Assembly (NCBI RefSeq): GCF_014352875.1
Contig: NZ_CP060695.1
Span: forward strand, 1,209,501 to 1,273,500
DNA from: Polaribacter pectinis
Lineage (GTDB): Bacteria > Bacteroidota > Bacteroidia > Flavobacteriales > Flavobacteriaceae
Reading direction: 5' to 3'
Length of the DNA: 64,000 nucleotides
Numbering within the stretch: the first letter of the stretch is position 1; each line of letters opens with the position of its first letter. Made by a program: the position numbers and the translations under genes. Below are positions 1 through 64,000 of this stretch, one piece after another. Under the pieces are notes generated by a model. That model was given only the letters and a program-made list of their open reading frames with translations. It did not search any database and was not told where the DNA came from.

Positions 1-69
1 TTGATTGCCATTAATAAGTAGCTTTATAAAATCTTGTTCTTCCAAATTAGTTTCTAAAAAAGTAAACAT
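1..69 (-). CDS. N-terminus of an unidentified protein (partial, runs off the window)
   Basis: Reading leftwards from an ATG at 69-67 gives 23 open codons beginning MFTFLETNLEEQDF and ending at the window edge. The pattern of an acidic start followed by a helix ending in NGNQ resembles the first residues of ECF sigma factors, but this is only an impression. The intrinsic terminator of the upstream aquaporin gene lies three bases before the ATG, so there is hardly room for a promoter between them. Either the gene is transcribed by read-through or from inside aqpZ, or the true start lies further left. Confidence 0.35.
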   Translation of the reverse strand, partial: MFTFLETNLEEQDFIKLLINGNQ

Positions 70-72
70 ACA

Positions 73-106
73 AAAAAACCAGATAAACAAAAGTATATCT
101 GGTTTT
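73..106 (-). terminator. Intrinsic terminator after aqpZ
   Basis: Perfect 11-bp stem (75-85 with 96-106) around a 10-nt loop. On the minus strand the second arm runs into seven Ts. It lies 20 bp past the aquaporin stop codon. Confidence 0.75.
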
Positions 107-126
107 ACCATATATTAAAATATCGT

Positions 127-813
127 TTAGTCTTTACTAAATAACGCTTTATGAATTAAACCTGCAACTATAGCTCCAGCAATAGGCGCTAACCAAAACA
201 ACCAAGATTGTGTTAAATATTCTCCGCCTGCAAAAATTGCCTGACTCATAGAACGAGCAGGATTTACTGAAGTATTTGTAATTGGAATACTAATTAAATG
301 AATTAAAGTTAACGCTAAACCAATTGCGATTCCTGCAAAACCTTTAGGTGCTTTTGGGTACGTACTTCCTAAAATAATTAGCAAAAAGAACATTGTTAAA
401 AGGAATTCTGCTAAAAATGCAGATTGCATAGAATACTTTCCCGGTGATAACTCGCCATAACCATTTGCCGCAAAACCTCCAATAGATTCAAAATCTGCTT
501 TACCAGAAACAATAAAATACAATGCACTTGCCGCTAATATTGCCCCAGCTAATTGCGAAATAATGTATGGAATTAATTCCTTTGCTTCAAATTTCCCACC
601 AGCCCAAAGTCCAATAGAAACTGCGGGATTAAAATGTGCTCCAGAAACGTGCCCAACAGCATAAGCCATAGTTAAAACTGTTAAACCAAAAGCAAGAGAA
701 ACTCCCACAAATCCGATTCCTAATTCAGGATAACCAGCAGCAAAAATGGCGCTACCACATCCTCCAAATACTAACCAAAAGGTTCCGAATAATTCGGCGA
801 AATATTTTTTCAT
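127..813 (-). CDS. aqpZ: Aquaporin Z, water channel
   Basis: A 228-residue member of the MIP family, close to the 231 residues of E. coli AqpZ, with six predicted membrane helices in the inner membrane. Both signature half-helix motifs are present: HFNPAVS near residue 60 and NTSVNPARS near residue 185. The His a few residues before the second NPA and the Arg of NPAR fit the narrow selectivity filter of water-specific aquaporins rather than glycerol facilitators. The N-terminus ([22 protein letters not shown]) is the usual one, so the ATG at 813 is well supported. It is a single-gene unit with its own terminator. Confidence 0.95.
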
Positions 814-920
814 AATGTTATAAAGTGTTTAATTAATTGATTATAAATATGAACCATAAATATAATAAAAGTCACATTTAAAAATAACGTTCATATTTTT
901 TAGAGTACAATTAGAATATG

Positions 921-928
921 TATCTTTG
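921..928 (+). promoter_or_regulatory. Bacteroidota -7 box (TATCTTTG)
   Basis: Exact match to TAnnTTTG, 17 bp before the ATG at 946. The -33 position holds TTTT rather than TTTG. Confidence 0.5.
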
Positions 929-945
929 TATTACAATTATTACTT

Positions 946-1149
946 ATGAAACTGTTACTTATTACTTTAGTATTATTAGGCCTTGGTGTTGCAGGAATCG
1001 CTATTAAGATTTGGGCAAAAAAAGATGGTAAATTTGCAGGAACTTGTGCAAGCCAAAACCCAATGATAAATACAGAAGGTGAGAATTGTGGTTTTTGTGG
1101 AAAAACTCCAGAACAATATGCAGATTGTAACGAACCACAACACAATTAA
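946..1149 (+). CDS. Small membrane-anchored protein with four cysteines
   Basis: A 67-residue protein with one membrane helix (about residues 3-20) followed by a Lys-rich stretch (KIWAKK), which predicts a cytoplasmic C-terminus. The tail carries C34, C48, C51 and C61, including a CGFC pair, an arrangement that could bind zinc or an iron-sulfur centre, although no ligand can be proven. Similar short proteins in Flavobacteriia are usually labelled 'membrane or secreted protein'; I know of no assigned function. It has its own -7 box and lies 15 bp before a glycosyltransferase gene, so the two are probably co-transcribed. Confidence 0.8.
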   Translation: MKLLLITLVLLGLGVAGIAIKIWAKKDGKFAGTCASQNPMINTEGENCGFCGKTPEQYADCNEPQHN

Positions 1150-1164
1150 TTTCCTATCCTTTTC

Positions 1165-2271
1165 ATGATTTTAACTGTACTTTTCTACGCATTTGTAGTT
1201 TTTGCAGGCATACAAATTATTTATTATCTTGCTTTTACCTCATTTCTTTTTACTGATAAAAAACAGAAAAAAAAATTAGTGAAAGAAATTCCTATTTCTG
1301 TAATTATTTGTGCTAAAAACGAAGCTGAAAACTTACAAAAATTTCTTCCCTACATTATTGAACAAAATTATTCAGATTTTGAAATTGTTCTAATAAACGA
1401 TGCTTCTTCAGACGAAACTTTAGAAATTATGGAAGCTTTTCAATCCCAAAATTCGAACATTAAAATTATTAATGTAGAAAATATTGAAGCTTTTTGGGGG
1501 AATAAAAAATACGCACTTACTTTAGGAATAAAAGCTGCAAAAAACGAACATTTATTATTTACAGACGCCGATTGTAAACCTATTTCTAAAAATTGGATTG
1601 CTGAAATGAGTAAAAATTTCTCTCAAGAAAAATCTATTATTTTGGGTTATGGTAAATATAAGAAAGAAAAATTTTTAGTGAATTTATTTGTCCGTTTTGA
1701 AACTTTGTTAACTGCAATACAGTATTTTAGTTATGCAAAACTGGGTTCTCCTTATATGGCAGTTGGTAGAAATTTAGCTTATAAGAAAGAGGAGTTTTTT
1801 AATGTTAAAGGTTTTATAAACCATATGCATATTAGATCTGGTGATGACGATTTATTTATTAAAGATGCAGCAAATAAAGAGAATACAATTATTTGTACTT
1901 CAAAAAATAGTTTTACAATTTCGAAGGCTCCCAAATCTTTTAAAGAATGGTTTCGTCAAAAAAGAAGACATATTTCAACAGCGAATCATTATAAACTTCA
2001 ACACAAATTCTTTTTAGCCTTATTCTTTATTTCTAAAGTATTATTTTTTGTTTTGGCAACTGCCCTATTTTTCTTTTATCCTTGGGAAATTATACTATCG
2101 ATTGTGTTGGGTTATTATCTAATTCAGTTTTTAGTTATTGGCTTTTCAGCAAAAAAATTAAAAGAACCACAAATTATCTTTTTACTACCTTTTTTAGAAA
2201 TTGGCTTGTTATTGTTTCAATTTAGTATATTTATCACTAATTTGATTTCAAAACCCAATCATTGGAAATAG
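1165..2271 (+). CDS. Membrane-bound glycosyltransferase family 2 protein
   Basis: A 368-residue GT-A fold glycosyltransferase. An N-terminal helix (residues 1-25) precedes the catalytic domain, which shows ISVIICAKNEAENL near 45, the DxD-type TDADCKP near 133, a GDDD acid motif near 226 and an RQKRRH motif near 272 in place of QxxRW. Two or three membrane helices close the protein. This architecture transfers sugars from nucleotide donors to a lipid or growing polymer at the inner membrane; the acceptor cannot be told from sequence. The stop codon overlaps the start of the downstream sigma factor gene by 10 bp, so translation is probably coupled. Confidence 0.88.
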   Translation: MILTVLFYAFVVFAGIQIIYYLAFTSFLFTDKKQKKKLVKEIPISVIICAKNEAENLQKFLPYIIEQNYSDFEIVLINDASSDETLEIMEAFQSQNSNIKIINVENIEAFWGNKKYALTLGIKAAKNEHLLFTDADCKPISKNWIAEMSKNFSQEKSIILGYGKYKKEKFLVNLFVRFETLLTAIQYFSYAKLGSPYMAVGRNLAYKKEEFFNVKGFINHMHIRSGDDDLFIKDAANKENTIICTSKNSFTISKAPKSFKEWFRQKRRHISTANHYKLQHKFFLALFFISKVLFFVLATALFFFYPWEIILSIVLGYYLIQFLVIGFSAKKLKEPQIIFLLPFLEIGLLLFQFSIFITNLISKPNHWK

Positions 2272-2825
2272 ACAATAAAAAACTTGATATAAATATCTCG
2301 AAAGCAAAAAACGGTAGCCAATCTGCTTTTCTTTTTTTGTTGAATTCTTTTTGGGGAGATGTTTATAATTATCAATTAAAACGTACAAATAGCGAGAATG
2401 ATGCTGAAGATATTACGATTCAGACTTTTTCTAAAGCGTTTGATAAAATAAATACTTTTAATGACACCTATGTTTTTAAAACTTGGTTAATTACCATTTC
2501 TAAAAATGTTCATATAGATTTACTTCGAAAGAAAAACAGTTCTATTTCTGTTGAAACAACCAAAGAACAAGAAGACAAAATTTATTTGGTGGTTGATGAA
2601 AACCCAACTCCAGAAGACAAAATTATTCGAGAACAAAATTTAGCAAAATTGTTGAGAGATATTAAACAATTAAAACCTAAATACCAAGAAGTTATTCAGT
2701 TACGCTACTTTCAAGAATTGAGTTACAAAGAAATTTCTGAACATATTAACGAACCAATGAATAATGTAAAAGTAAAACTTTTACGTGCTAAAAAATTATT
2801 GGCAGAGATAATTAAGGAGTCTTAA
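2262..2825 (+). CDS. RNA polymerase ECF-type sigma factor
   Basis: A 187-residue sigma-70 family protein with only regions 2 and 4. Region 2 (about residues 28-95) contains DAEDITIQTFSKAF and FKTWLITISKNVHIDLLRK; region 4 (about 125-180) contains the LKPKYQEVIQLRYFQELSYKEI helix-turn-helix. The start is a TTG inside the glycosyltransferase gene; no ATG precedes region 2. The downstream carrier gene starts on the last base of the stop codon (TAATG). No anti-sigma factor gene lies next to it, which is unusual for this class, so the controlling partner is unknown. Confidence 0.9.
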   Translation: MEIDNKKLDINISKAKNGSQSAFLFLLNSFWGDVYNYQLKRTNSENDAEDITIQTFSKAFDKINTFNDTYVFKTWLITISKNVHIDLLRKKNSSISVETTKEQEDKIYLVVDENPTPEDKIIREQNLAKLLRDIKQLKPKYQEVIQLRYFQELSYKEISEHINEPMNNVKVKLLRAKKLLAEIIKES

Positions 2826-4048
2826 TGATGAAAAAATCCTTTTTACAATCAATAGGACCGGGTTTATTATTTGCAGGTGCAGCAATTGGAGTTTCTCATT
2901 TGGTACAATCTACAAAAGCAGGCGCAGAATTTGGTTTTGGGTTGTTGTGGGCTTTGTTATTGGTACATCTTTTTAAATATCCATTTTTTCAATTTGGTCC
3001 ACGTTATGCAGCAGCAACAGGAGAAACTTTGTTAGATGGTTACAGAAAACTAGGAAAAGGCGTGTTAATCGCTTATTACATTATTAATTTTGCTACCATG
3101 TTTACTATACAAGCTGCTGTAACAATTGTAACTGCAGGTTTGGCTTCACAATTATTTGGTATTACAAATGATTTGGTTTTATGGTCTACAATTCTACTAT
3201 TTGTTAGTTTGATTTTTTTGGTTGTCGGGAAATACAAATTGTTAGATAATTTAATGAAATATATTATTGTTATCTTAACAATTAGTACAATAATCGCAGT
3301 TTTAATGGCACTGTTTAGCACCAAAGATGCTTTTGATGTTACACAAATTCTACCTTCAGGAACTGTGGAAATTACTTTTTTAATAGCATTTTTAGGTTGG
3401 ATGCCAGCTCCTTTAGATGTTTCCATTTGGCATTCTATTTGGTCTGTAGAAAAAGACAAAACAACTGTTATAAAAACAAAACCAAAAGATGCAATTTTCG
3501 ATTTTAATATTGGCTATATAGGAACACTCTTTTTAGGGATTTGCTTTGTTCTTTTAGGTGCTTTAGTAATGTATAAATCTGGTGAAACATTCTCTAATAA
3601 AGGTGGCGTTTTTGCATCGCAATTAATAAAATTGTACACTAAGAATTTAGGTGAATTTTCTTATATTTTTATTGCAATTGCTGCCTTTACAACCATGTTT
3701 AGTACTACAATTACAACATTAGATGCTTCTCCAAGAGCAATGAATAGAACAACAAAACTGTTATTCAATAAAGAATTAAAATATGGTTATTGGTTTTGGA
3801 TCATCTTCCTTTTTGCTGGTACTTTTTTAATTTTGAAATACTTTATGGACAATATGGGAATCTTGATAAAAGTTGCGACTATTTTATCTTTTTTAACAGC
3901 TCCTTTTTATGCTATTTTCAATTATATTTTAATAACAGGAAAGCATACTCCAAAAGAACATCAACCAGGAATCTTTTTAAGAATTTTAAGTATTGTTGGA
4001 ATTGTTTTTTTAGTCGGATTTAGTATTTGGTTTTTAACGAATATTTAA
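2825..4048 (+). CDS. Nramp-related inner-membrane transporter lacking the DPGN metal motif
   Basis: A 407-residue polytopic protein of the Nramp/SLC11 superfamily with about eleven hydrophobic segments. The opening SIGPGLLFAGAA matches the first helix of Nramp proteins, but the metal-coordinating DPGN is replaced by GVSH (residues 22-25). In helix 6 (about residues 188-200) the MPHN region reads MPAPLD, keeping only the Met-Pro. Known manganese/iron carriers need those Asp and Asn residues, so transport of another substrate, or none, is likely. Start: an ATG overlaps the sigma factor stop by one base; a second ATG follows directly at 2828. Confidence 0.85.
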   Translation: MMKKSFLQSIGPGLLFAGAAIGVSHLVQSTKAGAEFGFGLLWALLLVHLFKYPFFQFGPRYAAATGETLLDGYRKLGKGVLIAYYIINFATMFTIQAAVTIVTAGLASQLFGITNDLVLWSTILLFVSLIFLVVGKYKLLDNLMKYIIVILTISTIIAVLMALFSTKDAFDVTQILPSGTVEITFLIAFLGWMPAPLDVSIWHSIWSVEKDKTTVIKTKPKDAIFDFNIGYIGTLFLGICFVLLGALVMYKSGETFSNKGGVFASQLIKLYTKNLGEFSYIFIAIAAFTTMFSTTITTLDASPRAMNRTTKLLFNKELKYGYWFWIIFLFAGTFLILKYFMDNMGILIKVATILSFLTAPFYAIFNYILITGKHTPKEHQPGIFLRILSIVGIVFLVGFSIWFLTNI

Positions 4049-4060
4049 ATCTTTTCTTTG

Positions 4061-4068
4061 TAAATTTG
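4061..4068 (+). promoter_or_regulatory. -7 box (TAAATTTG) of lipA
   Basis: Exact TAnnTTTG match with 20 bp between box and ATG; no clear TTTG at -33. Confidence 0.5.
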
Positions 4069-4088
4069 CATTCTAATAAAGAACGAAA

Positions 4089-4958
4089 ATGGCTGTAGAC
4101 TCTGTAATCCTTCCTGAAAGAACCAAAAAACCTAAATGGTTACGTGTAAAATTACCTGTTGGTAAAAAATATACGGAACTAAGAGGTTTAGTTGACAAGT
4201 ATAGTTTAAACACTATTTGTACAAGTGGAAGTTGCCCAAACATGGGCGAATGTTGGGGAGAAGGAACTGCAACATTTATGATTCTTGGAAACATTTGTAC
4301 GCGTTCTTGTGGTTTTTGTGGTGTAAAAACAGGTAGACCAGAAACTGTAGAATGGGATGAGCCAGAAAAAGTGGCGCGTTCAATTAAAATTATGAGCATT
4401 AAACATGCTGTAATTACTTCTGTAGATAGAGACGATTTAAAAGATGGTGGTTCTATTATTTGGGCAGAAACTGTAGATGCAATTCGTAGAGCTAACCCAA
4501 ATACAACTCTAGAGACTCTAATTCCAGATTTTCAAGGAAATACAAAACAAATAGACAGAATTATAGAAGTGCATCCAGAAGTAGTTTCTCATAATATGGA
4601 AACTGTTAGAAGATTGACTCGTGAAGTTAGAATTCAAGCAAAATACGATAGAAGTTTAGGTGTTTTAAAATACCTTAAAGAAAACGGAATGAGAACCAAA
4701 ACTGGTTTAATGTTAGGTCTAGGCGAAACTGAAGAAGAAGTAATACAAACAATGAAAGATTTACGCGCAGTAAATTGCGATGTTATTACGATTGGTCAGT
4801 ATTTACAACCAAGTAAACTGCATTTACCTGTAAAAGAATTTATAACTCCAGAACAATTTAAGAAATACGAAACATTAGGTTTAGAAATGGGCTTTATGTA
4901 TGTAGAAAGTGGTGCTTTAGTGCGTTCTTCTTACAAAGCGCATAAACATGCCATTTAA
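4089..4958 (+). CDS. lipA: Lipoyl synthase (radical SAM)
   Basis: A 289-residue enzyme that inserts two sulfurs into octanoyl groups on lipoyl domains of 2-oxoacid dehydrogenases and the glycine cleavage protein. Both iron-sulfur cluster motifs are intact: the auxiliary cluster [12 protein letters not shown] (C-x4-C-x5-C, about residues 39-50) and the radical [11 protein letters not shown] (C-x3-C-x2-C, about 70-77). The C-terminal RSSYKA holds the conserved serine ligand of the auxiliary cluster. Length and both termini are normal. It is monocistronic, with its own -7 box, and is followed by a sigma-54-type promoter on the same strand. Confidence 0.97.
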
Positions 4959-4998
4959 TAATGTTAAAAAAAACAAAAAATATATTTTCAAATAGTTT

Positions 4999-5015
4999 TT
5001 GGCACACAGATTGCA
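4999..5015 (+). promoter_or_regulatory. Sigma-54 (RpoN) type -24/-12 promoter
   Basis: TTGGCACACAGATTGCA matches the sigma-54 consensus TTGGCACGNNNNTTGCW at all fixed positions except one (A for G at position 8), with the exact GG-to-GC spacing. I saw no other comparable site in the window. The start of transcription would be at about 5026. Confidence 0.75.
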
Positions 5016-5025
5016 AAGTATAATT

Positions 5026-5112
5026 TGAAGAGACGTAGTAAACCTCTTTCATTGTGTAAATTATTTGAATTAGTTGATTTAAAAAAACCATCTCGCTTGA
5101 GATGGTTTTTTG
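5026..5112 (+). ncRNA. Candidate sigma-54-dependent small RNA (~86 nt)
   Basis: The stretch starts where a sigma-54 promoter would initiate and ends in a strong terminator hairpin with a T run, with no plausible open reading frame between. The 5' part can form a short hairpin (5028-5032 with 5044-5048), followed by an AU-rich single-stranded linker (5049-5081), and then the terminator stem with a GCTT loop. Promoter, short transcript and terminator together are the classic layout of a trans-acting bacterial sRNA. It might belong to a catalogued flavobacterial RNA family such as Flavo-1, which I could not test. The alternative is that only the terminator matters, shared by the converging lipA and cystathionine beta-synthase genes. 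Confidence 0.6.
5082..5112 (+). terminator. Strong bidirectional intrinsic terminator
   Basis: 13-bp perfect stem (5082-5094 with 5099-5111), tetraloop GCTT, with A and T runs on either side. It can end the sRNA candidate and lipA on the + strand and the cystathionine beta-synthase gene on the - strand. Confidence 0.85.
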
Positions 5113-5143
5113 ATTTTAATTTATTTTCAATTATCAGCTATAC

Positions 5144-6502
5144 TTACATCGCACTAATAATATCGTACTTTGTAATAATATGATGATTCCCATTTTCTAA
5201 ATCCACCAAAACAGCATTATTTTCTTTTGTAATTAATTTAGAAATATCTTCTAATTTTGCAGATTTTTTTACAATTGGATAAGGTTTTCCCATAATATCT
5301 TTTATAGGTTTATCTGCAATATTTTTATCAGCAATAAAATTATGCAACAAAACAGACTCATCTATAGAACCTACAAAACCATTGATATCTTTTACAGGAA
5401 TCTGCGATATTTTATAATCACGCATTCTTTCAATTGCATGCGAAACCAATTCTTCTGTTTGCGCAGCAACTAAAGGTTCATTATCATGGTTTTTAATTAA
5501 ATCTGCAGCAGTTTTAATGTCCTCTTCCAAGAAGCCTCTGTCACGCATCCAATCGTCATTAAACATTTTACCCACATATCTACTTCCATGATCGTGAAAC
5601 AACACAACCACAACATCGTCTTTTGTAAAATGATGTTTCAATTGCAACAATCCTTTGATGGCAGAACCTGCAGAATTTCCCACAAAAATTCCTTCTTCTT
5701 TGGCAATTTTTCTAGTGTAAACAGCAGCATCTTTATCCGTTACTTTTGTAAAACCGTCTATTAAAGAAAAATCGACATTTTTTGGCAAAATATCTTCTCC
5801 AATTCCTTCTGTTATGTATGGATAAATTTCATTCTCGTCGAAAATACCAGTTTCATGGTATTTTTTAAAAACAGAACCATAGGTATCTACTCCCCAAATT
5901 TTAATATCTGGATTTTTCTCTTTCAAGTATTTAGCAACACCAGAAACTGTTCCTCCAGTTCCTACTCCAACTACAAAATGAGTGATTTTCCCATCCGTTT
6001 GCTCCCAAATTTCTGGCGCAGTTTGCTCATAATGTGCAATTGCGTTACTTGGGTTGTCATACTGATTCACATACCAAGAATTAGGCGTTTCTGCTCCCAA
6101 ACGTTTAGAAACAGAATAATAAGATCTTGGATCATCTGGTTCTACGTTTGTTGGACACACGATTACTTCTGCACCCACAGCACGTAAAATGTCCATTTTT
6201 TCTTTCGATTGCTTGTCAGATATTACAAAAATACATTTGTAACCTTTTACAATTGCAGCCAAAGCCAAACCCATTCCTGTGTTTCCAGAAGTTCCTTCTA
6301 TAATAGTTCCTCCAGGTTGTAAACGTCCATCAGCTTCTGCGTCTTCAATCATTTTTAAAGCCATTCTGTCTTTTACAGAGTTTCCTGGGTTAAACGTTTC
6401 TACTTTCGCTAAAACCAAAGCATCTACCTCTTTTGTTACCGAATTTAATTGAACCAAAGGCGTGTTTCCAATGGTTTCTAATATATTTTTTGCGTATTTC
6501 AT
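5144..6502 (-). CDS. Cystathionine beta-synthase-type PLP enzyme with CBS domain pair
   Basis: A 452-residue fold-type II PLP enzyme. K44 in NPGNSVKDR is the PLP Schiff-base lysine, GTSGNTG (70-76) is the substrate/phosphate loop, and GVGTGGTVSGVA (about 178-189) binds the cofactor phosphate. A tandem CBS (Bateman) module occupies about residues 335-452. The catalytic part resembles both cysteine synthase and cystathionine beta-synthase; the CBS pair favours the latter, probably acting in homocysteine to cysteine conversion or H2S release, with nucleotide or SAM control by the tail. A -7 box lies 17 bp before the ATG, and the region where its -33 would sit is part of the adjoining palindromic repeat. 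Confidence 0.9.
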   Translation of the reverse strand: MKYAKNILETIGNTPLVQLNSVTKEVDALVLAKVETFNPGNSVKDRMALKMIEDAEADGRLQPGGTIIEGTSGNTGMGLALAAIVKGYKCIFVISDKQSKEKMDILRAVGAEVIVCPTNVEPDDPRSYYSVSKRLGAETPNSWYVNQYDNPSNAIAHYEQTAPEIWEQTDGKITHFVVGVGTGGTVSGVAKYLKEKNPDIKIWGVDTYGSVFKKYHETGIFDENEIYPYITEGIGEDILPKNVDFSLIDGFTKVTDKDAAVYTRKIAKEEGIFVGNSAGSAIKGLLQLKHHFTKDDVVVVLFHDHGSRYVGKMFNDDWMRDRGFLEEDIKTAADLIKNHDNEPLVAAQTEELVSHAIERMRDYKISQIPVKDINGFVGSIDESVLLHNFIADKNIADKPIKDIMGKPYPIVKKSAKLEDISKLITKENNAVLVDLENGNHHIITKYDIISAM

Positions 6503-6519
6503 GTCGTAAATTTCAAATA

Positions 6520-6527
6520 CAAAGGTA
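6520..6527 (-). promoter_or_regulatory. -7 box (TACCTTTG) of the cystathionine beta-synthase gene
   Basis: Exact TAnnTTTG on the minus strand. The expected -33 position falls inside the palindromic repeat that begins at 6534, where TTTA sits at a 21-bp spacing. Confidence 0.5.
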
Positions 6528-6533
6528 AATCAT

Positions 6534-6763
6534 TTTTTGGGCGTTCCCTAAAGGTCGCGCTTTCATTACTCGCTTTTAACACTTTTTATGAAGTGTTAAA
6601 GAGCTCAAACACGCCATTCAATCGCTAACGCAAAATGTCTATTGGCTAATTTCCATGCCAAAAGTTATTAGATTGTCTGCGTTAGCGATTGCAATGGCAT
6701 CCTTTTTTGAAATACGAAAAAAAGATATAATGGAAAGCGCGACCTTTAGGGAACGCCCAAAAA
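6534..6763. repeat. 230-bp palindromic repeat element with 31-bp perfect terminal inverted repeats
   Basis: The ends (6534-6564 and 6733-6763) are perfect 31-bp inverted repeats beginning TTTTTGGGCGTTCCC, with clearly higher GC than the surroundings. Inside lies a second inverted pair, 14 bp (6619-6632 with 6678-6691) extended by six more pairs across a one-base bulge. Two smaller hairpins are also present (6575-6584 with 6591-6600; 6642-6646 with 6657-6661). No coding potential is seen. The right end touches the stop codon of the LolC/E-type permease gene and the left end overlaps the promoter region of the cystathionine beta-synthase gene. This is the shape of a non-autonomous MITE or a REP-like dispersed element; similar GGGCGTTCCC-type repeats occur, to my recollection, in many Flavobacteriaceae genomes. 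Confidence 0.85.
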
Positions 6764-7999
6764 TTAAGCAAACTTAATGGACTTCGAAGGATTTATTTTC
6801 GTGATAATATAAGAAGGAATAATCAACATTAAAAAACACAAAATAAGCGTGCCAATATTTAATGCTAAAATTGCGCCAATAGTAATATGAACTGGCATTA
6901 CAGCGACATAATACGTTTCTGGATTTAAGGTAATTATCTCGAAAAAATACTGAAACCCAATAATGGATAACCCAATAATATTCCCCCAGAAAAGTCCTTT
7001 TAAAATAAGGTAAGAAGCATTGTACAAAAATATTTTTCTAATGCTGGAATTGTGGCTTCCCAAGGCTTTTAAAATACCAATCATTTGCACGCGTTCTAAA
7101 ATTAAAACGAGCAGCGCAGTTATCATGTTTATTCCGGCAATTAAAATCATAATTGCGATTATAAACCAAACATTGTTGTCGAATAATTTAATCCAATCGA
7201 ACACTGTTGGGTACAAATCTAAAATAGTTTTACTGTTTAAAGTTGCACCAATTTCGCTGTAAATCTCCTCGCCTTTTTCAGCAATATCATCAAAATTATC
7301 TAAAACAACTTCAAAACCACCAACTTGATTTTCTGTCCATTTATTCAGTTTTTGCACTTCTCTAATGTCACCAATCATCATATTTTTATCAAACTGTGCA
7401 AAACCGGAATTATAAATTCCAGTAATTATATATTTTTTATTAGATGGTAATTTGCTAGTTGCAGTTTTTAAAAAAGTAGCTAAAATGGTGTCGTTTAACT
7501 TTAATTGTAAACGATTTATAATAGTTTCAGACAATAAAACATCTCTTGTTCTATCTTGATTAAAATCGGGTAACTTCCCTTCTACCAAGTATTCTTTAAA
7601 CAAAGACCAATCGTAATCAGAGGAAACTCCTTTAAAAATTACACCTTCAAAATCGGTTTCTGTTCTTAAAATTCCACCTTTATTTGCAAAAATTTGTACA
7701 TTTTTTACACCTTGTATATTCTTAAATTCAGGATAAAAATCTTGTTCAATATTTATAGGCGTTGTAGAGACATCTGAATTGTTATTATCATAATTCACAA
7801 TTTGAACATGACCTTTAAAACCAGCCATTTTATCGCGAATTTTGGTTTGCAAACCAGATGCAGTTGCCACTGCAATGAGCATAATAATAATTCCAAGCGC
7901 AATTGCTGTGATTGCAATTTTTATTATTGGCGATGAAATGCTATTTTTATACTTTTTGCCAGCGATAATGCGTTTTGCAATAAATAACTCGTAATTCAA
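6764..7999 (-). CDS. LolC/LolE-type ABC transporter permease
   Basis: A 411-residue inner-membrane protein of the FtsX/MacB permease family: one N-terminal helix (about 25-50), a large periplasmic domain (about 55-270), then three helices. The N-terminal MNYELFIAKRI and the KMAGFKGHVQI stretch are typical of LolC/E-type subunits that release lipoproteins from the inner membrane. The start is a TTG at 7999; no ATG lies between it and the upstream in-frame stop, and related proteins begin with the same residues. No ATPase gene is adjacent; a LolD-like ATPase is encoded at 49877-50536. It is divergent from the 8004 gene with almost no intergenic space. Confidence 0.87.
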   Translation of the reverse strand: MNYELFIAKRIIAGKKYKNSISSPIIKIAITAIALGIIIMLIAVATASGLQTKIRDKMAGFKGHVQIVNYDNNNSDVSTTPINIEQDFYPEFKNIQGVKNVQIFANKGGILRTETDFEGVIFKGVSSDYDWSLFKEYLVEGKLPDFNQDRTRDVLLSETIINRLQLKLNDTILATFLKTATSKLPSNKKYIITGIYNSGFAQFDKNMMIGDIREVQKLNKWTENQVGGFEVVLDNFDDIAEKGEEIYSEIGATLNSKTILDLYPTVFDWIKLFDNNVWFIIAIMILIAGINMITALLVLILERVQMIGILKALGSHNSSIRKIFLYNASYLILKGLFWGNIIGLSIIGFQYFFEIITLNPETYYVAVMPVHITIGAILALNIGTLILCFLMLIIPSYIITKINPSKSIKFA

Positions 8000-8003
8000 A
8001 TTG

Positions 8004-9275
8004 ATGATAAAATTAATTCACCTCAAAAGTACATATTTATTCTTATTTCTATTGTTGAATTTTCAGCTGATTTCTTGTGCCCAGAAAAAGGTTCAAGATT
8101 CAAAAATGGAAATTCAAAGTTCAAAAAACGAGACATTAGAAATTAAAACTGGCGCAGAACAAACCAATTTATACCTCGATTTACTTAAAGGTAAAAAAGT
8201 TGGTATTGTAGCCAACCAGACTTCAGTTTTGTCTGTTTTACAAAGATCGGAAGTTGCACCAAATGTTATGGGTTCTAAAAAGGTAATGCATCATTTAGTA
8301 GATTATTTGCATAATTATGGCGGAATTACAGTAACAAAAGTATTTTCTCCAGAACATGGTTTTCGTGGAAAAGCAGATGCTGCAGAATTGATTAAAGATG
8401 GTGTTGATACCAAAACAGGTTTACCAATTATCTCTATTTATGGAAAAAGTAAAAAACCGTCTGCAAAACAATTAGAAGGGATTGATGTAATGGTTTTTGA
8501 TATTCAAGATGTAGGAGCACGTTTTTACACTTATATTTCTTCATTGCATTATGTAATGGAAGCTTGTGCAGAAAACGGAATTCCAGTTATTATTTTAGAC
8601 AGACCAAATCCAAACGCACATTATATAGATGGCCCAATTTTAGAAATGGAACACACTAGTTTTGTTGGTAAACATCCTGTTCCTGTTGTTTATGGAATGA
8701 CCATTGGCGAATATGGACAAATGATTAATGGAGAAAAATGGCTAAAAAACGGAATACAATGTGATTTAAAAGTAATTCCGAATAATAATTATACGCATAA
8801 TTCTAAATATTCTTTAGCCATAAAACCTTCGCCAAATTTACCAAATGATAAAAGCATCAACTTATATCCTAGTTTAGGTTTTTTCGAAGGAACAACAATT
8901 AATGCTGGTCGTGGAACAGAATTTCAGTTTCAAAGATATGGAGCTCCTTTTTTTAAGAAAACTGGTTTTTCATACTCTCCACAAGCAAATGAGGGTGCAA
9001 AATACCCAAAGCATAAAGGAAAATTATGTTATGGAGTAGATTTAAGTAAAACTCCACATTTATCAAAAATTGACTTGTCTTTTTTAATGGATGCTTATAA
9101 ACAAACTCCAAAAACAGAAAAATTCTTTGGAGAAACTTTTACAATTCACGCAGGAACAAAAAAACTTCAAAAACAATTAGAACAAGGTTTGTCTGCTGAA
9201 GAAATTAGAGCAAGTTGGGTTAATGGATTGGAGAAGTTTAAGATTGTTCGTGAGAAGTATTTGATTTATGAGTAG
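8004..9275 (+). CDS. DUF1343 lipoprotein, NamZ-like exo-beta-N-acetylmuramidase
   Basis: A 423-residue lipoprotein: signal peptide with the lipobox LISC (residues 22-25 after MIKL) and a DUF1343 domain across the rest. DUF1343 enzymes such as Tannerella NamZ and Bacillus YbbC (GH171) remove terminal N-acetylmuramic acid from peptidoglycan fragments, so a role in cell wall recycling at the outer membrane or periplasm is expected. Motifs include GKKVGIVANQTS, FSPEHGFRG, DIQDVGARFYTYISSL and LDRPNPN. I start at the ATG at 8004 rather than the TTG three bases earlier. The stop codon overlaps the next small gene by 8 bp. Confidence 0.88.
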   Translation: MIKLIHLKSTYLFLFLLLNFQLISCAQKKVQDSKMEIQSSKNETLEIKTGAEQTNLYLDLLKGKKVGIVANQTSVLSVLQRSEVAPNVMGSKKVMHHLVDYLHNYGGITVTKVFSPEHGFRGKADAAELIKDGVDTKTGLPIISIYGKSKKPSAKQLEGIDVMVFDIQDVGARFYTYISSLHYVMEACAENGIPVIILDRPNPNAHYIDGPILEMEHTSFVGKHPVPVVYGMTIGEYGQMINGEKWLKNGIQCDLKVIPNNNYTHNSKYSLAIKPSPNLPNDKSINLYPSLGFFEGTTINAGRGTEFQFQRYGAPFFKKTGFSYSPQANEGAKYPKHKGKLCYGVDLSKTPHLSKIDLSFLMDAYKQTPKTEKFFGETFTIHAGTKKLQKQLEQGLSAEEIRASWVNGLEKFKIVREKYLIYE

Positions 9276-9510
9276 AAATGATTTTAAAGGTATGACCACT
9301 AACGAAAGATTGTACTTTTCTGGAAATTTGAACAATTTTAAAAAAGCTTTAAAACGTAATGATGAAAAAAAAGTTAGAGAAATTCTTCAACAAGTTTATG
9401 TTGATGATAAATCAATAGAATTGATTCTTAAAAACAATAAAATATCTCCTCTTAACAAAATAGTTAAAAGATTTCTTAATTTTTTTTTAAAAATTAACCC
9501 TAAAATTTAA
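9268..9510 (+). CDS. Small conserved helical protein of unknown function
   Basis: An 80-residue, basic, probably all-helical cytoplasmic protein. It opens MSRNDFKGMTTNERLYFSGN and continues with a charged helix and a KVREILQQVYVDD segment. The 'NERLY-SG' and 'K-x-REIL' pattern recalls short uncharacterised proteins found sporadically in bacteria, often described only as hypothetical; I cannot name a function. It overlaps the DUF1343 gene by 8 bp, so it is translated from the same mRNA, although its own content says nothing about peptidoglycan. The Lys-rich end (KIVKRFLNFFLKINPKI) is amphipathic and could touch membranes. Confidence 0.7.
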   Translation: MSRNDFKGMTTNERLYFSGNLNNFKKALKRNDEKKVREILQQVYVDDKSIELILKNNKISPLNKIVKRFLNFFLKINPKI

Positions 9511-9532
9511 GTTTAAGCAATTTGACAAAACT

Positions 9533-10369
9533 CTAACCTTCCTCAACTCCAGTAGGTTTTCTATATCCTTGAAAAGGTTGTTTTAACAACTCTTTTAAAG
9601 ATGAATTTTTTACTTCATCAGGGAAAGTATCTACTCCATAGACAATTTTTTCTCTGTCAAATTCTAAATACGTTCCGAAAATTCTGTCCCAAATAGAAAA
9701 AATATTTCCATAATTAGAATCTGTATAAGGCAACATATTATGATGATGAACTTTATGCATATCTGGAGAAACAATAAAATAACTCAAGAATTTATCTACT
9801 TTTGGCGACATTTTAATATTTGCGTGGGTAAATTGTGTAAAAACCAAAGACATAGATTGATACATAAACACAATTGCAATTGGAGTTCCCACTAAAAAAA
9901 CTCCTATTAAAGTAAACGCAAAACGAATAACACTTTCTATAGGATGATGTCTGTTTGCAGTGGTTGTATCAACTTTATGATCTGAATGATGCACCAAATG
10001 AACCATCCATAAAGGTTTTATTTTGTGTTCTGTATAATGAGCTAAATACGCACCAAAGAAATCTAAAAACAAAACTCCTAAAACAACATACAACCACAAA
10101 GGCATTTCTGGTAACCAATTTATAATTCCGAAATTGTTTGCTTGCACCCAATCTGCCGTTTTTAATAATAAAAAAGCCAATGCAAAATTAATTATGATAG
10201 TAGTTAATGTAAAAAACAAATTAGGAACTGCGTGTTTCCACTTCTTGTAATCGAATTTGAATAATGGAATTGCTCCTTCTAATAACCAGAAAAAGGTAAT
10301 TCCACCAACTAAAATAAGACTTCTATGGGCAGTTGGTATTGTTTCAAAATAATTAAAAATAGTTTCCAA
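9533..10369 (-). CDS. Sterol desaturase / fatty acid hydroxylase family protein
   Basis: A 278-residue membrane protein with four or five helices and the histidine boxes of the di-iron hydroxylase superfamily: HYTEH (about 131-135), HLVHHSDH (about 144-151), NRHHP (about 159) and DMHKVHHHN (about 223-231). These ligate two irons and activate oxygen to hydroxylate or desaturate a lipid. In bacteria without sterols the substrate is likely a carotenoid, an ornithine- or sulfonolipid, or a fatty acid; the sequence does not decide between them. It lies downstream of the folE terminator, so it should have its own promoter. Confidence 0.88.
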   Translation of the reverse strand: METIFNYFETIPTAHRSLILVGGITFFWLLEGAIPLFKFDYKKWKHAVPNLFFTLTTIIINFALAFLLLKTADWVQANNFGIINWLPEMPLWLYVVLGVLFLDFFGAYLAHYTEHKIKPLWMVHLVHHSDHKVDTTTANRHHPIESVIRFAFTLIGVFLVGTPIAIVFMYQSMSLVFTQFTHANIKMSPKVDKFLSYFIVSPDMHKVHHHNMLPYTDSNYGNIFSIWDRIFGTYLEFDREKIVYGVDTFPDEVKNSSLKELLKQPFQGYRKPTGVEEG

Positions 10370-10426
10370 ATTGATTATATTTTTTACTAAAATAGTGAAA
10401 ACTTATTAAAATAATTTTCAATAAAA

Positions 10427-10460
10427 AAAACCGTTTTGAAATAATTCTCAAAACGGTTTT
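10427..10460 (-). terminator. Intrinsic terminator after folE
   Basis: 12- to 13-bp stem (10427-10439 with 10448-10460) with an eight-base T run on the minus strand, 24 bp beyond the folE stop. Confidence 0.85.
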
Positions 10461-10484
10461 GAATATGATTAAAAACAGAAACTT

Positions 10485-11171
10485 TTAAAAATTAGTTTCC
10501 ATTTGTAAATATTGTAAAAATTCTTTTTTAGTTTCTTTCTCTTTAAACTTCCCACCAAATTCTGATGTTACAGTAGAGCTTTCAATATCTTTTATTCCTC
10601 TTGAGTTTACACATAAATGTTTTGCATCTATAACACAAGCAACATCATCTGTACCTAAAGCTTCTTGCATAGCTTGTACAACTTGCATTGTTAAACGCTC
10701 TTGAACTTGTGGTCTTTTTGCAAAATACTCCACAATTCTGTTCATTTTAGAAAGCCCTATTACTTTTCCATTAGAAATATAAGCAACATGTGCTCTACCA
10801 ATAATTGGTAATAAATGATGCTCGCAAGTAGAATACACAACAATGTTTTTTTCCACCAACATTTCACCATAATTGTAGTTATTATCAAACGTGGATGCTT
10901 TTGGCATGTTTGCAGGATTCAACCCCATAAAAATTTCGTTTACAAATGCTTTTGCAACTCTTTTTGGTGTTCCTTGTATACTATCATCTTCTAAATCCAT
11001 TCCTAAAGTGTGCAAGATATCTTTTACACTTTCTTGGATTTTATTAATTTTTTCTTCGTCAGAAATAGCAAAAGCATCTGCTCTTAATGGAGTTTTCGCA
11101 GAAGTTGCTACGTGGTTCTCTCCTATTTCTTCAATTCTTTCGTCATTCATTTTGCTGTTCAATTCAAACAT
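10485..11171 (-). CDS. folE: GTP cyclohydrolase I
   Basis: A 228-residue type IA enzyme that opens GTP to 7,8-dihydroneopterin triphosphate, the first step to folate and pterins. The zinc ligands are present in STCEHHLLP (about 121-129) and in KHLCVNSRG (about 192-200). The catalytic stretch GLSKMNRIVEYFAKRPQVQE and the TPKRVAKAF motif are intact. The first ~35 residues are a poorly conserved extension before the core, as in other Bacteroidota. A -7 box lies on the minus strand 20 bp before the ATG. It forms a single-gene unit with its own terminator. Confidence 0.96.
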   Translation of the reverse strand: MFELNSKMNDERIEEIGENHVATSAKTPLRADAFAISDEEKINKIQESVKDILHTLGMDLEDDSIQGTPKRVAKAFVNEIFMGLNPANMPKASTFDNNYNYGEMLVEKNIVVYSTCEHHLLPIIGRAHVAYISNGKVIGLSKMNRIVEYFAKRPQVQERLTMQVVQAMQEALGTDDVACVIDAKHLCVNSRGIKDIESSTVTSEFGGKFKEKETKKEFLQYLQMETNF

Positions 11172-11191
11172 TTCAATCGTTTATTAAAGTG

Positions 11192-11199
11192 CAAATTTA
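11192..11199 (-). promoter_or_regulatory. -7 box (TAAATTTG) of folE
   Basis: Exact TAnnTTTG on the minus strand, 20 bp before the ATG at 11171. Confidence 0.5.
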
Positions 11200-11259
11200 C
11201 GAGTTTGCAACTTATTATTTCTAATTATGAATCAATTATAACTATAAAACTATAATTTC

Positions 11260-12627
11260 TTATGCTTTTAATTGATTTACTAATTCGCTTAAAGACAATT
11301 TAGATTGTTCTCCAGAAACCATATTTTTTAATGTAAACTCTTGTTTTTCCATCTCTTGAGAACCAACAAGAACAACAAATTCAATTTCACGCTTATTAGC
11401 GTAATTCATTTGTTTTTTCATTTTTGCTGAATCTGGGAATAATTCTGATTTCACGTCATTTTTCCTTAATTCAGAAATTGCTTTCATACAATACAATGCT
11501 TCATCTTCTCCAAAGTTGACGAACAATACTTTTGGTTTTGGTAAGTCGACAGTTTTAAACAAACCTAACTCCTCTAAAACTAAATAGATTCTGTCCAATC
11601 CGAATGAAATTCCAACTCCAGAGACATCTTTTAAACCAAAGATACCTGTTAAATCGTCATATCTTCCTCCTCCACCAATGGAACCCATCTTTACTCCTTT
11701 TGGGGCTGAAACTTCAAAAATTGCACCTGTATAATAGTTTAAACCTCTTGCCAATGTAACATCTACTTCTAAACTTGCAGATTTTAAACCTAATTCAGCA
11801 ATTGAATTTATTACAAATCGTAATTCTTCTACTCCTTTTTTACCTTCTTCAGAAGTTTGCAACATCTTTTCTAAAGACGCTAATTTATCGATATTAGAAC
11901 CTGTAAAACTAAATAAAGGTTGCACTTTTTGAATTGCTTCTTCAGTAATTCCTTTATCAAGCATTTCTTGTTCGACTTTCTCTTGACCAATCTTGTCTAA
12001 CTTGTCTAAAGCAACTGTAAAATCGATTAATTTATCTTGAGCGCCAATAACTTCTGCAATTCCAGATAATATTTTTCGATTGTTGATTTTGATAGTCGTT
12101 CCTTCTAAACCTAACTTACTAAAAACGGTGTCATACAACTGAATAAATTCAACTTCTTGCCACAAAGATTTGCTTCCAACTACATCTGCATCACATTGAA
12201 AAAATTCTCTAAAACGTCCTTTTTGTGGTCTGTCTGCTCGCCAAACTGGTTGCACTTGATATCTTTTAAAAGGAAACGTAATTTCATTTTGATGTTGTAC
12301 AACGTATCTTGCAAAAGGTACTGTTAAATCGTAACGAAGTGCTTTTTCAGAGATTTGAGAAGTTACTTTTAAGCTATCTTTTTCTGACAAAAGTTTATCA
12401 TCAGCTTTATTTAGAAAGTCTCCTGAATTCAAAATTTTAAAAATCAAACGATCTCCTTCATCACCATATTTACCCATTAAGGTTGATGAATTTTCAAAAC
12501 TCGGAGTTTCAATTGGTTGAAACCCGAAAGTTTCAAAAGAAGTTTTAATCGTATTCATTATATACGTACGATTAGCAACTTCTGTTGGTGAAAAATCTCT
12601 GGTTCCTTTTGGAATGCTTGGTTTCAT
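11260..12627 (-). CDS. hisS: Histidyl-tRNA synthetase
   Basis: A 455-residue class II aminoacyl-tRNA synthetase charging tRNA-His. Class II motif 1 is near the N-terminus (KGTRDFSP opening). Motif 2 includes the RADRPQKGRFREFFQCDADVVG region (about 129-150), the histidine-specific LARGLNYYTGAIFE follows at about 294-307, and motif 3 is GVGISFGLDRIYL (about 340). The C-terminal 90 residues form the anticodon-binding domain. Length matches long bacterial HisRS proteins of Bacteroidota. It is separated from the upstream YihY gene by 102 bp holding an AT-rich inverted repeat. Confidence 0.96.
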   Translation of the reverse strand: MKPSIPKGTRDFSPTEVANRTYIMNTIKTSFETFGFQPIETPSFENSSTLMGKYGDEGDRLIFKILNSGDFLNKADDKLLSEKDSLKVTSQISEKALRYDLTVPFARYVVQHQNEITFPFKRYQVQPVWRADRPQKGRFREFFQCDADVVGSKSLWQEVEFIQLYDTVFSKLGLEGTTIKINNRKILSGIAEVIGAQDKLIDFTVALDKLDKIGQEKVEQEMLDKGITEEAIQKVQPLFSFTGSNIDKLASLEKMLQTSEEGKKGVEELRFVINSIAELGLKSASLEVDVTLARGLNYYTGAIFEVSAPKGVKMGSIGGGGRYDDLTGIFGLKDVSGVGISFGLDRIYLVLEELGLFKTVDLPKPKVLFVNFGEDEALYCMKAISELRKNDVKSELFPDSAKMKKQMNYANKREIEFVVLVGSQEMEKQEFTLKNMVSGEQSKLSLSELVNQLKA

Positions 12628-12639
12628 ATTTAAATTATG

Positions 12640-12691
12640 AATTATGAATTACGAATTACGTGATTTATATTATCATACGTAATTCATAATT
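12640..12691. repeat. AT-rich inverted repeat upstream of hisS
   Basis: 14-bp perfect arms (12640-12653, AATTATGAATTACG; 12678-12691) around a 24-bp centre, with extra partial copies of the AATTAYGAATTACG unit beside the left arm. Such ATTACGAATT runs are dispersed in flavobacterial genomes, as far as I recall. It may also act as a leader hairpin for hisS. Confidence 0.6.
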
Positions 12692-12729
12692 TGAAATTAT
12701 TAATTGAGCGTGCAAATATCGTGAAAAAG

Positions 12730-13698
12730 TTATAATTTTTTGGGAGTTGTAAAGGTTTTATTTTGTCTTCTTAAAGAATAAATAGACGCATTTAATTCGA
12801 AGCCCAAAAGAAGAATAATAGCATTTAACCAAATGAATAACATTAAAATTAAAAGCGTACCTATAGAGCCATAAAGCTCGTTATATTTTGCAAATTCATT
12901 TACATAATAACCAAATAAATAGAAAGTTAAAATGGATAAAATTGTTGTAAAAACAGCTCCTGGAGAGAAAAAACGAGAATGCTTTCCTTCTTTTGTTCCA
13001 AAGTGATATAACATGGAAACTGTAATGAAAATCATTGTTATAAATATGAAACCTCTTAATAATTGCACCCAAATAATGTTGTGCTGAATCCAACTTAAAG
13101 AAACCATATCTTTTAAAATTAAATCGAAGAAAACAACAATAATAACTGTTAATAATAAAAAAACAGTAATTACTAAAGAGACAAACATTGCAATAAAATA
13201 AGATCTAAAAACATTTCTAACCACTTTAACATGATAAGAGTATTCAAATCCTCCAAAAATGGCATTTACACCATTAGTCATTAAAAAAATAGACCCAATT
13301 ACACCAAAAGAAAGCAAACCTCCATATTGGTTTTTAATAATATCTATTAAAACAGAATCTACAGCATCAAAAGTTTTTGGTGGTAAAACATCTGCAATTA
13401 TAGATAATAAACCTTCTTGAGCACCTTCTATGGGTACAAAAGGAATTAGCGTAAGTACAAAAAGTAAAAAAGGAAAAATTGACATAAAAAAACTATAAGC
13501 AATTCCACCAGCTCTAGTTGTTAATGCACCTTCAACAATACCAATAAAATACATTTCTAAAACGTCATATAAAGACATGCCTTCTAAACCCGGAATTTTA
13601 ATTTTCTTTCCTAGTTTTACAAGAATTCCGATTATTGGAATTTTTTCAAGTTTGTCTTCTATTTCTTTTGTCATAAAGTCCTTTTGTCCTTTGGACAT
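12730..13698 (-). CDS. YihY/BrkB family inner-membrane protein
   Basis: A 322-residue polytopic membrane protein (about six helices) with the YihY/BrkB signature TTRAGGIAYSFFMSIFPFLLF (about 80-100) and a second conserved block near residue 260 (YHFGTKEGKHSRFFSPGAVF). The family was once misnamed ribonuclease BN; its real function is unsettled, with transport or envelope roles suggested. Start: ATG at 13698, although an in-frame ATG eight codons later would also serve. It follows the lipoprotein gene by 18 bp and is probably the last gene of the nadC operon; nadC-yihY linkage is common in Bacteroidota. Confidence 0.88.
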   Translation of the reverse strand: MSKGQKDFMTKEIEDKLEKIPIIGILVKLGKKIKIPGLEGMSLYDVLEMYFIGIVEGALTTRAGGIAYSFFMSIFPFLLFVLTLIPFVPIEGAQEGLLSIIADVLPPKTFDAVDSVLIDIIKNQYGGLLSFGVIGSIFLMTNGVNAIFGGFEYSYHVKVVRNVFRSYFIAMFVSLVITVFLLLTVIIVVFFDLILKDMVSLSWIQHNIIWVQLLRGFIFITMIFITVSMLYHFGTKEGKHSRFFSPGAVFTTILSILTFYLFGYYVNEFAKYNELYGSIGTLLILMLFIWLNAIILLLGFELNASIYSLRRQNKTFTTPKKL

Positions 13699-13716
13699 TT
13701 CCCCAGAATGGGAAAC

Positions 13717-14196
13717 CTACTCAATATTAATTTTATTTAATTGTAAAAATAACTCTTTAAAAATTGTTTCTTTTTCTAAAAATGAAATTGAATCTTTTAA
13801 AAATAACTTGTGAGATTTAAAACTTAAACTCGCTAAAAGTCCATATTCCTCATTAAAAACAAGAGTTCTTGTATGACTTCTTTTTTGACGAATTTGATAC
13901 ATTTTAAATTCAACATCTTTAGGTTTATAGACACTTTTTATCCTATATAAAGTATCTGATGCCATCAATAAGTAGTCTTTATCTAAATCGTATTTAAATT
14001 CTAAAATTAAGTTTGAATTCTCGCTTGAAACATATTTAAAATTAATGAATTCTGATTCATGTTTTGAATTTAAAATATAGCTTTCAGAAGTATCTTTGTT
14101 AATTGAATATAATATAATAGGTGTATTAATTTCTTCTCTTTTGCAAGAGATAATAATTAAACTAATTAAAACAGCAAATAAAACTACTTTTTTCAT
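13717..14196 (-). CDS. Small lipoprotein of unknown function
   Basis: A 159-residue protein with an N-terminal signal peptide ending in the lipobox ISC (Cys18: residues 8-18 are LISLIIISCK-like), so it should be lipid-anchored in the envelope. The mature part is rich in beta-strand-forming residues and charged pairs and matches nothing I recognise. It overlaps the pentapeptide-repeat gene by 4 bp (ATGA) and precedes the YihY gene by 18 bp, so it is co-transcribed with nadC, although no link to NAD synthesis is visible. Confidence 0.75.
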   Translation of the reverse strand: MKKVVLFAVLISLIIISCKREEINTPIILYSINKDTSESYILNSKHESEFINFKYVSSENSNLILEFKYDLDKDYLLMASDTLYRIKSVYKPKDVEFKMYQIRQKRSHTRTLVFNEEYGLLASLSFKSHKLFLKDSISFLEKETIFKELFLQLNKINIE

Positions 14197-14765
14197 TCTA
14201 CTATTATTTTATATTTAGAAAACAAACCATCAATAGTATTTCTACTAAACTTTGCTCCTCTTAAACGATTTTCTTCTGGATTGATTGTAAAATTAAATGA
14301 AGTTCTAAAATCTGATTTTTCTAAATTAGTGTTATCAAAAATTGAATTTTTTAAATTACAATTATTAAAAACACTACTATTTGCAATTGTTTCTGTAAAA
14401 TCTACTTCTTCTAAACTACATTTTTCAAACCGTGTATTTGATATTTTTAATTGGTAAAAAGACGAAAAGTTTAATTGACATTCTGTAAACGAAAACTGCA
14501 ATAAAAACGGATTACATTCATTAAACTTCACTCCTATCATCTTACAATTTGTAAAATTCACATCTTTAAAAGCAGTTTGTTTTACAATTGCATTGCTAAA
14601 ATTACAATCGATAAACTCACTTTCTACAAACTGAATGTTAGACGCGTGAACGTTTCCGAAGTTACAATTTGTAAATACACAATTATCGTATTCACCTTTT
14701 ATGATTTTCGTTTTTGTAAAATCAATTTTTGAATATTCTTTGCTATCGAAATAATCATCAGACAT
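14193..14765 (-). CDS. Pentapeptide-repeat protein
   Basis: A 190-residue protein built almost wholly of five-residue repeats with F, L or M at the centre and C, N, S or T around it (for example FTNCN, FIDCN, FKDVN, FTNCK, SDFRT). This folds into a right-handed square beta-helix. There is no signal peptide, so it is cytoplasmic. The end (NPEENRLRGAKFS) is like that of Qnr-type family members that protect DNA gyrase, but the family is very diverse and no activity can be inferred. It overlaps nadC by one base (TAATG) and the lipoprotein gene by four, so all three are translationally coupled. Confidence 0.88.
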   Translation of the reverse strand: MSDDYFDSKEYSKIDFTKTKIIKGEYDNCVFTNCNFGNVHASNIQFVESEFIDCNFSNAIVKQTAFKDVNFTNCKMIGVKFNECNPFLLQFSFTECQLNFSSFYQLKISNTRFEKCSLEEVDFTETIANSSVFNNCNLKNSIFDNTNLEKSDFRTSFNFTINPEENRLRGAKFSRNTIDGLFSKYKIIVE

Positions 14766-15625
14766 TAGTCTATTGCTTTTAAACTTAAATCTAAATTATA
14801 AACTGAATGCGTTAATGCGCCAGAAGAAATAAAATCTACTCCACATTCTGCATATTTTCTAATCGTTTTTTCGTTGATTCCTCCAGAAGATTCTGTCAAA
14901 CAAATATCGCTAATTAAATCAACAGCTTTTTTAGTGTCTTCATAATTAAAATTATCAATCAAAATTCTGTAAACACCTTTATTAGAAAGAATTTCTTTAA
15001 TTTCTTCTAAACTTCTTGCTTCTACAATTATCTTAATATCTAATCCCTTTTCTGCTAAATATTTCTTTGTTTTTGTAATTGCAGCAGTAATTCCACCCGC
15101 AAAATCTATATGATTATCTTTAATCATAACCATATCATACAACGCAAATCTGTGGTTCTCTCCACCACCAATTTTTACTGCCCATTTTTCTAAAGCTCTA
15201 ATTCCAGGTGTGGTTTTTCTGGTATCTAAAACTTTCGTTTTTGTTCCTTTTAATAAATCAGCAAAAAAAGTTGTTTTTGTTGCAATTGCAGACATTCTTT
15301 GCATTGCATTTAACACCAAACGTTCTGCCATTAAAATAGATTGCGATTTCCCTGAAACATGAAAAACAATATCGCCATATTTTACTTTTTCGCCATCATT
15401 TATAAAAGTTTCTACTTTTAAATCTTTATCAACATAAGAAAAAACCTGTTTTGCGAATTCAACACCGGCTATAATTCCTTCATCTTTTACTAATAACTTT
15501 GCTTTTCCTTCAGCATCTGCAGGAATACAAGAAAGTGATGTATGGTCTCCATCGCCAATATCTTCTCTAATGGCATTTTTTATAATAAGATCTAATTCGT
15601 TTTGAAATTGTGCTTCTGAAATCAT
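14765..15625 (-). CDS. nadC: Nicotinate-nucleotide pyrophosphorylase (carboxylating)
   Basis: A 286-residue quinolinate phosphoribosyltransferase making nicotinate mononucleotide from quinolinate and PRPP in de novo NAD synthesis. Conserved blocks include EDIGDGDHTS (about 19-28), AERLVLNAMQRMSAIAT, KVLDTRKTTPGIRALEKWAV (about 134-153), GGGENHRFALYDMVMIKDNHI (about 156-176) and ESSGGI near 245. It is the first gene of a minus-strand operon continuing with the pentapeptide-repeat, lipoprotein and YihY genes, and is divergent from rlmH across 166 bp. Confidence 0.96.
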   Translation of the reverse strand: MISEAQFQNELDLIIKNAIREDIGDGDHTSLSCIPADAEGKAKLLVKDEGIIAGVEFAKQVFSYVDKDLKVETFINDGEKVKYGDIVFHVSGKSQSILMAERLVLNAMQRMSAIATKTTFFADLLKGTKTKVLDTRKTTPGIRALEKWAVKIGGGENHRFALYDMVMIKDNHIDFAGGITAAITKTKKYLAEKGLDIKIIVEARSLEEIKEILSNKGVYRILIDNFNYEDTKKAVDLISDICLTESSGGINEKTIRKYAECGVDFISSGALTHSVYNLDLSLKAID

Positions 15626-15791
15626 AAATATCTTTTAATTCTGATGTAAAAATAACAATGATTTTCAACTTTTAGTAAGTTCTGATGATTTTATGTTTTA
15701 AAACTGATAAATTTGTGATGAAATAATAAAAAGATTTCTCGATATAATTTTCTCAAAAAAATCGAAAATCACTCGAAATGACAGTTTCAAT

Positions 15792-16265
15792 ATGAAAATT
15801 AAATTACTCGCAATTGGTAAAACTGATAATAAAAATCTAATTCAGTTAATTGATGAATATCAAAACCGATTAAAACATTATATAAAGTTCGAATTAGAGA
15901 TAATTCCGGATATAAAAAATGTTAAGAATTTGAGTGAAATTCAGCAAAAAGAAAAAGAAGGAGATTTAATATTATCTAAATTACAAAACACAGATGTATT
16001 GGTCTTATTGGACGATAAAGGAAAGCATTTTACTTCTATCGAATTTTCGCAATATCTTCAGAAAAAAATGAATGCCGGAATTAAACAATTGGTTTTAGTA
16101 ATTGGTGGACCTTATGGTTTTTCTGATGCTGTTTATAAAAAAGCAAGTGGAAAAATATCTTTATCTAAAATGACATTTTCCCACCAAATGATTCGTCTTT
16201 TTATTGTTGAACAATTGTATAGAGGTTTTACAATTTTAAAGAATGAGCCTTATCATCATGAGTAA
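15792..16265 (+). CDS. rlmH: 23S rRNA (pseudouridine1915-N3) methyltransferase RlmH
   Basis: A 157-residue SPOUT-family enzyme that methylates the pseudouridine at position 1915 of 23S rRNA in assembled 70S ribosomes. The SAM-binding knot contains LVIGGPYGFSD (about 101-111) and ISLSKMTFSHQMIRLFIVEQLYRG, and the protein ends in the usual NEPYHHE. Length is exactly that of the family. A TAAATTTG box at 15708-15715 is the best promoter candidate and would give a 5' leader of about 70 nt. Divergent from nadC, an arrangement widely seen in Bacteroidota. Confidence 0.96.
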   Translation: MKIKLLAIGKTDNKNLIQLIDEYQNRLKHYIKFELEIIPDIKNVKNLSEIQQKEKEGDLILSKLQNTDVLVLLDDKGKHFTSIEFSQYLQKKMNAGIKQLVLVIGGPYGFSDAVYKKASGKISLSKMTFSHQMIRLFIVEQLYRGFTILKNEPYHHE

Positions 16266-16284
16266 AGCCCTAAGCCCATCCTAA

Positions 16285-16301
16285 CCTTCCCCAAGGGAAG
16301 G
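16285..16301. repeat. Short GC-rich hairpin, probable dispersed repeat
   Basis: CCTTCCC-CAA-GGGAAGG forms a perfect 7-bp stem with a 3-nt loop in otherwise AT-rich DNA, 20 bp after rlmH. No T run follows, so it is unlikely to be a terminator. Similar 'aaccttccccaagggaagg' pieces recur between genes of Flavobacteriaceae, to my recollection. Confidence 0.5.
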
Positions 16302-16368
16302 AACTCCAATCTCTCTTTAAAATCTATTATGATTTATAAAATTAGTAAAATTCGTGTCTTAACTTTTG

Positions 16369-16376
16369 TAACTTTG
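16369..16376 (+). promoter_or_regulatory. -7 box (TAACTTTG) of rdgB
   Basis: Exact TAnnTTTG, 32 bp before the ATG at 16409. Confidence 0.4.
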
Positions 16377-16408
16377 AAACTTAAATTTTAAACCTTGAAC
16401 TATTGTAT

Positions 16409-16990
16409 ATGAAACTCGTTTTTGCAACTAACAATTTAAATAAACTAAAAGAAGTTCAAAAAATGCTTCCCAACTCCATAGAAATCTTAAGTTTAAAAGA
16501 CATTAATTGTTTCGATGAAGTGGATGAAACTGAAATTACTTTAGAAGGAAATGCAAAATTGAAAGCAGATTATATCACTGAAAAATTTGGCTATAATTGT
16601 TTTGCAGATGATACTGGTTTAGAGGTTGAAAGTTTAGATGGAAAACCTGGAGTTTATTCAGCACGTTTTGCAGGAGAACCTGCTAATTCTGAAAATAATA
16701 TGCAAAAATTATTATCAGAATTAAAAAATATAGAAAATAGAAAAGCACAATTTAGAACAGCAGTTTGTTTAAATTTAGATGGAAAACAATTTCTATTTGA
16801 AGGAATTTGCAAAGGTGAAATTCTAAAAGAAAAACAAGGTGAAAAAGGTTTTGGTTATGACCCAATCTTTAAACCTGAAGGTTTTAGTGAATCTTTCGCC
16901 ACAATGAATTCCGAAGAAAAAAACAAAATTTCTCATAGAGGAATTGCAATTAATAAACTGGTTGAATTCTTAACAAATTATAAAGATTAA
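16409..16990 (+). CDS. rdgB: XTP/dITP diphosphatase (Ham1/RdgB)
   Basis: A 193-residue house-cleaning enzyme that hydrolyses XTP, dITP and ITP to monophosphates and keeps deaminated purines out of DNA. Family motifs are [12 protein letters not shown] (about 4-15), [25 protein letters not shown] (about 66-90), [11 protein letters not shown] (about 144-154) and [11 protein letters not shown] start at the ATG at 16409 because MKLVFATNN is the conserved N-terminus; the TTG two codons earlier is an artefact of an open frame. It is followed 41 bp later by an ABC permease gene with which it has no functional link. Confidence 0.95.
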
Positions 16991-17030
16991 CTTATAAAGA
17001 TTTCAATTTCGCTCAACCAGACATCAATAC

Positions 17031-18059
17031 ATGGAACAAAAATCATTCAAAAAACATTTTATATTATTATCAATTTTATTGGTGGTTTTATTTTTTGTGA
17101 ATGTAAGTTTGGGCTCTGTTTCTATTCCGTTTAAAGATATTTTTAATACTTTAATTGGCGATATTTCTGCCAAGGAAAGTTGGCAAACAATAATTCTGCA
17201 TTTTAGGTTACCAAAAGCAATTACTGCAGTTTTAGTTGGTTCTGGTTTGTCTATTTGTGGTTTGTTAATGCAAACTTTATTTAGAAATCCTTTGGCTGGC
17301 CCTTTTGTTTTAGGAATTTCTTCTGGCGCAAGTTTAGGAGTGGCTTTGCTAATTTTAGGATCATCACTTTTTGGTGGCTTTTTCCTTACAAATTCAGTTT
17401 CTAATTGGTCTTTACCAATTGCTGCAAGTTTGGGAGCTTTTTTGGTTTTATCAGCCGTAATTATTGCAGCAAACAGAGTTCGTAATACCATGTCAATTTT
17501 AATTATTGGATTGATGTTTGGTAGTTTAACAGGTGCAATTATTAGTGTTTTAGCTTATTTTAGTGAAGCAGCACAAATTCAACAATATTTATTTTGGAGT
17601 TTTGGAAGTTTAGGAAACCTTTCTTGGAACGAAATTCTTGTTTTTAGCAGTATTTACTTTCTTGGAATTTTAGGAACAATTTCAATTATAAAACCTTTAA
17701 ACAGTTTTTTATTAGGTGAAAATTATGCAAAAAGTTTAGGAATAAATGTGAAGAAGAGTAGAAATATAATATTGTTAGTTACAAGTCTTTTAACAGGCGT
17801 AATTACTGCTTTTTCTGGACCAATTGCTTTTGTTGGTTTGGCTGTTCCTCATATTGCAAGAATGCTATTTTCTACCTCTAATCATAAAACATTATTACCA
17901 GCAGTAGCCATTTTAGGCGCAATTATTTTGCTAATTTGCGACGGAATTGCACAATTACCAACAAGTGAATTCACACTTCCAATTAACGCAATTACATCTC
18001 TTTTTGGTGCGCCTGTTGTTATTTGGTTGTTGATAAGAAAGAAAAAGATATTTGTGTAG
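17031..18059 (+). CDS. FecCD/BtuC family ABC transporter permease
   Basis: A 342-residue inner-membrane permease with about ten helices, of the family importing iron-siderophores, haem or vitamin B12. Signatures are FRLPKAITAVLVGSGLSICGLLMQTLFRNPLAGP (around residues 57-90), with the GLSICG and RNPLAGP motifs, and GPIAFVGLAVPHIARML (about 262-278), the coupling helix that contacts the ATPase. No substrate-binding protein gene lies nearby, so the cargo cannot be named. The ATPase gene follows after about 20-40 bp. Confidence 0.93.
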   Translation: MEQKSFKKHFILLSILLVVLFFVNVSLGSVSIPFKDIFNTLIGDISAKESWQTIILHFRLPKAITAVLVGSGLSICGLLMQTLFRNPLAGPFVLGISSGASLGVALLILGSSLFGGFFLTNSVSNWSLPIAASLGAFLVLSAVIIAANRVRNTMSILIIGLMFGSLTGAIISVLAYFSEAAQIQQYLFWSFGSLGNLSWNEILVFSSIYFLGILGTISIIKPLNSFLLGENYAKSLGINVKKSRNIILLVTSLLTGVITAFSGPIAFVGLAVPHIARMLFSTSNHKTLLPAVAILGAIILLICDGIAQLPTSEFTLPINAITSLFGAPVVIWLLIRKKKIFV

Positions 18060-18101
18060 AAAATTAACAAAGCAAAACTTTGAAACTAAATTTAGAAAAA
18101 A

Positions 18102-18899
18102 ATCGAACATAAAGAAAAAAATATCATCCTAAAAACAGAGAATCTAACGATTGGTTATCAACAGAAAAAGCAAAACAAAATTGTTTTTTCTGATGTAAAT
18201 CTGTCTATAGAAAAAGGAAAACTAATTAGTGTATTAGGTAAAAATGGTATTGGAAAATCAACTTTATTAAGAACTATTTCTAAAGTTCAAAAACCTATTT
18301 CAGGTGATGTTATTTTAGAAAACAAAAACCTAAATAATTACACAGAAAGAGAACTTTCCACCAAATTAAGCTTGGTATTAACTGAACGCCTACCAGAAAG
18401 TCAATTAACTGTTTTTGAACTCATTGCACTTGGCAGACAACCTTACACAAATTGGATTGACAAGCTTTCTAAAGAAGATATTGAAAAAGTGAATTATGCA
18501 ATTGAACAAACAGAAATAGAGCATTTAAAAAACAATCGTTTTTACGAATTAAGTGACGGACAATTGCAACGTGTTTTAATTGCAAGAGCCTTGGCGCAAG
18601 ACACCGAAATTATTATTTTAGATGAACCAACTGCACATTTAGATATGCATCATACCATTAAAATTTTTTCTTTGTTGAAGAAACTGGTTAAGCACACCTC
18701 TAAAACCATTATTATTTCTTCGCATGAAGTAAATTTATCTATTCAATTATCGGATGAAATAATTTTATTAAACGATGATAAAATTGCTTTTGGAACTTCA
18801 AAAGAACTAATTCATAAAAAAGCTTTCGATCATTTATTTCCGAAAGAACTCATCAATTTTAACAGAACTTTAGAGCAGTTTGTTGTAAACAAAATATAA
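18102..18899 (+). CDS. FecE/BtuD-type ABC transporter ATP-binding protein; start codon damaged or frameshifted
   Basis: The ATPase partner of the preceding FecCD permease. Reading back from the stop, the frame stays open to a TAG at 18093-18095 and encodes a complete domain: NLTIGYQ, Walker A GKNGIGKST (18237-18260), signature LSDGQLQR (about 18553), Walker B IIILDEPTAHLD and the switch HEV. There is no ATG, GTG or TTG before Walker A in this frame; the first usable codon is an ATC at 18102. A TTG at 18080 in another frame (MKLNLEK) would read straight into the domain if the seven-A run at 18096-18102 lost one base. So either a homopolymer indel or error, slippage, or a rare start. Starting at the TTG at 18372 would remove Walker A and is not credible. 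Confidence 0.8.
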   Translation: MEHKEKNIILKTENLTIGYQQKKQNKIVFSDVNLSIEKGKLISVLGKNGIGKSTLLRTISKVQKPISGDVILENKNLNNYTERELSTKLSLVLTERLPESQLTVFELIALGRQPYTNWIDKLSKEDIEKVNYAIEQTEIEHLKNNRFYELSDGQLQRVLIARALAQDTEIIILDEPTAHLDMHHTIKIFSLLKKLVKHTSKTIIISSHEVNLSIQLSDEIILLNDDKIAFGTSKELIHKKAFDHLFPKELINFNRTLEQFVVNKI

Positions 18900-18900
18900 A

Positions 18901-18931
18901 TTTGAATACGTGTAACTTTTTGTTACTTTTG
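18901..18931 (+). promoter_or_regulatory. Complete Bacteroidota promoter of the M28 peptidase gene
   Basis: TTTG at 18901-18904, a 19-bp spacer, then TACTTTTG at 18924-18931. Both boxes and the spacing match the Bacteroidota housekeeping consensus. It overlaps the very end of the ABC ATPase gene. Confidence 0.65.
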
Positions 18932-18968
18932 AATACTAATCTTATCTAACAAAACACAAAATAATTAG

Positions 18969-20012
18969 ATGAAAAAAACACTATATGTTGCTAGTGCATT
19001 GGCTTTTATGGCTTGTGGATCTAGTCAAAACACATCAAAAAATGATGATGCAAACTTAGATCAATCTGCAAAATATGCAGAAACAATTACTGCAAAAGAT
19101 TTAGGGAAGCATTTATTTATTTATGCTTCAGATGAATTTGAAGGAAGAAACACAGGTGAACCAGGTCAGAAAAAAGCTGTTGAATATTTAAAAAATTTCT
19201 ATGTTAATGAAGGTATTGTTTCACCTTTAGGAGGAAACGATTATTTTCAAGAAGTACCTGCAGAATGGATTAACAAAAACACACGTAGAGGAACATTTAA
19301 AGATTCTGAAAACGTAGTTGCTTTTATAAAAGGCTCGGAAAAACCAGATGAAATTGTAGTTATCTCTGCGCATTTAGATCATGAAGGTGTTAAAAATGGA
19401 GAAATTTATAATGGAGCTGATGATGATGGTTCTGGAACAGTTGCAATGTTAGAAATTGCAGAAGCTTTTCAAATGGCTGTAAAAAACGGAAAAGGTCCAA
19501 AAAGATCTATTTTATTTTTACATGTTACCGGTGAAGAAAAAGGATTATTAGGTTCTAAATATTACACAGATGTAGACCCAATATTTCCTTTAGCAAATAC
19601 TGTTTGCGATTTAAACATAGATATGATTGGTAGAATTGATGACAGACACAAAGATGACCCAAACTACGTATATTTAATTGGATCTGATAAATTAAGTACT
19701 GAATTACACAACTTGTCTGAAGAAGTGAATAAAAAGTACATGAACATTAATTTAGATTATAAATACAATGATGAAAACGACCCGAATCGTTTTTACTATA
19801 GATCTGATCATTATAATTTTGCAAAGAACAATGTGCCGATTATCTTTTATTTTAACGGTACACATACAGATTACCACAAACCAACAGATACACCAGACAA
19901 AATTAATTATGAACTGTTAGAAAACAGAACTCGTTTAGTTTTTCACACAGCTTGGGAAGTTGCAAATAAAGACACAAGAATTGTTGCAGATAAAGTAGCT
20001 GATAAAAAATAA
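18969..20012 (+). CDS. M28 family metallopeptidase, lipoprotein
   Basis: A 347-residue zinc aminopeptidase-like protein. The signal peptide ends in a lipobox (FMAC, Cys16), so it is anchored in the envelope facing the periplasm or surface. The catalytic domain has the two-zinc ligand set: SAHLDHEG (first His, about 138), NGADDDGSGT (bridging Asp, about 154), TGEEKGLLGSKY (Glu pair, about 193), LNIDMIGR (Asp, about 220) and GTHTDYHKPTD (last His near 305). It probably trims peptides for nutrition. Single gene with its own promoter and terminator. Confidence 0.92.
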   Translation: MKKTLYVASALAFMACGSSQNTSKNDDANLDQSAKYAETITAKDLGKHLFIYASDEFEGRNTGEPGQKKAVEYLKNFYVNEGIVSPLGGNDYFQEVPAEWINKNTRRGTFKDSENVVAFIKGSEKPDEIVVISAHLDHEGVKNGEIYNGADDDGSGTVAMLEIAEAFQMAVKNGKGPKRSILFLHVTGEEKGLLGSKYYTDVDPIFPLANTVCDLNIDMIGRIDDRHKDDPNYVYLIGSDKLSTELHNLSEEVNKKYMNINLDYKYNDENDPNRFYYRSDHYNFAKNNVPIIFYFNGTHTDYHKPTDTPDKINYELLENRTRLVFHTAWEVANKDTRIVADKVADKK

Positions 20013-20042
20013 GAAGGTAATAATAGTCCTTTTTAAACATTT

Positions 20043-20076
20043 AAAAACCGAGCAATTAAATTTGCTCGGTTTTTTT
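20043..20076 (+). terminator. Intrinsic terminator after the M28 peptidase gene
   Basis: 13-bp perfect stem (20043-20055 with 20062-20074), 6-nt loop and T run, 31 bp past the stop. The following ~190 bp to 20266 are AT-rich and hold nothing else I recognise apart from weak -7-like boxes (20197-20204, 20212-20219). Confidence 0.85.
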
Positions 20077-20266
20077 ATTTCTACACTTTTTAATCGGTTA
20101 AAAATTATGAATAAATAAATTTATTATCAATGAATAAAATTATACCAAAATTAAATTAGTAAAAATTAGCATATTCACAAAAATTTAACAAATCAATATT
20201 TTTGTTTTTTTTATTTTTGTGTAGATTACTTGGTAACCTATTTACTAATTTTAAAAAGCTATAATT

Positions 20267-20560
20267 ATGAAAAAATTTATATTTGTTTTTGCAGTTTTAT
20301 TAGGAACTACAGCTATTGCACAAAATAAAAAAAATTACGGAGCAAAAGCTAAAAACAGTAAACCTTGGCAAAAAGTAAAAACTACAACTAAAATTTTAGT
20401 AAATACTTTTGAGAAAAATAATCTTAAAGGAGCGGCTTTTAAAAACACTAAGATTTGGAACAGAGAAATTTCTGATGAAAAAATAGTAATTACTAGAGAT
20501 ACAAAAAGAAGAAAACTACAAGGACCAAAAGCTAAAAATTACAAACCATGGAATAAATAA
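20267..20560 (+). CDS. Small secreted basic protein with a duplicated motif
   Basis: A 97-residue protein with a signal peptide (cleavage after AIA near residue 18), so it is exported to the periplasm or beyond. The mature part is strongly basic. It carries near-identical motifs at both ends: YGAKAKNSKPWQK after the signal peptide (about 24-36) and GPKAKNYKPWNK at the C-terminus. Between them lies a segment that could form strands. I do not recognise the family; the paired 'KAKN-KPW' motif suggests a repeated binding element. It stands alone, flanked by terminators on both sides. Confidence 0.75.
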   Translation: MKKFIFVFAVLLGTTAIAQNKKNYGAKAKNSKPWQKVKTTTKILVNTFEKNNLKGAAFKNTKIWNREISDEKIVITRDTKRRKLQGPKAKNYKPWNK

Positions 20561-20573
20561 TAATTATAACGAC

Positions 20574-20605
20574 AAAAAGCCAAGCAATATGCTTGGTTTT
20601 TTTTT
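20574..20605 (+). terminator. Intrinsic terminator after the small secreted protein gene
   Basis: Stem 20580-20586 with 20590-20596, extended by A-T pairs, 3-nt loop, then nine Ts. Confidence 0.8.
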
Positions 20606-20618
20606 GGTTAATAAATAT

Positions 20619-21071
20619 CTAAACTCCAAACTGTGTTAAATGATGGTCTAAATGTTTATAAAACATGTTATTCCATTCTTCCTTTGTTAGTTTTCCAAAA
20701 GAATGCGATTCTTTGCCATTAAAATAATCTTCGCCTAATTCTTGAGTTTTATTAATATAGTCAATTAATCTTTTCTTTTCTGTTTCAAATGCTTTCTCAT
20801 CAGTTATTAAAAATTGAGAAGCAGTTCTACCATTTTTAGCATATGGTTTTCCTGAAGTTACTATTTTCTTGACAATCAATTTCAGCATAAATTTTGCAAA
20901 AGCATTTGGTTTTGGATGCTTATCTGTATATACCATTTCATAAGTAACACAACAATGTGCCAACATTTGCGCAACAGACATTTTACCCCAATTTGGTTGC
21001 GATTCTGCTGTTAGTTTTTCTATTCTACCAATTACTTCGTTTGTAACTTCTTTTGTGAAAATGTTTTTCAT
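20619..21071 (-). CDS. DUF1569 / DinB-like protein
   Basis: A 150-residue cytoplasmic four-helix-bundle protein of the DUF1569 family, a branch of the DinB/YfiT-like superfamily. It shows WGKMSVAQMLAHCC (about 28-41) and HLDHHLTQFGV at the C-terminus; the histidines of these two segments probably form a metal site. Relatives include thiol-dependent transferases and damage-inducible proteins, but no reaction is established for this branch. The gene begins 1 bp after the holA stop codon, so it is probably co-transcribed with holA. Confidence 0.82.
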   Translation of the reverse strand: MKNIFTKEVTNEVIGRIEKLTAESQPNWGKMSVAQMLAHCCVTYEMVYTDKHPKPNAFAKFMLKLIVKKIVTSGKPYAKNGRTASQFLITDEKAFETEKKRLIDYINKTQELGEDYFNGKESHSFGKLTKEEWNNMFYKHLDHHLTQFGV

Positions 21072-21072
21072 T

Positions 21073-22074
21073 TTAGTGTAAAATTTTAAATAGTAATTCT
21101 TTTAAAATGTCATCTGGCGTTTGTTTTGCCCCAACTCCTTTGCTTTTTACATCTGCATCTCTTAAAAAAGCGATTACTTGTGCTACTTTTCTCATTGGAT
21201 AATTTCTACCTGCAACAAAGTACTCGTCTACAAAATATGGGTTTACACCAAGAGTTTTAGCAACAGAACTTTTAGATTTATCTTTTAATCCATGAAACAT
21301 CAGTAATTGTGTAAAAAAACTATTCAGTAAAGAAATTGTCATTACCAAAGGATTATTTTTAGGATTCTCGGCAAAATAATTAATAATTCTATTCGCTTTT
21401 ACAATGTTCTTCTCTCCTACTGCTTTTCTTAATTCGAAATTATTGAAGTCTTTAGAAATTCCGATATTTTCTTCTATATGTTTGTCACTAATAATAGTTT
21501 CTTTCGGAAGAATTAGCATCAACTTATCTAATTCGTTAGAAATTTTACTTAAATCTGTTCCTAAAAATTCTACTAACATTAAAGAAGCTTTAGGCTCTAT
21601 CTGATATTTTTGTCCGCTTAAAACTCTACGAATCCAATCTGAAACTTGGTTTTCGTACATTTTTTTACTTTCGAAAACCAACCCAGCTTTCGCAATTACT
21701 TTATGCAGTTTTTTACGTTTATCGAGCTTTTTATATTTATAGTTAATTACTAAAACAGTGGTCGGTTGTGGGTTTTCTGCATAAGAAACTAATTTTTCTA
21801 TAGTTCTACTTAAATCTTGCGCTTCTTTAACAATTAACACTTGCCTTTCTGCCATCATAGGATAGCGTTTTGCGGCACCAACAATATCTTCTATTGTTGC
21901 ATCTCTACCATACATTACTTGTTGGTTAAAGCCTTTTTCTGCTTCATCCAACACAGTATCTTCAATAAAATCGGAAATTTTATCTATATAATAAGGTTCT
22001 TCACCCATTAAAAAATAGATGGGTTTTATGTTGCCTTTCTTTATATCTGAAACAATTGCGTTTATCTCGTTCAT
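21073..22074 (-). CDS. holA: DNA polymerase III delta subunit
   Basis: A 333-residue clamp-loader subunit that opens the beta clamp for loading on DNA. It shows an N-terminal AAA-like domain (IYFLMGEEPYYIDKI, about 19-33), QVLIVKEAQDL near 84 and the domain III helices typical of HolA. No Walker A is present, as is normal for delta. It is followed by the DUF1569 gene after 1 bp and preceded directly by the P-loop kinase gene (adjacent, no gap), so these three form one minus-strand unit. Confidence 0.93.
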   Translation of the reverse strand: MNEINAIVSDIKKGNIKPIYFLMGEEPYYIDKISDFIEDTVLDEAEKGFNQQVMYGRDATIEDIVGAAKRYPMMAERQVLIVKEAQDLSRTIEKLVSYAENPQPTTVLVINYKYKKLDKRKKLHKVIAKAGLVFESKKMYENQVSDWIRRVLSGQKYQIEPKASLMLVEFLGTDLSKISNELDKLMLILPKETIISDKHIEENIGISKDFNNFELRKAVGEKNIVKANRIINYFAENPKNNPLVMTISLLNSFFTQLLMFHGLKDKSKSSVAKTLGVNPYFVDEYFVAGRNYPMRKVAQVIAFLRDADVKSKGVGAKQTPDDILKELLFKILH

Positions 22075-22563
22075 TTATCTTTTAATAACTATTGCTTTTT
22101 CTAACTCTTCTTTTGTTGGTGTTTCAAACCAACTTTCCATGAATTCAAAATTCTCTTCGGTAACTTCAAACTCAAAAGTTACTCCTTTTTCATGGTTTCT
22201 TTTAAAAACTCTTTCCTTTCTAACATCTTTTGAAATATCTAAATAATGAAATTGAATTTCTATGTTATTTTCTTTAGCAAATTTTCTATATTTTTCTCTA
22301 TGAGAAAATTTAGAAAGTCCAACATCTAAAATACTATCTACCTCTAATTTTTCTAATTGTAAAATAGCATCTTGCATTAATAGTTCTGCTCTTTCAATTC
22401 TTTCTAAAAACCAATCTAAACCATCGTTTTCAGTTTTATCTGGAAGAAATAAAATCTTATTCCATTTATCTAAAGCAAAAACAAATCCATTTACTTCTAC
22501 TTTTAATTTATTAGCATACGTAGATTTACCTGCGCCAGTATTACCAACTAATAAATGTATCAT
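22075..22563 (-). CDS. P-loop ATPase/kinase of the AAA_33 (zeta-like) type
   Basis: A 162-residue cytoplasmic protein with an N-terminal Walker A VGNTGAGKST (about 6-15), a Walker B-like stretch VDSILDVGLS (about 76-85) and a lid with Arg residues (KDVRKERVFKRN, about 112-123). This pattern marks small kinases related to chloramphenicol phosphotransferase, zeta toxins and polynucleotide kinases. The substrate cannot be told. No antitoxin-like small gene is adjacent, which argues against a toxin. It abuts holA directly and is divergent from the HsdR_N gene. Confidence 0.8.
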   Translation of the reverse strand: MIHLLVGNTGAGKSTYANKLKVEVNGFVFALDKWNKILFLPDKTENDGLDWFLERIERAELLMQDAILQLEKLEVDSILDVGLSKFSHREKYRKFAKENNIEIQFHYLDISKDVRKERVFKRNHEKGVTFEFEVTEENFEFMESWFETPTKEELEKAIVIKR

Positions 22564-22589
22564 AACTGATTTTTAATTACTTTTGATGG

Positions 22590-23033
22590 ATGCAAAAATT
22601 GAATCTACCAAACTATAAATTCAGACTCAAAAGTAACGAAAATAAGACGCTTATTTTTGATAATTTGAGAAAAAAATATATGGTATTAACTCCAGAAGAA
22701 TGGGTTCGTCAGCATTTTGTGCAGTTTTTAATTGATGAAAAAAAATATCCTGTTTCCTTAATTGCATTAGAAAAACAGTTGATTATTAACAATCGAAAAA
22801 AAAGAACGGATATTTTGGTCTTTAATAAAGAAGGAAATCATGATATTATTGTAGAATGTAAAGCACCACAAATAAAAATAACTCAAGATACTTTCGACCA
22901 AATTGCCCGTTATAATTTAAAACTAAAAGCCAATTATTTAATTGTTACCAATGGTTTAGAGCATTTTTACTGCAAAATGGATTTTGAAAATGAAACCTAC
23001 GTTTTCTTAAAAGAAATTCCTGATTATATATAG
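22590..23033 (+). CDS. Stand-alone HsdR N-terminal domain (PD-(D/E)xK-type) protein
   Basis: A 147-residue protein matching the N-terminal nuclease domain of type I restriction subunits (HSDR_N_2 type). The PD-(D/E)xK core reads RTDILVF (Asp near 74) followed by IIVECKAP (Glu-x-Lys near 88-90), with an upstream Glu in PEEWVRQHF. There are no helicase, HsdM or HsdS partners here, so it is not a restriction system. The same short protein is commonly found beside holA in Bacteroidota, as far as I recall, which suggests a DNA metabolism role. A TACTTTTG box ends only 4 bp before the ATG. Confidence 0.85.
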   Translation: MQKLNLPNYKFRLKSNENKTLIFDNLRKKYMVLTPEEWVRQHFVQFLIDEKKYPVSLIALEKQLIINNRKKRTDILVFNKEGNHDIIVECKAPQIKITQDTFDQIARYNLKLKANYLIVTNGLEHFYCKMDFENETYVFLKEIPDYI

Positions 23034-23049
23034 ATTTTAGAGATTCAAA

Positions 23050-23071
23050 TTAACTTATTCTTATAAGTTAA
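23050..23071. terminator. Weak hairpin between HsdR_N and glycosyltransferase genes
   Basis: Perfect 9-bp AT-rich stem (23050-23058 with 23063-23071) with a TCTT loop, 17 bp after a stop codon. It lacks a proper T run, so its function as a terminator is uncertain. Confidence 0.4.
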
Positions 23072-23100
23072 AGTGATTTTTAAAATGTAAATTCGCAACC

Positions 23101-24099
23101 TTGAAAACAGCAATCGTCATATTAAATTGGAATGGGCAAAAACTATTAGAACAGTTTTTACCATCTGTTGTAAATTTTAGTTTAAACGAAGCTGAAGTTT
23201 ATGTTGCAGACAATGCTTCTACAGATACTTCTATTTCTTATATAAAAGAGTTTTTTCCTACAGTAAACATTGTAGAAAACCTAATTAATGGAGGATATGC
23301 AAAAGGTTATAATGATGCATTGCAATCTATTGATGCAGATATTTATTGTTTATTAAATTCGGATATTGAAGTAACTGAAAACTGGCTAAAACCTGTTTTA
23401 AATGTTTTTAAGACTGATGAAAAAACAGCTATTATTCAACCTAAATTATTAGATTTTAAAGACAAAAAAAAGTTCGAATATGCTGGTGCTGGTGGTGGAT
23501 TTGTAGATTTATATGGTTATCCCTATTGCCGTGGAAGACTTTTTAATGAATTAGAAACAGACAAAGGTCAATTTAATGATGTTTCAGAAATTTTTTGGGC
23601 TTCTGGTGCTTGTTTATTTGTTCGTTCTAAAGTGTTTCATCAAATAGGTGGTTTTGACGAGGATTATTTTGCGCATCAAGAAGAAATTGATTTATGTTGG
23701 AGAACGCAAAATATTGGTTACAAAGTAAAATACGTTGGAACTTCTAAAGTTTATCATGTTGGCGGAGCAACTTTACAAGAAACAAATCCTCATAAAACTT
23801 ATTTAAACTTTAGAAACAGTTTATTAAATGTAGTAAAAAATGTACCTAAAAAATGGTTTCTATTTGTGGTTTTTTCGCGTTTAATTTTAGATGGAATTGC
23901 TGGATTAAAATTTATTGTAGAATTAAGACCAATTCATACTTGGGCAATTTTAAAAGCGCATTTAAGTTTTTATAAAAATTTCTTTAAATTTTTAGGAAAG
24001 CGCAGAAAACTTCAGAAAAAACAAGATTACAACTTACATACGAGTATTGTTTGGCAATATTTTGCTTTAGGTAGAAAGAAATTTGAGGATTTAAAATAA
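23101..24099 (+). CDS. Glycosyltransferase family 2 (rhamnosyltransferase-like)
   Basis: A 332-residue GT-A fold enzyme without clear membrane helices except a weak one near residue 260. Motifs are AIVILNWNGQKLLEQFLPSV (about 3-22), ADNASTDTS (about 39), LLNSDIEV (about 78, the DxD equivalent), GACLFVRSKVF and GGFDEDYFAHQEEIDLCWR (about 183-201). These fit rhamnosyl- or similar transferases building surface polysaccharide. The start is a TTG, giving the conserved MKTAIVILNWN. A TAAATTCG box lies at 23088-23095, so the mRNA might be almost leaderless. Confidence 0.92.
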   Translation: MKTAIVILNWNGQKLLEQFLPSVVNFSLNEAEVYVADNASTDTSISYIKEFFPTVNIVENLINGGYAKGYNDALQSIDADIYCLLNSDIEVTENWLKPVLNVFKTDEKTAIIQPKLLDFKDKKKFEYAGAGGGFVDLYGYPYCRGRLFNELETDKGQFNDVSEIFWASGACLFVRSKVFHQIGGFDEDYFAHQEEIDLCWRTQNIGYKVKYVGTSKVYHVGGATLQETNPHKTYLNFRNSLLNVVKNVPKKWFLFVVFSRLILDGIAGLKFIVELRPIHTWAILKAHLSFYKNFFKFLGKRRKLQKKQDYNLHTSIVWQYFALGRKKFEDLK

Positions 24100-24113
24100 A
24101 TTTAAATTTCATA

Positions 24114-24734
24114 TTAAAGTATATTTAAACTCCCTTTTCCTTCTCTAATTACTTCTGGATAATTATCTGTTAAATCGATAACTGTAGAAGCATAATTGTC
24201 TCCAAAACCACCATCAATTACAACATCAACTAATTTATTCCATTTTTCGAAAATTAATTCTGGATCTGTTGTATATTCTAAAATATCATCTTCATCATGT
24301 ATAGACGTAGACACAATTGGGTTTCCTAAAGCTTTTACTAAACAACGTGCAATATTATTATCTGGAATTCGAATTCCAACTGTTTTTCTTTTTTTGAATG
24401 CTTTTGGTAAATTATTACTTCCTGGTAAAATAAAAGTGTATGGTCCTGGTAATGCTCTTTTTAATAGTTTAAAAGTTGGCGAGTCTATTTGTTTTACATA
24501 ATCTGACAAATGACTCAAATCATTACAAACAAAAGAAAAATTAGCTTTATCTAGCTTTAATCCTTTTATTTTGGCAATCTTTTCGAGCGCTTTTGTATTG
24601 GTAATATCGCAACCTAAACCATAAACAGTATCTGTAGGATAGATTACCAATCCACCATTTTGTAATACTTTTACAACTTTATCTATCTCTTTTTGATTGG
24701 GATTCTCGTTGTAAATTTTAATGAAATCTGCCAT
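24114..24734 (-). CDS. Threonylcarbamoyl-AMP synthase (YrdC/TsaC-type)
   Basis: A 206-residue YrdC-domain protein that makes L-threonylcarbamoyladenylate for the t6A37 modification of ANN-decoding tRNAs. Motifs include GGLVIYPTDTVYGLGCD (about 27-43), KIKGLKLDKANFSFVC, the TFILPGS region near 98, KRKTVGIRIPDN (about 114) and GNPIVSTSIH (about 132). It has no Sua5-type C-terminal domain, so it is the short TsaC form. Convergent with the glycosyltransferase gene, with only 14 bp between stops. Confidence 0.93.
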   Translation of the reverse strand: MADFIKIYNENPNQKEIDKVVKVLQNGGLVIYPTDTVYGLGCDITNTKALEKIAKIKGLKLDKANFSFVCNDLSHLSDYVKQIDSPTFKLLKRALPGPYTFILPGSNNLPKAFKKRKTVGIRIPDNNIARCLVKALGNPIVSTSIHDEDDILEYTTDPELIFEKWNKLVDVVIDGGFGDNYASTVIDLTDNYPEVIREGKGSLNIL

Positions 24735-24773
24735 AAGATGCTTTTTACTTTAAAATAATTATATTAAAAATAC

Positions 24774-24806
24774 AAAAACTCAACTTGATAATCAAATTGA
24801 GTTTTT
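24774..24806 (-). terminator. Intrinsic terminator after the two-component genes
   Basis: Ten-pair stem (24774-24783 with 24797-24806) plus four inner pairs across one mismatch, 3-nt loop; ends in Ts on the minus strand. It lies 23 bp past the response regulator stop and closes the long minus-strand cluster. Confidence 0.75.
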
Positions 24807-24829
24807 ATAATTAGGGAAGTTTTTATTTT

Positions 24830-25531
24830 TTAGGTTTTATCCACCAATCTAAAACCTTCACCATGAATATTTAAAATCTCAACATTCTCATCATCTTTTA
24901 AATACTTACGTAATTTTGCAATATATACATCCATACTTCTAGATGTAAAATAGTTATCATCTCTCCATATTTTTGTTAATGCTAATTCTCTTGGCATTAA
25001 ATCGTTTTTATGAATTGCTAACATACGTAACAATTTACTCTCTTTTGGAGATAATTTAATTGGTTCTCCATCTTCGCCAATAGATAAATGACGTAATTTA
25101 GAATTGAAGAAAAAACCACCAACGTTAAACTCAAATTGTTCAGATTCTGCAGTTTTATCTGTTTCTTTACGTTGTAAAATTGCTTTAATTTTGTGTAATA
25201 AAACTTCCGAATCGAAAGGTTTATTTAAATAATCATCTGCACCAACAGAATATCCTCTTAAAACATCTTCTTTTAAAGTTTTTGCAGTTAAGAAAATAAT
25301 TGGCACTTCTTTGTTTGTTACTCTAATGTCTTGCGCAAGAGAAAAACCGTCTTTACGAGGCATCATAACGTCTAAAATACACAAATCATAATCGCTGTTT
25401 TTAAACATTATTAAACCTTCTATACCGTCTTTTGCGTGTGTTACATTGTAATCATTTAACGCTAAATAATCTTTTAGAACCGTTCCAAAATTTGGATCGT
25501 CTTCAACTAATAAAATTTTTTTACTTCCCAT
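24830..25531 (-). CDS. OmpR-family response regulator (RprY-like)
   Basis: A 233-residue two-component regulator: receiver domain (about 1-120) with the acidic pocket EDD (10-12), phospho-acceptor D54 in CILDVMMPRKDG, T82 and K104 in YLNKPFD; then a winged-helix DNA-binding domain (about 135-230) with KLSPKESKLLRML and SRSMDVYIAKLRKYL. The sensor kinase gene lies 10 bp upstream, so they form a cognate pair, similar in order and type to RprXY of Bacteroides. Target genes cannot be deduced from this window. Confidence 0.93.
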   Translation of the reverse strand: MGSKKILLVEDDPNFGTVLKDYLALNDYNVTHAKDGIEGLIMFKNSDYDLCILDVMMPRKDGFSLAQDIRVTNKEVPIIFLTAKTLKEDVLRGYSVGADDYLNKPFDSEVLLHKIKAILQRKETDKTAESEQFEFNVGGFFFNSKLRHLSIGEDGEPIKLSPKESKLLRMLAIHKNDLMPRELALTKIWRDDNYFTSRSMDVYIAKLRKYLKDDENVEILNIHGEGFRLVDKT

Positions 25532-25541
25532 TTTTTTATTT

Positions 25542-27110
25542 TTATATTAAAGGTAATTTTACTGTAAATATGCTTCCTTTTCCTTTTTCGCTTTCAACAA
25601 AAACTGTTCCATGATGTTTCTCTACAATTTCTTTTACATATGCTAAACCTAAACCATGTCCTTTAACATCGTGTATGTTTCCTTTTTGCTCTCTGTAGAA
25701 CTTGTTAAAAACTTGTTTTTGTACAGCTTTACTCATTCCTATTCCTTCATCTTTTATTTTTAAGATGAAAAACTTATTAGTACTCTCTGTGTAAACATCT
25801 ATTTTTGGCGGACCAACTGTGTATTTAATTCCGTTTTCTAAAATGTTTACAATAACATTTGTTAAATGAAATTGATTTCCTGGAATTTCTGTTGTAATAG
25901 CTTCAAAATGTGTTTCTACACTTCCTTTTTTGTCGTCAATTAATAAACTTACATGCATAATTCCATCTTCTAGAATGTCGTGCATGTCTATGGTTTCCTT
26001 ACTAATATCTAATTGATTTTTTTCTAATCTAGATATTCTTAATACATTTTCTACTTGAGAATGCATTCTCTTGTTTTCATCTCTTATCATTTGCACATAA
26101 CGCAATACCTTTTCATTATCATTAATAATTTTAGGATTTTTTATAGAATCTAAAGCCAGATTAATGGTTGCTATTGGCGTTTTAAATTCGTGTGTCATGT
26201 TATTAATAAAATCTGTTTTTATTTCTGATATTTTTTTCTGTCTAATTAATTGATACAAAGAACTAGAAAAGGCAACTATAATAATGAAAATGAAGAATAA
26301 AGAAAGTAATAAAATACCTGTAATTCCGGATAATATATGCTCATTTTTGGTTGGAAACGTAACATATAATTCATAATCTAATTCTCCGTTAGTATTAAAA
26401 AAAAGTGGGTAAGCATAACTATCTTTCTTATTAATTGTATAATAGCCAGATTTTAGTTTTGTTGCTAAACCATCTTTACTATAAACCCCATATTTAAAAT
26501 CTAAATAAATATTTTTCTTTTCTAACTCCTCTTTTATAATATCACTTAATTCTCTGTTACTAATTCTCTGATAAATTGGTTTTTTACTATTTACATCTCT
26601 AAAAAATTCTGAAAATTGAACTTTTTCTATAGAAGTTAATCTTTTTGTAAAAGAAAACCTCTGTTGGTCTGTATTATCAAAAGGATTGTCTACACCTTTT
26701 ATTAATCTAGATTGAAAAAAGTCTTTTTTCCCAGAAACTCTAGTAAAAATTATACTATCGTTATCTAAAAAGTCTGTAGGCAGTTTAAAATTTTCTTCTA
26801 AAATTGTTGCACCAAATGTGAATTTTTGCTTTGTTGTTGTGTCTATTTGCTGAAAAAGATAATTTTTAATTTGGGCATTATCTGCCAAACCTTTATTCTC
26901 AATAATACCTTCAATCTGCTTTTCAAATTGAGCTTCTTCTCTATCATTAATTTTTTCGGAAACACTACCCAAAGATTTCTGAACATCATTCTTAAATTGT
27001 TCCTTTTTGCTTTCAAGTGCATTGTTAATCCAATAGACTTGTACAGCAATAATTCCCATCAAAGAAATGCTCATTAAAACTACGATAAGAACAAACATTT
27101 TTTTGCCCAT
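25542..27110 (-). CDS. Membrane sensor histidine kinase (RprX-like)
   Basis: A 522-residue kinase: helix 1 (about 5-28), a ~230-residue periplasmic sensor region, helix 2 (about 262-285), then a cytoplasmic HisKA domain with the phospho-accepting His in MTHEFKTPIA (about residue 306) and an HATPase domain with N box NVIVNILENGIKYT, GIGMSK, and KGHGLGLAYVKEIV. No HAMP domain is obvious. It is paired with the downstream OmpR-type regulator, and coaE lies 103 bp upstream. Confidence 0.93.
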   Translation of the reverse strand: MGKKMFVLIVVLMSISLMGIIAVQVYWINNALESKKEQFKNDVQKSLGSVSEKINDREEAQFEKQIEGIIENKGLADNAQIKNYLFQQIDTTTKQKFTFGATILEENFKLPTDFLDNDSIIFTRVSGKKDFFQSRLIKGVDNPFDNTDQQRFSFTKRLTSIEKVQFSEFFRDVNSKKPIYQRISNRELSDIIKEELEKKNIYLDFKYGVYSKDGLATKLKSGYYTINKKDSYAYPLFFNTNGELDYELYVTFPTKNEHILSGITGILLLSLFFIFIIIVAFSSSLYQLIRQKKISEIKTDFINNMTHEFKTPIATINLALDSIKNPKIINDNEKVLRYVQMIRDENKRMHSQVENVLRISRLEKNQLDISKETIDMHDILEDGIMHVSLLIDDKKGSVETHFEAITTEIPGNQFHLTNVIVNILENGIKYTVGPPKIDVYTESTNKFFILKIKDEGIGMSKAVQKQVFNKFYREQKGNIHDVKGHGLGLAYVKEIVEKHHGTVFVESEKGKGSIFTVKLPLI

Positions 27111-27213
27111 ATATCAAAGTTAATACTTATTAAAATTGAAAAATATTTTTTTAACCTAAATTAACCATTTTTATTAAATTTTAAGACATTTTTAACAACA
27201 TCACTGAATTTAA

Positions 27214-27810
27214 TTAAATCATATTAGCCTTTTTTGTTAAAATATTATGAATATTATTAGCTTGACTTTTAGTTTTGTCAAGAGAATTATTATAAATAAT
27301 ATAGTTAGATTGAAGTAATTTTTTATCTTCTAACCATTGATTATTTATTCGTTTTAATACTTCTTCTTTTGTTGTATTATCTCGTGAAGTTACGCGTAAA
27401 ATTCTTTCGTTTAAAGGTACAAAAACAGAAATTATAAGATTGCAAAATAAATTGCTTTTACTTTCGAAAAGAATTGCATTTTCATATAAAATATAATCTT
27501 TATTTTTATTTTGAAGAGCGAATTCTTGAAAGTGTTTTTTTACTTCTGGATGAACAATTTTGTTTAAAATAGCTAGTTTATCTTTGTCTTTAAAAACAAT
27601 TTCTGCTAAAAGAGATCTATTTAACTCATTCTTTAAATAAGCTTTTTCTCCAAATTCATTAATAATTTTAGATTTTATAATACTAGAGGAAACCATTAAC
27701 TTTTTAGCCTCTATATCTGCAATATAAATAGCAACAGTATCAAATTCTGAAAAAAAATTTGTTACTGTAGTTTTTCCGCTACCAATACCACCTGTTAAAC
27801 CAACAATCAT
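27214..27810 (-). CDS. coaE: Dephospho-CoA kinase
   Basis: A 198-residue P-loop kinase catalysing the last step of coenzyme A synthesis, phosphorylation of the 3'-hydroxyl of dephospho-CoA. It has Walker A GLTGGIGSGKTT (about 4-15), the ADIEAKKLM motif (about 31), VHPEVKKHF (about 84) and NAILFES (about 111), with a lid around RVTSRDNTTKEEVLKRINNQ. Length is normal. The gene begins 6 bp after the YbbR-type gene, so the two are co-transcribed. Confidence 0.94.
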   Translation of the reverse strand: MIVGLTGGIGSGKTTVTNFFSEFDTVAIYIADIEAKKLMVSSSIIKSKIINEFGEKAYLKNELNRSLLAEIVFKDKDKLAILNKIVHPEVKKHFQEFALQNKNKDYILYENAILFESKSNLFCNLIISVFVPLNERILRVTSRDNTTKEEVLKRINNQWLEDKKLLQSNYIIYNNSLDKTKSQANNIHNILTKKANMI

Positions 27811-27816
27811 AGAAAG

Positions 27817-28752
27817 TTATTTCTGAATTAAAAAATCTATTTTATTAGGAACTATTCTAAAACTCTTTATTAAGTCTGGTTTTCCAACAACTTTCGGAAT
27901 CAAATAACTTAAGTTATTTTTTTGAGAAACTTTAAAATCACATTCTATTACAAATGAATTTTTATCGATTTTGTTAAAGTTAGATAGGCCAACTATAAAA
28001 ATCACTTCTACCGTTTTAGAAAGCGTGTTTAGCTCTGTGTCTTCAGGAAGGTTTATAACATTAAAAGGAATATTAAAACTACCTTCTGTAAACTTTTCTA
28101 CTTTGCCAGAGATAGTAACAGAATCGAAATTTAATTTTATGTTTTTAGAACCTGGTTTAATAATTGCTACTTTCTCTGTAAAATTAGATTTTACATCACT
28201 TAACTTTAATGCCTTTAAATTGATAGATTTTATCTTATCTATTTGAGATTCTGGCCCAGTTATAATGACGCTATCTGGTTCAATTTTAATAGGTTCTAAA
28301 ATATCGTAACCAATATGATATTTAATATCTAAATTAGGTGATAAAGGTATTTTTTTCGATGTTAAACTACCTAAATTTAGATATATGGTATCTAGTAAAA
28401 TTTCTTGTAATTCTACTTGAGATAAAAGTTGTTTTTGAATGGTACTTTTTTGGTTCCCTGTTAAGAAATAATACTTTTTAGAAGATTTTTTAGATAAATT
28501 ACTTGCATCTAACGCTATTTGTTTTTTATTAAATTTAGATCTAATAATTTTAAATCCAGTGGCTTTTACCAAAACATCTAACTCTTTAATTGGTGCTACT
28601 TGTAACAATTTATCTTGTGGCAAATTTTTATAAACTACAGGAAAAGTAATAGTAGTTACATATTCTTTAGACAGCGTTATTAAAAACCAAATTAGTGTAG
28701 AAACTAATAAAAAACCAATAAATTTCTTTGATGTTCTTTTTACTTTTTTCAA
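27817..28752 (-). CDS. YbbR-domain membrane-anchored protein
   Basis: A 311-residue protein with one N-terminal membrane helix (about 10-30) and an exported region that contains YbbR-like beta-domains (similar to CdaR of Firmicutes), for instance at PDSVIITGPESQIDKI near 178. In Firmicutes such proteins regulate a cyclic-di-AMP synthase; no diadenylate cyclase gene is adjacent here, so its role is unknown. It sits between yajC and coaE, an order that recurs in Bacteroidota. Confidence 0.87.
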   Translation of the reverse strand: MKKVKRTSKKFIGFLLVSTLIWFLITLSKEYVTTITFPVVYKNLPQDKLLQVAPIKELDVLVKATGFKIIRSKFNKKQIALDASNLSKKSSKKYYFLTGNQKSTIQKQLLSQVELQEILLDTIYLNLGSLTSKKIPLSPNLDIKYHIGYDILEPIKIEPDSVIITGPESQIDKIKSINLKALKLSDVKSNFTEKVAIIKPGSKNIKLNFDSVTISGKVEKFTEGSFNIPFNVINLPEDTELNTLSKTVEVIFIVGLSNFNKIDKNSFVIECDFKVSQKNNLSYLIPKVVGKPDLIKSFRIVPNKIDFLIQK

Positions 28753-28798
28753 TTTTTATTTCTTAATTTAATGCAATCTACATAAAAGGGTTCAAAAA

Positions 28799-28838
28799 AA
28801 AAAGTGAGCATCATCTAAATAGAGAATGCCCACTTTTT
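28799..28838 (-). terminator. Intrinsic terminator after yajC
   Basis: Stem of 8 + 4 pairs with one A-C mismatch (28799-28811 with 28826-28838) and nine Ts on the minus strand. It separates yajC from the YbbR-coaE genes. Confidence 0.75.
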
Positions 28839-28856
28839 AATTTATTATTAAGTTTC

Positions 28857-29174
28857 TTAACTTTTAGCAGGTGCTAAATATTTTTTACTTAATTCCATAG
28901 AAATTGCAGAACGTTCAAATTTAATTTTACCAGCTCCAGTTTCTATAGTTATTGTATTATCTGCAGAATTAATTTCTACAATTTTACCATGAATACCACT
29001 AGTAGTAACCACTTTTGCTCCTTTTTTAATTTCTGCCTGAAAAGATTTTTCTTTTTTCTGACGATTCATTTGTGGTCTTATCATAAAAAAATATAAGACT
29101 AAAATCATTGCTAAAAAAGGCAACATACTCATTAAACTACTAGCATCTCCTTGTAAGAATATTGTTTGAAACAT
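28857..29174 (-). CDS. yajC: Preprotein translocase subunit YajC
   Basis: A 105-residue auxiliary subunit of the Sec translocon (SecDF-YajC). It shows one membrane helix (about 15-33) with the signature LVLYFFMIRPQMNRQKKEK, followed by a small cytoplasmic beta domain (KKGAKVVTTSGIHGKIVEI). Length matches the family. The DUF1573 gene ends 3 bp upstream, so they form one transcript. Confidence 0.95.
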   Translation of the reverse strand: MFQTIFLQGDASSLMSMLPFLAMILVLYFFMIRPQMNRQKKEKSFQAEIKKGAKVVTTSGIHGKIVEINSADNTITIETGAGKIKFERSAISMELSKKYLAPAKS

Positions 29175-29177
29175 TTA

Positions 29178-29642
29178 TTATTTTGCTTTTGGCGTTACAG
29201 AACCTTTTAATGTAAGAACTTCTCTCCCAGATTCTGTATTGGTAGATAAGGTAATTGTTTTCATTTGTCTGTTTGGTTTACCAGAAGTATTAAATTTTAC
29301 TTGAATATCTCCTGTTTCTCCTGGTTTAATTGGTGCTTTAGGCCAAACAGGTACTGTACAACCACATGAAGGTTGTGCGTTTGTAATTACTAAATCTGTT
29401 TTACCAGAGTTGGTAACTTTAAAAACGGTTTCAACAATATCTCCTTCGTTTACAGTACCAAAATCATATTCATTAGAATCAAAAGAAATAGATGCTGTTC
29501 CTTTTTTAATTTCTAAATCTCTAGTTTTTGCATTGTCTAAATTTGCTTTGTTAATTTTTGTAGATGCATTTCCATTATCTTTACAAGAAGTAAATACAAC
29601 AGCCGAAATTAAAAAAGCGAATAATAAAGTTATTTTTTTCAT
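29178..29642 (-). CDS. DUF1573 lipoprotein
   Basis: A 154-residue lipoprotein: signal peptide with lipobox FTSC (Cys20) and a DUF1573 domain, an immunoglobulin-like (ASH/MSP-type) beta-sandwich, with SCGCTVPVWPKAPIKPGETGDIQV (about 94-117) as signature. The function is unknown; the Cys-Gly-Cys pair might be redox-active. I start at the ATG at 29642, which begins the signal peptide MKKITLLFAFLIS; an open frame reaches 16 codons further but would place charged and hydrophobic filler before the signal. Located between nusB and yajC. Confidence 0.9.
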   Translation of the reverse strand: MKKITLLFAFLISAVVFTSCKDNGNASTKINKANLDNAKTRDLEIKKGTASISFDSNEYDFGTVNEGDIVETVFKVTNSGKTDLVITNAQPSCGCTVPVWPKAPIKPGETGDIQVKFNTSGKPNRQMKTITLSTNTESGREVLTLKGSVTPKAK

Positions 29643-29694
29643 GATAATTATAAATTTTGGTAAAAATAATAAATTAATTAACGAAAACAATAGA

Positions 29695-30633
29695 TTAAAG
29701 TAATCCTCTACCTATTTTAACAATTCTTTTATTTTGAATAAACTCTTTAGAAATTTTATCTAAAACTCCATTTATAAAATAACTGCTTTTTTCTGTAGAG
29801 TAATCTTTAGAAACCTCTATGTATTCATTAATAGTAACTCTTGTTGGTATAGATGGAAAATTAAGGAATTCTGTCATAGCCATTTTTATTAAAATCATGT
29901 CTATGTCTGCAATTCTGTCTGTTTCCCAATTTGGTGTCTTTTCAGTTATATCTTTTTCATATTCGGCGTTTTTAAGAACCGTTTTTTTGAATAATTCAGA
30001 CACAAATTCTTCATCATCTTTATCTTTATACAAGTTGCCTAATACAAAAATTGATGTTTCTTTCTGTTTGCTTAAAGATTTAACAACCCACGTATTTACA
30101 AACGGAATATCATCTGCCCAAGAAATCATTGTATCTTCATAATATTCACCTAATTTTTCATTAGGAGCAACAATTTCTTTGAAAAAATCTATTACAAAAA
30201 TTTTATCTACTTTGTAAGAATCTTCTTTATTGTCTAAATATTTTTTATATAAATCGCTTTTTTGCAATTCATCTAAAATAATTTTTACGTATTCTGAATC
30301 TTCATCCCAATTTCTTAAATTGTTTAACTCAACATACCCCTCAATGCTTACACTTTCTGCAATAAGGTTTATTAGTCTATTGTTTAAAAATTTGGTATTG
30401 GGTCTTAATTCTTCTTCTGTAGCAAGAATTTTCTTTTTAGAAAGTGCTATTTTTTTTGCTGATAATTTTTGAACTTCTACCAACAATTGTAGGTTTAAAA
30501 CATACAAATCGAACATTTTTAAAATACTATGTTTTAAAAACTTTTCTTCTCTAATAATATCATCATTATGAGATTGCAACATTGCGTATACAGATTGCAT
30601 TACTTTAACTCGAATATGTCTTCTGTTAATCAT
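29695..30633 (-). CDS. nusB: Transcription antitermination factor NusB (long form)
   Basis: A 312-residue protein whose C-terminal half matches NusB, the partner of NusE (S10) in rRNA antitermination: DRIADIDMILIKMAMTEFLNFPSIPTRVTINEYIEVSKDYS (about 240-280) and INGVLDKIS. The ~150-residue N-terminal extension, beginning NRRHIRVKVMQSVYAM, is typical for Bacteroidota, where NusB is about twice the length of the E. coli protein. First gene of the long minus-strand cluster. A TATTTTTG box lies upstream, followed by a leader hairpin. Confidence 0.93.
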   Translation of the reverse strand: MINRRHIRVKVMQSVYAMLQSHNDDIIREEKFLKHSILKMFDLYVLNLQLLVEVQKLSAKKIALSKKKILATEEELRPNTKFLNNRLINLIAESVSIEGYVELNNLRNWDEDSEYVKIILDELQKSDLYKKYLDNKEDSYKVDKIFVIDFFKEIVAPNEKLGEYYEDTMISWADDIPFVNTWVVKSLSKQKETSIFVLGNLYKDKDDEEFVSELFKKTVLKNAEYEKDITEKTPNWETDRIADIDMILIKMAMTEFLNFPSIPTRVTINEYIEVSKDYSTEKSSYFINGVLDKISKEFIQNKRIVKIGRGLL

Positions 30634-30659
30634 TCTAAAGAACTTATTTTTTTAAATAG

Positions 30660-30693
30660 CGTGTAGATTTTTTTCTAACACGTTGCAAAAATA
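30660..30693 (-). promoter_or_regulatory. -7 box and leader hairpin of nusB
   Basis: On the minus strand TATTTTTG (30693-30686) is followed at once by a hairpin (30660-30667 with 30674-30682, one bulged A, T-rich loop). It would form the first ~25 nt of the nusB mRNA. Confidence 0.4.
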
Positions 30694-30798
30694 GTATTAT
30701 TTTATTTTTATTCTCTAATGATTTTTAATTCTTTTTTAGGAATGTTCTTTTTACGAATGAGTTCTATTTTTCAATTCTAATTTTAGCATTAAAACATG

Positions 30799-30806
30799 TA
30801 TCTTCG
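30799..30806 (+). promoter_or_regulatory. -7 box variant (TATCTTCG) of the ABC exporter gene
   Basis: One mismatch from TAnnTTTG (TTCG), a variant seen repeatedly before genes in this window (49850, 47253, 51942). It lies 23 bp before the TTG start. Confidence 0.4.
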
Positions 30807-30829
30807 TACTCGCAAAAAAATATTTTTCA

Positions 30830-32584
30830 TTGAAAGAATTAAGATACATAAATAAATACTTTTCTAAATATAAATGGCGAATTATAGCTGGGTTGTTAAT
30901 TACAGTTTTGTCTAAAATTTTAGCACTTAAAGTTCCACAAATTATAAGAAATTCTCTGAATGTAGTTGAAGATTACCAAAACGGAATTGTAACAAATTTA
31001 GAGGAAGTAAAACATCAGCTTTTAATAAATGTTTTACTTATTATTGGTGTTGCATTGGTTGCAGGTTTTTTTACTTTTTTAATGAGACAAACTATTATTG
31101 TTACTTCTAGGTTGATTGAATTCGATTTAAAAAACGAAATTTATCAGCAATACCAAAGATTATCACTTAATTTTTATAAAAAAAACAGAACAGGAGATTT
31201 AATGAATAGAATCTCGGAAGATGTTTCTAAAGTTAGAATGTATGTAGGACCAGCAATAATGTATAGTATGAACATTATTGTTCTTTTTGCTGTTGGTTTT
31301 ACGCAAATGATTAGTGTAGATGTTAAATTAACAATGTACACGCTTATTCCTTTTCCGTTATTGTCTATTTGTATATTTATATTGAGTAAAGTTATTCATA
31401 AGAGAAGTACCATTGTTCAGCAATATTTATCTAAACTAACCACTTTTAATCAAGAATTTTTCTCTGGAATTAATGTGGTAAAATCTTACGGAATAGAAGC
31501 TTCAATTATAAAAGATTTCGATGAAATTGCCGATAAAAGCAAGGACAAAAACATTCATTTACACCAAGCCAATGCATTATTTTTTCCGTTAATGATTTTA
31601 TTAATTGGAATTAGTAATTTACTTGTAGTTTACATTGGTGGTCAACAATATATTAATGGCGAAATTCAAATAGGAACCATTATAGAATTTATGCTGTATG
31701 TAAATATTCTTACTTGGCCAGTTGCTGTAGTTGGCTGGGTAACTTCTATGGTGCAACAAGCAGAAGCTTCTCAATTAAGAATTAATGAGTTTTTACAACA
31801 AGTACCAGAAATTCAAAATACTAATAATCAACCAACAGAATTAGAAGGGAATGTTACTTTTAAAGACGTTACTTTTACTTATGATGATACAAATATTACC
31901 GCTTTAAAAAACATTAATTTTTCTGTAAAAGCAGGAGAAACAATGGCAATTTTAGGGAATACAGGTTCAGGAAAATCTACTATAATAGAACTAATTTCCA
32001 GATTATATGACACAAAAGAAGGAACTATTTTTCTAGACAATATACCAATAAAAGAAGCTAATTTAAATGATGTTAGAAATCAGATTGGTTTTGTTCCACA
32101 AGATCCTTTTTTATTTTCTGATACTATTGGTAACAATATAAAATTTGGTAAAGAAGATGCAACTGAAGAAGAAATTATAAGTGCAGCAAAAAATGCGGTT
32201 GTACATGATAATATTATTGATTTTGCTAACGGTTACCAAACCATATTAGGTGAGCGTGGTGTGACACTTTCTGGCGGACAAAAACAGCGTGTTTCTATTG
32301 CTAGAGCAATTATAAAGAATCCTAAAATATTAATTTTTGATGATTGTTTGTCTGCTGTAGATACTGAAACCGAAGAAAAAATCTTATCTAATTTAGAAAA
32401 AGTATCTAAAAACAAGACTACCTTTATTATTAGTCATAGAGTTTCATCTGCTAAAAATGCCGATAAAATTATTGTTTTAGATGATGGTAAAATCATACAA
32501 CAAGGAACTCACAATCAGTTAATAACAGAAAACGGATATTACAAAGATTTATACGATCAGCAACTTTTAGAAAAAGAAATTTAA
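30830..32584 (+). CDS. ABC exporter, fused permease/ATPase (MsbA-like)
   Basis: A 584-residue half-transporter that works as a homo- or heterodimer: six membrane helices (about 15-310) and an ATPase domain with Walker A LGNTGSGKST (about 379-388), Q-loop FVPQDPFLF, signature LSGGQKQR (about 478-485), Walker B ILIFDDCLSAVD and switch His in IISHRVSS. The Walker B glutamate is replaced by Asp followed by Cys (DDCLS, normally DEATS or DEPTS), so this site may be degenerate. The cargo may be lipid or drug. Start: TTG at 30830, giving the usual MKELRYINKYFSKYKW. Confidence 0.93.
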   Translation: MKELRYINKYFSKYKWRIIAGLLITVLSKILALKVPQIIRNSLNVVEDYQNGIVTNLEEVKHQLLINVLLIIGVALVAGFFTFLMRQTIIVTSRLIEFDLKNEIYQQYQRLSLNFYKKNRTGDLMNRISEDVSKVRMYVGPAIMYSMNIIVLFAVGFTQMISVDVKLTMYTLIPFPLLSICIFILSKVIHKRSTIVQQYLSKLTTFNQEFFSGINVVKSYGIEASIIKDFDEIADKSKDKNIHLHQANALFFPLMILLIGISNLLVVYIGGQQYINGEIQIGTIIEFMLYVNILTWPVAVVGWVTSMVQQAEASQLRINEFLQQVPEIQNTNNQPTELEGNVTFKDVTFTYDDTNITALKNINFSVKAGETMAILGNTGSGKSTIIELISRLYDTKEGTIFLDNIPIKEANLNDVRNQIGFVPQDPFLFSDTIGNNIKFGKEDATEEEIISAAKNAVVHDNIIDFANGYQTILGERGVTLSGGQKQRVSIARAIIKNPKILIFDDCLSAVDTETEEKILSNLEKVSKNKTTFIISHRVSSAKNADKIIVLDDGKIIQQGTHNQLITENGYYKDLYDQQLLEKEI

Positions 32585-32665
32585 TCTTTAACATTGCTAC
32601 GTAAAATATTTTGTTAGATTTGTTATGTACAAACAAACAATTTATAACTACTATTTTAAAAAATT

Positions 32666-33025
32666 ATGGCAGAGAGAGTTGAACAGGAAGAAATTTTTTC
32701 ACAGGTATTAAGAGCTGGAAGAAGAACCTATTTTTTTGATGTAAGAGCTACAAAAGCAGACGATTATTATTTAACTGTTACAGAAAGTAAAAAGTTTACA
32801 CATGATGATGGTACTTTTCATTATCAAAAACATAAAATTTATTTATACAAAGAAGATTTTACCGATTTTCATGAAATGCTAAAAAAAGCTACAGATTATA
32901 TTATTACTGAAAAAGGTGATGAAGTAATTAGTGAGCGTCATCAAAAAGATTTTAAGAAAGAAGAAAATACTGAAGAAACTCCGTCTACGGATAATTTTAC
33001 AGACGTTTCTTTCGACGATATTTAA
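32666..33025 (+). CDS. PUR-domain nucleic acid-binding protein (DUF3276)
   Basis: A 119-residue protein of the bacterial PUR-alpha-like family: EIFSQVLRAGRRTYFFDVRATKADDYYLTVTESKK (about 9-43), followed by the second strand-helix half ending KATDYI. PUR domains bind single-stranded DNA and RNA; the Borrelia homologue BpuR regulates expression post-transcriptionally. The last 30 residues are acidic and disordered. It stands alone, with a terminator that starts at its stop codon. Confidence 0.9.
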   Translation: MAERVEQEEIFSQVLRAGRRTYFFDVRATKADDYYLTVTESKKFTHDDGTFHYQKHKIYLYKEDFTDFHEMLKKATDYIITEKGDEVISERHQKDFKKEENTEETPSTDNFTDVSFDDI

Positions 33026-33051
33026 ACAGTCGTAGAACTGTTTTTTTTTTT
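33024..33051 (+). terminator. Intrinsic terminator overlapping the PUR gene stop codon
   Basis: 7-bp stem (33024-33030 with 33037-33043) with loop CGTAGA, and an 11-base T run starting at the last bases of the stem. The first stem bases belong to the stop codon. Confidence 0.7.
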
Positions 33052-33135
33052 CAGCTTATTTATGGGTAATAGTTTACACTACATTTAAGTTGATGCAAAC
33101 AATTTTTCAATTCAAATTCAATTTTACACTAATTT

Positions 33136-33170
33136 AAAAAACCGCAAATTTACTATTTGCGGTTTTTTTT
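33136..33170. terminator. Bidirectional intrinsic terminator
   Basis: 14-bp perfect stem (33136-33149 with 33155-33168), 5-nt loop, A/T runs on both sides. It sits between the converging PUR and menF genes. Confidence 0.85.
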
Positions 33171-33195
33171 ATTAATAATTTCAAATAGAATTAGT

Positions 33196-34257
33196 TTATA
33201 AAACTCGTTTCATTGTTTTACTTTTGGAAACAGTTTCCTCCCATTCTTTTTTAGCAATACTATCTTTTGTAATTCCACCACCAACATAAATAGATGCAAC
33301 ATTACCCTCTATTTTCATGCAACGTAAGTTCACAAATAAATTTGAGTTTATACTTTTTGTATTTGAGTTTTTAATATTTAATTCTCCTAAAAAACCCGTA
33401 TAAAATTCTCTATTATAACTTTCGTTTTTATTAATAAAACCTGTAGCAATTTCTCTAGGCAAACCACAAACTGCAGGGGTTGGATGTAAAGCTCTAATTA
33501 GAGTTTTTAAATTAGCGTTCTTGTTTAAAACACCAATAACTTTAGTTCTTAAATGCAGCAAATTTCCAGCCTTAATAGTTTCAGTTTTGTCTATTTTTAA
33601 ATCTGTTGCAATTCCGTTTAATTGATTTTTAATAAAATCTGTAACTAATTGCTGTTCTTCTAATTCCTTACTTTTCCAAACTATATTTTCTGTTTCGTTT
33701 GCAACTTGAGTGCCTGCTAAAGACATCGTTTTAAAAGCAGTACTTTCTATTTGCAATAACGTTTCTGGAGTTGCACCAAACCACAACCCAACTTTTGGAT
33801 GAAACCAAACATAAACAAACGCATTCGCATAAGTTTGAAGCAATTTTAGATAGATTTCTAAAACATCAAAAGAAGCTATTTCAACTAATTCTTTTCTTGA
33901 AATAACAACTTTCTGTAATTCATTTTCAGAAATTAAATCAATTGCTTTTTCAACAATTTTAATATGTTTTTCTTTAGATGATTCATCAGAATAAAAATCA
34001 TTTTTTAATGCTAATTCAGAAATGGAATTTAATTTTTCAGTTATATAATCTGCTTTATCTGCTTGAAATAAAATTGCCTTTTCTTCAATATTAAAAGGCG
34101 CAAAAATAAAACCAGATTCAGTAAACTTTGTTGCGTAAGAAATTGAATCATCCTTCATAAAAAAACCAGAAACATCATTAGCATTTGGTTTTCTGTAAAC
34201 TACAAAAGGAAGTTTTTTATCGTAAGAATGAGATATTTTATCAAAAATTAAATTCAA
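33196..34257 (-). CDS. menF: Isochorismate synthase (menaquinone pathway)
   Basis: A 353-residue chorismate-binding enzyme converting chorismate to isochorismate. Conserved core motifs are KVVISRKE (about 109-116), WFGATPETLLQI (about 157-168), LAGTQ (about 177), LHLRTKVIGVL, ALHPTPAVCGLPREIA (about 258-273), the Glu in YNREFYTGFLGEL (about 285-297) and LFVNLRCMKI. The neighbour upstream, with 30 bp between, is a hotdog thioesterase, fitting a menaquinone role rather than siderophore synthesis. Other men genes are outside this window. Confidence 0.9.
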   Translation of the reverse strand: MNLIFDKISHSYDKKLPFVVYRKPNANDVSGFFMKDDSISYATKFTESGFIFAPFNIEEKAILFQADKADYITEKLNSISELALKNDFYSDESSKEKHIKIVEKAIDLISENELQKVVISRKELVEIASFDVLEIYLKLLQTYANAFVYVWFHPKVGLWFGATPETLLQIESTAFKTMSLAGTQVANETENIVWKSKELEEQQLVTDFIKNQLNGIATDLKIDKTETIKAGNLLHLRTKVIGVLNKNANLKTLIRALHPTPAVCGLPREIATGFINKNESYNREFYTGFLGELNIKNSNTKSINSNLFVNLRCMKIEGNVASIYVGGGITKDSIAKKEWEETVSKSKTMKRVL

Positions 34258-34287
34258 TGCTACTATTTTTATAATGTAAGAAAAGAA

Positions 34288-34704
34288 TTATCTTCTTTCT
34301 AAAACAATGTTTGTCATTTTTGCTACAGAAATTAAATTGTCATCTTCATCTACAATTGTAACTTCCCACAAATGCGTAGTTCTGCCTTTATGAATATTTT
34401 TTGCGGTTGCAAAAACAGTTCCTTCTCGCTTACTTTTTATATGGTTTATAGATAATTGTATTCCGTTTATAAACTGGGTTTTACTATCAATAAAAAAGTT
34501 AGAAGCTGCACTTCCTACACTTTCTGCCAAAGCTGCAGTTGCTCCACCATGCAATTGCCCATAAGGTTGATGAACTCTTGAGTTTACAGGCATTTTTGCC
34601 GTTAAAAAGTCTGCTCCTACACCAACATATTCAATATCAAGTGTTTCCATTAATGTGTCTTTAGAACGCTCATTAAATGCTTTTAAAATAGCAATTGTAT
34701 CCAT
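34288..34704 (-). CDS. PaaI/MenI-type hotdog-fold thioesterase
   Basis: A 138-residue hotdog-fold acyl-CoA thioesterase with the family signature PYGQLHGGATAALAESVGSAAS (about 46-67), in which His and the downstream Glu form the active site, and KSKREGTVFATAKNIHKGRTTHLWEV near the end. Placed next to menF, it likely hydrolyses 1,4-dihydroxy-2-naphthoyl-CoA (MenI/YdiI role); a broader phenylacetate-type activity is the alternative. Confidence 0.88.
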   Translation of the reverse strand: MDTIAILKAFNERSKDTLMETLDIEYVGVGADFLTAKMPVNSRVHQPYGQLHGGATAALAESVGSAASNFFIDSKTQFINGIQLSINHIKSKREGTVFATAKNIHKGRTTHLWEVTIVDEDDNLISVAKMTNIVLERR

Positions 34705-34745
34705 GTCTTTTTAATTTCTATGGTAAAAGTACGTATAAAATTTTG

Positions 34746-34753
34746 TATTTTTG
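34746..34753 (+). promoter_or_regulatory. -7 box (TATTTTTG)
   Basis: Exact TAnnTTTG, 23 bp before the ATG at 34777. Confidence 0.5.
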
Positions 34754-34776
34754 CAGTCGAAAATTGAAACCATTTC

Positions 34777-35268
34777 ATGTACAAAATACGCGTAATTTTA
34801 GACACCAAAGAAGATATTATTAGAACTATTTTAATTAATGATAATATTAATTTAGAAAACCTACATTCCATAATTGCAAAATCTTTTGGTTTTAAAGGAC
34901 AAGAAATGGCCTCTTTTTATAGAACTGATGAGGAATGGAACCAAGGTGAAGAAATTCCTTTATTTAATATGGCTGAAGCTGGTGAAGGAGTTTCGATGCA
35001 AACTTGTATCTTAAACGAAACGTTACCAGAAGAAAACGATAAACTAATTTATGTCTACGATTTTTTAAATATGTGGACTTTCTATGTAGATGTTGTAGAA
35101 ATTTCTTCTGAAATGAAAAACGATTTACCACAAACTATACTTTCTGTTGGTGAAATCCCAGAAGAAGCTCCAGAAAAAGAATTTGTTGCCAACAAATTAG
35201 ATAGCGATTTTGATGAAGATGAAGATGATTTTGATCCTTTTGATGATTTCGATTATAATGAATACTAA
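34777..35268 (+). CDS. pRiA4b ORF-3-like protein with acidic tail
   Basis: A 163-residue cytoplasmic protein of the pRiA4b ORF-3 family (often titled 'IS1096 element passenger TnpR family protein'). Family marks include the opening YKIRVILDTKEDIIRTILIN, the LENLHSIIAKSFGF helix and YVYDFLNMWTFYVDVVEI. The last ~25 residues are almost only Asp, Glu, Phe and Tyr (EDEDDFDPFDDFDYNE), a disordered polyanionic tail. Despite the title there is no transposon here. The function of the family is unknown. Confidence 0.85.
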   Translation: MYKIRVILDTKEDIIRTILINDNINLENLHSIIAKSFGFKGQEMASFYRTDEEWNQGEEIPLFNMAEAGEGVSMQTCILNETLPEENDKLIYVYDFLNMWTFYVDVVEISSEMKNDLPQTILSVGEIPEEAPEKEFVANKLDSDFDEDEDDFDPFDDFDYNEY

Positions 35269-35384
35269 TATTTGTGTAATTTATCACTCAAATTTAACAT
35301 ACTTTAATCTGCTTATCCAAAATTCATAGTTTGCTCTCATTACAGTTCAACAATTACACACTTTTCAAGTAACAATTTTGTAAG

Positions 35385-35413
35385 TTAGTCGTCTAATTTC
35401 TATAATCGACTAA
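35385..35413. promoter_or_regulatory. Inverted repeat just before the ABC-2 ATPase gene
   Basis: TTAGTCG (35385-35391) and CGACTAA (35407-35413) are perfect 7-bp arms, 22 bp centre to centre, ending 10 bp before the TTG start. The layout suits either a dimeric repressor site or an mRNA hairpin at the ribosome entry. Confidence 0.45.
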
Positions 35414-35423
35414 AACTATTTCT

Positions 35424-36323
35424 TTGGAAACTATCTTATCACTTAAAAATCTCGATAAAAAATATGGACAAGTTCATGCAGTAAACAATCTTTCTTTTGA
35501 TATTCAAAAAGGAAACGTTTACGGAATTTTAGGTCCAAATGGAAGTGGAAAATCTACCACTTTAGGTATTATTTTAAATGTTGTTAATAAAACTTCTGGT
35601 GAGTTTTCTTGGTTTAATGGAGATTTATCTACACATGAAGCTTTAAAAAAAGTAGGTGCAATTATAGAACGTCCTAACTTTTATCCTTACATGACAGCAA
35701 CTCAAAATTTAAAATTAATTTGTAAGATAAAAGGTATTTCTTCAGAAAAAATAGATGAAAAACTAAAGGCTGTAAATCTTTTTGATAGAAAAAACAGCAA
35801 GTTTAAAACGTTCTCATTAGGAATGAAACAGCGTTTGGCAATTGCTTCTGCATTGTTAAATGATCCTGAAATTTTAATTTTAGATGAACCAACAAATGGA
35901 TTAGATCCACAAGGAATTCATGAAATTAGACAAATTATAAAAGATATTGCTTCAAACGGTACTACAATCTTACTAGCTTCTCATCTTTTAGACGAAGTAG
36001 AAAAAGTATGTTCTCATGTAGTTGTAATTAGAAACGGTATAAAGTTATATAGTGGTAGAGTTGATGAAATGACAGCTTCTAAAGGTTTATTCGAGTTAAA
36101 AGTTAATGAAAATGAAGAAGAATTAATTGTAGTTTTAGAAAACCATCCTGCAATTAGTAAAATTTCTAAAGACCATGAAACTATTATTGCTACTTTAAAT
36201 AGCGAAATTTCGTCAACAGAAATCAATAAATTTTTGTTTGAAAAAGGTTTTATCTTATCGCATTTGGTAAAACGTAAGCCAAGTTTAGAACAACAATTTC
36301 TAGATTTAACAAAGAATAAATAA
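35424..36323 (+). CDS. ABC-2 type transporter ATP-binding protein
   Basis: A 299-residue ATPase of the CcmA/BcrA type. It has Walker A LGPNGSGKST (about 36-45), Q-loop GAIIERPNFYPYMTA, signature SLGMKQRLAIA (about 132-142), Walker B ILILDEPTNGLDP (about 152-164), the switch His in LASHLLDEVEK and a C-terminal ~80-residue extension. The start is a TTG giving METILSLKNLDKKYG. It pairs with the permease gene 23 bp downstream as an exporter. The substrate is unknown. Confidence 0.92.
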   Translation: METILSLKNLDKKYGQVHAVNNLSFDIQKGNVYGILGPNGSGKSTTLGIILNVVNKTSGEFSWFNGDLSTHEALKKVGAIIERPNFYPYMTATQNLKLICKIKGISSEKIDEKLKAVNLFDRKNSKFKTFSLGMKQRLAIASALLNDPEILILDEPTNGLDPQGIHEIRQIIKDIASNGTTILLASHLLDEVEKVCSHVVVIRNGIKLYSGRVDEMTASKGLFELKVNENEEELIVVLENHPAISKISKDHETIIATLNSEISSTEINKFLFEKGFILSHLVKRKPSLEQQFLDLTKNK

Positions 36324-36346
36324 TTCAACCAAAAACACAAAACGTC

Positions 36347-37180
36347 ATGTTAAGACTTTTAACCATAGAATTTCATAAATTAAAACACAATACAGCTAGT
36401 AAAGTGTTGTCTATTATATATTTCGGCTTATTAACTTCTATCGCATTAATTGCAGCCATAAAATTCGAATTTGGCGATTTTAAATTGCATTTTGCAGAAA
36501 TGGGAATTTTCAATTTTCCATACATCTGGCACTTTAATACGTATGTTGCATCAATTTTTAAATTCTTTTTACTGTTAGTTATTGTCTCTATGATGGCTAA
36601 TGAATACAGTTACAAAACATTAAAACAAAATTTAATTGATGGTTTAAGCAAAAAAGAATTTATATTATCTAAATTTTATGCAGTCATTGCTTTTGCCTTG
36701 GCATCTACCGTATTTGTTTTTATCGTTTCTTTAGTTCTTGGTTTATTTTATTCAGATTATAACGAATTAGCTATCATAACATCAGATTTAGAATATATTT
36801 TAGCATTTTTCATAAAATTAGTTGGTTTTTTCTCTTTCGGATTATTTTTAGGAATCCTAGTAAAACGTTCTGCTTTTGCAGTTGGTGCCATGTTTATATG
36901 GTTTATTTTCGAATGGATAATTTACGGTGTTTTAGGTTGGAAATTTGTTTCTTGGGACACTGCACAATCTATTAAGAACTTTTTACCATTAGAATCTATG
37001 ATGAACCTAATTAAAGAACCAGGTTCTAGATTAGGTCCTGTAAAGTCTGCAGCAAGTGCCATGGGAGAAACTTTTACTAAAAGCTATGCTGTAGAGTTTT
37101 CTACAATTTTAATAGTTATCGCTTGGACTTTTATCTTTATTTATTTGTCTTATGCACTGTTAAAAAAGAGGGATTTGTAA
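36347..37180 (+). CDS. ABC-2 type transporter permease
   Basis: A 277-residue inner-membrane permease with six predicted helices, opening MLRLLTIEFHKLKHNTASK, which is the usual cytoplasmic lead of BcrB/NatB-type permeases. It carries the conserved EYSYKTLKQNLIDGLSKKEFILSKF stretch (about 86-110) that faces the ATPase. Forms an export system with the preceding ATPase. Confidence 0.9.
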   Translation: MLRLLTIEFHKLKHNTASKVLSIIYFGLLTSIALIAAIKFEFGDFKLHFAEMGIFNFPYIWHFNTYVASIFKFFLLLVIVSMMANEYSYKTLKQNLIDGLSKKEFILSKFYAVIAFALASTVFVFIVSLVLGLFYSDYNELAIITSDLEYILAFFIKLVGFFSFGLFLGILVKRSAFAVGAMFIWFIFEWIIYGVLGWKFVSWDTAQSIKNFLPLESMMNLIKEPGSRLGPVKSAASAMGETFTKSYAVEFSTILIVIAWTFIFIYLSYALLKKRDL

Positions 37181-37224
37181 TACTTTTTAAATATATTTGA
37201 CGTTTAGTTCACAAATAACGTCAA

Positions 37225-40200
37225 ATGAAGAAATTAATACCTTTTATACTCCTATTTTTTGCATTAAATGTATTTTCACAAAAAGAAGCCAACTTTTGGT
37301 ATTTTGGTAATGGAGCTGCTTTAGATTTTAATTCAGGAACACCTGTTCCAGTTACAGGAAGCCTACTAAATACTACAGAAGGTTGTTCTTCTTTTGCAGA
37401 TGCTAATGGAGACTTACTATTTTATGTTGGTGCACCAAGCCCTAGTACAGCAAATTTAACAATTTGGGATAGAAACAATACTCCAATGACAAATGGTGTT
37501 GGCTTAAATGGTGATGCTTCAAGTTCTCAATCTGCTTTAACTGTTCCCGCTCCAGGAAAACCTAATATATATTACCTTTTTACTGTTGGTGCACAGTCTA
37601 GTGGAAATGCCGGTTTTTGGTATTACACGATAGATATGACTGCAAATGGGGGGTTAGGAGATATTGTTGATGGTCCAGTCGTTTTAGGAAATGCAGCCGA
37701 TCATTCTAATTGGACTGAAAAAGTAACAGCAGTTAAGGGAGATGAATGTGACACTTTTTGGGTTATTTCATCTATAGGTAACGAGTTTTATGCTTACAAA
37801 GTAGATGATACTGGTGTATTAGTTAGTTCTCCTCAAATAAGTACAATCAATGGATATGATGCAAGTGATGCAAGAGGTTATCTAAAAGTATCTCCGGATG
37901 GAACAAAATTAGTAGCGGCAAATATGGGTGCTGGTACTTTTCTTTTTAATTTTAATGATGTAACTGGTGAAGTAACAAATTTTAATAACTCCGCAACTCC
38001 AAATCGTTTAGATACAAGTGGTAATAATGGTTATGGAGTTGAATTTTCTGCTTCAAGTAGGAGATTATATATTTCAACTGGTAATTTTGGTGGAGATACA
38101 GAAAACTTATACCAATTCGATTTAACTCAAGCACAATTTACAGATATAAACACGAACAGATTTACTGTTCATAGTTACTTCAATACTAGAGGGGCTCTTC
38201 AATTAGGGCCAGATTCTAAAATTTATTGGACAAGTGACAATTCTAATAATATTAGTGTTATTAATAATCCTGAAGAATTAGGTGCAGCTGTAGATTACTC
38301 TCATCAAAGTATTAATCTTGGTACTGGAGCTTCAGCAACACAAGGGTTACCTCCCTTTTTATCTTCATTACTACTACCTCTTAAGTTAACAGATTCTTCA
38401 ACTAATGAGGAAATTACTAATCAGGATTTACAATTCTGTGTGGGAGAAAGTAAAACTATTATTCCTGAAGCGGTTACAGGTACTAACATAACTTATGAAT
38501 GGGAGTTTGATAACGGTACAACAAAGTCTATTATTGCAAATACTGGTGATTTAGTACTTAATAATCTCCAAAAAACTGACAGTGGTAAATATACACTAAC
38601 AATAAAATTAACTGATGACTGTGGTAAAATAACTCAATTTATTGGTACTTTTAATGTAGAGGTTTTTGATGCAGCAAGAGCAAAAGCTGCTCCAGATGCA
38701 ATTAACTTCTGTGATACAGATGATACTACTCCAAATAATTTTGATTTAGCTACATTAAAAAACACAGAAATTTTAGATGGTTTAGACGCAACAGTGTTTA
38801 ATGTTTTATATTTTGATACAATGGCAAAAGCTACAGCAAATGTTGCTGGTTCAGACTTACCAAACCCATATCAAGTAAACACAGCAAGTTCTCAAACTAT
38901 TTATGCACGTGTACAAAATATAAGTGCTCCTAATGCATGTTTTGCACTTACAAATTTTATTTTAGAAGTTACTAATGAACCTGAACCTGTACAGCCTTCT
39001 GTATACAGATTATGTGATGATACTGGAAGCGGAAGTGACATAGATGGTATCAGTAGTTTTAGATTAAGTACAAAAGATGCAGAAATTTTAGGTACGTTAA
39101 GTGCTACACAATATTCAGTTTCTTACCATACACTTTTAGCAGATGCACAAACTAGTAGCACTACAAATGCTATTGACAAAACTGTAGATTATGCTGTAAC
39201 AAATTCGCAAAGAATTTATGTGAGAGTAGAAAATATAGACAATACAAATTGTAATGCAATTTCTAACGATACTGCTGGAAGCTCTTTTATGTCTTTTGAA
39301 TTAATTGTAGATCCTTTACCTATTGTAAATGACCCTGCAGAATTAATTCAATGTCATAATGATCCAAGTTTAAGTACAACAGTTAATTTAAGATTGGCAA
39401 GACCAAATATTTCTAATAATTCTGCAAACGAAACTTTTGAATATTATAGAACTTTGGCAGATGCAAATGCAGGAACTCCACAAATTACAGGTTCAGATGT
39501 AGAAATGTATCCTGTTACAGGAACAGGTGAAGCTTGGGTTAGAGTTATCTCTGACCAAAACTGCTATCGAGTTTCTAAAATTGATATTACTGTTAATTTT
39601 AGCGCAGATTTACTGTATAATAAAACTTATGAAGAATGTGATGATCTATTAGATGCTGACGGAAATAATACCCTTGCAAATTCTGATACCGATGGAATTA
39701 CTTATTTCGATTTTAGCGATTCTGAAGATGAGATAAAAGCATTTTTCCCTATAACTTCTCAACCAGATTTAGATGTTTTCTTTTATGAAACAGAAAGTGA
39801 TAGAACTGCCTCTATTAATGCAATTCCTGACATTACAAGACATAGAAATAATAGTGATCCTTCATTTGCAAACAACCAAACTATTTATGCTAAAATTGTA
39901 AATAGTACAAATAATGGATGTTCTGGTACAGCACAATTTACATTACAAGTTAACGCAGTTCCATTAGCAAATCCTGTTGCTGATTTAGAACTATGTGATG
40001 ATGCCCTTTCTGGAAACACAACAGATGGAGAAAACATCAACATTAACTTAAGAGATAATGTACCAACAATTTTGGGTACAACACAAACTGAAGCAGATTA
40101 TATTGTAACATTTCACACCTCTCAAAACGATGCAGATGATGTTACAACCACAGGAATTACAAACGATACCAACTTTAGAAACACTGCTCAAGCTGGCTTT

Positions 40201-41826
40201 ACTGCTGGAGATATTAGCGAACAAACTATTTTTGTGCGTGTATTAGATAGAAACGCTAATCCACAATGTAAAAACACAGCAATTTCTTTTAAAATAATTG
40301 TAAACCCTATTCCAGAGGTTTCTAACACAATTACACCTCTTGCTGTTTGTGATGTGGCAACTCCTACTGATAGTGATCCTAGAAATAGAATTGCACAAAG
40401 CATAGATTTAACTTCTAAAAATATTGAAATCTTAAACGGAAGAACAAATCATAGAGTTGCTTATTATGCTACTCAACAACATGCTGTAGATGGAACTCCT
40501 GAAATTACAAATCCTAGTAATTTTCAAAACGATCCTTCGCAAACTGCTTTTCCTTCTGATTTTAACACAGATGATCCAGGAATACAAACCATTTTCTTTG
40601 CGGTTGTAGATCAAGGTGGTAACATGTGTAGATCTGTTTTTTCTACTTATCAATTATTAATTTATCCTGAACCTAATATCCCTATTAATATCTCTGACTA
40701 TACAGATTGTGACAACACAACTGACACAGAAATGGATGATACCAATGGTAGAAATGGAGATATTTCATTAAAAAATAAAATACCAGAAATTCTTGCAAAC
40801 TATCAACCTGCAGAATTCCCTGATTTCGATGTTACTTTTTACACCTCTTTAGCTGAAGCTGAATCTGGTGATAAGACATTAGCTTTAGACGAAGATAAAT
40901 TTGAAAACTCCATAAACAATCAAACCATTTATGTACGTGTAGAAAACACAAAAAACACACCAGTTGTCTGTGTGCACACTCGTTTATCATTCAACATAAA
41001 TATTATTCCTTTACCTGAATTTACGGTAACTGGAGAAGATCCAGACAATCCTCAAATTCTTTGTTTAAACTACACAACACCTCATATTTTAGAAGCTGAA
41101 AACCCTGCAAGTGGTTATGATTATGAATGGACAGATAAAAATGGAACTGTTTTAGGAACTGATCAAACTCAAATTGTAGATAAAGGCGGAGAATACACTG
41201 TAAAAGCCACAAATACTACAACTACTTGTAGCAGAAGCAGAACTATTTATGTAAAAGAATCGGAAAAAGCGACTTTGTTAGAAGAATATGTAACTATTAT
41301 TGACGAATCTAACAATATTGGTTCTCAAGATAATATTTCAATTTTTATTGATACTATAAAAAATTCTTTAGGAAAAGGAGATTATCAATTTGCCGTTAGA
41401 AATGATGATAATGGAGAGAGAATTCCGTTTGCTGGTTTTCAAGACGAACCTTTATTTGAAAATCTAGAAGGTGGTGTTTACACAATTATTGTAAATGATA
41501 AAAATGGTTGTATTGCAGATGAAACTCTTCAGATTTCTGTAATTCAATTTCCAAAATTCTTTACTCCAAATGGTGATGGAAAAAATGATACTTGGGTAGT
41601 AAAAGGTGCTAATAAAGATTTTTACCCGAATGCGAGTATCAATATCTTTGATAGGTATGGAAAATTAGTGGCACAAATTCCTATAGACAGTCAAGGTTGG
41701 AACGGAACTTATAATGGAAAAGTACTTTCTTCTGATGATTATTGGTATAATGTACAGCTAATTCCTGCAGACCCAACAAAACAACAAGTACTTAAAAAAG
41801 GACATTTCTCACTGTTAAGGAAATAG
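37225..41826 (+). CDS. Very large T9SS type B cargo protein with tandem repeats
   Basis: A 1533-residue secreted protein. A signal peptide (cleaved after VFS, about 18) leads to an N-terminal ~370-residue region (FWYFGNGAALDFN; propeller-like, no clear enzyme motif). An Ig/PKD-like domain follows (about 395-480). At least seven Asp-rich modules of 100-120 residues come next, each opening with a 'CDD/CDT' motif (near 493, 593, 706, 802, 919, 1039 and 1158) and several with DxDG stretches that could bind calcium. A further Ig-like domain (about 1270-1350) precedes the type B sorting domain (FPKFFTPNGDGKNDTW to the Lys end, about 1445-1533), which directs export through the gliding-linked T9SS. 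Likely a surface adhesin. Confidence 0.93.
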   Translation: MKKLIPFILLFFALNVFSQKEANFWYFGNGAALDFNSGTPVPVTGSLLNTTEGCSSFADANGDLLFYVGAPSPSTANLTIWDRNNTPMTNGVGLNGDASSSQSALTVPAPGKPNIYYLFTVGAQSSGNAGFWYYTIDMTANGGLGDIVDGPVVLGNAADHSNWTEKVTAVKGDECDTFWVISSIGNEFYAYKVDDTGVLVSSPQISTINGYDASDARGYLKVSPDGTKLVAANMGAGTFLFNFNDVTGEVTNFNNSATPNRLDTSGNNGYGVEFSASSRRLYISTGNFGGDTENLYQFDLTQAQFTDINTNRFTVHSYFNTRGALQLGPDSKIYWTSDNSNNISVINNPEELGAAVDYSHQSINLGTGASATQGLPPFLSSLLLPLKLTDSSTNEEITNQDLQFCVGESKTIIPEAVTGTNITYEWEFDNGTTKSIIANTGDLVLNNLQKTDSGKYTLTIKLTDDCGKITQFIGTFNVEVFDAARAKAAPDAINFCDTDDTTPNNFDLATLKNTEILDGLDATVFNVLYFDTMAKATANVAGSDLPNPYQVNTASSQTIYARVQNISAPNACFALTNFILEVTNEPEPVQPSVYRLCDDTGSGSDIDGISSFRLSTKDAEILGTLSATQYSVSYHTLLADAQTSSTTNAIDKTVDYAVTNSQRIYVRVENIDNTNCNAISNDTAGSSFMSFELIVDPLPIVNDPAELIQCHNDPSLSTTVNLRLARPNISNNSANETFEYYRTLADANAGTPQITGSDVEMYPVTGTGEAWVRVISDQNCYRVSKIDITVNFSADLLYNKTYEECDDLLDADGNNTLANSDTDGITYFDFSDSEDEIKAFFPITSQPDLDVFFYETESDRTASINAIPDITRHRNNSDPSFANNQTIYAKIVNSTNNGCSGTAQFTLQVNAVPLANPVADLELCDDALSGNTTDGENININLRDNVPTILGTTQTEADYIVTFHTSQNDADDVTTTGITNDTNFRNTAQAGFTAGDISEQTIFVRVLDRNANPQCKNTAISFKIIVNPIPEVSNTITPLAVCDVATPTDSDPRNRIAQSIDLTSKNIEILNGRTNHRVAYYATQQHAVDGTPEITNPSNFQNDPSQTAFPSDFNTDDPGIQTIFFAVVDQGGNMCRSVFSTYQLLIYPEPNIPINISDYTDCDNTTDTEMDDTNGRNGDISLKNKIPEILANYQPAEFPDFDVTFYTSLAEAESGDKTLALDEDKFENSINNQTIYVRVENTKNTPVVCVHTRLSFNINIIPLPEFTVTGEDPDNPQILCLNYTTPHILEAENPASGYDYEWTDKNGTVLGTDQTQIVDKGGEYTVKATNTTTTCSRSRTIYVKESEKATLLEEYVTIIDESNNIGSQDNISIFIDTIKNSLGKGDYQFAVRNDDNGERIPFAGFQDEPLFENLEGGVYTIIVNDKNGCIADETLQISVIQFPKFFTPNGDGKNDTWVVKGANKDFYPNASINIFDRYGKLVAQIPIDSQGWNGTYNGKVLSSDDYWYNVQLIPADPTKQQVLKKGHFSLLRK

Positions 41827-41850
41827 AAAATAGTTTTTTAAAACTTCAAA

Positions 41851-41889
41851 AAAAATACGGATACTTTTTTTAAAAGTATCCGTATTTTT
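41851..41889 (+). terminator. Very strong intrinsic terminator
   Basis: 18-bp perfect stem (41851-41868 with 41872-41889), 3-nt loop, T-rich end. It closes the T9SS cargo gene and ends 5 bp before the uvrB ATG, so its stem reaches the uvrB start region. Confidence 0.85.
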
Positions 41890-41894
41890 ACATT

Positions 41895-43883
41895 ATGGAA
41901 TTTAAATTGGTGTCAGAATTTTCTCCTACAGGAGATCAACCACAAGCAATTAAAGAGCTTTCAGAAAGTATTATTGCAGGAGAAAAATATCAAACTTTAT
42001 TAGGTGTAACAGGTTCGGGAAAAACATATACTGTTGCAAATGTTGTAAAAGAAGTTAAAAAACCAACTTTGGTTTTGGCACATAATAAAACATTAGCTGC
42101 CCAATTATATTCAGAATTTAAGCAATTTTTTCCTGAAAATGCAGTAGAATATTTTGTTTCTTACTACGATTATTATCAACCAGAAGCATACATTCCAGTA
42201 ACGGGAACTTTTATAGAAAAAGATTTATCTATTAACGAAGATATAGAGCGTTTGCGTTTAAGTACTACTTCTTCCCTACTTTCTGGTCGAAGAGATGTTT
42301 TAGTTGTAGCTTCCGTTTCTTGTTTATACGGAATTGGAAATCCAACAGAATTCAAGAAAAATGTAATTCCTATTGAAGTTAATCAACAAATAGTAAGAAC
42401 AAAGTTTTTACATCAATTAGTACAAAGTTTATATTCTAGAACTGAACATGAAATTAAAAGCGGAACTTTTAAGGTAAAAGGAGATGTTGTTACAATTTAT
42501 CCCTCTTATGGAGATAACGGCTACAGAGTTCACTTTTTTGGAGACGAAATTGAAGAAATAGAATCTTTTGATTTAGAAAGTAATGCTATTTTAGAAAGCT
42601 TTAGCGAACTCACAATTTACCCTGCAAATCTTTTTGTTACATCACCAGACGTTTTACAAAATGCCATTCATCAAATTCAAGAAGACATGATGAAACAGGT
42701 AGATTATTTTAAAGAAATTGGAAAACATTTAGAAGCAAAACGTTTAAAAGAAAGAACCGAATTCGATTTAGAAATGATTCGTGAATTAGGTTATTGTTCT
42801 GGTATTGAAAACTACTCTAGATATTTAGATGGTAGAGAACCAGGCACAAGACCTTTCTGTTTATTAGACTATTTTCCTAATGATTATTTAATGGTTATAG
42901 ATGAAAGTCATGTAACTATTCCGCAAACACATGCAATGTATGGTGGAGATAGAAGTAGAAAAGAAAATTTAGTTGAATATGGTTTTAGATTACCAGCTGC
43001 AATGGATAACAGGCCTTTAAAATTCGAAGAATTTGAAGCTATCCAAAACCAAACTATTTTTGTTTCTGCAACTCCTGCAGATTATGAACTTCAAAAAACT
43101 GAAGGAATTTTTGTTGAACAAATAATTAGACCAACAGGTTTATTAGACCCTGTAATAGAAATTAGACCAAGTTTAAATCAAATTGACGATTTAATTGAAG
43201 AAATTCAAGTTAGAGTAGAAAAAGATGAACGAACTTTAGTTACTACATTAACTAAAAGAATGGCAGAAGAATTAACAAAATATCTTACAAGAGTAGATAT
43301 ACGATGTAGATATATTCATTCTGATGTTGATACTTTGGAACGTGTAGAAATTATGCAAGATTTGCGTAAAGGCTTGTTCGATGTTTTAATTGGCGTAAAC
43401 CTTTTAAGAGAAGGTTTAGATTTACCAGAAGTTTCATTAGTAGCAATTTTAGATGCAGACAAAGAAGGTTTTTTAAGAAGTCACAGATCTATAACACAAA
43501 CAGTAGGTAGAGCCGCAAGAAACGTAAATGGTTTGGCAATTTTATATGCTGATAAAATAACCAACAGCATGCAAAAAACTATTGATGAAACTGAACGCAG
43601 AAGAGAAACACAAATAGCTTACAATACTAAAAACAACATCACTCCTACTCAAATTAATAAAAAAATTGACGATACATTATCTAAATCTGCCGTATCAAGT
43701 TATCATTATGATAATGCTAAACAAATAGCAGCGGAACAAGATTTACAATATTTACCCAAAGAAGAAATAGAAAAAAGAATAAGAGAAAAACGCAAACATA
43801 TGGAAGCAGCTGCAAAGTCATTAGACTTCATTGTAGCAGCAAAATTACGTGATGAAATTGCTGTTTTAAAAGAGAAATTATAA
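41895..43883 (+). CDS. uvrB: UvrABC excision nuclease subunit B
   Basis: A 662-residue DNA damage-verifying helicase of nucleotide excision repair. It shows the opening FSPTGDQPQAI, Walker A LLGVTGSGKTYT (about 36-47), the beta-hairpin YYDYYQPEAYIP (about 91-102), DESH at about 338, the VSATP motif near 388, the QTVGRAARN motif VI (about 538) and the C-terminal UVR domain (about 620-660) binding UvrC. Complete and of normal length. It begins directly after a terminator, so its own promoter must lie in or before that hairpin. Confidence 0.97.
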   Translation: MEFKLVSEFSPTGDQPQAIKELSESIIAGEKYQTLLGVTGSGKTYTVANVVKEVKKPTLVLAHNKTLAAQLYSEFKQFFPENAVEYFVSYYDYYQPEAYIPVTGTFIEKDLSINEDIERLRLSTTSSLLSGRRDVLVVASVSCLYGIGNPTEFKKNVIPIEVNQQIVRTKFLHQLVQSLYSRTEHEIKSGTFKVKGDVVTIYPSYGDNGYRVHFFGDEIEEIESFDLESNAILESFSELTIYPANLFVTSPDVLQNAIHQIQEDMMKQVDYFKEIGKHLEAKRLKERTEFDLEMIRELGYCSGIENYSRYLDGREPGTRPFCLLDYFPNDYLMVIDESHVTIPQTHAMYGGDRSRKENLVEYGFRLPAAMDNRPLKFEEFEAIQNQTIFVSATPADYELQKTEGIFVEQIIRPTGLLDPVIEIRPSLNQIDDLIEEIQVRVEKDERTLVTTLTKRMAEELTKYLTRVDIRCRYIHSDVDTLERVEIMQDLRKGLFDVLIGVNLLREGLDLPEVSLVAILDADKEGFLRSHRSITQTVGRAARNVNGLAILYADKITNSMQKTIDETERRRETQIAYNTKNNITPTQINKKIDDTLSKSAVSSYHYDNAKQIAAEQDLQYLPKEEIEKRIREKRKHMEAAAKSLDFIVAAKLRDEIAVLKEKL

Positions 43884-43935
43884 TTTATTTTTAAATAAAA
43901 ATAAATTGGTAATAATTTTAAGTTAACTTTAAAAG

Positions 43936-44592
43936 ATGATAAAATTTAAGAAAAAAGTTAAAGCCATTATTAAAACTTTAGACTGGTATTCTCCCTACCC
44001 AATTCTTTATAAGTTTGCAATGAGTAATAATGAACAAGAGGTATTTAACAAATATATTAAAAATTCTAAATCCTATTTAGAATTTGGTTCTGGAGGAAGC
44101 ACTTTACGTGCATTACAAAAGTCAAAAGCAAAAATTTATTCTGTTGAGTCTAGCATAGATTGGATTAATTACCTCTCTAAATATTGGATTATACGTTTCG
44201 CAAAAAACAGAAGATTATTCTTTTACCCTATAGATATAGGAAAAACTGAAGCATGGGGCTACCCTATCTCTAATGAATCTAAACATTTATTTCCTAACTA
44301 TTCTAATAGTGTATTTAGTGCTTTAGGATCAACTGAAATAGACACAGTACTTATAGATGGGCGTTTTAGAGTCGCTTGTGCTTTAAGTACTATCATTAAT
44401 TTATCTAAATTTAATAACAACCCAAAAATTCTTATACATGATTTTTGGAATAGAGAACAATACCATATTCTATTAGAATTTTTAACAAAAATTGAAAGTG
44501 TTGATACCCTTGGCGTTTTCCAAGTAAAAGATAATTTAGACCTAAATTTAGTCAAAAGCAAATACGAAATTTATAAATATATATCAGAATAA
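43936..44592 (+). CDS. Class I SAM methyltransferase-like protein
   Basis: A 218-residue cytoplasmic protein with a Rossmann-type motif I SYLEFGSGGSTL (about 47-58), motif II VESSIDWI (about 72), an acidic DTVLIDGRFRVACAL strand (about 137-151) and LIHDFWNREQYH (about 173-184). This fits family proteins described as sugar or polysaccharide-associated methyltransferases, but no substrate can be named. It lies between uvrB (52 bp) and an outer-membrane protein gene (20 bp), and is probably co-transcribed with the latter. Confidence 0.72.
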   Translation: MIKFKKKVKAIIKTLDWYSPYPILYKFAMSNNEQEVFNKYIKNSKSYLEFGSGGSTLRALQKSKAKIYSVESSIDWINYLSKYWIIRFAKNRRLFFYPIDIGKTEAWGYPISNESKHLFPNYSNSVFSALGSTEIDTVLIDGRFRVACALSTIINLSKFNNNPKILIHDFWNREQYHILLEFLTKIESVDTLGVFQVKDNLDLNLVKSKYEIYKYISE

Positions 44593-44612
44593 TAACAACT
44601 TAAAAAAAAAAA

Positions 44613-45791
44613 ATGAAACAAACAATTACCCTTATCCTACTTCTTACATGTTTAAATACAATCGCTCAAATTAAATTTGAAAAAGGTTATATCATAAATA
44701 ATAATGGCAAAAAAATAGAATGTTTGATTAAAAATGAAGATTGGCTTCATAATCCTTCAAACTTTATATATAAGATTGACAATACCTCTAAAGAAGTAAT
44801 TGGAAACCTATATTCAATTAAAGAATTTGGGGTAAATGGATATAGTAAATATAACAGATTTAAGGTAGGTATTGATAAATCCAATACCAATGTAAACAAA
44901 TTAAGTAAAAATAGAACGTATGATTTCGTTGAAGAAACTTTATTTTTAAAGGTTCTGGTTGAAGGAAAAGCCAATCTATATGTTTACAATGAAGGTAATA
45001 TTGTAAAATACTTTTACAAAAAAGAAGACAAACCAATTTATCAATTAGAATATAAAGAATATTTAAATTCTAAAAATTATTTAGTGAAAAATAAAAATTA
45101 TTTAACACAATTAAGATTAGATGTTTCTTGTGATAAAATCAATTATAAAAATGTTGATTATAATAAAAATAGTTTAGTAAAATATTTTTTAGCTTATAAT
45201 AATTGTAATGACAGTAATGCTCCTATTAAAGATTACACGAAATCAAAAAGTAACAGTAAAACAAATTTTGGTGTTAAATTAGGGATAGGTAACTCATCAA
45301 TTTTATATGAAAACTCTCTTTATGGTTATAGAAACATTAAAAGCAGTGGCATCAATTTAAGAATAGGTTTTGAAGCTGAATATGTTTTACCTTTCAATAA
45401 AAATAAATGGGCATTTTTTGTAGAACCAACCTACCAAACTTATAAAAGTGATATAGAAAGAGGAAACACACAAATTGGTGAGATAACCTATAATTCAATT
45501 GAAATTCCTATAGGAGTTAAACACTATATGTTTATAAATCAAAACTCCAAATTATTTTTGGATGGTGCTTACGTTATTGATTTTCCTATAAGTTCTAGCA
45601 GTGATTTCAATAATAGTGCTAATTTAGAAATAGACTCTTCACCTAGTGTAAATTTAGGCTTTGGATACAGCCATAAAAACAAATACTCTGTTGAAGTAAG
45701 ATATTACCTCACTCGAGACCTTTCTGATAATTACCAATTTTGGCGTACAAAATATAGTTCTGCCTCTATTATTTTAGGTTATAGTTTCTAA
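44613..45791 (+). CDS. Outer-membrane beta-barrel protein
   Basis: A 392-residue exported protein: signal peptide ending after TIA (about 18), a ~190-residue N-terminal domain (KGYIINNNGKKIECLIKNEDW) and a C-terminal ~170-residue barrel of alternating hydrophobic strands (NFGVKLGIG ... SSASIILGYSF) closing with Phe, as is usual for outer-membrane insertion. Similar flavobacterial proteins are sometimes wrongly titled 'tRNA modification GTPase'; no GTPase motif is present. The function is unknown. It is followed by a strong shared terminator. Confidence 0.82.
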   Translation: MKQTITLILLLTCLNTIAQIKFEKGYIINNNGKKIECLIKNEDWLHNPSNFIYKIDNTSKEVIGNLYSIKEFGVNGYSKYNRFKVGIDKSNTNVNKLSKNRTYDFVEETLFLKVLVEGKANLYVYNEGNIVKYFYKKEDKPIYQLEYKEYLNSKNYLVKNKNYLTQLRLDVSCDKINYKNVDYNKNSLVKYFLAYNNCNDSNAPIKDYTKSKSNSKTNFGVKLGIGNSSILYENSLYGYRNIKSSGINLRIGFEAEYVLPFNKNKWAFFVEPTYQTYKSDIERGNTQIGEITYNSIEIPIGVKHYMFINQNSKLFLDGAYVIDFPISSSSDFNNSANLEIDSSPSVNLGFGYSHKNKYSVEVRYYLTRDLSDNYQFWRTKYSSASIILGYSF

Positions 45792-45797
45792 TAAAAA

Positions 45798-45834
45798 TAA
45801 AAAAAAGCCTCACAAATTGTGAGGCTTTTTTTTA
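45798..45834. terminator. Bidirectional intrinsic terminator
   Basis: Long stem AAAAAAGCCTCAC / GTGAGGCTTTTTT around AAATT, between the converging barrel gene and sucC, with A/T runs on both sides. Confidence 0.88.
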
Positions 45835-45854
45835 TTTTATTTAAACTTAAAATC

Positions 45855-47051
45855 TTAAGCTCCTAAAACTTCTGCAACTTTATCAGCAGCTTCTTGAAAT
45901 TCTGTAGCAGAAATAATTTCCATTCCAGAATTGTCTATTAATTGCTTTGCTTCAACAGCATTAGTTCCTTGTAACCTACAAATAATTGGTACATTAATTC
46001 TGTCTCCCATACTTTTATAAGCGTCTACAACACCTTGTGCAACTCTGTCACAACGTACAATACCACCAAAAATATTGACTAAAATAGCTTTTACATTTGG
46101 GTCTTTTAAGATAATACCAAAAGCAGTTTCTACTCTTTGTGCATCTGCAGTTCCACCTACATCTAAAAAGTTAGCAGGCTCTCCTCCAGATTCTTTAATT
46201 AAATCCATTGTTCCCATTGCTAAACCAGCTCCGTTAACCATACAACCAACATTTCCATCTAAATCTACATAGTTTAAACCAGCAGCTTTTGCTTCAACCT
46301 CAATTGGGTTTTCCTCTCTTAAATCACGCATTGCTGCATAATCTCTGTGTCTATATAATGCGTTTTCATCTAAAGAAACTTTAGCATCAACAGCCATTAT
46401 TTTATTATCTGAAGTTTTTAATACTGGATTAATTTCAAACATAGAAGAATCTGAACCAATATATGCTTTATATAAGTTTGTAACAAATTTTGTCATTTCC
46501 TTAAAAGCAGTTCCAGATAAACCTAAATTAAAAGCAATTTTACGTGCTTGAAAAGGCATAATTCCTAATAAAGGATCTATTTCTTCAGTAAAAATTAAAT
46601 GTGGAGTTTCTTCTGCAACAGTTTCAATATCCATTCCACCTTCAGTAGAATACATAATCATGTTTCTACCTGTTGCTCTATTTAAAAGAACAGACATATA
46701 ATATTCATCTGGTTCAGAATCACCAGGATAATAAACGTCTTCACAAATTAAAACTTGATTTACTTTTTTACCTTCCGCAGATGTTTGTGGTGTAACTAAC
46801 ATCATTCCAATAATGTCATTAGAGATGCTTTCCACTTCTGCTAAATTTTTAGCTAGTTTTACTCCTCCACCTTTTCCACGACCACCAGCGTGAACTTGGG
46901 CTTTAATAACATGCCAACCTGATCCTGTTTCTGCTGTTAATTGTTTTGCTGCATCCACAGCTTCTTTATGGCTACTTGCAACAATTCCGCGTTGAATTCT
47001 AACGCCAAAACTGCTTAAAATTTCTTTTCCTTGATATTCGTGTAAGTTCAT
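45855..47051 (-). CDS. sucC: Succinyl-CoA synthetase beta subunit
   Basis: A 398-residue TCA-cycle enzyme subunit: an ATP-grasp domain (1-240) with VKAQVHAGGRGKGGGVKLA (about 49-67), EINPVL (about 206) and VDAKVSLDE; and a C-terminal CoA ligase domain with GNVGCMVNGAGLAMGTMDLI (about 266) and LVNIFGGIVRCD (about 321-332). Works with SucD, which is not in this window. A -7 box TACTTTTG lies 23 bp before the ATG on the minus strand. Confidence 0.97.
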   Translation of the reverse strand: MNLHEYQGKEILSSFGVRIQRGIVASSHKEAVDAAKQLTAETGSGWHVIKAQVHAGGRGKGGGVKLAKNLAEVESISNDIIGMMLVTPQTSAEGKKVNQVLICEDVYYPGDSEPDEYYMSVLLNRATGRNMIMYSTEGGMDIETVAEETPHLIFTEEIDPLLGIMPFQARKIAFNLGLSGTAFKEMTKFVTNLYKAYIGSDSSMFEINPVLKTSDNKIMAVDAKVSLDENALYRHRDYAAMRDLREENPIEVEAKAAGLNYVDLDGNVGCMVNGAGLAMGTMDLIKESGGEPANFLDVGGTADAQRVETAFGIILKDPNVKAILVNIFGGIVRCDRVAQGVVDAYKSMGDRINVPIICRLQGTNAVEAKQLIDNSGMEIISATEFQEAADKVAEVLGA

Positions 47052-47074
47052 TTGTAAATGTTTAAAAACGTTAG

Positions 47075-47082
47075 CAAAAGTA
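47075..47082 (-). promoter_or_regulatory. -7 box (TACTTTTG) of sucC
   Basis: Exact TAnnTTTG on the minus strand, with a TTTG 22 bp upstream (47108-47105), slightly wider than ideal. Confidence 0.55.
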
Positions 47083-47252
47083 CAAATTCAGAAATGATAT
47101 TCTGCAAAAATTAGACAAAAAAACCGTGCGAAATTTAATCTTATAAATTTCTTTAAGAAATATTTAACACTTAACTAATGTAACACACTCAATTTTATGA
47201 TGTCTTTCTTATAATTAACATGATTTTATGATTTATCAACAGAAAGGATAAA

Positions 47253-47260
47253 TACATTCG
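47253..47260 (+). promoter_or_regulatory. -7 box variant (TACATTCG) of the DUF5916 gene
   Basis: TAnnTTCG variant, 32 bp before the ATG at 47293. Confidence 0.4.
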
Positions 47261-47292
47261 TATTGTGTTTACACATTAATCAACCAATTTAC

Positions 47293-49782
47293 ATGTTCAA
47301 ACAAATCACTTTACTTCTGATTTCATTTCTTTTTTTAAATCAGTTATCGGCACAGAATCAAAAAAATCGTAAAAAAATTAAAACAACAAGAGTTTCTAAA
47401 GCTCCAAAAATAGACGGAATCTTAAATGATGAAGCTTGGAAAAATGCTGAAGTTTGTACTGATTTTGTTGTTTTAAGACCTGCAAACGGAGATCTTGTTT
47501 CTTCTGAATACCAAACAGTTGTTAAAGTAATTTATGATAATGATGCTGTTTACATTTCAGCACAAATGAATGATCCAGATCCAGAAAATATCCCAAAAGA
47601 ATTCTCTGTACGAGATAATTTTAGTCAGGCAGATTTTTTCTTGGTTACAATAAACCCAAATGATGATGGACAAAACCCTTTTGAATTTGTTGTACAAGCC
47701 ACTGGAAACCAAGCAGATTCTAAGGTATCTAATGGAAATGAAGATTTTAATTGGAGTGCAGTTTGGGAAAGTGAAGTTTCTACAGATGAAAATGGTTGGA
47801 ATGTAGAAATAAAATTGCCTTACAGAGCTATACGTTTTGCAAATAGACCTGTACAATCTTGGGGATTCAATTTTCATAGAAGATTAGAAAGATTAAACGA
47901 ACAACACACTTGGACTCATATTGATAATTCTGTTGGAAGATGGACGCAATATGATGGTTTAATTGAAGATTTTAGAGACATAAAACCACCAACAAGATTA
48001 AATTTATATCCATACGCCTCTGCAACATCGGTTTCTTTTGATGGTGAAACTAATTACGATTATAGTATTGGTATGGATTTAAAATATGGTTTAACAGAAA
48101 ATTTCACTTTAGACGCTACTTTAATTCCTGATTTTAGTCAAGTAGGATTTGATAATGTTGAATTAAATCTAGGGCCTTTTGAACAACAATTCTCTGAACA
48201 AAGACAATTTTTTACAGAAGGAACCGAACTTTTTAACAAAGGGAACTTATTTTATTCTCGAAGAATTGGTAGCTCTCCTATTGATCAATTTTATAAAGAA
48301 AGAAGAAATGATAAAGAGTTTGAAAATAATGTAAAAGTAAATGACAAGCTTATAAATGCACCAGAAAAGGTAACCATGTTAAACGCCATAAAAGTTTCTG
48401 GTAGAACTAAAGGTGGTCTAGGAATTGGTTTTTTTAATGCTATTACAGAAAAAACAACTTCACAAGTAGAAAGAACAGAACAGACAATTAATGGTTTAGA
48501 TACTGTTTCTGTGAAGAGTAATTACGAAACAGTATTAAGTCCTTTTACCAACTATAATATTATGGTTTTAGACCAACAGTTTAATCAAAATTCTACTGTT
48601 ACTTTAATTAACACAAATGTAACAAGAGATGGAAGGTTTAGAGATGCAAATGTAACTGCATTAGATTGGCATATAGAAACAAAAGATAGCAAATACAATG
48701 CAGATGGCTCTGTTAAAATGAGTAATATTTCAGATGATGTAAATAACCCAAATACAGGTTACACATTTGATAATAGTTTTGGATATAATTCCGGACATTG
48801 GAATTGGGAAATTGGTTACAACTTTGAAAGTAAAGACTTTAATTCTAATGATTTAGGTATTCTGTTTTCAAATAACCAACAATCTATTTATGGAAGTGCA
48901 GGTTGGAGAACTTTAAAACCAACAAAAAAGTTTAACAATTATAATTTCAATTTTTACAACGAAGCAAATTTTCAACACTTTTCAGGCGTTTACACTGGTT
49001 ACAATGCCGGTTTTGGTGCAAGTGCACAAACTAGAAAACGTTTTACTTTCGGAGGAAATTTTAATTACGGAACAGAAAATAGAGATTATTTTGAGCCAAG
49101 ACAAGGAACTACAAGTGGTATCTATTTTTTAAGACCTGAAAGAAAAAATGTGAATGCTTGGATTTCTACAAACTCACAAAAAAAGTTTCAAGTAAATGCA
49201 GATATATACTACACAGGCTACTCAAATCATCCACAAAATGCACATGGCTTTGGTGTTAGTCCACGTTACAGATTTACAAATAAATTTTCTTTACAATACC
49301 GATTAAACTATAACAAAAACAACAATGATCAAGGATATGTTTATGATGACAGAGATGATCCAAATGACGATATTGTTTTCGGACAAAGAGATAGAAAAAG
49401 TTATACAAATTCAATCTCTGGAAAATACAATTTCAGCACTAACTCTTCACTATCATTAAGTTTTAGACACTATTGGGGATCTGTATCTTACAATGATTAT
49501 TTTAATTTAAATGCAGATGGTTCTTTAACAGAAAATAATAATTATATGGGTGAAGATGTGAATTTTAATAGTTGGAATTTAGACTTAAACTATTTTTGGC
49601 AATTTGCTCCAGGAAGCCAATTAATAGTATTTTATAGAAATTCTATCTTTAATGAAGACACAAATTCAAATTTAAGTTTTTTCAAAAATTTAGACAATCT
49701 ATTTCAACAAGCAAATCAGCACACGCTTTCTGTAAGATTTGTATATTTTATAGATTACAGCTCAATCAAAAATATTTTTTAA
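47293..49782 (+). CDS. DUF5916 protein with CBM9-like domain
   Basis: An 829-residue exported protein: signal peptide (cleaved after LSA, about 20), a CBM9-like beta-sandwich (about 33-215; TRVSKAPKIDGILNDEAWKNAE opening), then a DUF5916 domain forming a predicted outer-membrane barrel with many aromatic-rich strands and LIPDFSQVGFDNVELNLGPFEQ as a landmark near 275. It probably sits in the outer membrane and handles carbohydrate or related compounds; no enzyme motif is visible. I start at the ATG at 47293, where the signal peptide begins, not at the TTG ten codons earlier. Confidence 0.9.
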   Translation: MFKQITLLLISFLFLNQLSAQNQKNRKKIKTTRVSKAPKIDGILNDEAWKNAEVCTDFVVLRPANGDLVSSEYQTVVKVIYDNDAVYISAQMNDPDPENIPKEFSVRDNFSQADFFLVTINPNDDGQNPFEFVVQATGNQADSKVSNGNEDFNWSAVWESEVSTDENGWNVEIKLPYRAIRFANRPVQSWGFNFHRRLERLNEQHTWTHIDNSVGRWTQYDGLIEDFRDIKPPTRLNLYPYASATSVSFDGETNYDYSIGMDLKYGLTENFTLDATLIPDFSQVGFDNVELNLGPFEQQFSEQRQFFTEGTELFNKGNLFYSRRIGSSPIDQFYKERRNDKEFENNVKVNDKLINAPEKVTMLNAIKVSGRTKGGLGIGFFNAITEKTTSQVERTEQTINGLDTVSVKSNYETVLSPFTNYNIMVLDQQFNQNSTVTLINTNVTRDGRFRDANVTALDWHIETKDSKYNADGSVKMSNISDDVNNPNTGYTFDNSFGYNSGHWNWEIGYNFESKDFNSNDLGILFSNNQQSIYGSAGWRTLKPTKKFNNYNFNFYNEANFQHFSGVYTGYNAGFGASAQTRKRFTFGGNFNYGTENRDYFEPRQGTTSGIYFLRPERKNVNAWISTNSQKKFQVNADIYYTGYSNHPQNAHGFGVSPRYRFTNKFSLQYRLNYNKNNNDQGYVYDDRDDPNDDIVFGQRDRKSYTNSISGKYNFSTNSSLSLSFRHYWGSVSYNDYFNLNADGSLTENNNYMGEDVNFNSWNLDLNYFWQFAPGSQLIVFYRNSIFNEDTNSNLSFFKNLDNLFQQANQHTLSVRFVYFIDYSSIKNIF

Positions 49783-49808
49783 ATAATATCTTTTTTTTAA
49801 AATAACTT

Positions 49809-49849
49809 GAAATCAGAAGCACAAGCAAGTGTTTCTGATTTCTTTTTTA
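49809..49849 (+). terminator. Intrinsic terminator after the DUF5916 gene
   Basis: 14-bp stem with one G-U pair (49809-49822 with 49829-49842), 6-nt loop, then six Ts. Confidence 0.85.
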
Positions 49850-49857
49850 TACTTTCG
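49850..49857 (+). promoter_or_regulatory. -7 box variant (TACTTTCG) of the lolD-like gene
   Basis: TAnnTTCG variant immediately after the terminator and 19 bp before the ATG at 49877. Confidence 0.4.
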
Positions 49858-49876
49858 TATCAAACATTTTTTAAGT

Positions 49877-50536
49877 ATGATAATTGGTAAAAATATTCAC
49901 AAATATTATGGTGATGTAGAAGTTTTAAAAGGGGTAGATTTACACATTAAAAAAAGTGAAATTGTTGCTATTGTTGGTCCTTCTGGAGCAGGAAAAACCA
50001 CATTATTACAAATATTAGGTACTTTAGACAAACCTTTAAAAGAACAAGATTTTGAGCTATCTTTAAATGGTATTTCACTAAAAAACTTATCAGATAAAGA
50101 TTTATCATCCTTTAGAAATAATCATATTGGTTTTATCTTTCAATTCCACCAATTATTGCCAGAATTTACAGCATTAGAAAATGTTTGCATACCTGCATAT
50201 ATTGGAAAAAAATCAAAACAAGAAGCTGAAAAAAGAGCAAAAGAAATTTTAACTTTTTTAGGATTATCTCATAGAATAAACCACAAACCTAATGAACTTT
50301 CTGGTGGAGAACAACAACGAGTTGCCGTTGCAAGAGCACTAATTAACAATCCTTCAGTTATTTTAGCTGATGAACCTAGTGGTAATTTAGATAGCGAATC
50401 CGCTAAAAATCTACATGAACTATTTTTTAAACTTCGTGATGAATTCGGACAAACATTCGTTTTAGTAACTCATAATGAAGAACTTGCAAAAATGGCCGAT
50501 AGAAAATTAGAAATGATAGATGGTAAAATAATTTAG
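49877..50536 (+). CDS. LolD/MacB-type ABC transporter ATP-binding protein
   Basis: A 219-residue ATPase with Walker [11 protein letters not shown] (about 35-44), [16 protein letters not shown] (about 86-101), signature [15 protein letters not shown] (about 138-152), Walker [14 protein letters not shown] and the switch THNEE. The wording of these motifs is that of LolD, the energiser of lipoprotein release, and it could serve the LolC/E-type permease encoded at 6764-7999. Start chosen at 49877 ([13 protein letters not shown]), as the open frame further upstream runs through the terminator and promoter. Confidence 0.9.
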
Positions 50537-50583
50537 AGCTGTAACATTTTGTCATTTTAGACAACTAACTTATAAACACTAAA

Positions 50584-51135
50584 ATGAAACAAACTTTCTT
50601 TAATATTATTAAATATCTAAAAAACCCTATTTTAGAACAAGACTCAAACACAAACTTAAATTATCGATTTAAAATATTTTTAAAAATACTTGTTATTAGT
50701 CTTGTAACAGGAATAGTAATTTCACCAATTTATGCGTTAATTGAGCATTTTGGACTAATTAGTATGGACAACCACAAGGTTGAAAAAATGTTTGAAGGTA
50801 TGTCTAAACTTCAAATTCTATTAGCTGGTGCTATATTAGTTCCAACAATTGAAGAGCTTATCTTTAGAGGCCCAATTACAGCTTTTAAAAAACCAAAAGC
50901 CTTTAAAATTGCTTTCTACTTTTTTGCGTTAATTTTTGGTTTTGTACATATTTCGAATTTCGATTTCACTCCTGCAGTTATATTGCTATCACCACTTTTA
51001 GTCTTACCACAAATACTTTTAGGTGGTTATTTTGGATATATTAGAGTGCGCTTTGGGTTACAATGGTCTATATTATTGCATGGAACATATAATGGAGTAC
51101 TGATATTATTAAGTTTTATTCCAGAATTTGCTTAA
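50584..51135 (+). CDS. CPBP family intramembrane glutamic protease
   Basis: A 183-residue membrane protein (four helices) with the three Abi/CPBP motifs: EELIFRGP (about 94-101; catalytic Glu pair and Arg), FGFVHISN (about 118-125; His) and LLHGTYNG (about 163-170; His). Family members cleave membrane substrates, as Rce1 does for prenylated proteins, or protect against bacteriocins. Its target is unknown. The next gene begins 1 bp after the stop, so the two are co-translated. Confidence 0.9.
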   Translation: MKQTFFNIIKYLKNPILEQDSNTNLNYRFKIFLKILVISLVTGIVISPIYALIEHFGLISMDNHKVEKMFEGMSKLQILLAGAILVPTIEELIFRGPITAFKKPKAFKIAFYFFALIFGFVHISNFDFTPAVILLSPLLVLPQILLGGYFGYIRVRFGLQWSILLHGTYNGVLILLSFIPEFA

Positions 51136-51136
51136 A

Positions 51137-51901
51137 ATGAAAAAAGAAGCACTGAAAGAATTTTTAGATGAAAAAGTAGTTCTATACAACAATCCAAAAT
51201 TTATAGAGTCAGATCCTATACAAATTCCGCATCAATTTTCTTTGAAAGAAGACATTGAAATAGCCGCATTTCTAACTTCAATTATTTCTTGGGGAAATAG
51301 AACAATGATTATTAGAAATGCTTCTAAAATGATGAACTTACTAGATGATTCACCTTATGACTTCATCTTAAACCATCAAGAAAAAGATTTAGAAAATCTA
51401 CAAAGTTTTGTTCACAGAACATTCAACCATATTGATTTACAGTGTTTTATTAAATCTCTACAACATATTTATAAAAATTATGGTGGTTTAGAAGAATCAC
51501 TTTTAATCAAAGACAAATCCAAAACCTATCAAACTTCCATCAATAATTTTAAAAAAGTGTTTTTTGAAGTTGAACACCAACAAAGAACACAAAAACACAT
51601 TTCTGATCCATTAAAAAACTCTGCAGCTAAACGTATTAACATGTTCTTACGTTGGATGGTTAGAAACGATAAAAAAGGGGTAGATTTTGGACTTTGGACA
51701 AAACACAGTCCAGCAAATCTTTCTTGTCCTTTAGATGTACATTCTGGCAACGTAGCAAGAAAGCTAAAACTACTTTTAAGAAAACAAAACGATTGGAAAG
51801 CAGTTGCGGAATTAGACAATAGTTTAAGACAACTAGACAAAAACGATCCAGTAAAATACGATTTTGCACTCTTTGGATTGGGAGTTTTCGAAAAGTTTTA
51901 A
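51137..51901 (+). CDS. TIGR02757 / DUF2400 family protein
   Basis: A 254-residue cytoplasmic protein with family marks at its start (VVLYNNPKFIESDPIQIPHQF), in the middle (AFLTSIISWGNRTMIIRNASKMM) and near the end (KRINMFLRWMVRNDKKGVDFGLW, CPLDVHSGNVARKL). The fold resembles helix-hairpin-helix DNA glycosylases, but no activity is known. I use the ATG at 51137; the TTG at 51128 lies in the preceding gene. Confidence 0.92.
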   Translation: MKKEALKEFLDEKVVLYNNPKFIESDPIQIPHQFSLKEDIEIAAFLTSIISWGNRTMIIRNASKMMNLLDDSPYDFILNHQEKDLENLQSFVHRTFNHIDLQCFIKSLQHIYKNYGGLEESLLIKDKSKTYQTSINNFKKVFFEVEHQQRTQKHISDPLKNSAAKRINMFLRWMVRNDKKGVDFGLWTKHSPANLSCPLDVHSGNVARKLKLLLRKQNDWKAVAELDNSLRQLDKNDPVKYDFALFGLGVFEKF

Positions 51902-51941
51902 TTAGAAGTTAACAACTGTTTTTTGATTCCTTTTTTTGTGA

Positions 51942-51949
51942 TAAATTCG
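51942..51949 (+). promoter_or_regulatory. -7 box variant (TAAATTCG)
   Basis: TAnnTTCG variant, 28 bp before the BatA-type gene. Confidence 0.35.
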
Positions 51950-51977
51950 TTTTTTATACTATTGAAACAAATTATAA

Positions 51978-53927
51978 ATGCAATTTAAAAATCCAGAAAT
52001 ACTTTACTTTTTAGCACTGCTTATTATACCTATTTTGGTGCATCTTTTTCAGTTGCAAAAGTTTGTAAAAGTACCCTTTACAAATGTTGCTTTTTTGCAA
52101 AAATTAGCACAACAAACTCGTAAAAGTTCTCGTGTAAAAAAGTGGTTAATTCTAGCAACAAGAATGCTTTTATTTTCAGCGATACTTTTTGCTTTTTCTC
52201 AACCTTATTTAAGTAAAAAAAATATTGACAAAAAGCAACACACTTTTATATATTTAGACAATTCTTTAAGTACAAATAGCAAAGGTAAAAAAGGGAATTT
52301 ATTACAAATTGCATCTCAAGAAATAATAGAAAATACATCTGAAAAAAACACATATTCCTTGCAAACAAATTCAGAATTTTACGAAGAAATTAGTAAATCT
52401 GAATTAAAAAATATACTTTTAAAAACTAAAAATAGTTCTAAAAAATTAGATTTATCGACTGTTTTCTTAAAAATATCATCAGAAAACAAAAACAAAACCA
52501 ACACTTTAAATAATAATATATTAATTTCTGATTTTCAGACTACTTACAAAAAAAAGTTTACAAATGTAACACCTGCTTTTACAGCTATAAAACTAACTCC
52601 ATCACAAAAAAATAACATTTATATAGACAGTGTTTTTATCAGTAATGAAAACACCGAAAACTTTACGGTAAATGCAATTGTAAAAAATATTGGAGAGAAG
52701 CAAAACAATATTCCAATAGCAATTTATGATGATAACAAATTGATAAGTAAACAGTCCTTCCCTATTACTGAAAACGAAGAAAAAATAATTCAGTTCACAA
52801 TTAAAAATCAACCTAATTTTTCAGGAAAACTAGAACTAACTTTCAGCGATACTTTTTCTTTTGACAACATCTTTTATTTTCATTTAAAAAACACAAATAA
52901 AATTAATGTTTTAGCGATTGGAAATGATTCTAATTACTTGTCGAAAATTTACACTGAAAAGGAATTTAACTTCACAAATTCCTCACTTCAAAACATAAAC
53001 TATAATGCCATTCTTAAACAGCAATTAATCATCTTAAATGAAGTAGAAAATATTCCTGAAATTTTAAAAAATCGTTTAATGGATTTTTCTAAAAATGGAG
53101 GTCATTTAGTAATTATACCAAATGAAGAATCTGACATTTCTTCTTACAATAATTTTTTATCAAAATTAAAAGCCGGGAAACTTGAACCAAAGAAGAAAGA
53201 CACTTTAAAAATTACAAACATAAATTATAATCACCCACTTTTTAAAAATGTGTTTTCTAAAAAAGTGACTAATTTTCAATATCCGAATGTTAGAAGCCTC
53301 TACCCTATTTCGTCAATAAAAAGTAGTAAAATTGTAATTTTTGAAAATAACACAGTTTTTTTATCGCAAATAAACACGAATTCTGGGAAGATTTATTTGT
53401 TTTCGAGCGCTATCAACAAAAACAATAGTAACTTCTTAAATTCACCTTTAATTGTGCCCGTTTTTTATAATTTCGGGAAATTAAGTTTTAAACACGCACA
53501 ATTATACTATAGAAATAGTCAAGAAAATAAGATTGATATAGAAACCAAATTAGGGAAAGATGATATTTTATCCATCTCTAATTCTGAATCATCTTTTATA
53601 CCTTTACAACAAACCTATCAAAATAAAGTAACAATTACCACAAACCAACAACCTACAGAAGCTGGGTTTTATTCTATCTTAAAAGAAAAAGACACCATCG
53701 CAAAATTGGCTTTCAATTTCCCGAAAGAAGAAAGTTCTTTAGATTTTTTAGACCTTAATGAGTTTAAGGCAGCTAATAAAAATATTACAATTTCTACTTC
53801 AATAAAAGACGTTTTTAAAGATATTGATAAAAAAAATGAAGTTCATTGGCTTTGGAAATGGTTTTTAGCTTTGGCAATTGTATCTTTGTTATTAGAAATT
53901 TTGATTTTAAAATTCTATAAACCATGA
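51978..53927 (+). CDS. BatA-domain (aerotolerance regulator) membrane protein
   Basis: A 649-residue inner-membrane protein. The N-terminal BatA domain reads FKNPEILYFLALLIIPILVHLFQLQKFVKVPFTNVAFL (about 3-40), followed by a second helix (57-77), a long periplasmic region with von Willebrand-like and glutamine-amidotransferase-like strands (about 80-620) and a final helix near 625-645. Proteins of this type are found throughout Bacteroidota. They were named after Bacteroides aerotolerance genes; the mechanism is unknown. Its stop overlaps the next gene by 4 bp (ATGA). Confidence 0.9.
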   Translation: MQFKNPEILYFLALLIIPILVHLFQLQKFVKVPFTNVAFLQKLAQQTRKSSRVKKWLILATRMLLFSAILFAFSQPYLSKKNIDKKQHTFIYLDNSLSTNSKGKKGNLLQIASQEIIENTSEKNTYSLQTNSEFYEEISKSELKNILLKTKNSSKKLDLSTVFLKISSENKNKTNTLNNNILISDFQTTYKKKFTNVTPAFTAIKLTPSQKNNIYIDSVFISNENTENFTVNAIVKNIGEKQNNIPIAIYDDNKLISKQSFPITENEEKIIQFTIKNQPNFSGKLELTFSDTFSFDNIFYFHLKNTNKINVLAIGNDSNYLSKIYTEKEFNFTNSSLQNINYNAILKQQLIILNEVENIPEILKNRLMDFSKNGGHLVIIPNEESDISSYNNFLSKLKAGKLEPKKKDTLKITNINYNHPLFKNVFSKKVTNFQYPNVRSLYPISSIKSSKIVIFENNTVFLSQINTNSGKIYLFSSAINKNNSNFLNSPLIVPVFYNFGKLSFKHAQLYYRNSQENKIDIETKLGKDDILSISNSESSFIPLQQTYQNKVTITTNQQPTEAGFYSILKEKDTIAKLAFNFPKEESSLDFLDLNEFKAANKNITISTSIKDVFKDIDKKNEVHWLWKWFLALAIVSLLLEILILKFYKP

Positions 53928-55183
53928 CCACGCTTATAAAATCGGCAACGATTATAGACACTTCAAGCCCATATCATAATCAACAAAAAGACATTTTAAT
54001 CAGTGATGGATTCATCCAAAAAATTGCTGATAATATTCCTAATAAAAAGGAATATCAACTTGTAAAAGAAGAAAACCTACATGTTTCTTGTGGTTGGTTC
54101 GACACAAGTGTTTCTTTTGGTGAACCAGGTTACGAAGAACGAGAAACCATTAAAAACGGATTGCAAGTTGCCGCAAAAAGTGGTTTTACAGCAGTAGCAG
54201 TGAATGCAAATTCTAATCCTGTTATTGATAATAAATCTGCTGTAGAATTTTTAATTAACAAAGCTAATGGTTTTACAACAAACCTCTATCCTATTGCTGC
54301 TTTAACGCAACAAAGTAAAGGTGAAGAAATGGCAGAATTGTATGACATGCAACAATCTGGTGCAATTGCATTTGGCGATTATAAAAAACCAATTGCGAAT
54401 GACAATTTAATGAAAATTGCACTTTTATACGCTCAAAATTTTGATGGTTTGGTTTTTAGTTTCCCAAAAAACAACTCTATAGCTGGAGAAGGAATTGCTA
54501 ATGAAGGAATTAATAGTACAAAATTAGGTTTAAAAGGGAATCCTGCTTTGGCAGAACACATACAAATTGCTAGAGATTTATTTTTGTTAGAATATACTGG
54601 CGGAAAACTACACATTCCAACTATATCAACAGCAAAGTCAGTAGACTTGATTAAGGAAGCAAAAAAGAAAGGTTTGCAAGTTTCTTGTAGCGTTTCTGCA
54701 CATCATTTAACACTTACAGATGATGAATTGCATAGTTTTGATAGCAACTACAAAACGAATCCGCCATTAAGAACAAAAACCGACATTAAAGCCTTGCAAA
54801 AAGGTGTGAAATCTGGTGTAATAGACATTATTACTTCAGATCATAATCCTATGGATATAGAATTAAAAAAGGTTGAATTTAGTCAAGCTAAATCTGGCAC
54901 AATTGGTTTAGAGAGTTTGTTTGGCGCAGTAAATTCAGTTTTAGACCTAGAAGATTTTATTGAAACAATTACGTCTAAACCTAGAACTATTTTTAGACTA
55001 GAAGAAGCATCTATTTCTGAAGGAAAAAAAGCCGATATTTCTATTTTTAATCCTGATGATGAATATCTTTTTACTAAAGAACATATTTTATCAACTTCTA
55101 AAAACAGTGCTTTCATCAACAAAAAGATGAAAGGAAAAGTATATGGCGTTTTTGTCAATAATCAACTAATATTAAATTCTTAA
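53924..55183 (+). CDS. Dihydroorotase-like amidohydrolase lacking the HxH metal motif
   Basis: A 419-residue protein of the class I dihydroorotase (PyrC/multifunctional type) family, recognisable by GEPGYEERETIKNGLQVAAKSGFTAVAVN (about 66-94), AEHIQIARDLFLLEYTGG and SDHNPMDIELKK (about 306-317). The metal-binding DxHxH of active enzymes is DTSVS here (60-64), so both histidines are Ser. The later LHIxHIST reads LHIPTIST, so another ligand is missing. It is probably inactive as a dihydroorotase and may act as a partner of aspartate transcarbamoylase, as the pDHO proteins of other bacteria do. Overlaps the BatA gene by 4 bp. Confidence 0.87.
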   Translation: MTTLIKSATIIDTSSPYHNQQKDILISDGFIQKIADNIPNKKEYQLVKEENLHVSCGWFDTSVSFGEPGYEERETIKNGLQVAAKSGFTAVAVNANSNPVIDNKSAVEFLINKANGFTTNLYPIAALTQQSKGEEMAELYDMQQSGAIAFGDYKKPIANDNLMKIALLYAQNFDGLVFSFPKNNSIAGEGIANEGINSTKLGLKGNPALAEHIQIARDLFLLEYTGGKLHIPTISTAKSVDLIKEAKKKGLQVSCSVSAHHLTLTDDELHSFDSNYKTNPPLRTKTDIKALQKGVKSGVIDIITSDHNPMDIELKKVEFSQAKSGTIGLESLFGAVNSVLDLEDFIETITSKPRTIFRLEEASISEGKKADISIFNPDDEYLFTKEHILSTSKNSAFINKKMKGKVYGVFVNNQLILNS

Positions 55184-55186
55184 ATT

Positions 55187-55513
55187 ATGGAAAACCAAAC
55201 AGTAAACGAAGGAAAAACAATGGCTATTATTAGCTATATTACAATAATTGGAACTATTATAGCTTTTATAATGAATAGCAGCAAGAAGAATTCTTTTGCT
55301 AGCTTCCATATCAGACAAATGATTGGTATTTTTCTTTTATCGATGATTAATAAGTATCTTATTTATGATTTTCTTGGCTCTACTGCTGGTTGGATTGTTG
55401 GAGTTATTATTTTTGTTTTTTGGATAATTGGCTTTATAGGTGCAGTTAAAGGAGAAGAAAAATTAGTTCCTGCAGTAGGAGAACATTTTCAAAATTGGTT
55501 TCAAGGAATTTAA
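55187..55513 (+). CDS. Tic20-like (DUF4870-type) small membrane protein
   Basis: A 108-residue protein with three to four membrane helices: TMAIISYITIIGTIIAFIM, SFASFHIRQMIGIFLLSM with the characteristic FHxRQ motif (about 41-46), and two C-terminal helices. In flavobacterial genomes such proteins are called 'import component' because of distant similarity to chloroplast Tic20; no transport role is shown in bacteria. Located 3 bp after the dihydroorotase-like gene and 5 bp before the esterase gene, all on one transcript. Confidence 0.82.
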   Translation: MENQTVNEGKTMAIISYITIIGTIIAFIMNSSKKNSFASFHIRQMIGIFLLSMINKYLIYDFLGSTAGWIVGVIIFVFWIIGFIGAVKGEEKLVPAVGEHFQNWFQGI

Positions 55514-55518
55514 GATTT

Positions 55519-56160
55519 ATGAGTGATTTACATTATATAGTTAGAGAACCAAAAAAGTCAGTAGAAAATCCGCCTTTATTAATTTTGCTACATGGTTATG
55601 GAAGTAACGAGCAAGATTTATTTTCTTTTGCAGAAGAATTGCCAGAGAACTTATTAATTGTAAGTGCACAAGCACCACTTTCTATGGGTTTTGGAGCCTA
55701 TGCTTGGTATTCCATAAATTTTGATGACAAAAACGGAAAGTTTTCAGATTTAAAAGAAGCTAAAGAATCGATTGATAAAATCGCTCTTTTTATAGACGAT
55801 ATTAAAAAGAAATACAACACAAATGCTGATAAAACTTTTCTTTTAGGTTTTAGCCAAGGTGCAATTTTAAGCTATTCTTTAAGTTTTTTCTACCCAAATA
55901 AAGTACAACACGTAATTGCATTAAGTGGTTATATAAATACTGAATTATTACCAGAAAATATTTCCAAAGAAATTACAACTAATTATTATTGCTCTCATGG
56001 TTCTGTAGACCAAGTTTTACCTGTAGATTGGGCAAGAAAAAGCAAACCTTTTTTAGATAAATTAGGTTTTGAAAATGTGTATTCAGAATACCCAGTTGGA
56101 CATGGAGTTGCTCCACAAAACTTTTACAGTTTTAAAAATTGGATTGAAAAGAATTTGTAG
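55519..56160 (+). CDS. Phospholipase/carboxylesterase family alpha/beta hydrolase
   Basis: A 213-residue cytoplasmic hydrolase of the acyl-protein thioesterase/phospholipase-carboxylesterase family. LLHGYGSNEQDLF (about 25-37) forms the oxyanion hole, GFSQGAILSY (about 113-122) holds the nucleophile Ser, and the charge relay is completed by Asp in HGSVDQVLPV (about 166) and His in YPVGHGVAPQ (about 196). It hydrolyses short acyl esters. I start at the ATG at 55519 since the eight codons before it overlap the previous gene. Confidence 0.92.
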   Translation: MSDLHYIVREPKKSVENPPLLILLHGYGSNEQDLFSFAEELPENLLIVSAQAPLSMGFGAYAWYSINFDDKNGKFSDLKEAKESIDKIALFIDDIKKKYNTNADKTFLLGFSQGAILSYSLSFFYPNKVQHVIALSGYINTELLPENISKEITTNYYCSHGSVDQVLPVDWARKSKPFLDKLGFENVYSEYPVGHGVAPQNFYSFKNWIEKNL

Positions 56161-56215
56161 GTTAATTTATTTTTAAGTCTAAAAACACATATTATATTTA
56201 TCCTTACCATTTAAA

Positions 56216-57049
56216 ATGAACATCCGTAATTACTTTATAATTTTTTTCTTAATATTTAATTTACTTTCTTGTAAGAACAAAAACAATGCAAAAAAACCGG
56301 ATGAAGTAACTAAAAATACTCCATCGGATTTACAAGTTGATCATTTTAATATTTGGGTAACAAACCCGAAAAAAGCAAAAGAAAAATTAACAGAAATCGG
56401 ATTTACATCTGTCCCTGATTCGCTCTCTGCAATTCATAAAGGACAAGGAACCGCAGGAAGATACTTTCATTTTTTAAATGGATATCTCGAGTTAATTTTT
56501 GTGTACGACCTAAAAGAATTAAAAGATAACAACCTCATAAATAATGATTTAGGTTTTACTAAAAGAGCTAACTTTCAAAAAAATGGAGCTTCCCCTTTTA
56601 GTATCGCTTTAAAAGTTAAAAATTATGATGTAGATAAAATTCCTTTTGAAAAGGTTGCATACCACCAAGATTGGATGGAAGAAAACACTAATATTTTTTC
56701 TGCCAAGAATTCAAAAACACATCTTAATGAACCTTCAATTTTTGTTGTTTACCCTGAGATTGAATCACCTACATTTGAATCAATAAAAGCTTTAGAAAAC
56801 ACTCCTAGCGAAGATTCTTATTGGAAAAGTTTTTACAAACACCCAAATGGAGCTAAAAAAATTACTCGTCTAATTATTACTTCTAAAAATTTAGATTTAA
56901 AAACTACAACTATTAAAGCGGTTAACGGAATAGAAAATGTAACTGTTAAAAAGGGAAAAGAACATTTAATGGAATTATATTTCGATAATAATGTTCAAGG
57001 AAAAACATTTGATTTAAGACCAGAATTACCATTAATAATAAACTTGTAG
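56216..57049 (+). CDS. Glyoxalase-like (VOC) lipoprotein
   Basis: A 277-residue lipoprotein: signal peptide with lipobox LLSC (Cys20), then a low-complexity Lys/Asn spacer and a VOC-type fold beginning at LQVDHFNIWVTNPKKAKEKLTEIGF (about 38-62) with the paired strand YFHFLNGYLELIFVYD (about 84-99). The His near 41 and Glu near 94 occupy the places of VOC metal ligands. VOC enzymes are usually cytoplasmic, so an envelope-anchored version is uncommon. The reaction is unknown. Confidence 0.8.
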   Translation: MNIRNYFIIFFLIFNLLSCKNKNNAKKPDEVTKNTPSDLQVDHFNIWVTNPKKAKEKLTEIGFTSVPDSLSAIHKGQGTAGRYFHFLNGYLELIFVYDLKELKDNNLINNDLGFTKRANFQKNGASPFSIALKVKNYDVDKIPFEKVAYHQDWMEENTNIFSAKNSKTHLNEPSIFVVYPEIESPTFESIKALENTPSEDSYWKSFYKHPNGAKKITRLIITSKNLDLKTTTIKAVNGIENVTVKKGKEHLMELYFDNNVQGKTFDLRPELPLIINL

Positions 57050-57141
57050 TAAAAGTCTCAAACAGCTAAATATTGTAATATCACCAAAACTACACCATCA
57101 ATATTTATTATTTTCAACAAAAACCCTACTTTCTTTTAAGC

Positions 57142-57149
57142 TATCTTTG
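57142..57149 (+). promoter_or_regulatory. -7 box (TATCTTTG) of the DEAD-box helicase gene
   Basis: Exact TAnnTTTG, 15 bp before the ATG at 57165. Confidence 0.5.
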
Positions 57150-57164
57150 CATAAAAAATAAGTA

Positions 57165-58400
57165 ATGCAGTTTTCTGAAATATCATTAAATAAGTCCATA
57201 TTAAAAGCAGTTGCTGAAGAGCGTTTTCATACACCAACTTTAGTTCAAGAAAAGACAATTCCGTTAGTTTTAGCTAAAAAAAATGTTGTGGTTTCTGCAA
57301 ACACAGGAACAGGAAAAACAGCTGCATTTGCTTTGCCGATTATTGAGCTTTTATTTGATAAACAAGATGCAGAAAACAATAAAAGAAAAATAAAATCACT
57401 AATTGTTACTCCAACTAGAGAATTGGCGATTCAGATTTTAGAGAATTTCACAAGCTTTAGTAAATATTCAGATTTAACCACTACAGCAGTATTTGGTGGC
57501 GTTTCTTTAGAACCTCAAAAAGAAATATTGGCAAAAGGTGTAGATATTTTAGTAGCTACTCCAGGAAGATTAATTGACTTGCAAATGCAAGGAAATATCG
57601 ATTTAAGCGGTATTGAAATACTTGTTTTAGATGAAGCAGATTTAATGCTAGACATGGGTTTTATAAACGATGTTAAAAAAATTGAAGCACTTTGCCCTAG
57701 AAAAAAACAAACCTTACTTTTCTCTGCTACAATTCCTGATAAAATTGTAGAGTTAGCAAACAGAATGCTAAAAAACCCTGTAAAAGTTGAAATAAATCCT
57801 GAAGAAACAACTGCCAAAAATATTGGTCAGTTATTGTATTATCTTCCAAAGAAAAATAAAACAGATATCTGTTTGCATTTATTGAGAAATACCATCAATG
57901 GAAAAATAATTATTTTTAGACGTACAAAATTCGGAGTTGATAAATTAGAAGAATCTCTAGTTAAGAACGGATACAATGTAACAAGTATTCATGGAGATAA
58001 GACTCAAAGCATTAGAAATAAAGCAATAGAAGATTTTAAAAGTAAGAAAGCAACTATTTTAATTGCTACTGATGTTGCTGCTCGTGGAATTGATATTACA
58101 AACGTAGATGCAATTATTAATTTCGATATCCCAAATGTGCCAGAAACCTACATTCATAGAATTGGTAGAACTGGTAGAGCAGGAAAATCTGGAATTGCAT
58201 TTTCTTTTTGTTCTCAAGATGAAAACGCTTATATCAAACAAATTGAGGCTTTAATTGAAAAACCAATTAAAGTTATTACAGAGCATCCTTATGTAATAAA
58301 TAAGCCAAAACACACCAAAAAACAACCAAATACAATTAGCAAAAATAAAAAAGGGAGAAAATCTGAAGCTTCAAAAAAGAAGAAAAAGCGTTGGTATTAA
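57165..58400 (+). CDS. DEAD-box RNA helicase (RhlE-like)
   Basis: A 411-residue ATP-dependent RNA helicase with the complete motif set: Q motif (TLVQEKTIPLVL), I SANTGTGKTAAF (about 44-55), Ia PTRELA, II DEAD (about 155), III SATIP (about 185), IV IIFRRTKFGVD, V ATDVAARGIDI (about 304-314) and VI HRIGRTGRAG (about 331-340). The last ~35 residues are Lys-rich and basic, presumably an RNA-binding tail. Likely roles are in ribosome assembly, RNA decay or cold adaptation. Confidence 0.95.
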   Translation: MQFSEISLNKSILKAVAEERFHTPTLVQEKTIPLVLAKKNVVVSANTGTGKTAAFALPIIELLFDKQDAENNKRKIKSLIVTPTRELAIQILENFTSFSKYSDLTTTAVFGGVSLEPQKEILAKGVDILVATPGRLIDLQMQGNIDLSGIEILVLDEADLMLDMGFINDVKKIEALCPRKKQTLLFSATIPDKIVELANRMLKNPVKVEINPEETTAKNIGQLLYYLPKKNKTDICLHLLRNTINGKIIIFRRTKFGVDKLEESLVKNGYNVTSIHGDKTQSIRNKAIEDFKSKKATILIATDVAARGIDITNVDAIINFDIPNVPETYIHRIGRTGRAGKSGIAFSFCSQDENAYIKQIEALIEKPIKVITEHPYVINKPKHTKKQPNTISKNKKGRKSEASKKKKKRWY

Positions 58401-58439
58401 AATTTCACTTATTTTTAGAAAAATTTATTCTTAATTTTA

Positions 58440-59591
58440 ATGGTTAAAAAAGAAAGACTTTACTATCTAGACTGGTTAAGAGTATTGGCTTTTTGGTTAC
58501 TAATTCTATTTCATACTTGGCAACCTTTTTCACATTTTCATTGGCTTATAGAAAGCAATTATCAAACTACAATTGCCGATATTCTGACAATTTACACACA
58601 TGGTTGGCGTTTACATTTAATTTTTTTTGTTTCTGGAATTGGAACTTGGTTTGCAATTGGTTCACATAAAAAGAACTTTTTTAAAGATCGCTTTTTAAGA
58701 TTGATGATTCCTTTCATATTTGCTTCTCTATTAATTGTTCCTAGCCAGAGATATTACCAAAGATTACAAAATGGTGAAATTTTTGATAGCTTTTGGAGAT
58801 TTATGAATTTGTACCCTTCACAAGTTTTACAAAACGATTATGGTTTTAGTATTCTTTTATGGTGTAAAGAAATTGGTATCCATCTCTGGTATCTACCTTA
58901 TCTTTTAATAATGACACTTGTCTGCTTTCCAATTTTAAAAAAAGTAAAACAAGGTAATTTTCCTATAAAAAAAATAAAAAGCATCCTAGATAAACCTTAT
59001 GGAATTTTTGTGCTAGCAATTCCGCTTTTTTTAATTAGACTTTTATTAAAGCCTATTTTCCCTAACTATACAGATTGGGCAGATTTCTTCACTTATGTTT
59101 GGTCGTTTTTGTATGGTTTCATTTTAATTAATAATCATACTGAATTGATAATAATTCTTCAAAAGAATCAAAAAAAATTTCTAGTTGTTGGTTTAATTTG
59201 CTCTTTAACACTAATTGTAGGATCTACAAAAGAAGAATTAGTTGCTACGTATCTAAATCCAGAGTTTAATTATTATCATGTTTTAATTAGTTTTTTAAAC
59301 GCTCTAATCGCTTTTTCATGGACTATGTTTTTTGTTTCGTTATTTTCAAAAAAAATGAATTTCAAAAAAGAATTTTTAACTGAAGCTAATACAAGTATTT
59401 TACCAATATATATCTTGCACCAAAGTATTATTGTTTGTTTTGGTTATTATATTATTGCAGAAAAATTGGGTGCATTTGTAGAATTTACAATTATTTTAAT
59501 CTTAACAACAATCTCTTGTCTATTACTTTTTAAGATTATAACAAAAATTGGAATTTTACGTTTCTTATTTGGAATGAAATCGAAAGAATAA
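58440..59591 (+). CDS. Acyltransferase family 3 membrane protein
   Basis: A 383-residue polytopic inner-membrane protein (ten or so helices) of the acyltransferase 3/OpgC (MdoC)-like family. The opening RLYYLDWLRVLAFWLLILFHTWQPF (about 5-29) holds the catalytic-site His and Arg pair; LHLIFFVSGIGTWFAIG (about 60-76) is the second landmark. Such enzymes move acyl groups across the membrane onto surface glycans or lipids. It lies 39 bp after the helicase gene. The acceptor is unknown. Confidence 0.9.
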   Translation: MVKKERLYYLDWLRVLAFWLLILFHTWQPFSHFHWLIESNYQTTIADILTIYTHGWRLHLIFFVSGIGTWFAIGSHKKNFFKDRFLRLMIPFIFASLLIVPSQRYYQRLQNGEIFDSFWRFMNLYPSQVLQNDYGFSILLWCKEIGIHLWYLPYLLIMTLVCFPILKKVKQGNFPIKKIKSILDKPYGIFVLAIPLFLIRLLLKPIFPNYTDWADFFTYVWSFLYGFILINNHTELIIILQKNQKKFLVVGLICSLTLIVGSTKEELVATYLNPEFNYYHVLISFLNALIAFSWTMFFVSLFSKKMNFKKEFLTEANTSILPIYILHQSIIVCFGYYIIAEKLGAFVEFTIILILTTISCLLLFKIITKIGILRFLFGMKSKE

Positions 59592-59595
59592 ATAA

Positions 59596-61110
59596 TTAAA
59601 TATATTCACCTATTTTACCCACAAACTCAACAGCAGTATAAGGTTTAGAAATCACATCAACAAAACCAATATTTTTATATCTTTCAATATCTTCTGGTGT
59701 TGTATTAGCAGTTAAAGCTAAAAAAGGGATTATAATATTTGCCCTATTGAAATCTTTTTTCTGCTGCATTAATTGTTCTCCTGTAATATTTGGCATGTGA
59801 ATATCTAGTAAAACCAAATCAAAAACATCACTTTTTAACTTATTTAAAGCTTCTAACCCGTCTTTTACAAGCGTTAGCTTTACGTCTTCTTTTTTTAGAA
59901 TGTGAGCAACTATAGTTTGATTTAGAGCATCATCATCTGCAACTAAAATTCTTTTTCCTGTAAGACTTTTCTTTTCGGAAATTATTACTTTCTTTTTAAT
60001 TTGAGATTTTGCTTTTAAGAACGGAATTTGAACTGTAAAAGAAGTACCTTTATCTAATTCGCTTTCTACAGAAACGGTTCCACTCATCGCATTTAAAAGT
60101 CTTTTTACGATTGATAAACCTAATCCTGCTCCACCAAAAACACGATTGTCGCTTTTTTTGTTTTGCTGATATTCATTAAAGATTTTAGAAGACTGTTCCT
60201 TTGTCATTCCTCTTCCTGTATCTTTAATTTCGAAAGCTAAATTCACGTTATTTTCATCTTCAGAAACAAAACGCACATCTAATGCTATTTCTCCTTTTTG
60301 AGTAAATTTTAACGAATTAGACATTAAATTAGAAAGAATTTGATTAATTCTTACATCATCTCCTAAAACAATATTTGGTATTTTTTTTGAAACGCTTAAA
60401 ACAAGTTCTACTTCTTCATTTTTATTTTGAAGCTTGTAGTTTGCAATACAATTTTCTGCAATTTCTTTAATGCTTATTTCTGAATTTACAAGCTCTAATT
60501 TCCCAGCTTCAATTCTAGATAAATCTAAAATATCATCTACAATAACTTTTAAATTCTTACCAGAGATGGATAATAATTTTGAATATTCTTGTACGTTTTT
60601 ATTAATTTCTTCTTTAGAAATCATTTCAGCGTAACCTAAGATAACATTCAATGGGTTTCTAACTTCATGACTCATCATTGCCAAAAAGCGCGACTTTTCT
60701 TCATTTGCTTTGTCAGCAATTTTACGAAGTTTATCAAGTTCAATATTTTTTTCTGCAAGCTCTCTTTTAATGAAGAAAATATCGTTTCTATTTTGATTGA
60801 GTTGATCTACTATCTTATAAACGTTTGTTCTATTATGAATTAACACAACAACTGTATTTTCCTCTTTAAATAACTCTACATCTACATTGTACTCATTTTC
60901 TTTTGAAACAATAACCATTCCTTCTAAAAGAAAAGACTCTTTTAGTGGTAAAGATTCTAAAATTCCTTCTAAAAATGGGCAAGATTCATAAATTGAAGCT
61001 TCTATAGTAAATTCTTCTTTAGCAAATCTACCAGCGTTTATGCTTTTTATAACTCCAAAAGAATTGGTAGTTAGTTGTAAAAAAACATCTTCTATTTTTG
61101 CTGGTATCAA
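59596..61110 (-). CDS. Hybrid histidine kinase with C-terminal receiver domain
   Basis: A 504-residue cytoplasmic hybrid kinase without membrane helices: an N-terminal PAS-like sensor (about 5-105), a short coiled coil (106-140), HisKA with H148 in MMSHEVRNPLN, HATPase with N box QILSNLMSNSLKF, GRGMTK and GAGLGLSIVKRLL, then a receiver domain (386-504) with acidic pair in VADDD and phospho-acceptor D436 (LLLDIHMPN). It is the last gene of the GTPase operon, starting 6 bp after the GTPase stop. The first residues KIEDVFLQLT echo the end of the GTPase (NVEDAFLQLT). Confidence 0.93.
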   Translation of the reverse strand: MIPAKIEDVFLQLTTNSFGVIKSINAGRFAKEEFTIEASIYESCPFLEGILESLPLKESFLLEGMVIVSKENEYNVDVELFKEENTVVVLIHNRTNVYKIVDQLNQNRNDIFFIKRELAEKNIELDKLRKIADKANEEKSRFLAMMSHEVRNPLNVILGYAEMISKEEINKNVQEYSKLLSISGKNLKVIVDDILDLSRIEAGKLELVNSEISIKEIAENCIANYKLQNKNEEVELVLSVSKKIPNIVLGDDVRINQILSNLMSNSLKFTQKGEIALDVRFVSEDENNVNLAFEIKDTGRGMTKEQSSKIFNEYQQNKKSDNRVFGGAGLGLSIVKRLLNAMSGTVSVESELDKGTSFTVQIPFLKAKSQIKKKVIISEKKSLTGKRILVADDDALNQTIVAHILKKEDVKLTLVKDGLEALNKLKSDVFDLVLLDIHMPNITGEQLMQQKKDFNRANIIIPFLALTANTTPEDIERYKNIGFVDVISKPYTAVEFVGKIGEYI

Positions 61111-61160
61111 CAGGTTCTATTTTAAAGCTTTGGCTGTTAATTGTAAAAAAGCGTCTTCTA
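61070..61160. repeat. In-frame 25-bp direct repeat across the GTPase/kinase gene boundary
   Basis: 61070-61094 and 61136-61160 are identical at 22 of 25 bases and lie 66 bp (22 codons) apart in the same reading frame. The first copy encodes the kinase N-terminus (ED-FLQLT), the second the GTPase C-terminus. Confidence 0.7.
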
Positions 61161-61602
61161 CATTATCATTTTCTTTGGCACTAGTAACCAAATCGATATT
61201 TACAGAAACGTTTTGTATTATGTTTTCTAATTCACTTTCGGAAAGTAAGTCTTTCTTATTACCTACAACTGTAATTTCTTTTAGCCCAGATAATTCTTTA
61301 ACCATATTTAGATTTTCATCAATGGTTAAATAGGTTTCTTCTCTGCTTAAATCAAAAACAAACATAGCTGCGTTTGCTCCTAAAAAATAAGCTTTTGGTA
61401 TTTTTTCATTGCCACTTGTTCCGGCAACATCCCAAATCATTAATTTAATTTGTTCGTTGTTATATTCCACAACTTTTTTACTAACTCTTACACCAATTGT
61501 ACTGATGTAATCTTCGGAAAATTCATTTAAAACGAATCTTCTAATCAATGAAGTTTTACCAACTCCGAAATTACCAACAAGCAGTACTTTTTTAGCAATC
61601 AT
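61117..61602 (-). CDS. Ras/Rab-like small GTPase
   Basis: A 161-residue GTPase domain with nothing added. G1 is GNFGVGKTS (10-18), the switch I Thr is T35 in YISTIGV (a Rab-like wording), G3 is WDVAG (57-61), G4 NKKD (115-118) and G5 TSAK (140-143). After G3 the catalytic Gln of Ras/Rab is absent: the residues are T62-S63-G64-N65, so intrinsic hydrolysis should be slow and a GAP is likely required. There is no C-terminal Cys, hence no prenylation. It starts 15 bp after the putative roadblock-like gene and ends 6 bp before the hybrid kinase gene. Confidence 0.9.
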   Translation of the reverse strand: MIAKKVLLVGNFGVGKTSLIRRFVLNEFSEDYISTIGVRVSKKVVEYNNEQIKLMIWDVAGTSGNEKIPKAYFLGANAAMFVFDLSREETYLTIDENLNMVKELSGLKEITVVGNKKDLLSESELENIIQNVSVNIDLVTSAKENDNVEDAFLQLTAKALK

Positions 61603-61617
61603 AAATTTGGTTGACTT

Positions 61618-62427
61618 TTATTCTTCGATTAATTGCTGAAAAATTAATGTATTTAAACGTTCTTCATCAGATAAATAAGTACGATCTCTTAAAATAATTT
61701 CAGCCAAATTATTTATTTTTTCTGATAAGCCTTCTTTAAATTCTCTAGTTATTACACCTGAAGTTGCAGTAGCAATATAAATGCTTTTAAAATTTTGAAT
61801 GGAAAGTTGAAAGGTTTCGAATTTAATATCTTCTAAATCTTGACCTTCTTTAGAAAAAGCATCTTCTGCAAAAGATTTAATGGCTGTTAGCATGCCAGAA
61901 ACCATATCTTTATCTGCAATATTACCTCGAGAATAACTACCTGAAAGCAATCCTGAATCTTTTTCGATAATAAAAACTTCTTCTATGGTAGCTTCAAAAA
62001 CTTCATTTAAAACAACATTTGCGTCGTTTTTCTTCCCTTTAAAGAATCTTTTAATAATCTCTTGAATAGAAAATTTTTCTTTTACTGTTTTATTAATGCT
62101 GTCAGACAACTTTGTTATTTCACTAACAATAGCTTTCTTAACCAATTTACCCATAATTGGGTATAAGGCTTCTACAACTTCGTCTTGAGAATCTCTAATT
62201 TGTACTTTAATAGTTTCTGTTATGGTGCCTCCAAAATATTTTGGGAAGTTTTCACGAAGGTCTTCAATTTTTTCATCTACAAGAGGTGACACTTTTTTAG
62301 AAAATTTTTCCTTTTGGATAATTTCTTCACTAAGTGCTTCAAATTTTTCTCTATCGTCTTCTAACAGAAGTTCTCTAAGCAGCTCAAAACGATTGTCTTT
62401 TTTGTTATCTGCAGCTGGTTTCTTCAT
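61618..62427 (-). CDS. Putative GTPase-associated regulator with roadblock/longin-like C-terminal domain
   Basis: A 269-residue cytoplasmic protein. The N-terminal ~125 residues are charged helices (ELLREL, EDDREKFEALSEEI) like those preceding OmpA-like domains in some proteins, but no OmpA domain follows. The C-terminal half (about 145-250) has a strand-helix pattern EVFIIEKDSGLLSGSYSRG, then DKDMVSGMLTAIKSFAEDAF and FKSIYIATATSG. This layout of two strands, a long helix, and more strands is that of roadblock/LC7 or longin domains, which regulate small GTPases. Identification is by pattern only. It abuts the coiled-coil gene with no gap and lies 15 bp before the GTPase gene. Confidence 0.72.
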   Translation of the reverse strand: MKKPAADNKKDNRFELLRELLLEDDREKFEALSEEIIQKEKFSKKVSPLVDEKIEDLRENFPKYFGGTITETIKVQIRDSQDEVVEALYPIMGKLVKKAIVSEITKLSDSINKTVKEKFSIQEIIKRFFKGKKNDANVVLNEVFEATIEEVFIIEKDSGLLSGSYSRGNIADKDMVSGMLTAIKSFAEDAFSKEGQDLEDIKFETFQLSIQNFKSIYIATATSGVITREFKEGLSEKINNLAEIILRDRTYLSDEERLNTLIFQQLIEE

Positions 62428-62781
62428 CTATTCTTGCAACATCAATGCAATTTTCTCTAGCGCTTTTCCTAATTTTCTTCTGTCAGCTTTTTCATCATCT
62501 AAATCAGCAAGTCTTTTATCTAAATCATCATTTAAGTCTTGGAATTTATGTTCCATTAAACTTTCTAAATCCGCTAATTTATTTTCTAAATTAGTAACAG
62601 ATTCCGATAAATTCTTTTGATTTTGCTCTTTTAATGCTTTTATTTTGCTGTAAATATCATCAAATTCGCTGTTATACTGCTGAATATTTTCGCCAAAGAT
62701 TAAGTCTCTTACTGCTGCAATTCTGCTATCTACTTCTTGAACTGAATCTGGAGCTTTGCTTTTTTCTGACTTTTTTTCCAT
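62428..62781 (-). CDS. Coiled-coil protein of the GTPase operon
   Basis: A 117-residue charged protein, mostly coiled coil (about 38-105, with heptads in KIKALKEQNQKNL and LENKLADLESLMEHKFQDL). The N-terminal helix SRIAAVRDLIFGENIQ is a conserved-looking segment, perhaps a docking element. No signal peptide or membrane helix. I do not recognise a characterised family. As the first gene of the GTPase/kinase operon it may scaffold the module. Confidence 0.75.
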   Translation of the reverse strand: MEKKSEKSKAPDSVQEVDSRIAAVRDLIFGENIQQYNSEFDDIYSKIKALKEQNQKNLSESVTNLENKLADLESLMEHKFQDLNDDLDKRLADLDDEKADRRKLGKALEKIALMLQE

Positions 62782-62825
62782 GTATTTTTAGTTGAGTTAA
62801 TAATTTGGGGAATGTTGGTTAAACA

Positions 62826-62870
62826 ATACAGCCTAAAACTATAAGTTTTAATGCTGTATAAACAAATATA
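62826..62870 (-). promoter_or_regulatory. -7 box with overlapping inverted repeat at the start of the GTPase operon
   Basis: On the minus strand TATATTTG (62870-62863) matches TAnnTTTG. Directly after it comes an inverted repeat of 7 + 7 pairs (62826-62832 with 62853-62859; 62834-62840 with 62844-62850), so the mRNA would begin within or just before a hairpin. It could be an operator or a stabilising leader, or a weak terminator of the preceding hydrolase gene. Confidence 0.45.
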
Positions 62871-62894
62871 CATTAAAAAACAGTTTATGAAAAT

Positions 62895-63677
62895 CTAAAC
62901 CTCAATTTTTAAACCATCATAAGCTAAAAACACATTTTTTGGTAGTTTTTTAGAAACTGCTTCATGAAAACCTAATTTATGGCTAATATGTGTAAAATAT
63001 GTTTTTTTAGGCTTCAATTCTTTAACAAAATCAAGTGCTTCTTCTAAATTAAAGTGGGTTGGATGTGCTTCTATTCTTAAAGCATTTACAATAAGAACAT
63101 CTAATTTTTTTAATTTTTCTTTCTCTTTTGCTTCAATACTTTTAACATCTGTTAAATAGGCTACATCTTCAATTCTATAACCCGTAACTGGTAGGTTTCC
63201 ATGCAAAACTTCAATTGGAGTAACCACAACATCTTGTATTGAAAATTGAGATTCATCAACCAAAAAAGGAGTAACACTTGGCGCTCCTGGATATCTATTT
63301 TCTTTTGAAAAAATATACTGAAAACGTTGCTCTAAACTCTGTAATGTTCTTTTGTCTAAATAAATTGGCATCTCTCCTATTTGGTAACAAAAAGGACGTA
63401 AATCATCTAAACCCGCAGTATGATCTGAATGTTCATGAGTAAATAAAACACCGTTTATAGACTGTACATTTTCTCGCAACATTTGTTGTCTAAAATCTGG
63501 GCCACAATCTATAACATACGCACAATCATCCCAAGAAATTAAAATTGAAGAACGTAAACGCTTGTCTTTAATATCATTAGATAAACAAACAGGATCTTTA
63601 CTAGCAATCATAGGAATTCCTTGTGAAGTCCCAGTTCCTAAAAAAGTAATTTTTAACAGTTTTTTATCTAAATTCAT
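62895..63677 (-). CDS. MBL-fold metallo-hydrolase (PhnP-like)
   Basis: A 260-residue metallo-beta-lactamase-fold enzyme of the PhnP/RNase Z branch. The metal site is formed by HEHSDHTAGLDDLRPF (about 80-95; HxHxDH), the His in EVLHGNLPVTG near 160 and YFTHISHKLGFHEA near the end. PhnP-type members hydrolyse cyclic phosphodiesters; no phn genes are nearby, so a cyclic nucleotide or nucleic acid-derived substrate is likely. The opening KITFLGTGTSQGIPMI is characteristic. A TATTTTTG box ends 5 bp from the ATG. Confidence 0.9.
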   Translation of the reverse strand: MNLDKKLLKITFLGTGTSQGIPMIASKDPVCLSNDIKDKRLRSSILISWDDCAYVIDCGPDFRQQMLRENVQSINGVLFTHEHSDHTAGLDDLRPFCYQIGEMPIYLDKRTLQSLEQRFQYIFSKENRYPGAPSVTPFLVDESQFSIQDVVVTPIEVLHGNLPVTGYRIEDVAYLTDVKSIEAKEKEKLKKLDVLIVNALRIEAHPTHFNLEEALDFVKELKPKKTYFTHISHKLGFHEAVSKKLPKNVFLAYDGLKIEV

Positions 63678-63723
63678 TGAAACAAAAATAAGATAAAAAT
63701 TGACTCATAGCTCACAATTTTAG

Positions 63724-63731
63724 TACATTTG
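63724..63731 (+). promoter_or_regulatory. -7 box (TACATTTG) of the last gene
   Basis: Exact TAnnTTTG, with TTG at 63700-63702 (21-bp spacing), 23 bp before the ATG. Confidence 0.5.
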
Positions 63732-63754
63732 TTTATATCTAACAAAAATAAATT

Positions 63755-64000
63755 ATGGCAATTTCTTTAAGAGGTGATCAAGAAATTAGTAGTGTACAAA
63801 CTACTAAAAGCAAAGCATTAAGAATTAATTTGAATACAGATATTTACGGAACCTTTGCTGAAATTGGAGCCGGACAAGAAACTGCTCGTAATTTTTTTAG
63901 ATCTGGTGCAGCTTCTGGAACCATTGCTAAAGCCATGAGTGCTTATGACAAAGACTTTTCTGATGCAATTTATGGTATTGAAGAAGACAAACGTTATGTA
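63755..64000 (+). CDS. Conserved protein of unknown function (N-terminal 82 residues)
   Basis: The ATG at 63755 opens 82 codons that continue past the window. The protein starts MAISLRGDQEISSVQTTKSK and contains GTFAEIGAGQETARNFFRSG, followed by SGTIAKAMSAYDKDFSDAIYG. I recall this as the start of a widely conserved ~480-residue cytoplasmic protein in Bacteroidota whose database titles are inconsistent; I cannot assign a function. The gene has its own promoter and is divergent from the MBL-fold gene. Confidence 0.8.
   Translation, partial: MAISLRGDQEISSVQTTKSKALRINLNTDIYGTFAEIGAGQETARNFFRSGAASGTIAKAMSAYDKDFSDAIYGIEEDKRYV

What the first reader, a model, noticed from the sequence alone, without database searches (positions are those of the whole stretch)
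59596..62870. Four-gene signalling operon joining a Ras-like GTPase to a hybrid histidine kinase
Genes with gaps of 0, 15 and 6 bp encode, in order, a coiled-coil protein, a protein with a roadblock/longin-like pattern, a bare Ras/Rab-like GTPase and a soluble hybrid histidine kinase. Seen directly: intact G1, G3, G4 and G5 motifs, T35 in switch I, but no catalytic Gln (G3 is followed by T-S-G-N); H148 and D436 in the kinase. Known: MglA/MglB and other prokaryotic Ras-like/roadblock pairs control polarity and motility. Inferred: the putative roadblock-like protein is the GAP or adaptor, the GTPase sets the state of the kinase, and the coiled coil is a scaffold. A gene-level coupling of a small GTPase to phosphorelay output in one operon is, to my knowledge, not well described.
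Basis: partly seen in the sequence, partly recalled or inferred. Interest (0 to 1): 0.78.

Follow-up and report, generated by a model that had tools for sequence, protein, structure and literature searches.

The report
Bacterial Rab-like GTPase–longin–kinase operon
A marine bacterium carries a four-gene signalling unit in which a small switch protein resembling those that steer traffic inside our own cells sits beside a protein whose predicted shape also belongs to that machinery and beside a bacterial sensor kinase; the gene set was described in 2014, the likely shape of the partner was worked out here.

Summary
In detail: four co-directional genes (gaps 0, 15, 6 bp) encode a small protein (CC), a 269-aa protein (RB), a Ras/Rab-like GTPase without the G3 glutamine, and a soluble hybrid histidine kinase. 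The claimed novelty, GTPase plus kinase in one operon, is not new: this fits the "Group 1 Rup" four-gene system of Wuichet & Søgaard-Andersen 2014 (PMC4316618); actinobacterial conservons are a second known case.

Favoured mechanism: a longin platform loads or recruits the GTPase, which docks on the PAS-Q domain and sets kinase state. No interaction, nucleotide or phosphotransfer step is shown.

The parts
62863..62870 (-). TATATTTG, promoter-like element (fits the Bacteroidota -7 consensus TAnnTTTG, recalled), 81 bp before the first start codon
   Evidence: present in the 115 bp upstream of the first gene in 28 of 32 sequences (window plus 31 Polaribacter-type loci)
62428..62781 (-). CC: 117-aa small, probably coiled-coil, protein
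   Evidence: family conserved next to RB; coil not predicted by a dedicated tool
61618..62427 (-). RB: 269-aa protein, long helical N-terminal half plus C-terminal longin-like domain (both predicted)
61621..61992 (-). predicted longin domain of RB, residues 146-269
61117..61602 (-). Ras/Rab-like GTPase, Rup Group 1 type, no Gln after G3
59596..61110 (-). soluble hybrid histidine kinase, TTG start inferred
60775..61071 (-). PAS-Q domain, kinase residues 14-112
   Evidence: PAS-like by profile comparison; conservation
60793..60795 (-). codon of invariant Gln106, just after the PAS-like fold
   Evidence: 78 of 78 kinases; 35 of 36 in the mixed set of outputs
60502..60696 (-). HisKA domain, residues 139-203, phospho-accepting H148
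60019..60363 (-). HATPase_c domain, residues 250-364
59620..59949 (-). receiver domain, residues 388-497, D436

Best explanation
A soluble, Bacteroidota-type member of the Group 1 Rup small-GTPase signalling system. It consists of two sub-modules: CC+RB, where RB presents a (probably dimeric) longin domain as docking platform or exchange factor for the GTPase; and GTPase+output, where the GTPase binds the PAS-like Q-domain at the N-terminus of the hybrid kinase. Nucleotide state changes the PAS-exit helix leading into HisKA and so the kinase and receiver activity; the near-invariant Gln106 on that helix may complete the Gln-less GTPase active site and reset the switch. In the sampled relatives outside the class RB is tethered to the envelope by a membrane helix and OmpA domain; here that tether is absent and the whole device is cytosolic. 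Shown: genes, order, co-occurrence, duplication of GTPase+PAS-Q as a unit, Gln conservation. Predicted: longin and PAS-like folds. Inferred: all binding, GEF/GAP roles, direction of signal, output.
Against: No interaction was modelled or measured. The central longin helix region is modelled with low confidence (blocks 64, 68, 51). Pfam recognises neither longin nor PAS above cut-off. Profile comparisons with Robl_LC7 are weaker for full-length RB (score 25.0, 14%) and for OmpA-type-only profiles (21.5 and 23.1; 4 and 7%). The PAS-Q HMM did not hit the sigma-54 or simple-kinase outputs at E<=0.05, and for simple kinases profile comparison is weak (20.7, 5%; shuffle maximum 13.9). Genome G182 keeps CC-RB without a detectable GTPase, so CC-RB may have a role of its own. 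One of 90 GTPases (L107) has Gln after G3. Distance-matrix co-evolution did not single out GTPase-PAS-Q: among 45 non-Polaribacter loci receiver and kinase core tracked the GTPase as well or better.
Confidence: 0.6

Rival explanations
1. Reverse direction: kinase or PAS-Q domain is the sensor and regulates the GTPase, which is the output, as Wuichet & Sogaard-Andersen posit for the conservon GTPase.
For: PAS-like domains are common sensors (recalled); stand-alone PAS-Q proteins without output domain exist; conservon precedent read in PMC4316618 section 18.
Against: Output domains change (hybrid kinase, simple kinase, sigma-54 activator, weakly cyclase-like) while GTPase, RB and CC stay, which is what swapping outputs downstream of a fixed switch would look like.
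Confidence: 0.25
2. RB's longin domain is only a dimerisation or localisation scaffold and does not touch the GTPase; CC-RB is a separate device that happens to be co-regulated.
For: Some longin proteins, such as SNAREs, have roles outside small-GTPase regulation (PMC10933270, passage); G182 keeps CC-RB alone; three f19 genomes have RB and GTPase on different contigs.
Against: All 43 GTPase-bearing genomes have RB; shared order in 78 of 80 loci.
Confidence: 0.2
3. An MglA/MglB-like polarity or gliding-motility module.
For: Same fold superfamily for the partner; MglB appears in the Foldseek list (rank 48).
Against: Best structural matches are longin proteins, not MglB; D58 of G3 is kept, which PMC4316618 says is the rule in GTPases other than MglA; that paper found 0 of 121 Rup-subclade sequences coupled to MglB; no Robl_LC7 match in this genome. 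Flanking families were listed but not searched for motility genes.
Confidence: 0.06

Closest known systems
Group 1 Rup GTPase system (Wuichet & Sogaard-Andersen 2014, PMC4316618; passages and section 18 read)
   Same: Gln-less Ras-like GTPase; four conserved genes: coiled-coil protein, domain-of-unknown-function protein, rup GTPase, signalling output with an invariant Gln in its N-terminal region; Bacteroidetes included
   Different: Here the unknown-domain protein is soluble (no membrane helix, no OmpA) and its unknown domain is predicted to be a longin domain; the output N-terminus is PAS-like; sigma-54, weakly cyclase-like and stand-alone versions and the duplicated GTPase+PAS-Q unit were not in the passages read (its supplementary tables were not seen)
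Actinobacterial conservon / AGPS (PMC13343842, outline and abstract read; PMC4316618 section 18)
   Same: Small GTPase, histidine kinase-like protein and a roadblock/longin-class protein in one operon
   Different: MglA-type GTPase, MglB-type roadblock, CvnC protein, membrane-spanning kinase, no response regulator; phylum Actinomycetota
MglA/MglB of Myxococcus xanthus
   Same: Bacterial Ras-like GTPase with a partner of the roadblock/longin superfamily
   Different: Predicted partner topology here is longin (extra C-terminal helix); GTPase of another family; no PAS-Q kinase in the pair
Eukaryotic longin Rab regulators (TRAPP, Mon1-Ccz1, Fuzzy-Inturned/CPLANE)
   Same: Longin fold next to a Rab-like GTPase; best fold matches include these
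   Different: Eukaryotic, multi-subunit, act in membrane traffic or ciliogenesis (recalled); sequence identity 5-16% in the structural alignments listed; homology versus convergence not settled

Membership tests
Group 1 Rup four-gene system | small single-domain Ras-like GTPase with Ras-type G1-G5 | tested here: met
   161 aa, PF00071 E=6.7e-33; K16, D58, G61, N115, K116, D118, S141-A142-K143 invariant in 90 of 90 aligned
Group 1 Rup four-gene system | no Gln after G3 | tested here: met
   T62 in the window; 89 of 90 related GTPases without Gln there
Group 1 Rup four-gene system | neighbourhood of coiled-coil protein, unknown-domain protein, output module | tested here: met
   coil itself not predicted with a coil tool
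Group 1 Rup four-gene system | unknown domain often followed by membrane helix and OmpA | tested here: not met
   absent in window RB; present in more distant relatives (OmpA in 4 of 4 scanned; hydrophobic segment in 10 of 10). The paper says 'often', so this does not exclude membership
Group 1 Rup four-gene system | invariant Gln in N-terminal region of the output | tested here: met
   Gln106, 78 of 78. That it is the same Gln as in the paper's logo was not checked (figures are not held)
Group 1 Rup four-gene system | placement in the Rup Group 1 clade of a GTPase tree with the 2014 sequences | not tested
   the 2014 sequences were not at hand
longin superfamily (RB residues 146-269) | longin topology b-b-a-b-b-b-a-a | tested here: met
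   predicted elements E147-155 E161-166 H173-190 E200-203 E206-212 E216-223 H228-247 H249-253 H255-268; a prediction, not a solved structure
longin superfamily (RB residues 146-269) | structural match to solved longin domains | tested here: met
longin superfamily (RB residues 146-269) | sequence-family recognition (Pfam longin/roadblock model above cut-off) | tested here: not met
   below cut-off: Fuz_longin_1 in 5 of 70 members (best E 0.05) and in L126 (E 0.11), Intu_longin_1 in 2 of 74 (best 0.016)
roadblock/MglB (PF03259) | Pfam Robl_LC7 match | tested here: not met
   no match in window RB at E<=1 or in the whole genome at E<=0.001; profile-profile similarity only
conservon / AGPS | CvnC-type (DUF742, recalled) protein and MglA-type GTPase | tested here: not met
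   no such family among the listed Pfam or NCBIfam matches (the Pfam list for CC and the NCBIfam list for the kinase are capped at 25); GTPase keeps D58 in DxxG
PAS domain (kinase residues 14-112) | Pfam PAS family match | tested here: not met
   no PAS match in 31 members at E<=1
PAS domain (kinase residues 14-112) | profile similarity across the full PAS domain | tested here: met
   82 columns, score 27.8, probability 53%, maximum of 60 shuffles 19.2
any of the above | GTP binding/hydrolysis, partner binding, phosphotransfer | not testable with these tools
   needs experiment

The most novel reading that the evidence does not exclude
Bacteria possess a widespread Rab-like GTPase paired in its operon with a true longin domain, i.e. 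the Rab-longin partnership that organises eukaryotic membrane identity exists as a bacterial signalling device, with the PAS-Q domain as a portable GTPase-effector domain that lends the missing catalytic Gln and plugs one switch into kinases, sigma-54 activators and others. The Rab/longin pairing would then be older than, or independent of, Asgard archaea and eukaryotes.
Probability: 0.3. Interest if true: 0.85.

Novelty: new variant of a known kind. Interest (0 to 1): 0.6.

Why it matters
[quoted passage not shown] no later experiment was found in the open-licence library. A longin-fold protein in the same operon gives a concrete candidate regulator, makes the missing-Gln question testable with four small soluble proteins, and bears on whether the Rab-longin partnership of eukaryotic cells has bacterial counterparts.

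Tried and rejected
Rejected: (1) 'first operon joining a small GTPase to a kinase': PMC4316618 and PMC13343842 describe such operons. (2) MglA/MglB polarity module (see rivals). (3) Defence system: PADLOC gave three weak matches (one on the kinase, two on CC, best E 1.5e-4) and none on RB or GTPase. (4) FtsZl1/OmpA/GTPase membrane-remodelling module (PMC2875224, passages read): its GTPase has a TxKD signature and the text has no occurrence of Ras, roadblock or longin; not this system. (5) Decayed genes: frames are intact here; stops inside RB were seen in relatives G062 and G097.

Led nowhere: sequence searches of full RB against the PDB; PAS-Q profile against the PDB (best E 0.04 to an EXD1 entry); distance-matrix co-evolution: in 45 non-Polaribacter loci partial correlations with the GTPase given RB were PAS-Q 0.41, kinase core 0.47, receiver 0.52; in 22 Polaribacter-type loci 0.37, 0.18, 0.08; read as uninformative. 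A GTPase-PAS-Q docking model was prepared (alignment A4) but its submission met a full queue, and since models come without coordinates it was not sent again; the second job went to a deeper RB alignment. An upstream inverted repeat in the window, seen by eye, is not conserved in the aligned relatives. Pfam longin hits are weak and sit among chance families with as many or more members; they count as hints only. One structural row (4afi_A) has rmsd 13.1 and is not relied on.

Rows dropped before counts: kinase alignment used 77 of 80 loci with a kinase frame over 450 aa beside the GTPase; A2 used 69 of 80 loci; L155 was left out of RB profiles; 1 of 20 roadblock loci gave no sequence; 1 of 30 PAS loci was dropped; a 130-aa first GTPase of L079 was left out of the GTPase alignment and tree. 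The 80 loci are the best 80 of 196 confirmed and were found by two RB peptide patterns, so order conservation is conditional on RB being present. The phylum survey found RB in 14 of 395 genomes. The 74 OmpA-type proteins were chosen from the 120 listed of 2274 found with a 606-aa OmpA-type query, so OmpA in 74 of 74 is partly by choice of query.

Papers: PMC4316618 passages and section 18; PMC13343842 outline and abstract; PMC3521125, PMC13015309, PMC10933270, PMC2875224 passages; others search listings only. Bacterial longin domains: searches showed no listed paper naming one in a Rup system; only open-licence papers are searched, and most listings were not opened.
Full report
WHAT IS THERE. 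On the minus strand at 62781-59596 lie four adjacent genes, gaps 0, 15 and 6 bp: CC (117 aa), RB (269 aa), a 161-aa Ras-family GTPase (PF00071 E=6.7e-33; the best solved relatives are Rab proteins) and a 504-aa HisKA-HATPase-receiver kinase with H148 and D436. None shows a transmembrane segment. The GTPase keeps G1, T35, G4 and G5 but has T after DVAG. Upstream, TATATTTG at 62870-62863 fits the Bacteroidota promoter box (consensus recalled) and is present in 28 of 32 upstream regions. The nearest named proteins are from Polaribacter.

A REAL UNIT. Of 199 genomes of the family, 46 match RB and 43 match the GTPase at E<=1e-15; all 43 are among the 46. The other three are an RB with stops (G062), a CC-RB pair without GTPase (G182) and a marginal hit with stops (G097). 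Of 80 related loci (best 80 of 196), 63 read CC-RB-GTPase-kinase, 9 CC-RB-GTPase-PASQ-GTPase-kinase, 3 CC-RB-PASQ-GTPase-kinase, 2 have two PAS-Q frames between two GTPases (in L079 perhaps one broken gene), 1 has an extra kinase, 1 lacks a detected CC (L100) and 1 is cut by its contig end (L105). The five commonest flanking families of the 49 other loci (37-40 of 49) occur in 0-1 of the 31 Polaribacter-type loci, and the five commonest of the latter (24-26 of 31) in none of the former. RB and GTPase trees both put the Polaribacter type with Roseivirga and Flexithrix (97/93; 92, not starred, quick method), consistent with transfer of the unit between Cytophagales and a Polaribacter ancestor; long branches make this tentative.

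KNOWN SYSTEM. PMC4316618 (section 18; passages) describes Group 1 Rup GTPases, lacking the G3 Gln, in neighbourhoods with a coiled-coil protein, an unknown-domain protein often followed by a membrane helix and OmpA, and an output (diguanylate cyclase/phosphodiesterase or histidine kinase) whose N-terminal region has an invariant Gln; the authors speculate that the Gln acts in trans and draw the conservon analogy. The window's operon fits. In the 11 genomes of other classes of the phylum found, RB frames are 598-738 aa; OmpA was found in the 4 scanned (2 also with BON) and a hydrophobic segment in the 10 computed. In the wider family OmpA is in 74 of 74 chosen proteins, and source names include Rhodothermales, Acidobacteria, Planctomycetota, Pseudomonadota and the cyanobacterium (recalled) Halotia. 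The short form (268-299 aa in the 79 complete loci, and in G506 of another family of the class) is a variant.

THE KINASE N-TERMINUS. F46, Y98, Q106 and N109 are invariant in 78 of 78 kinases. In a mixed set of 36 (13 hybrid kinases, 14 stand-alone, 9 outputs of more distant loci) only Q106 stays above 90% (35 of 36; the one S, L084_X2, has a Gln next door and may be misaligned). Profile comparison aligns 82 columns to PAS, score 27.8, shuffle maximum 19.2; no Pfam PAS hit in 31 members. Q106 follows the strand and DxT-like motif that end the fold, at the start of the helix running to HisKA. The fourth gene can instead be a sigma-54 activator (L147, L148, L149) or a kinase without receiver (L150, L153, L154, L157, L158; L155), or a 309-aa protein with a sub-threshold cyclase match (L163, E=0.0033; none in its relative L164). 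An HMM of the domain missed the sigma-54 and simple-kinase outputs at E<=0.05; profile comparison supports it in sigma-54 activators (score 29.0, 54%, maximum of 40 shuffles 19.2) and the cyclase-like proteins (40.0, 92%, maximum 16.6), weakly in simple kinases (20.7, 5%, maximum 13.9). These did not match PAS itself (under 1%), so PAS-likeness is supported for the Flavobacteria-type set only.

TWO SUB-MODULES. In 11 of 80 loci GTPase and PAS-Q are duplicated together; the first-position GTPases (10 of 11 in the tree) form one clade (99) and second-position ones group with single copies of the same lineage. In 12 OmpA-type places of 11 genomes the set is co-directional in 5 (L147, L148, L149, L154, L157), divergently split in 4 (L150, L153, L155, L158) and on different contigs in 3 (L151, L152, L156); every split separates RB (with CC where found) from GTPase+output. 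This is the best evidence here that the GTPase's direct partner is the PAS-Q domain.

MECHANISM. Favoured: RB's longin platform recruits or loads the GTPase; the GTPase docks on PAS-Q and sets the exit helix and so the kinase; Q106 may complete hydrolysis. Output swapping argues that the output is downstream. My estimates: functional unit 0.95, longin fold 0.85, RB-GTPase contact 0.7, PAS-Q-GTPase contact 0.65, Gln in trans 0.35. All binding and catalysis are inference; one GTPase (L107) has Gln after G3 and co-evolution gave no decision.

VERDICT. Observation confirmed; its claimed novelty is already in print; the predicted longin identity of the partner and the portable PAS-Q domain are the testable additions.

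Noticed in passing
61110 (window): The kinase seems to start at TTG, 6 bp after the GTPase stop; in L066 and L067 no ATG is seen at this place either, which may mean translational coupling.
   Followed up: no
L068, L069, L071, L072, L076, L079, L082, L084, L091, L112, L114: Operons with two GTPases and a stand-alone PAS-Q protein between them; a duplicated GTPase+PAS-Q unit.
   Followed up: yes
L163:5517-6443, L164:4255-5208: PAS-Q fused to a possible degenerate class III nucleotide cyclase domain (Guanylate_cyc E=0.0033 in L163, none in L164), between GTPase and kinase, away from CC-RB.
   Followed up: partly
L147, L148, L149: Sigma-54 activators with a PAS-Q-like N-terminus as the fourth gene of the Rup set.
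   Followed up: partly
L159:5294-6566: Intact CC-RB-like pair in genome G182 without a Rup-like GTPase match (E<=1e-6) in the genome.
   Followed up: partly
L160:4006-4281: Remnant of RB in G062, with stop codons in the matched stretch; the system can decay.
   Followed up: no
L107 GTPase: The only one of 90 related GTPases with Gln directly after G3.
   Followed up: no
   Followed up: no
62895-63677 (window): Upstream neighbour is an MBL-fold hydrolase; its family flanks the operon in 26 of 31 Polaribacter-type loci and in none of the 49 others.
   Followed up: partly
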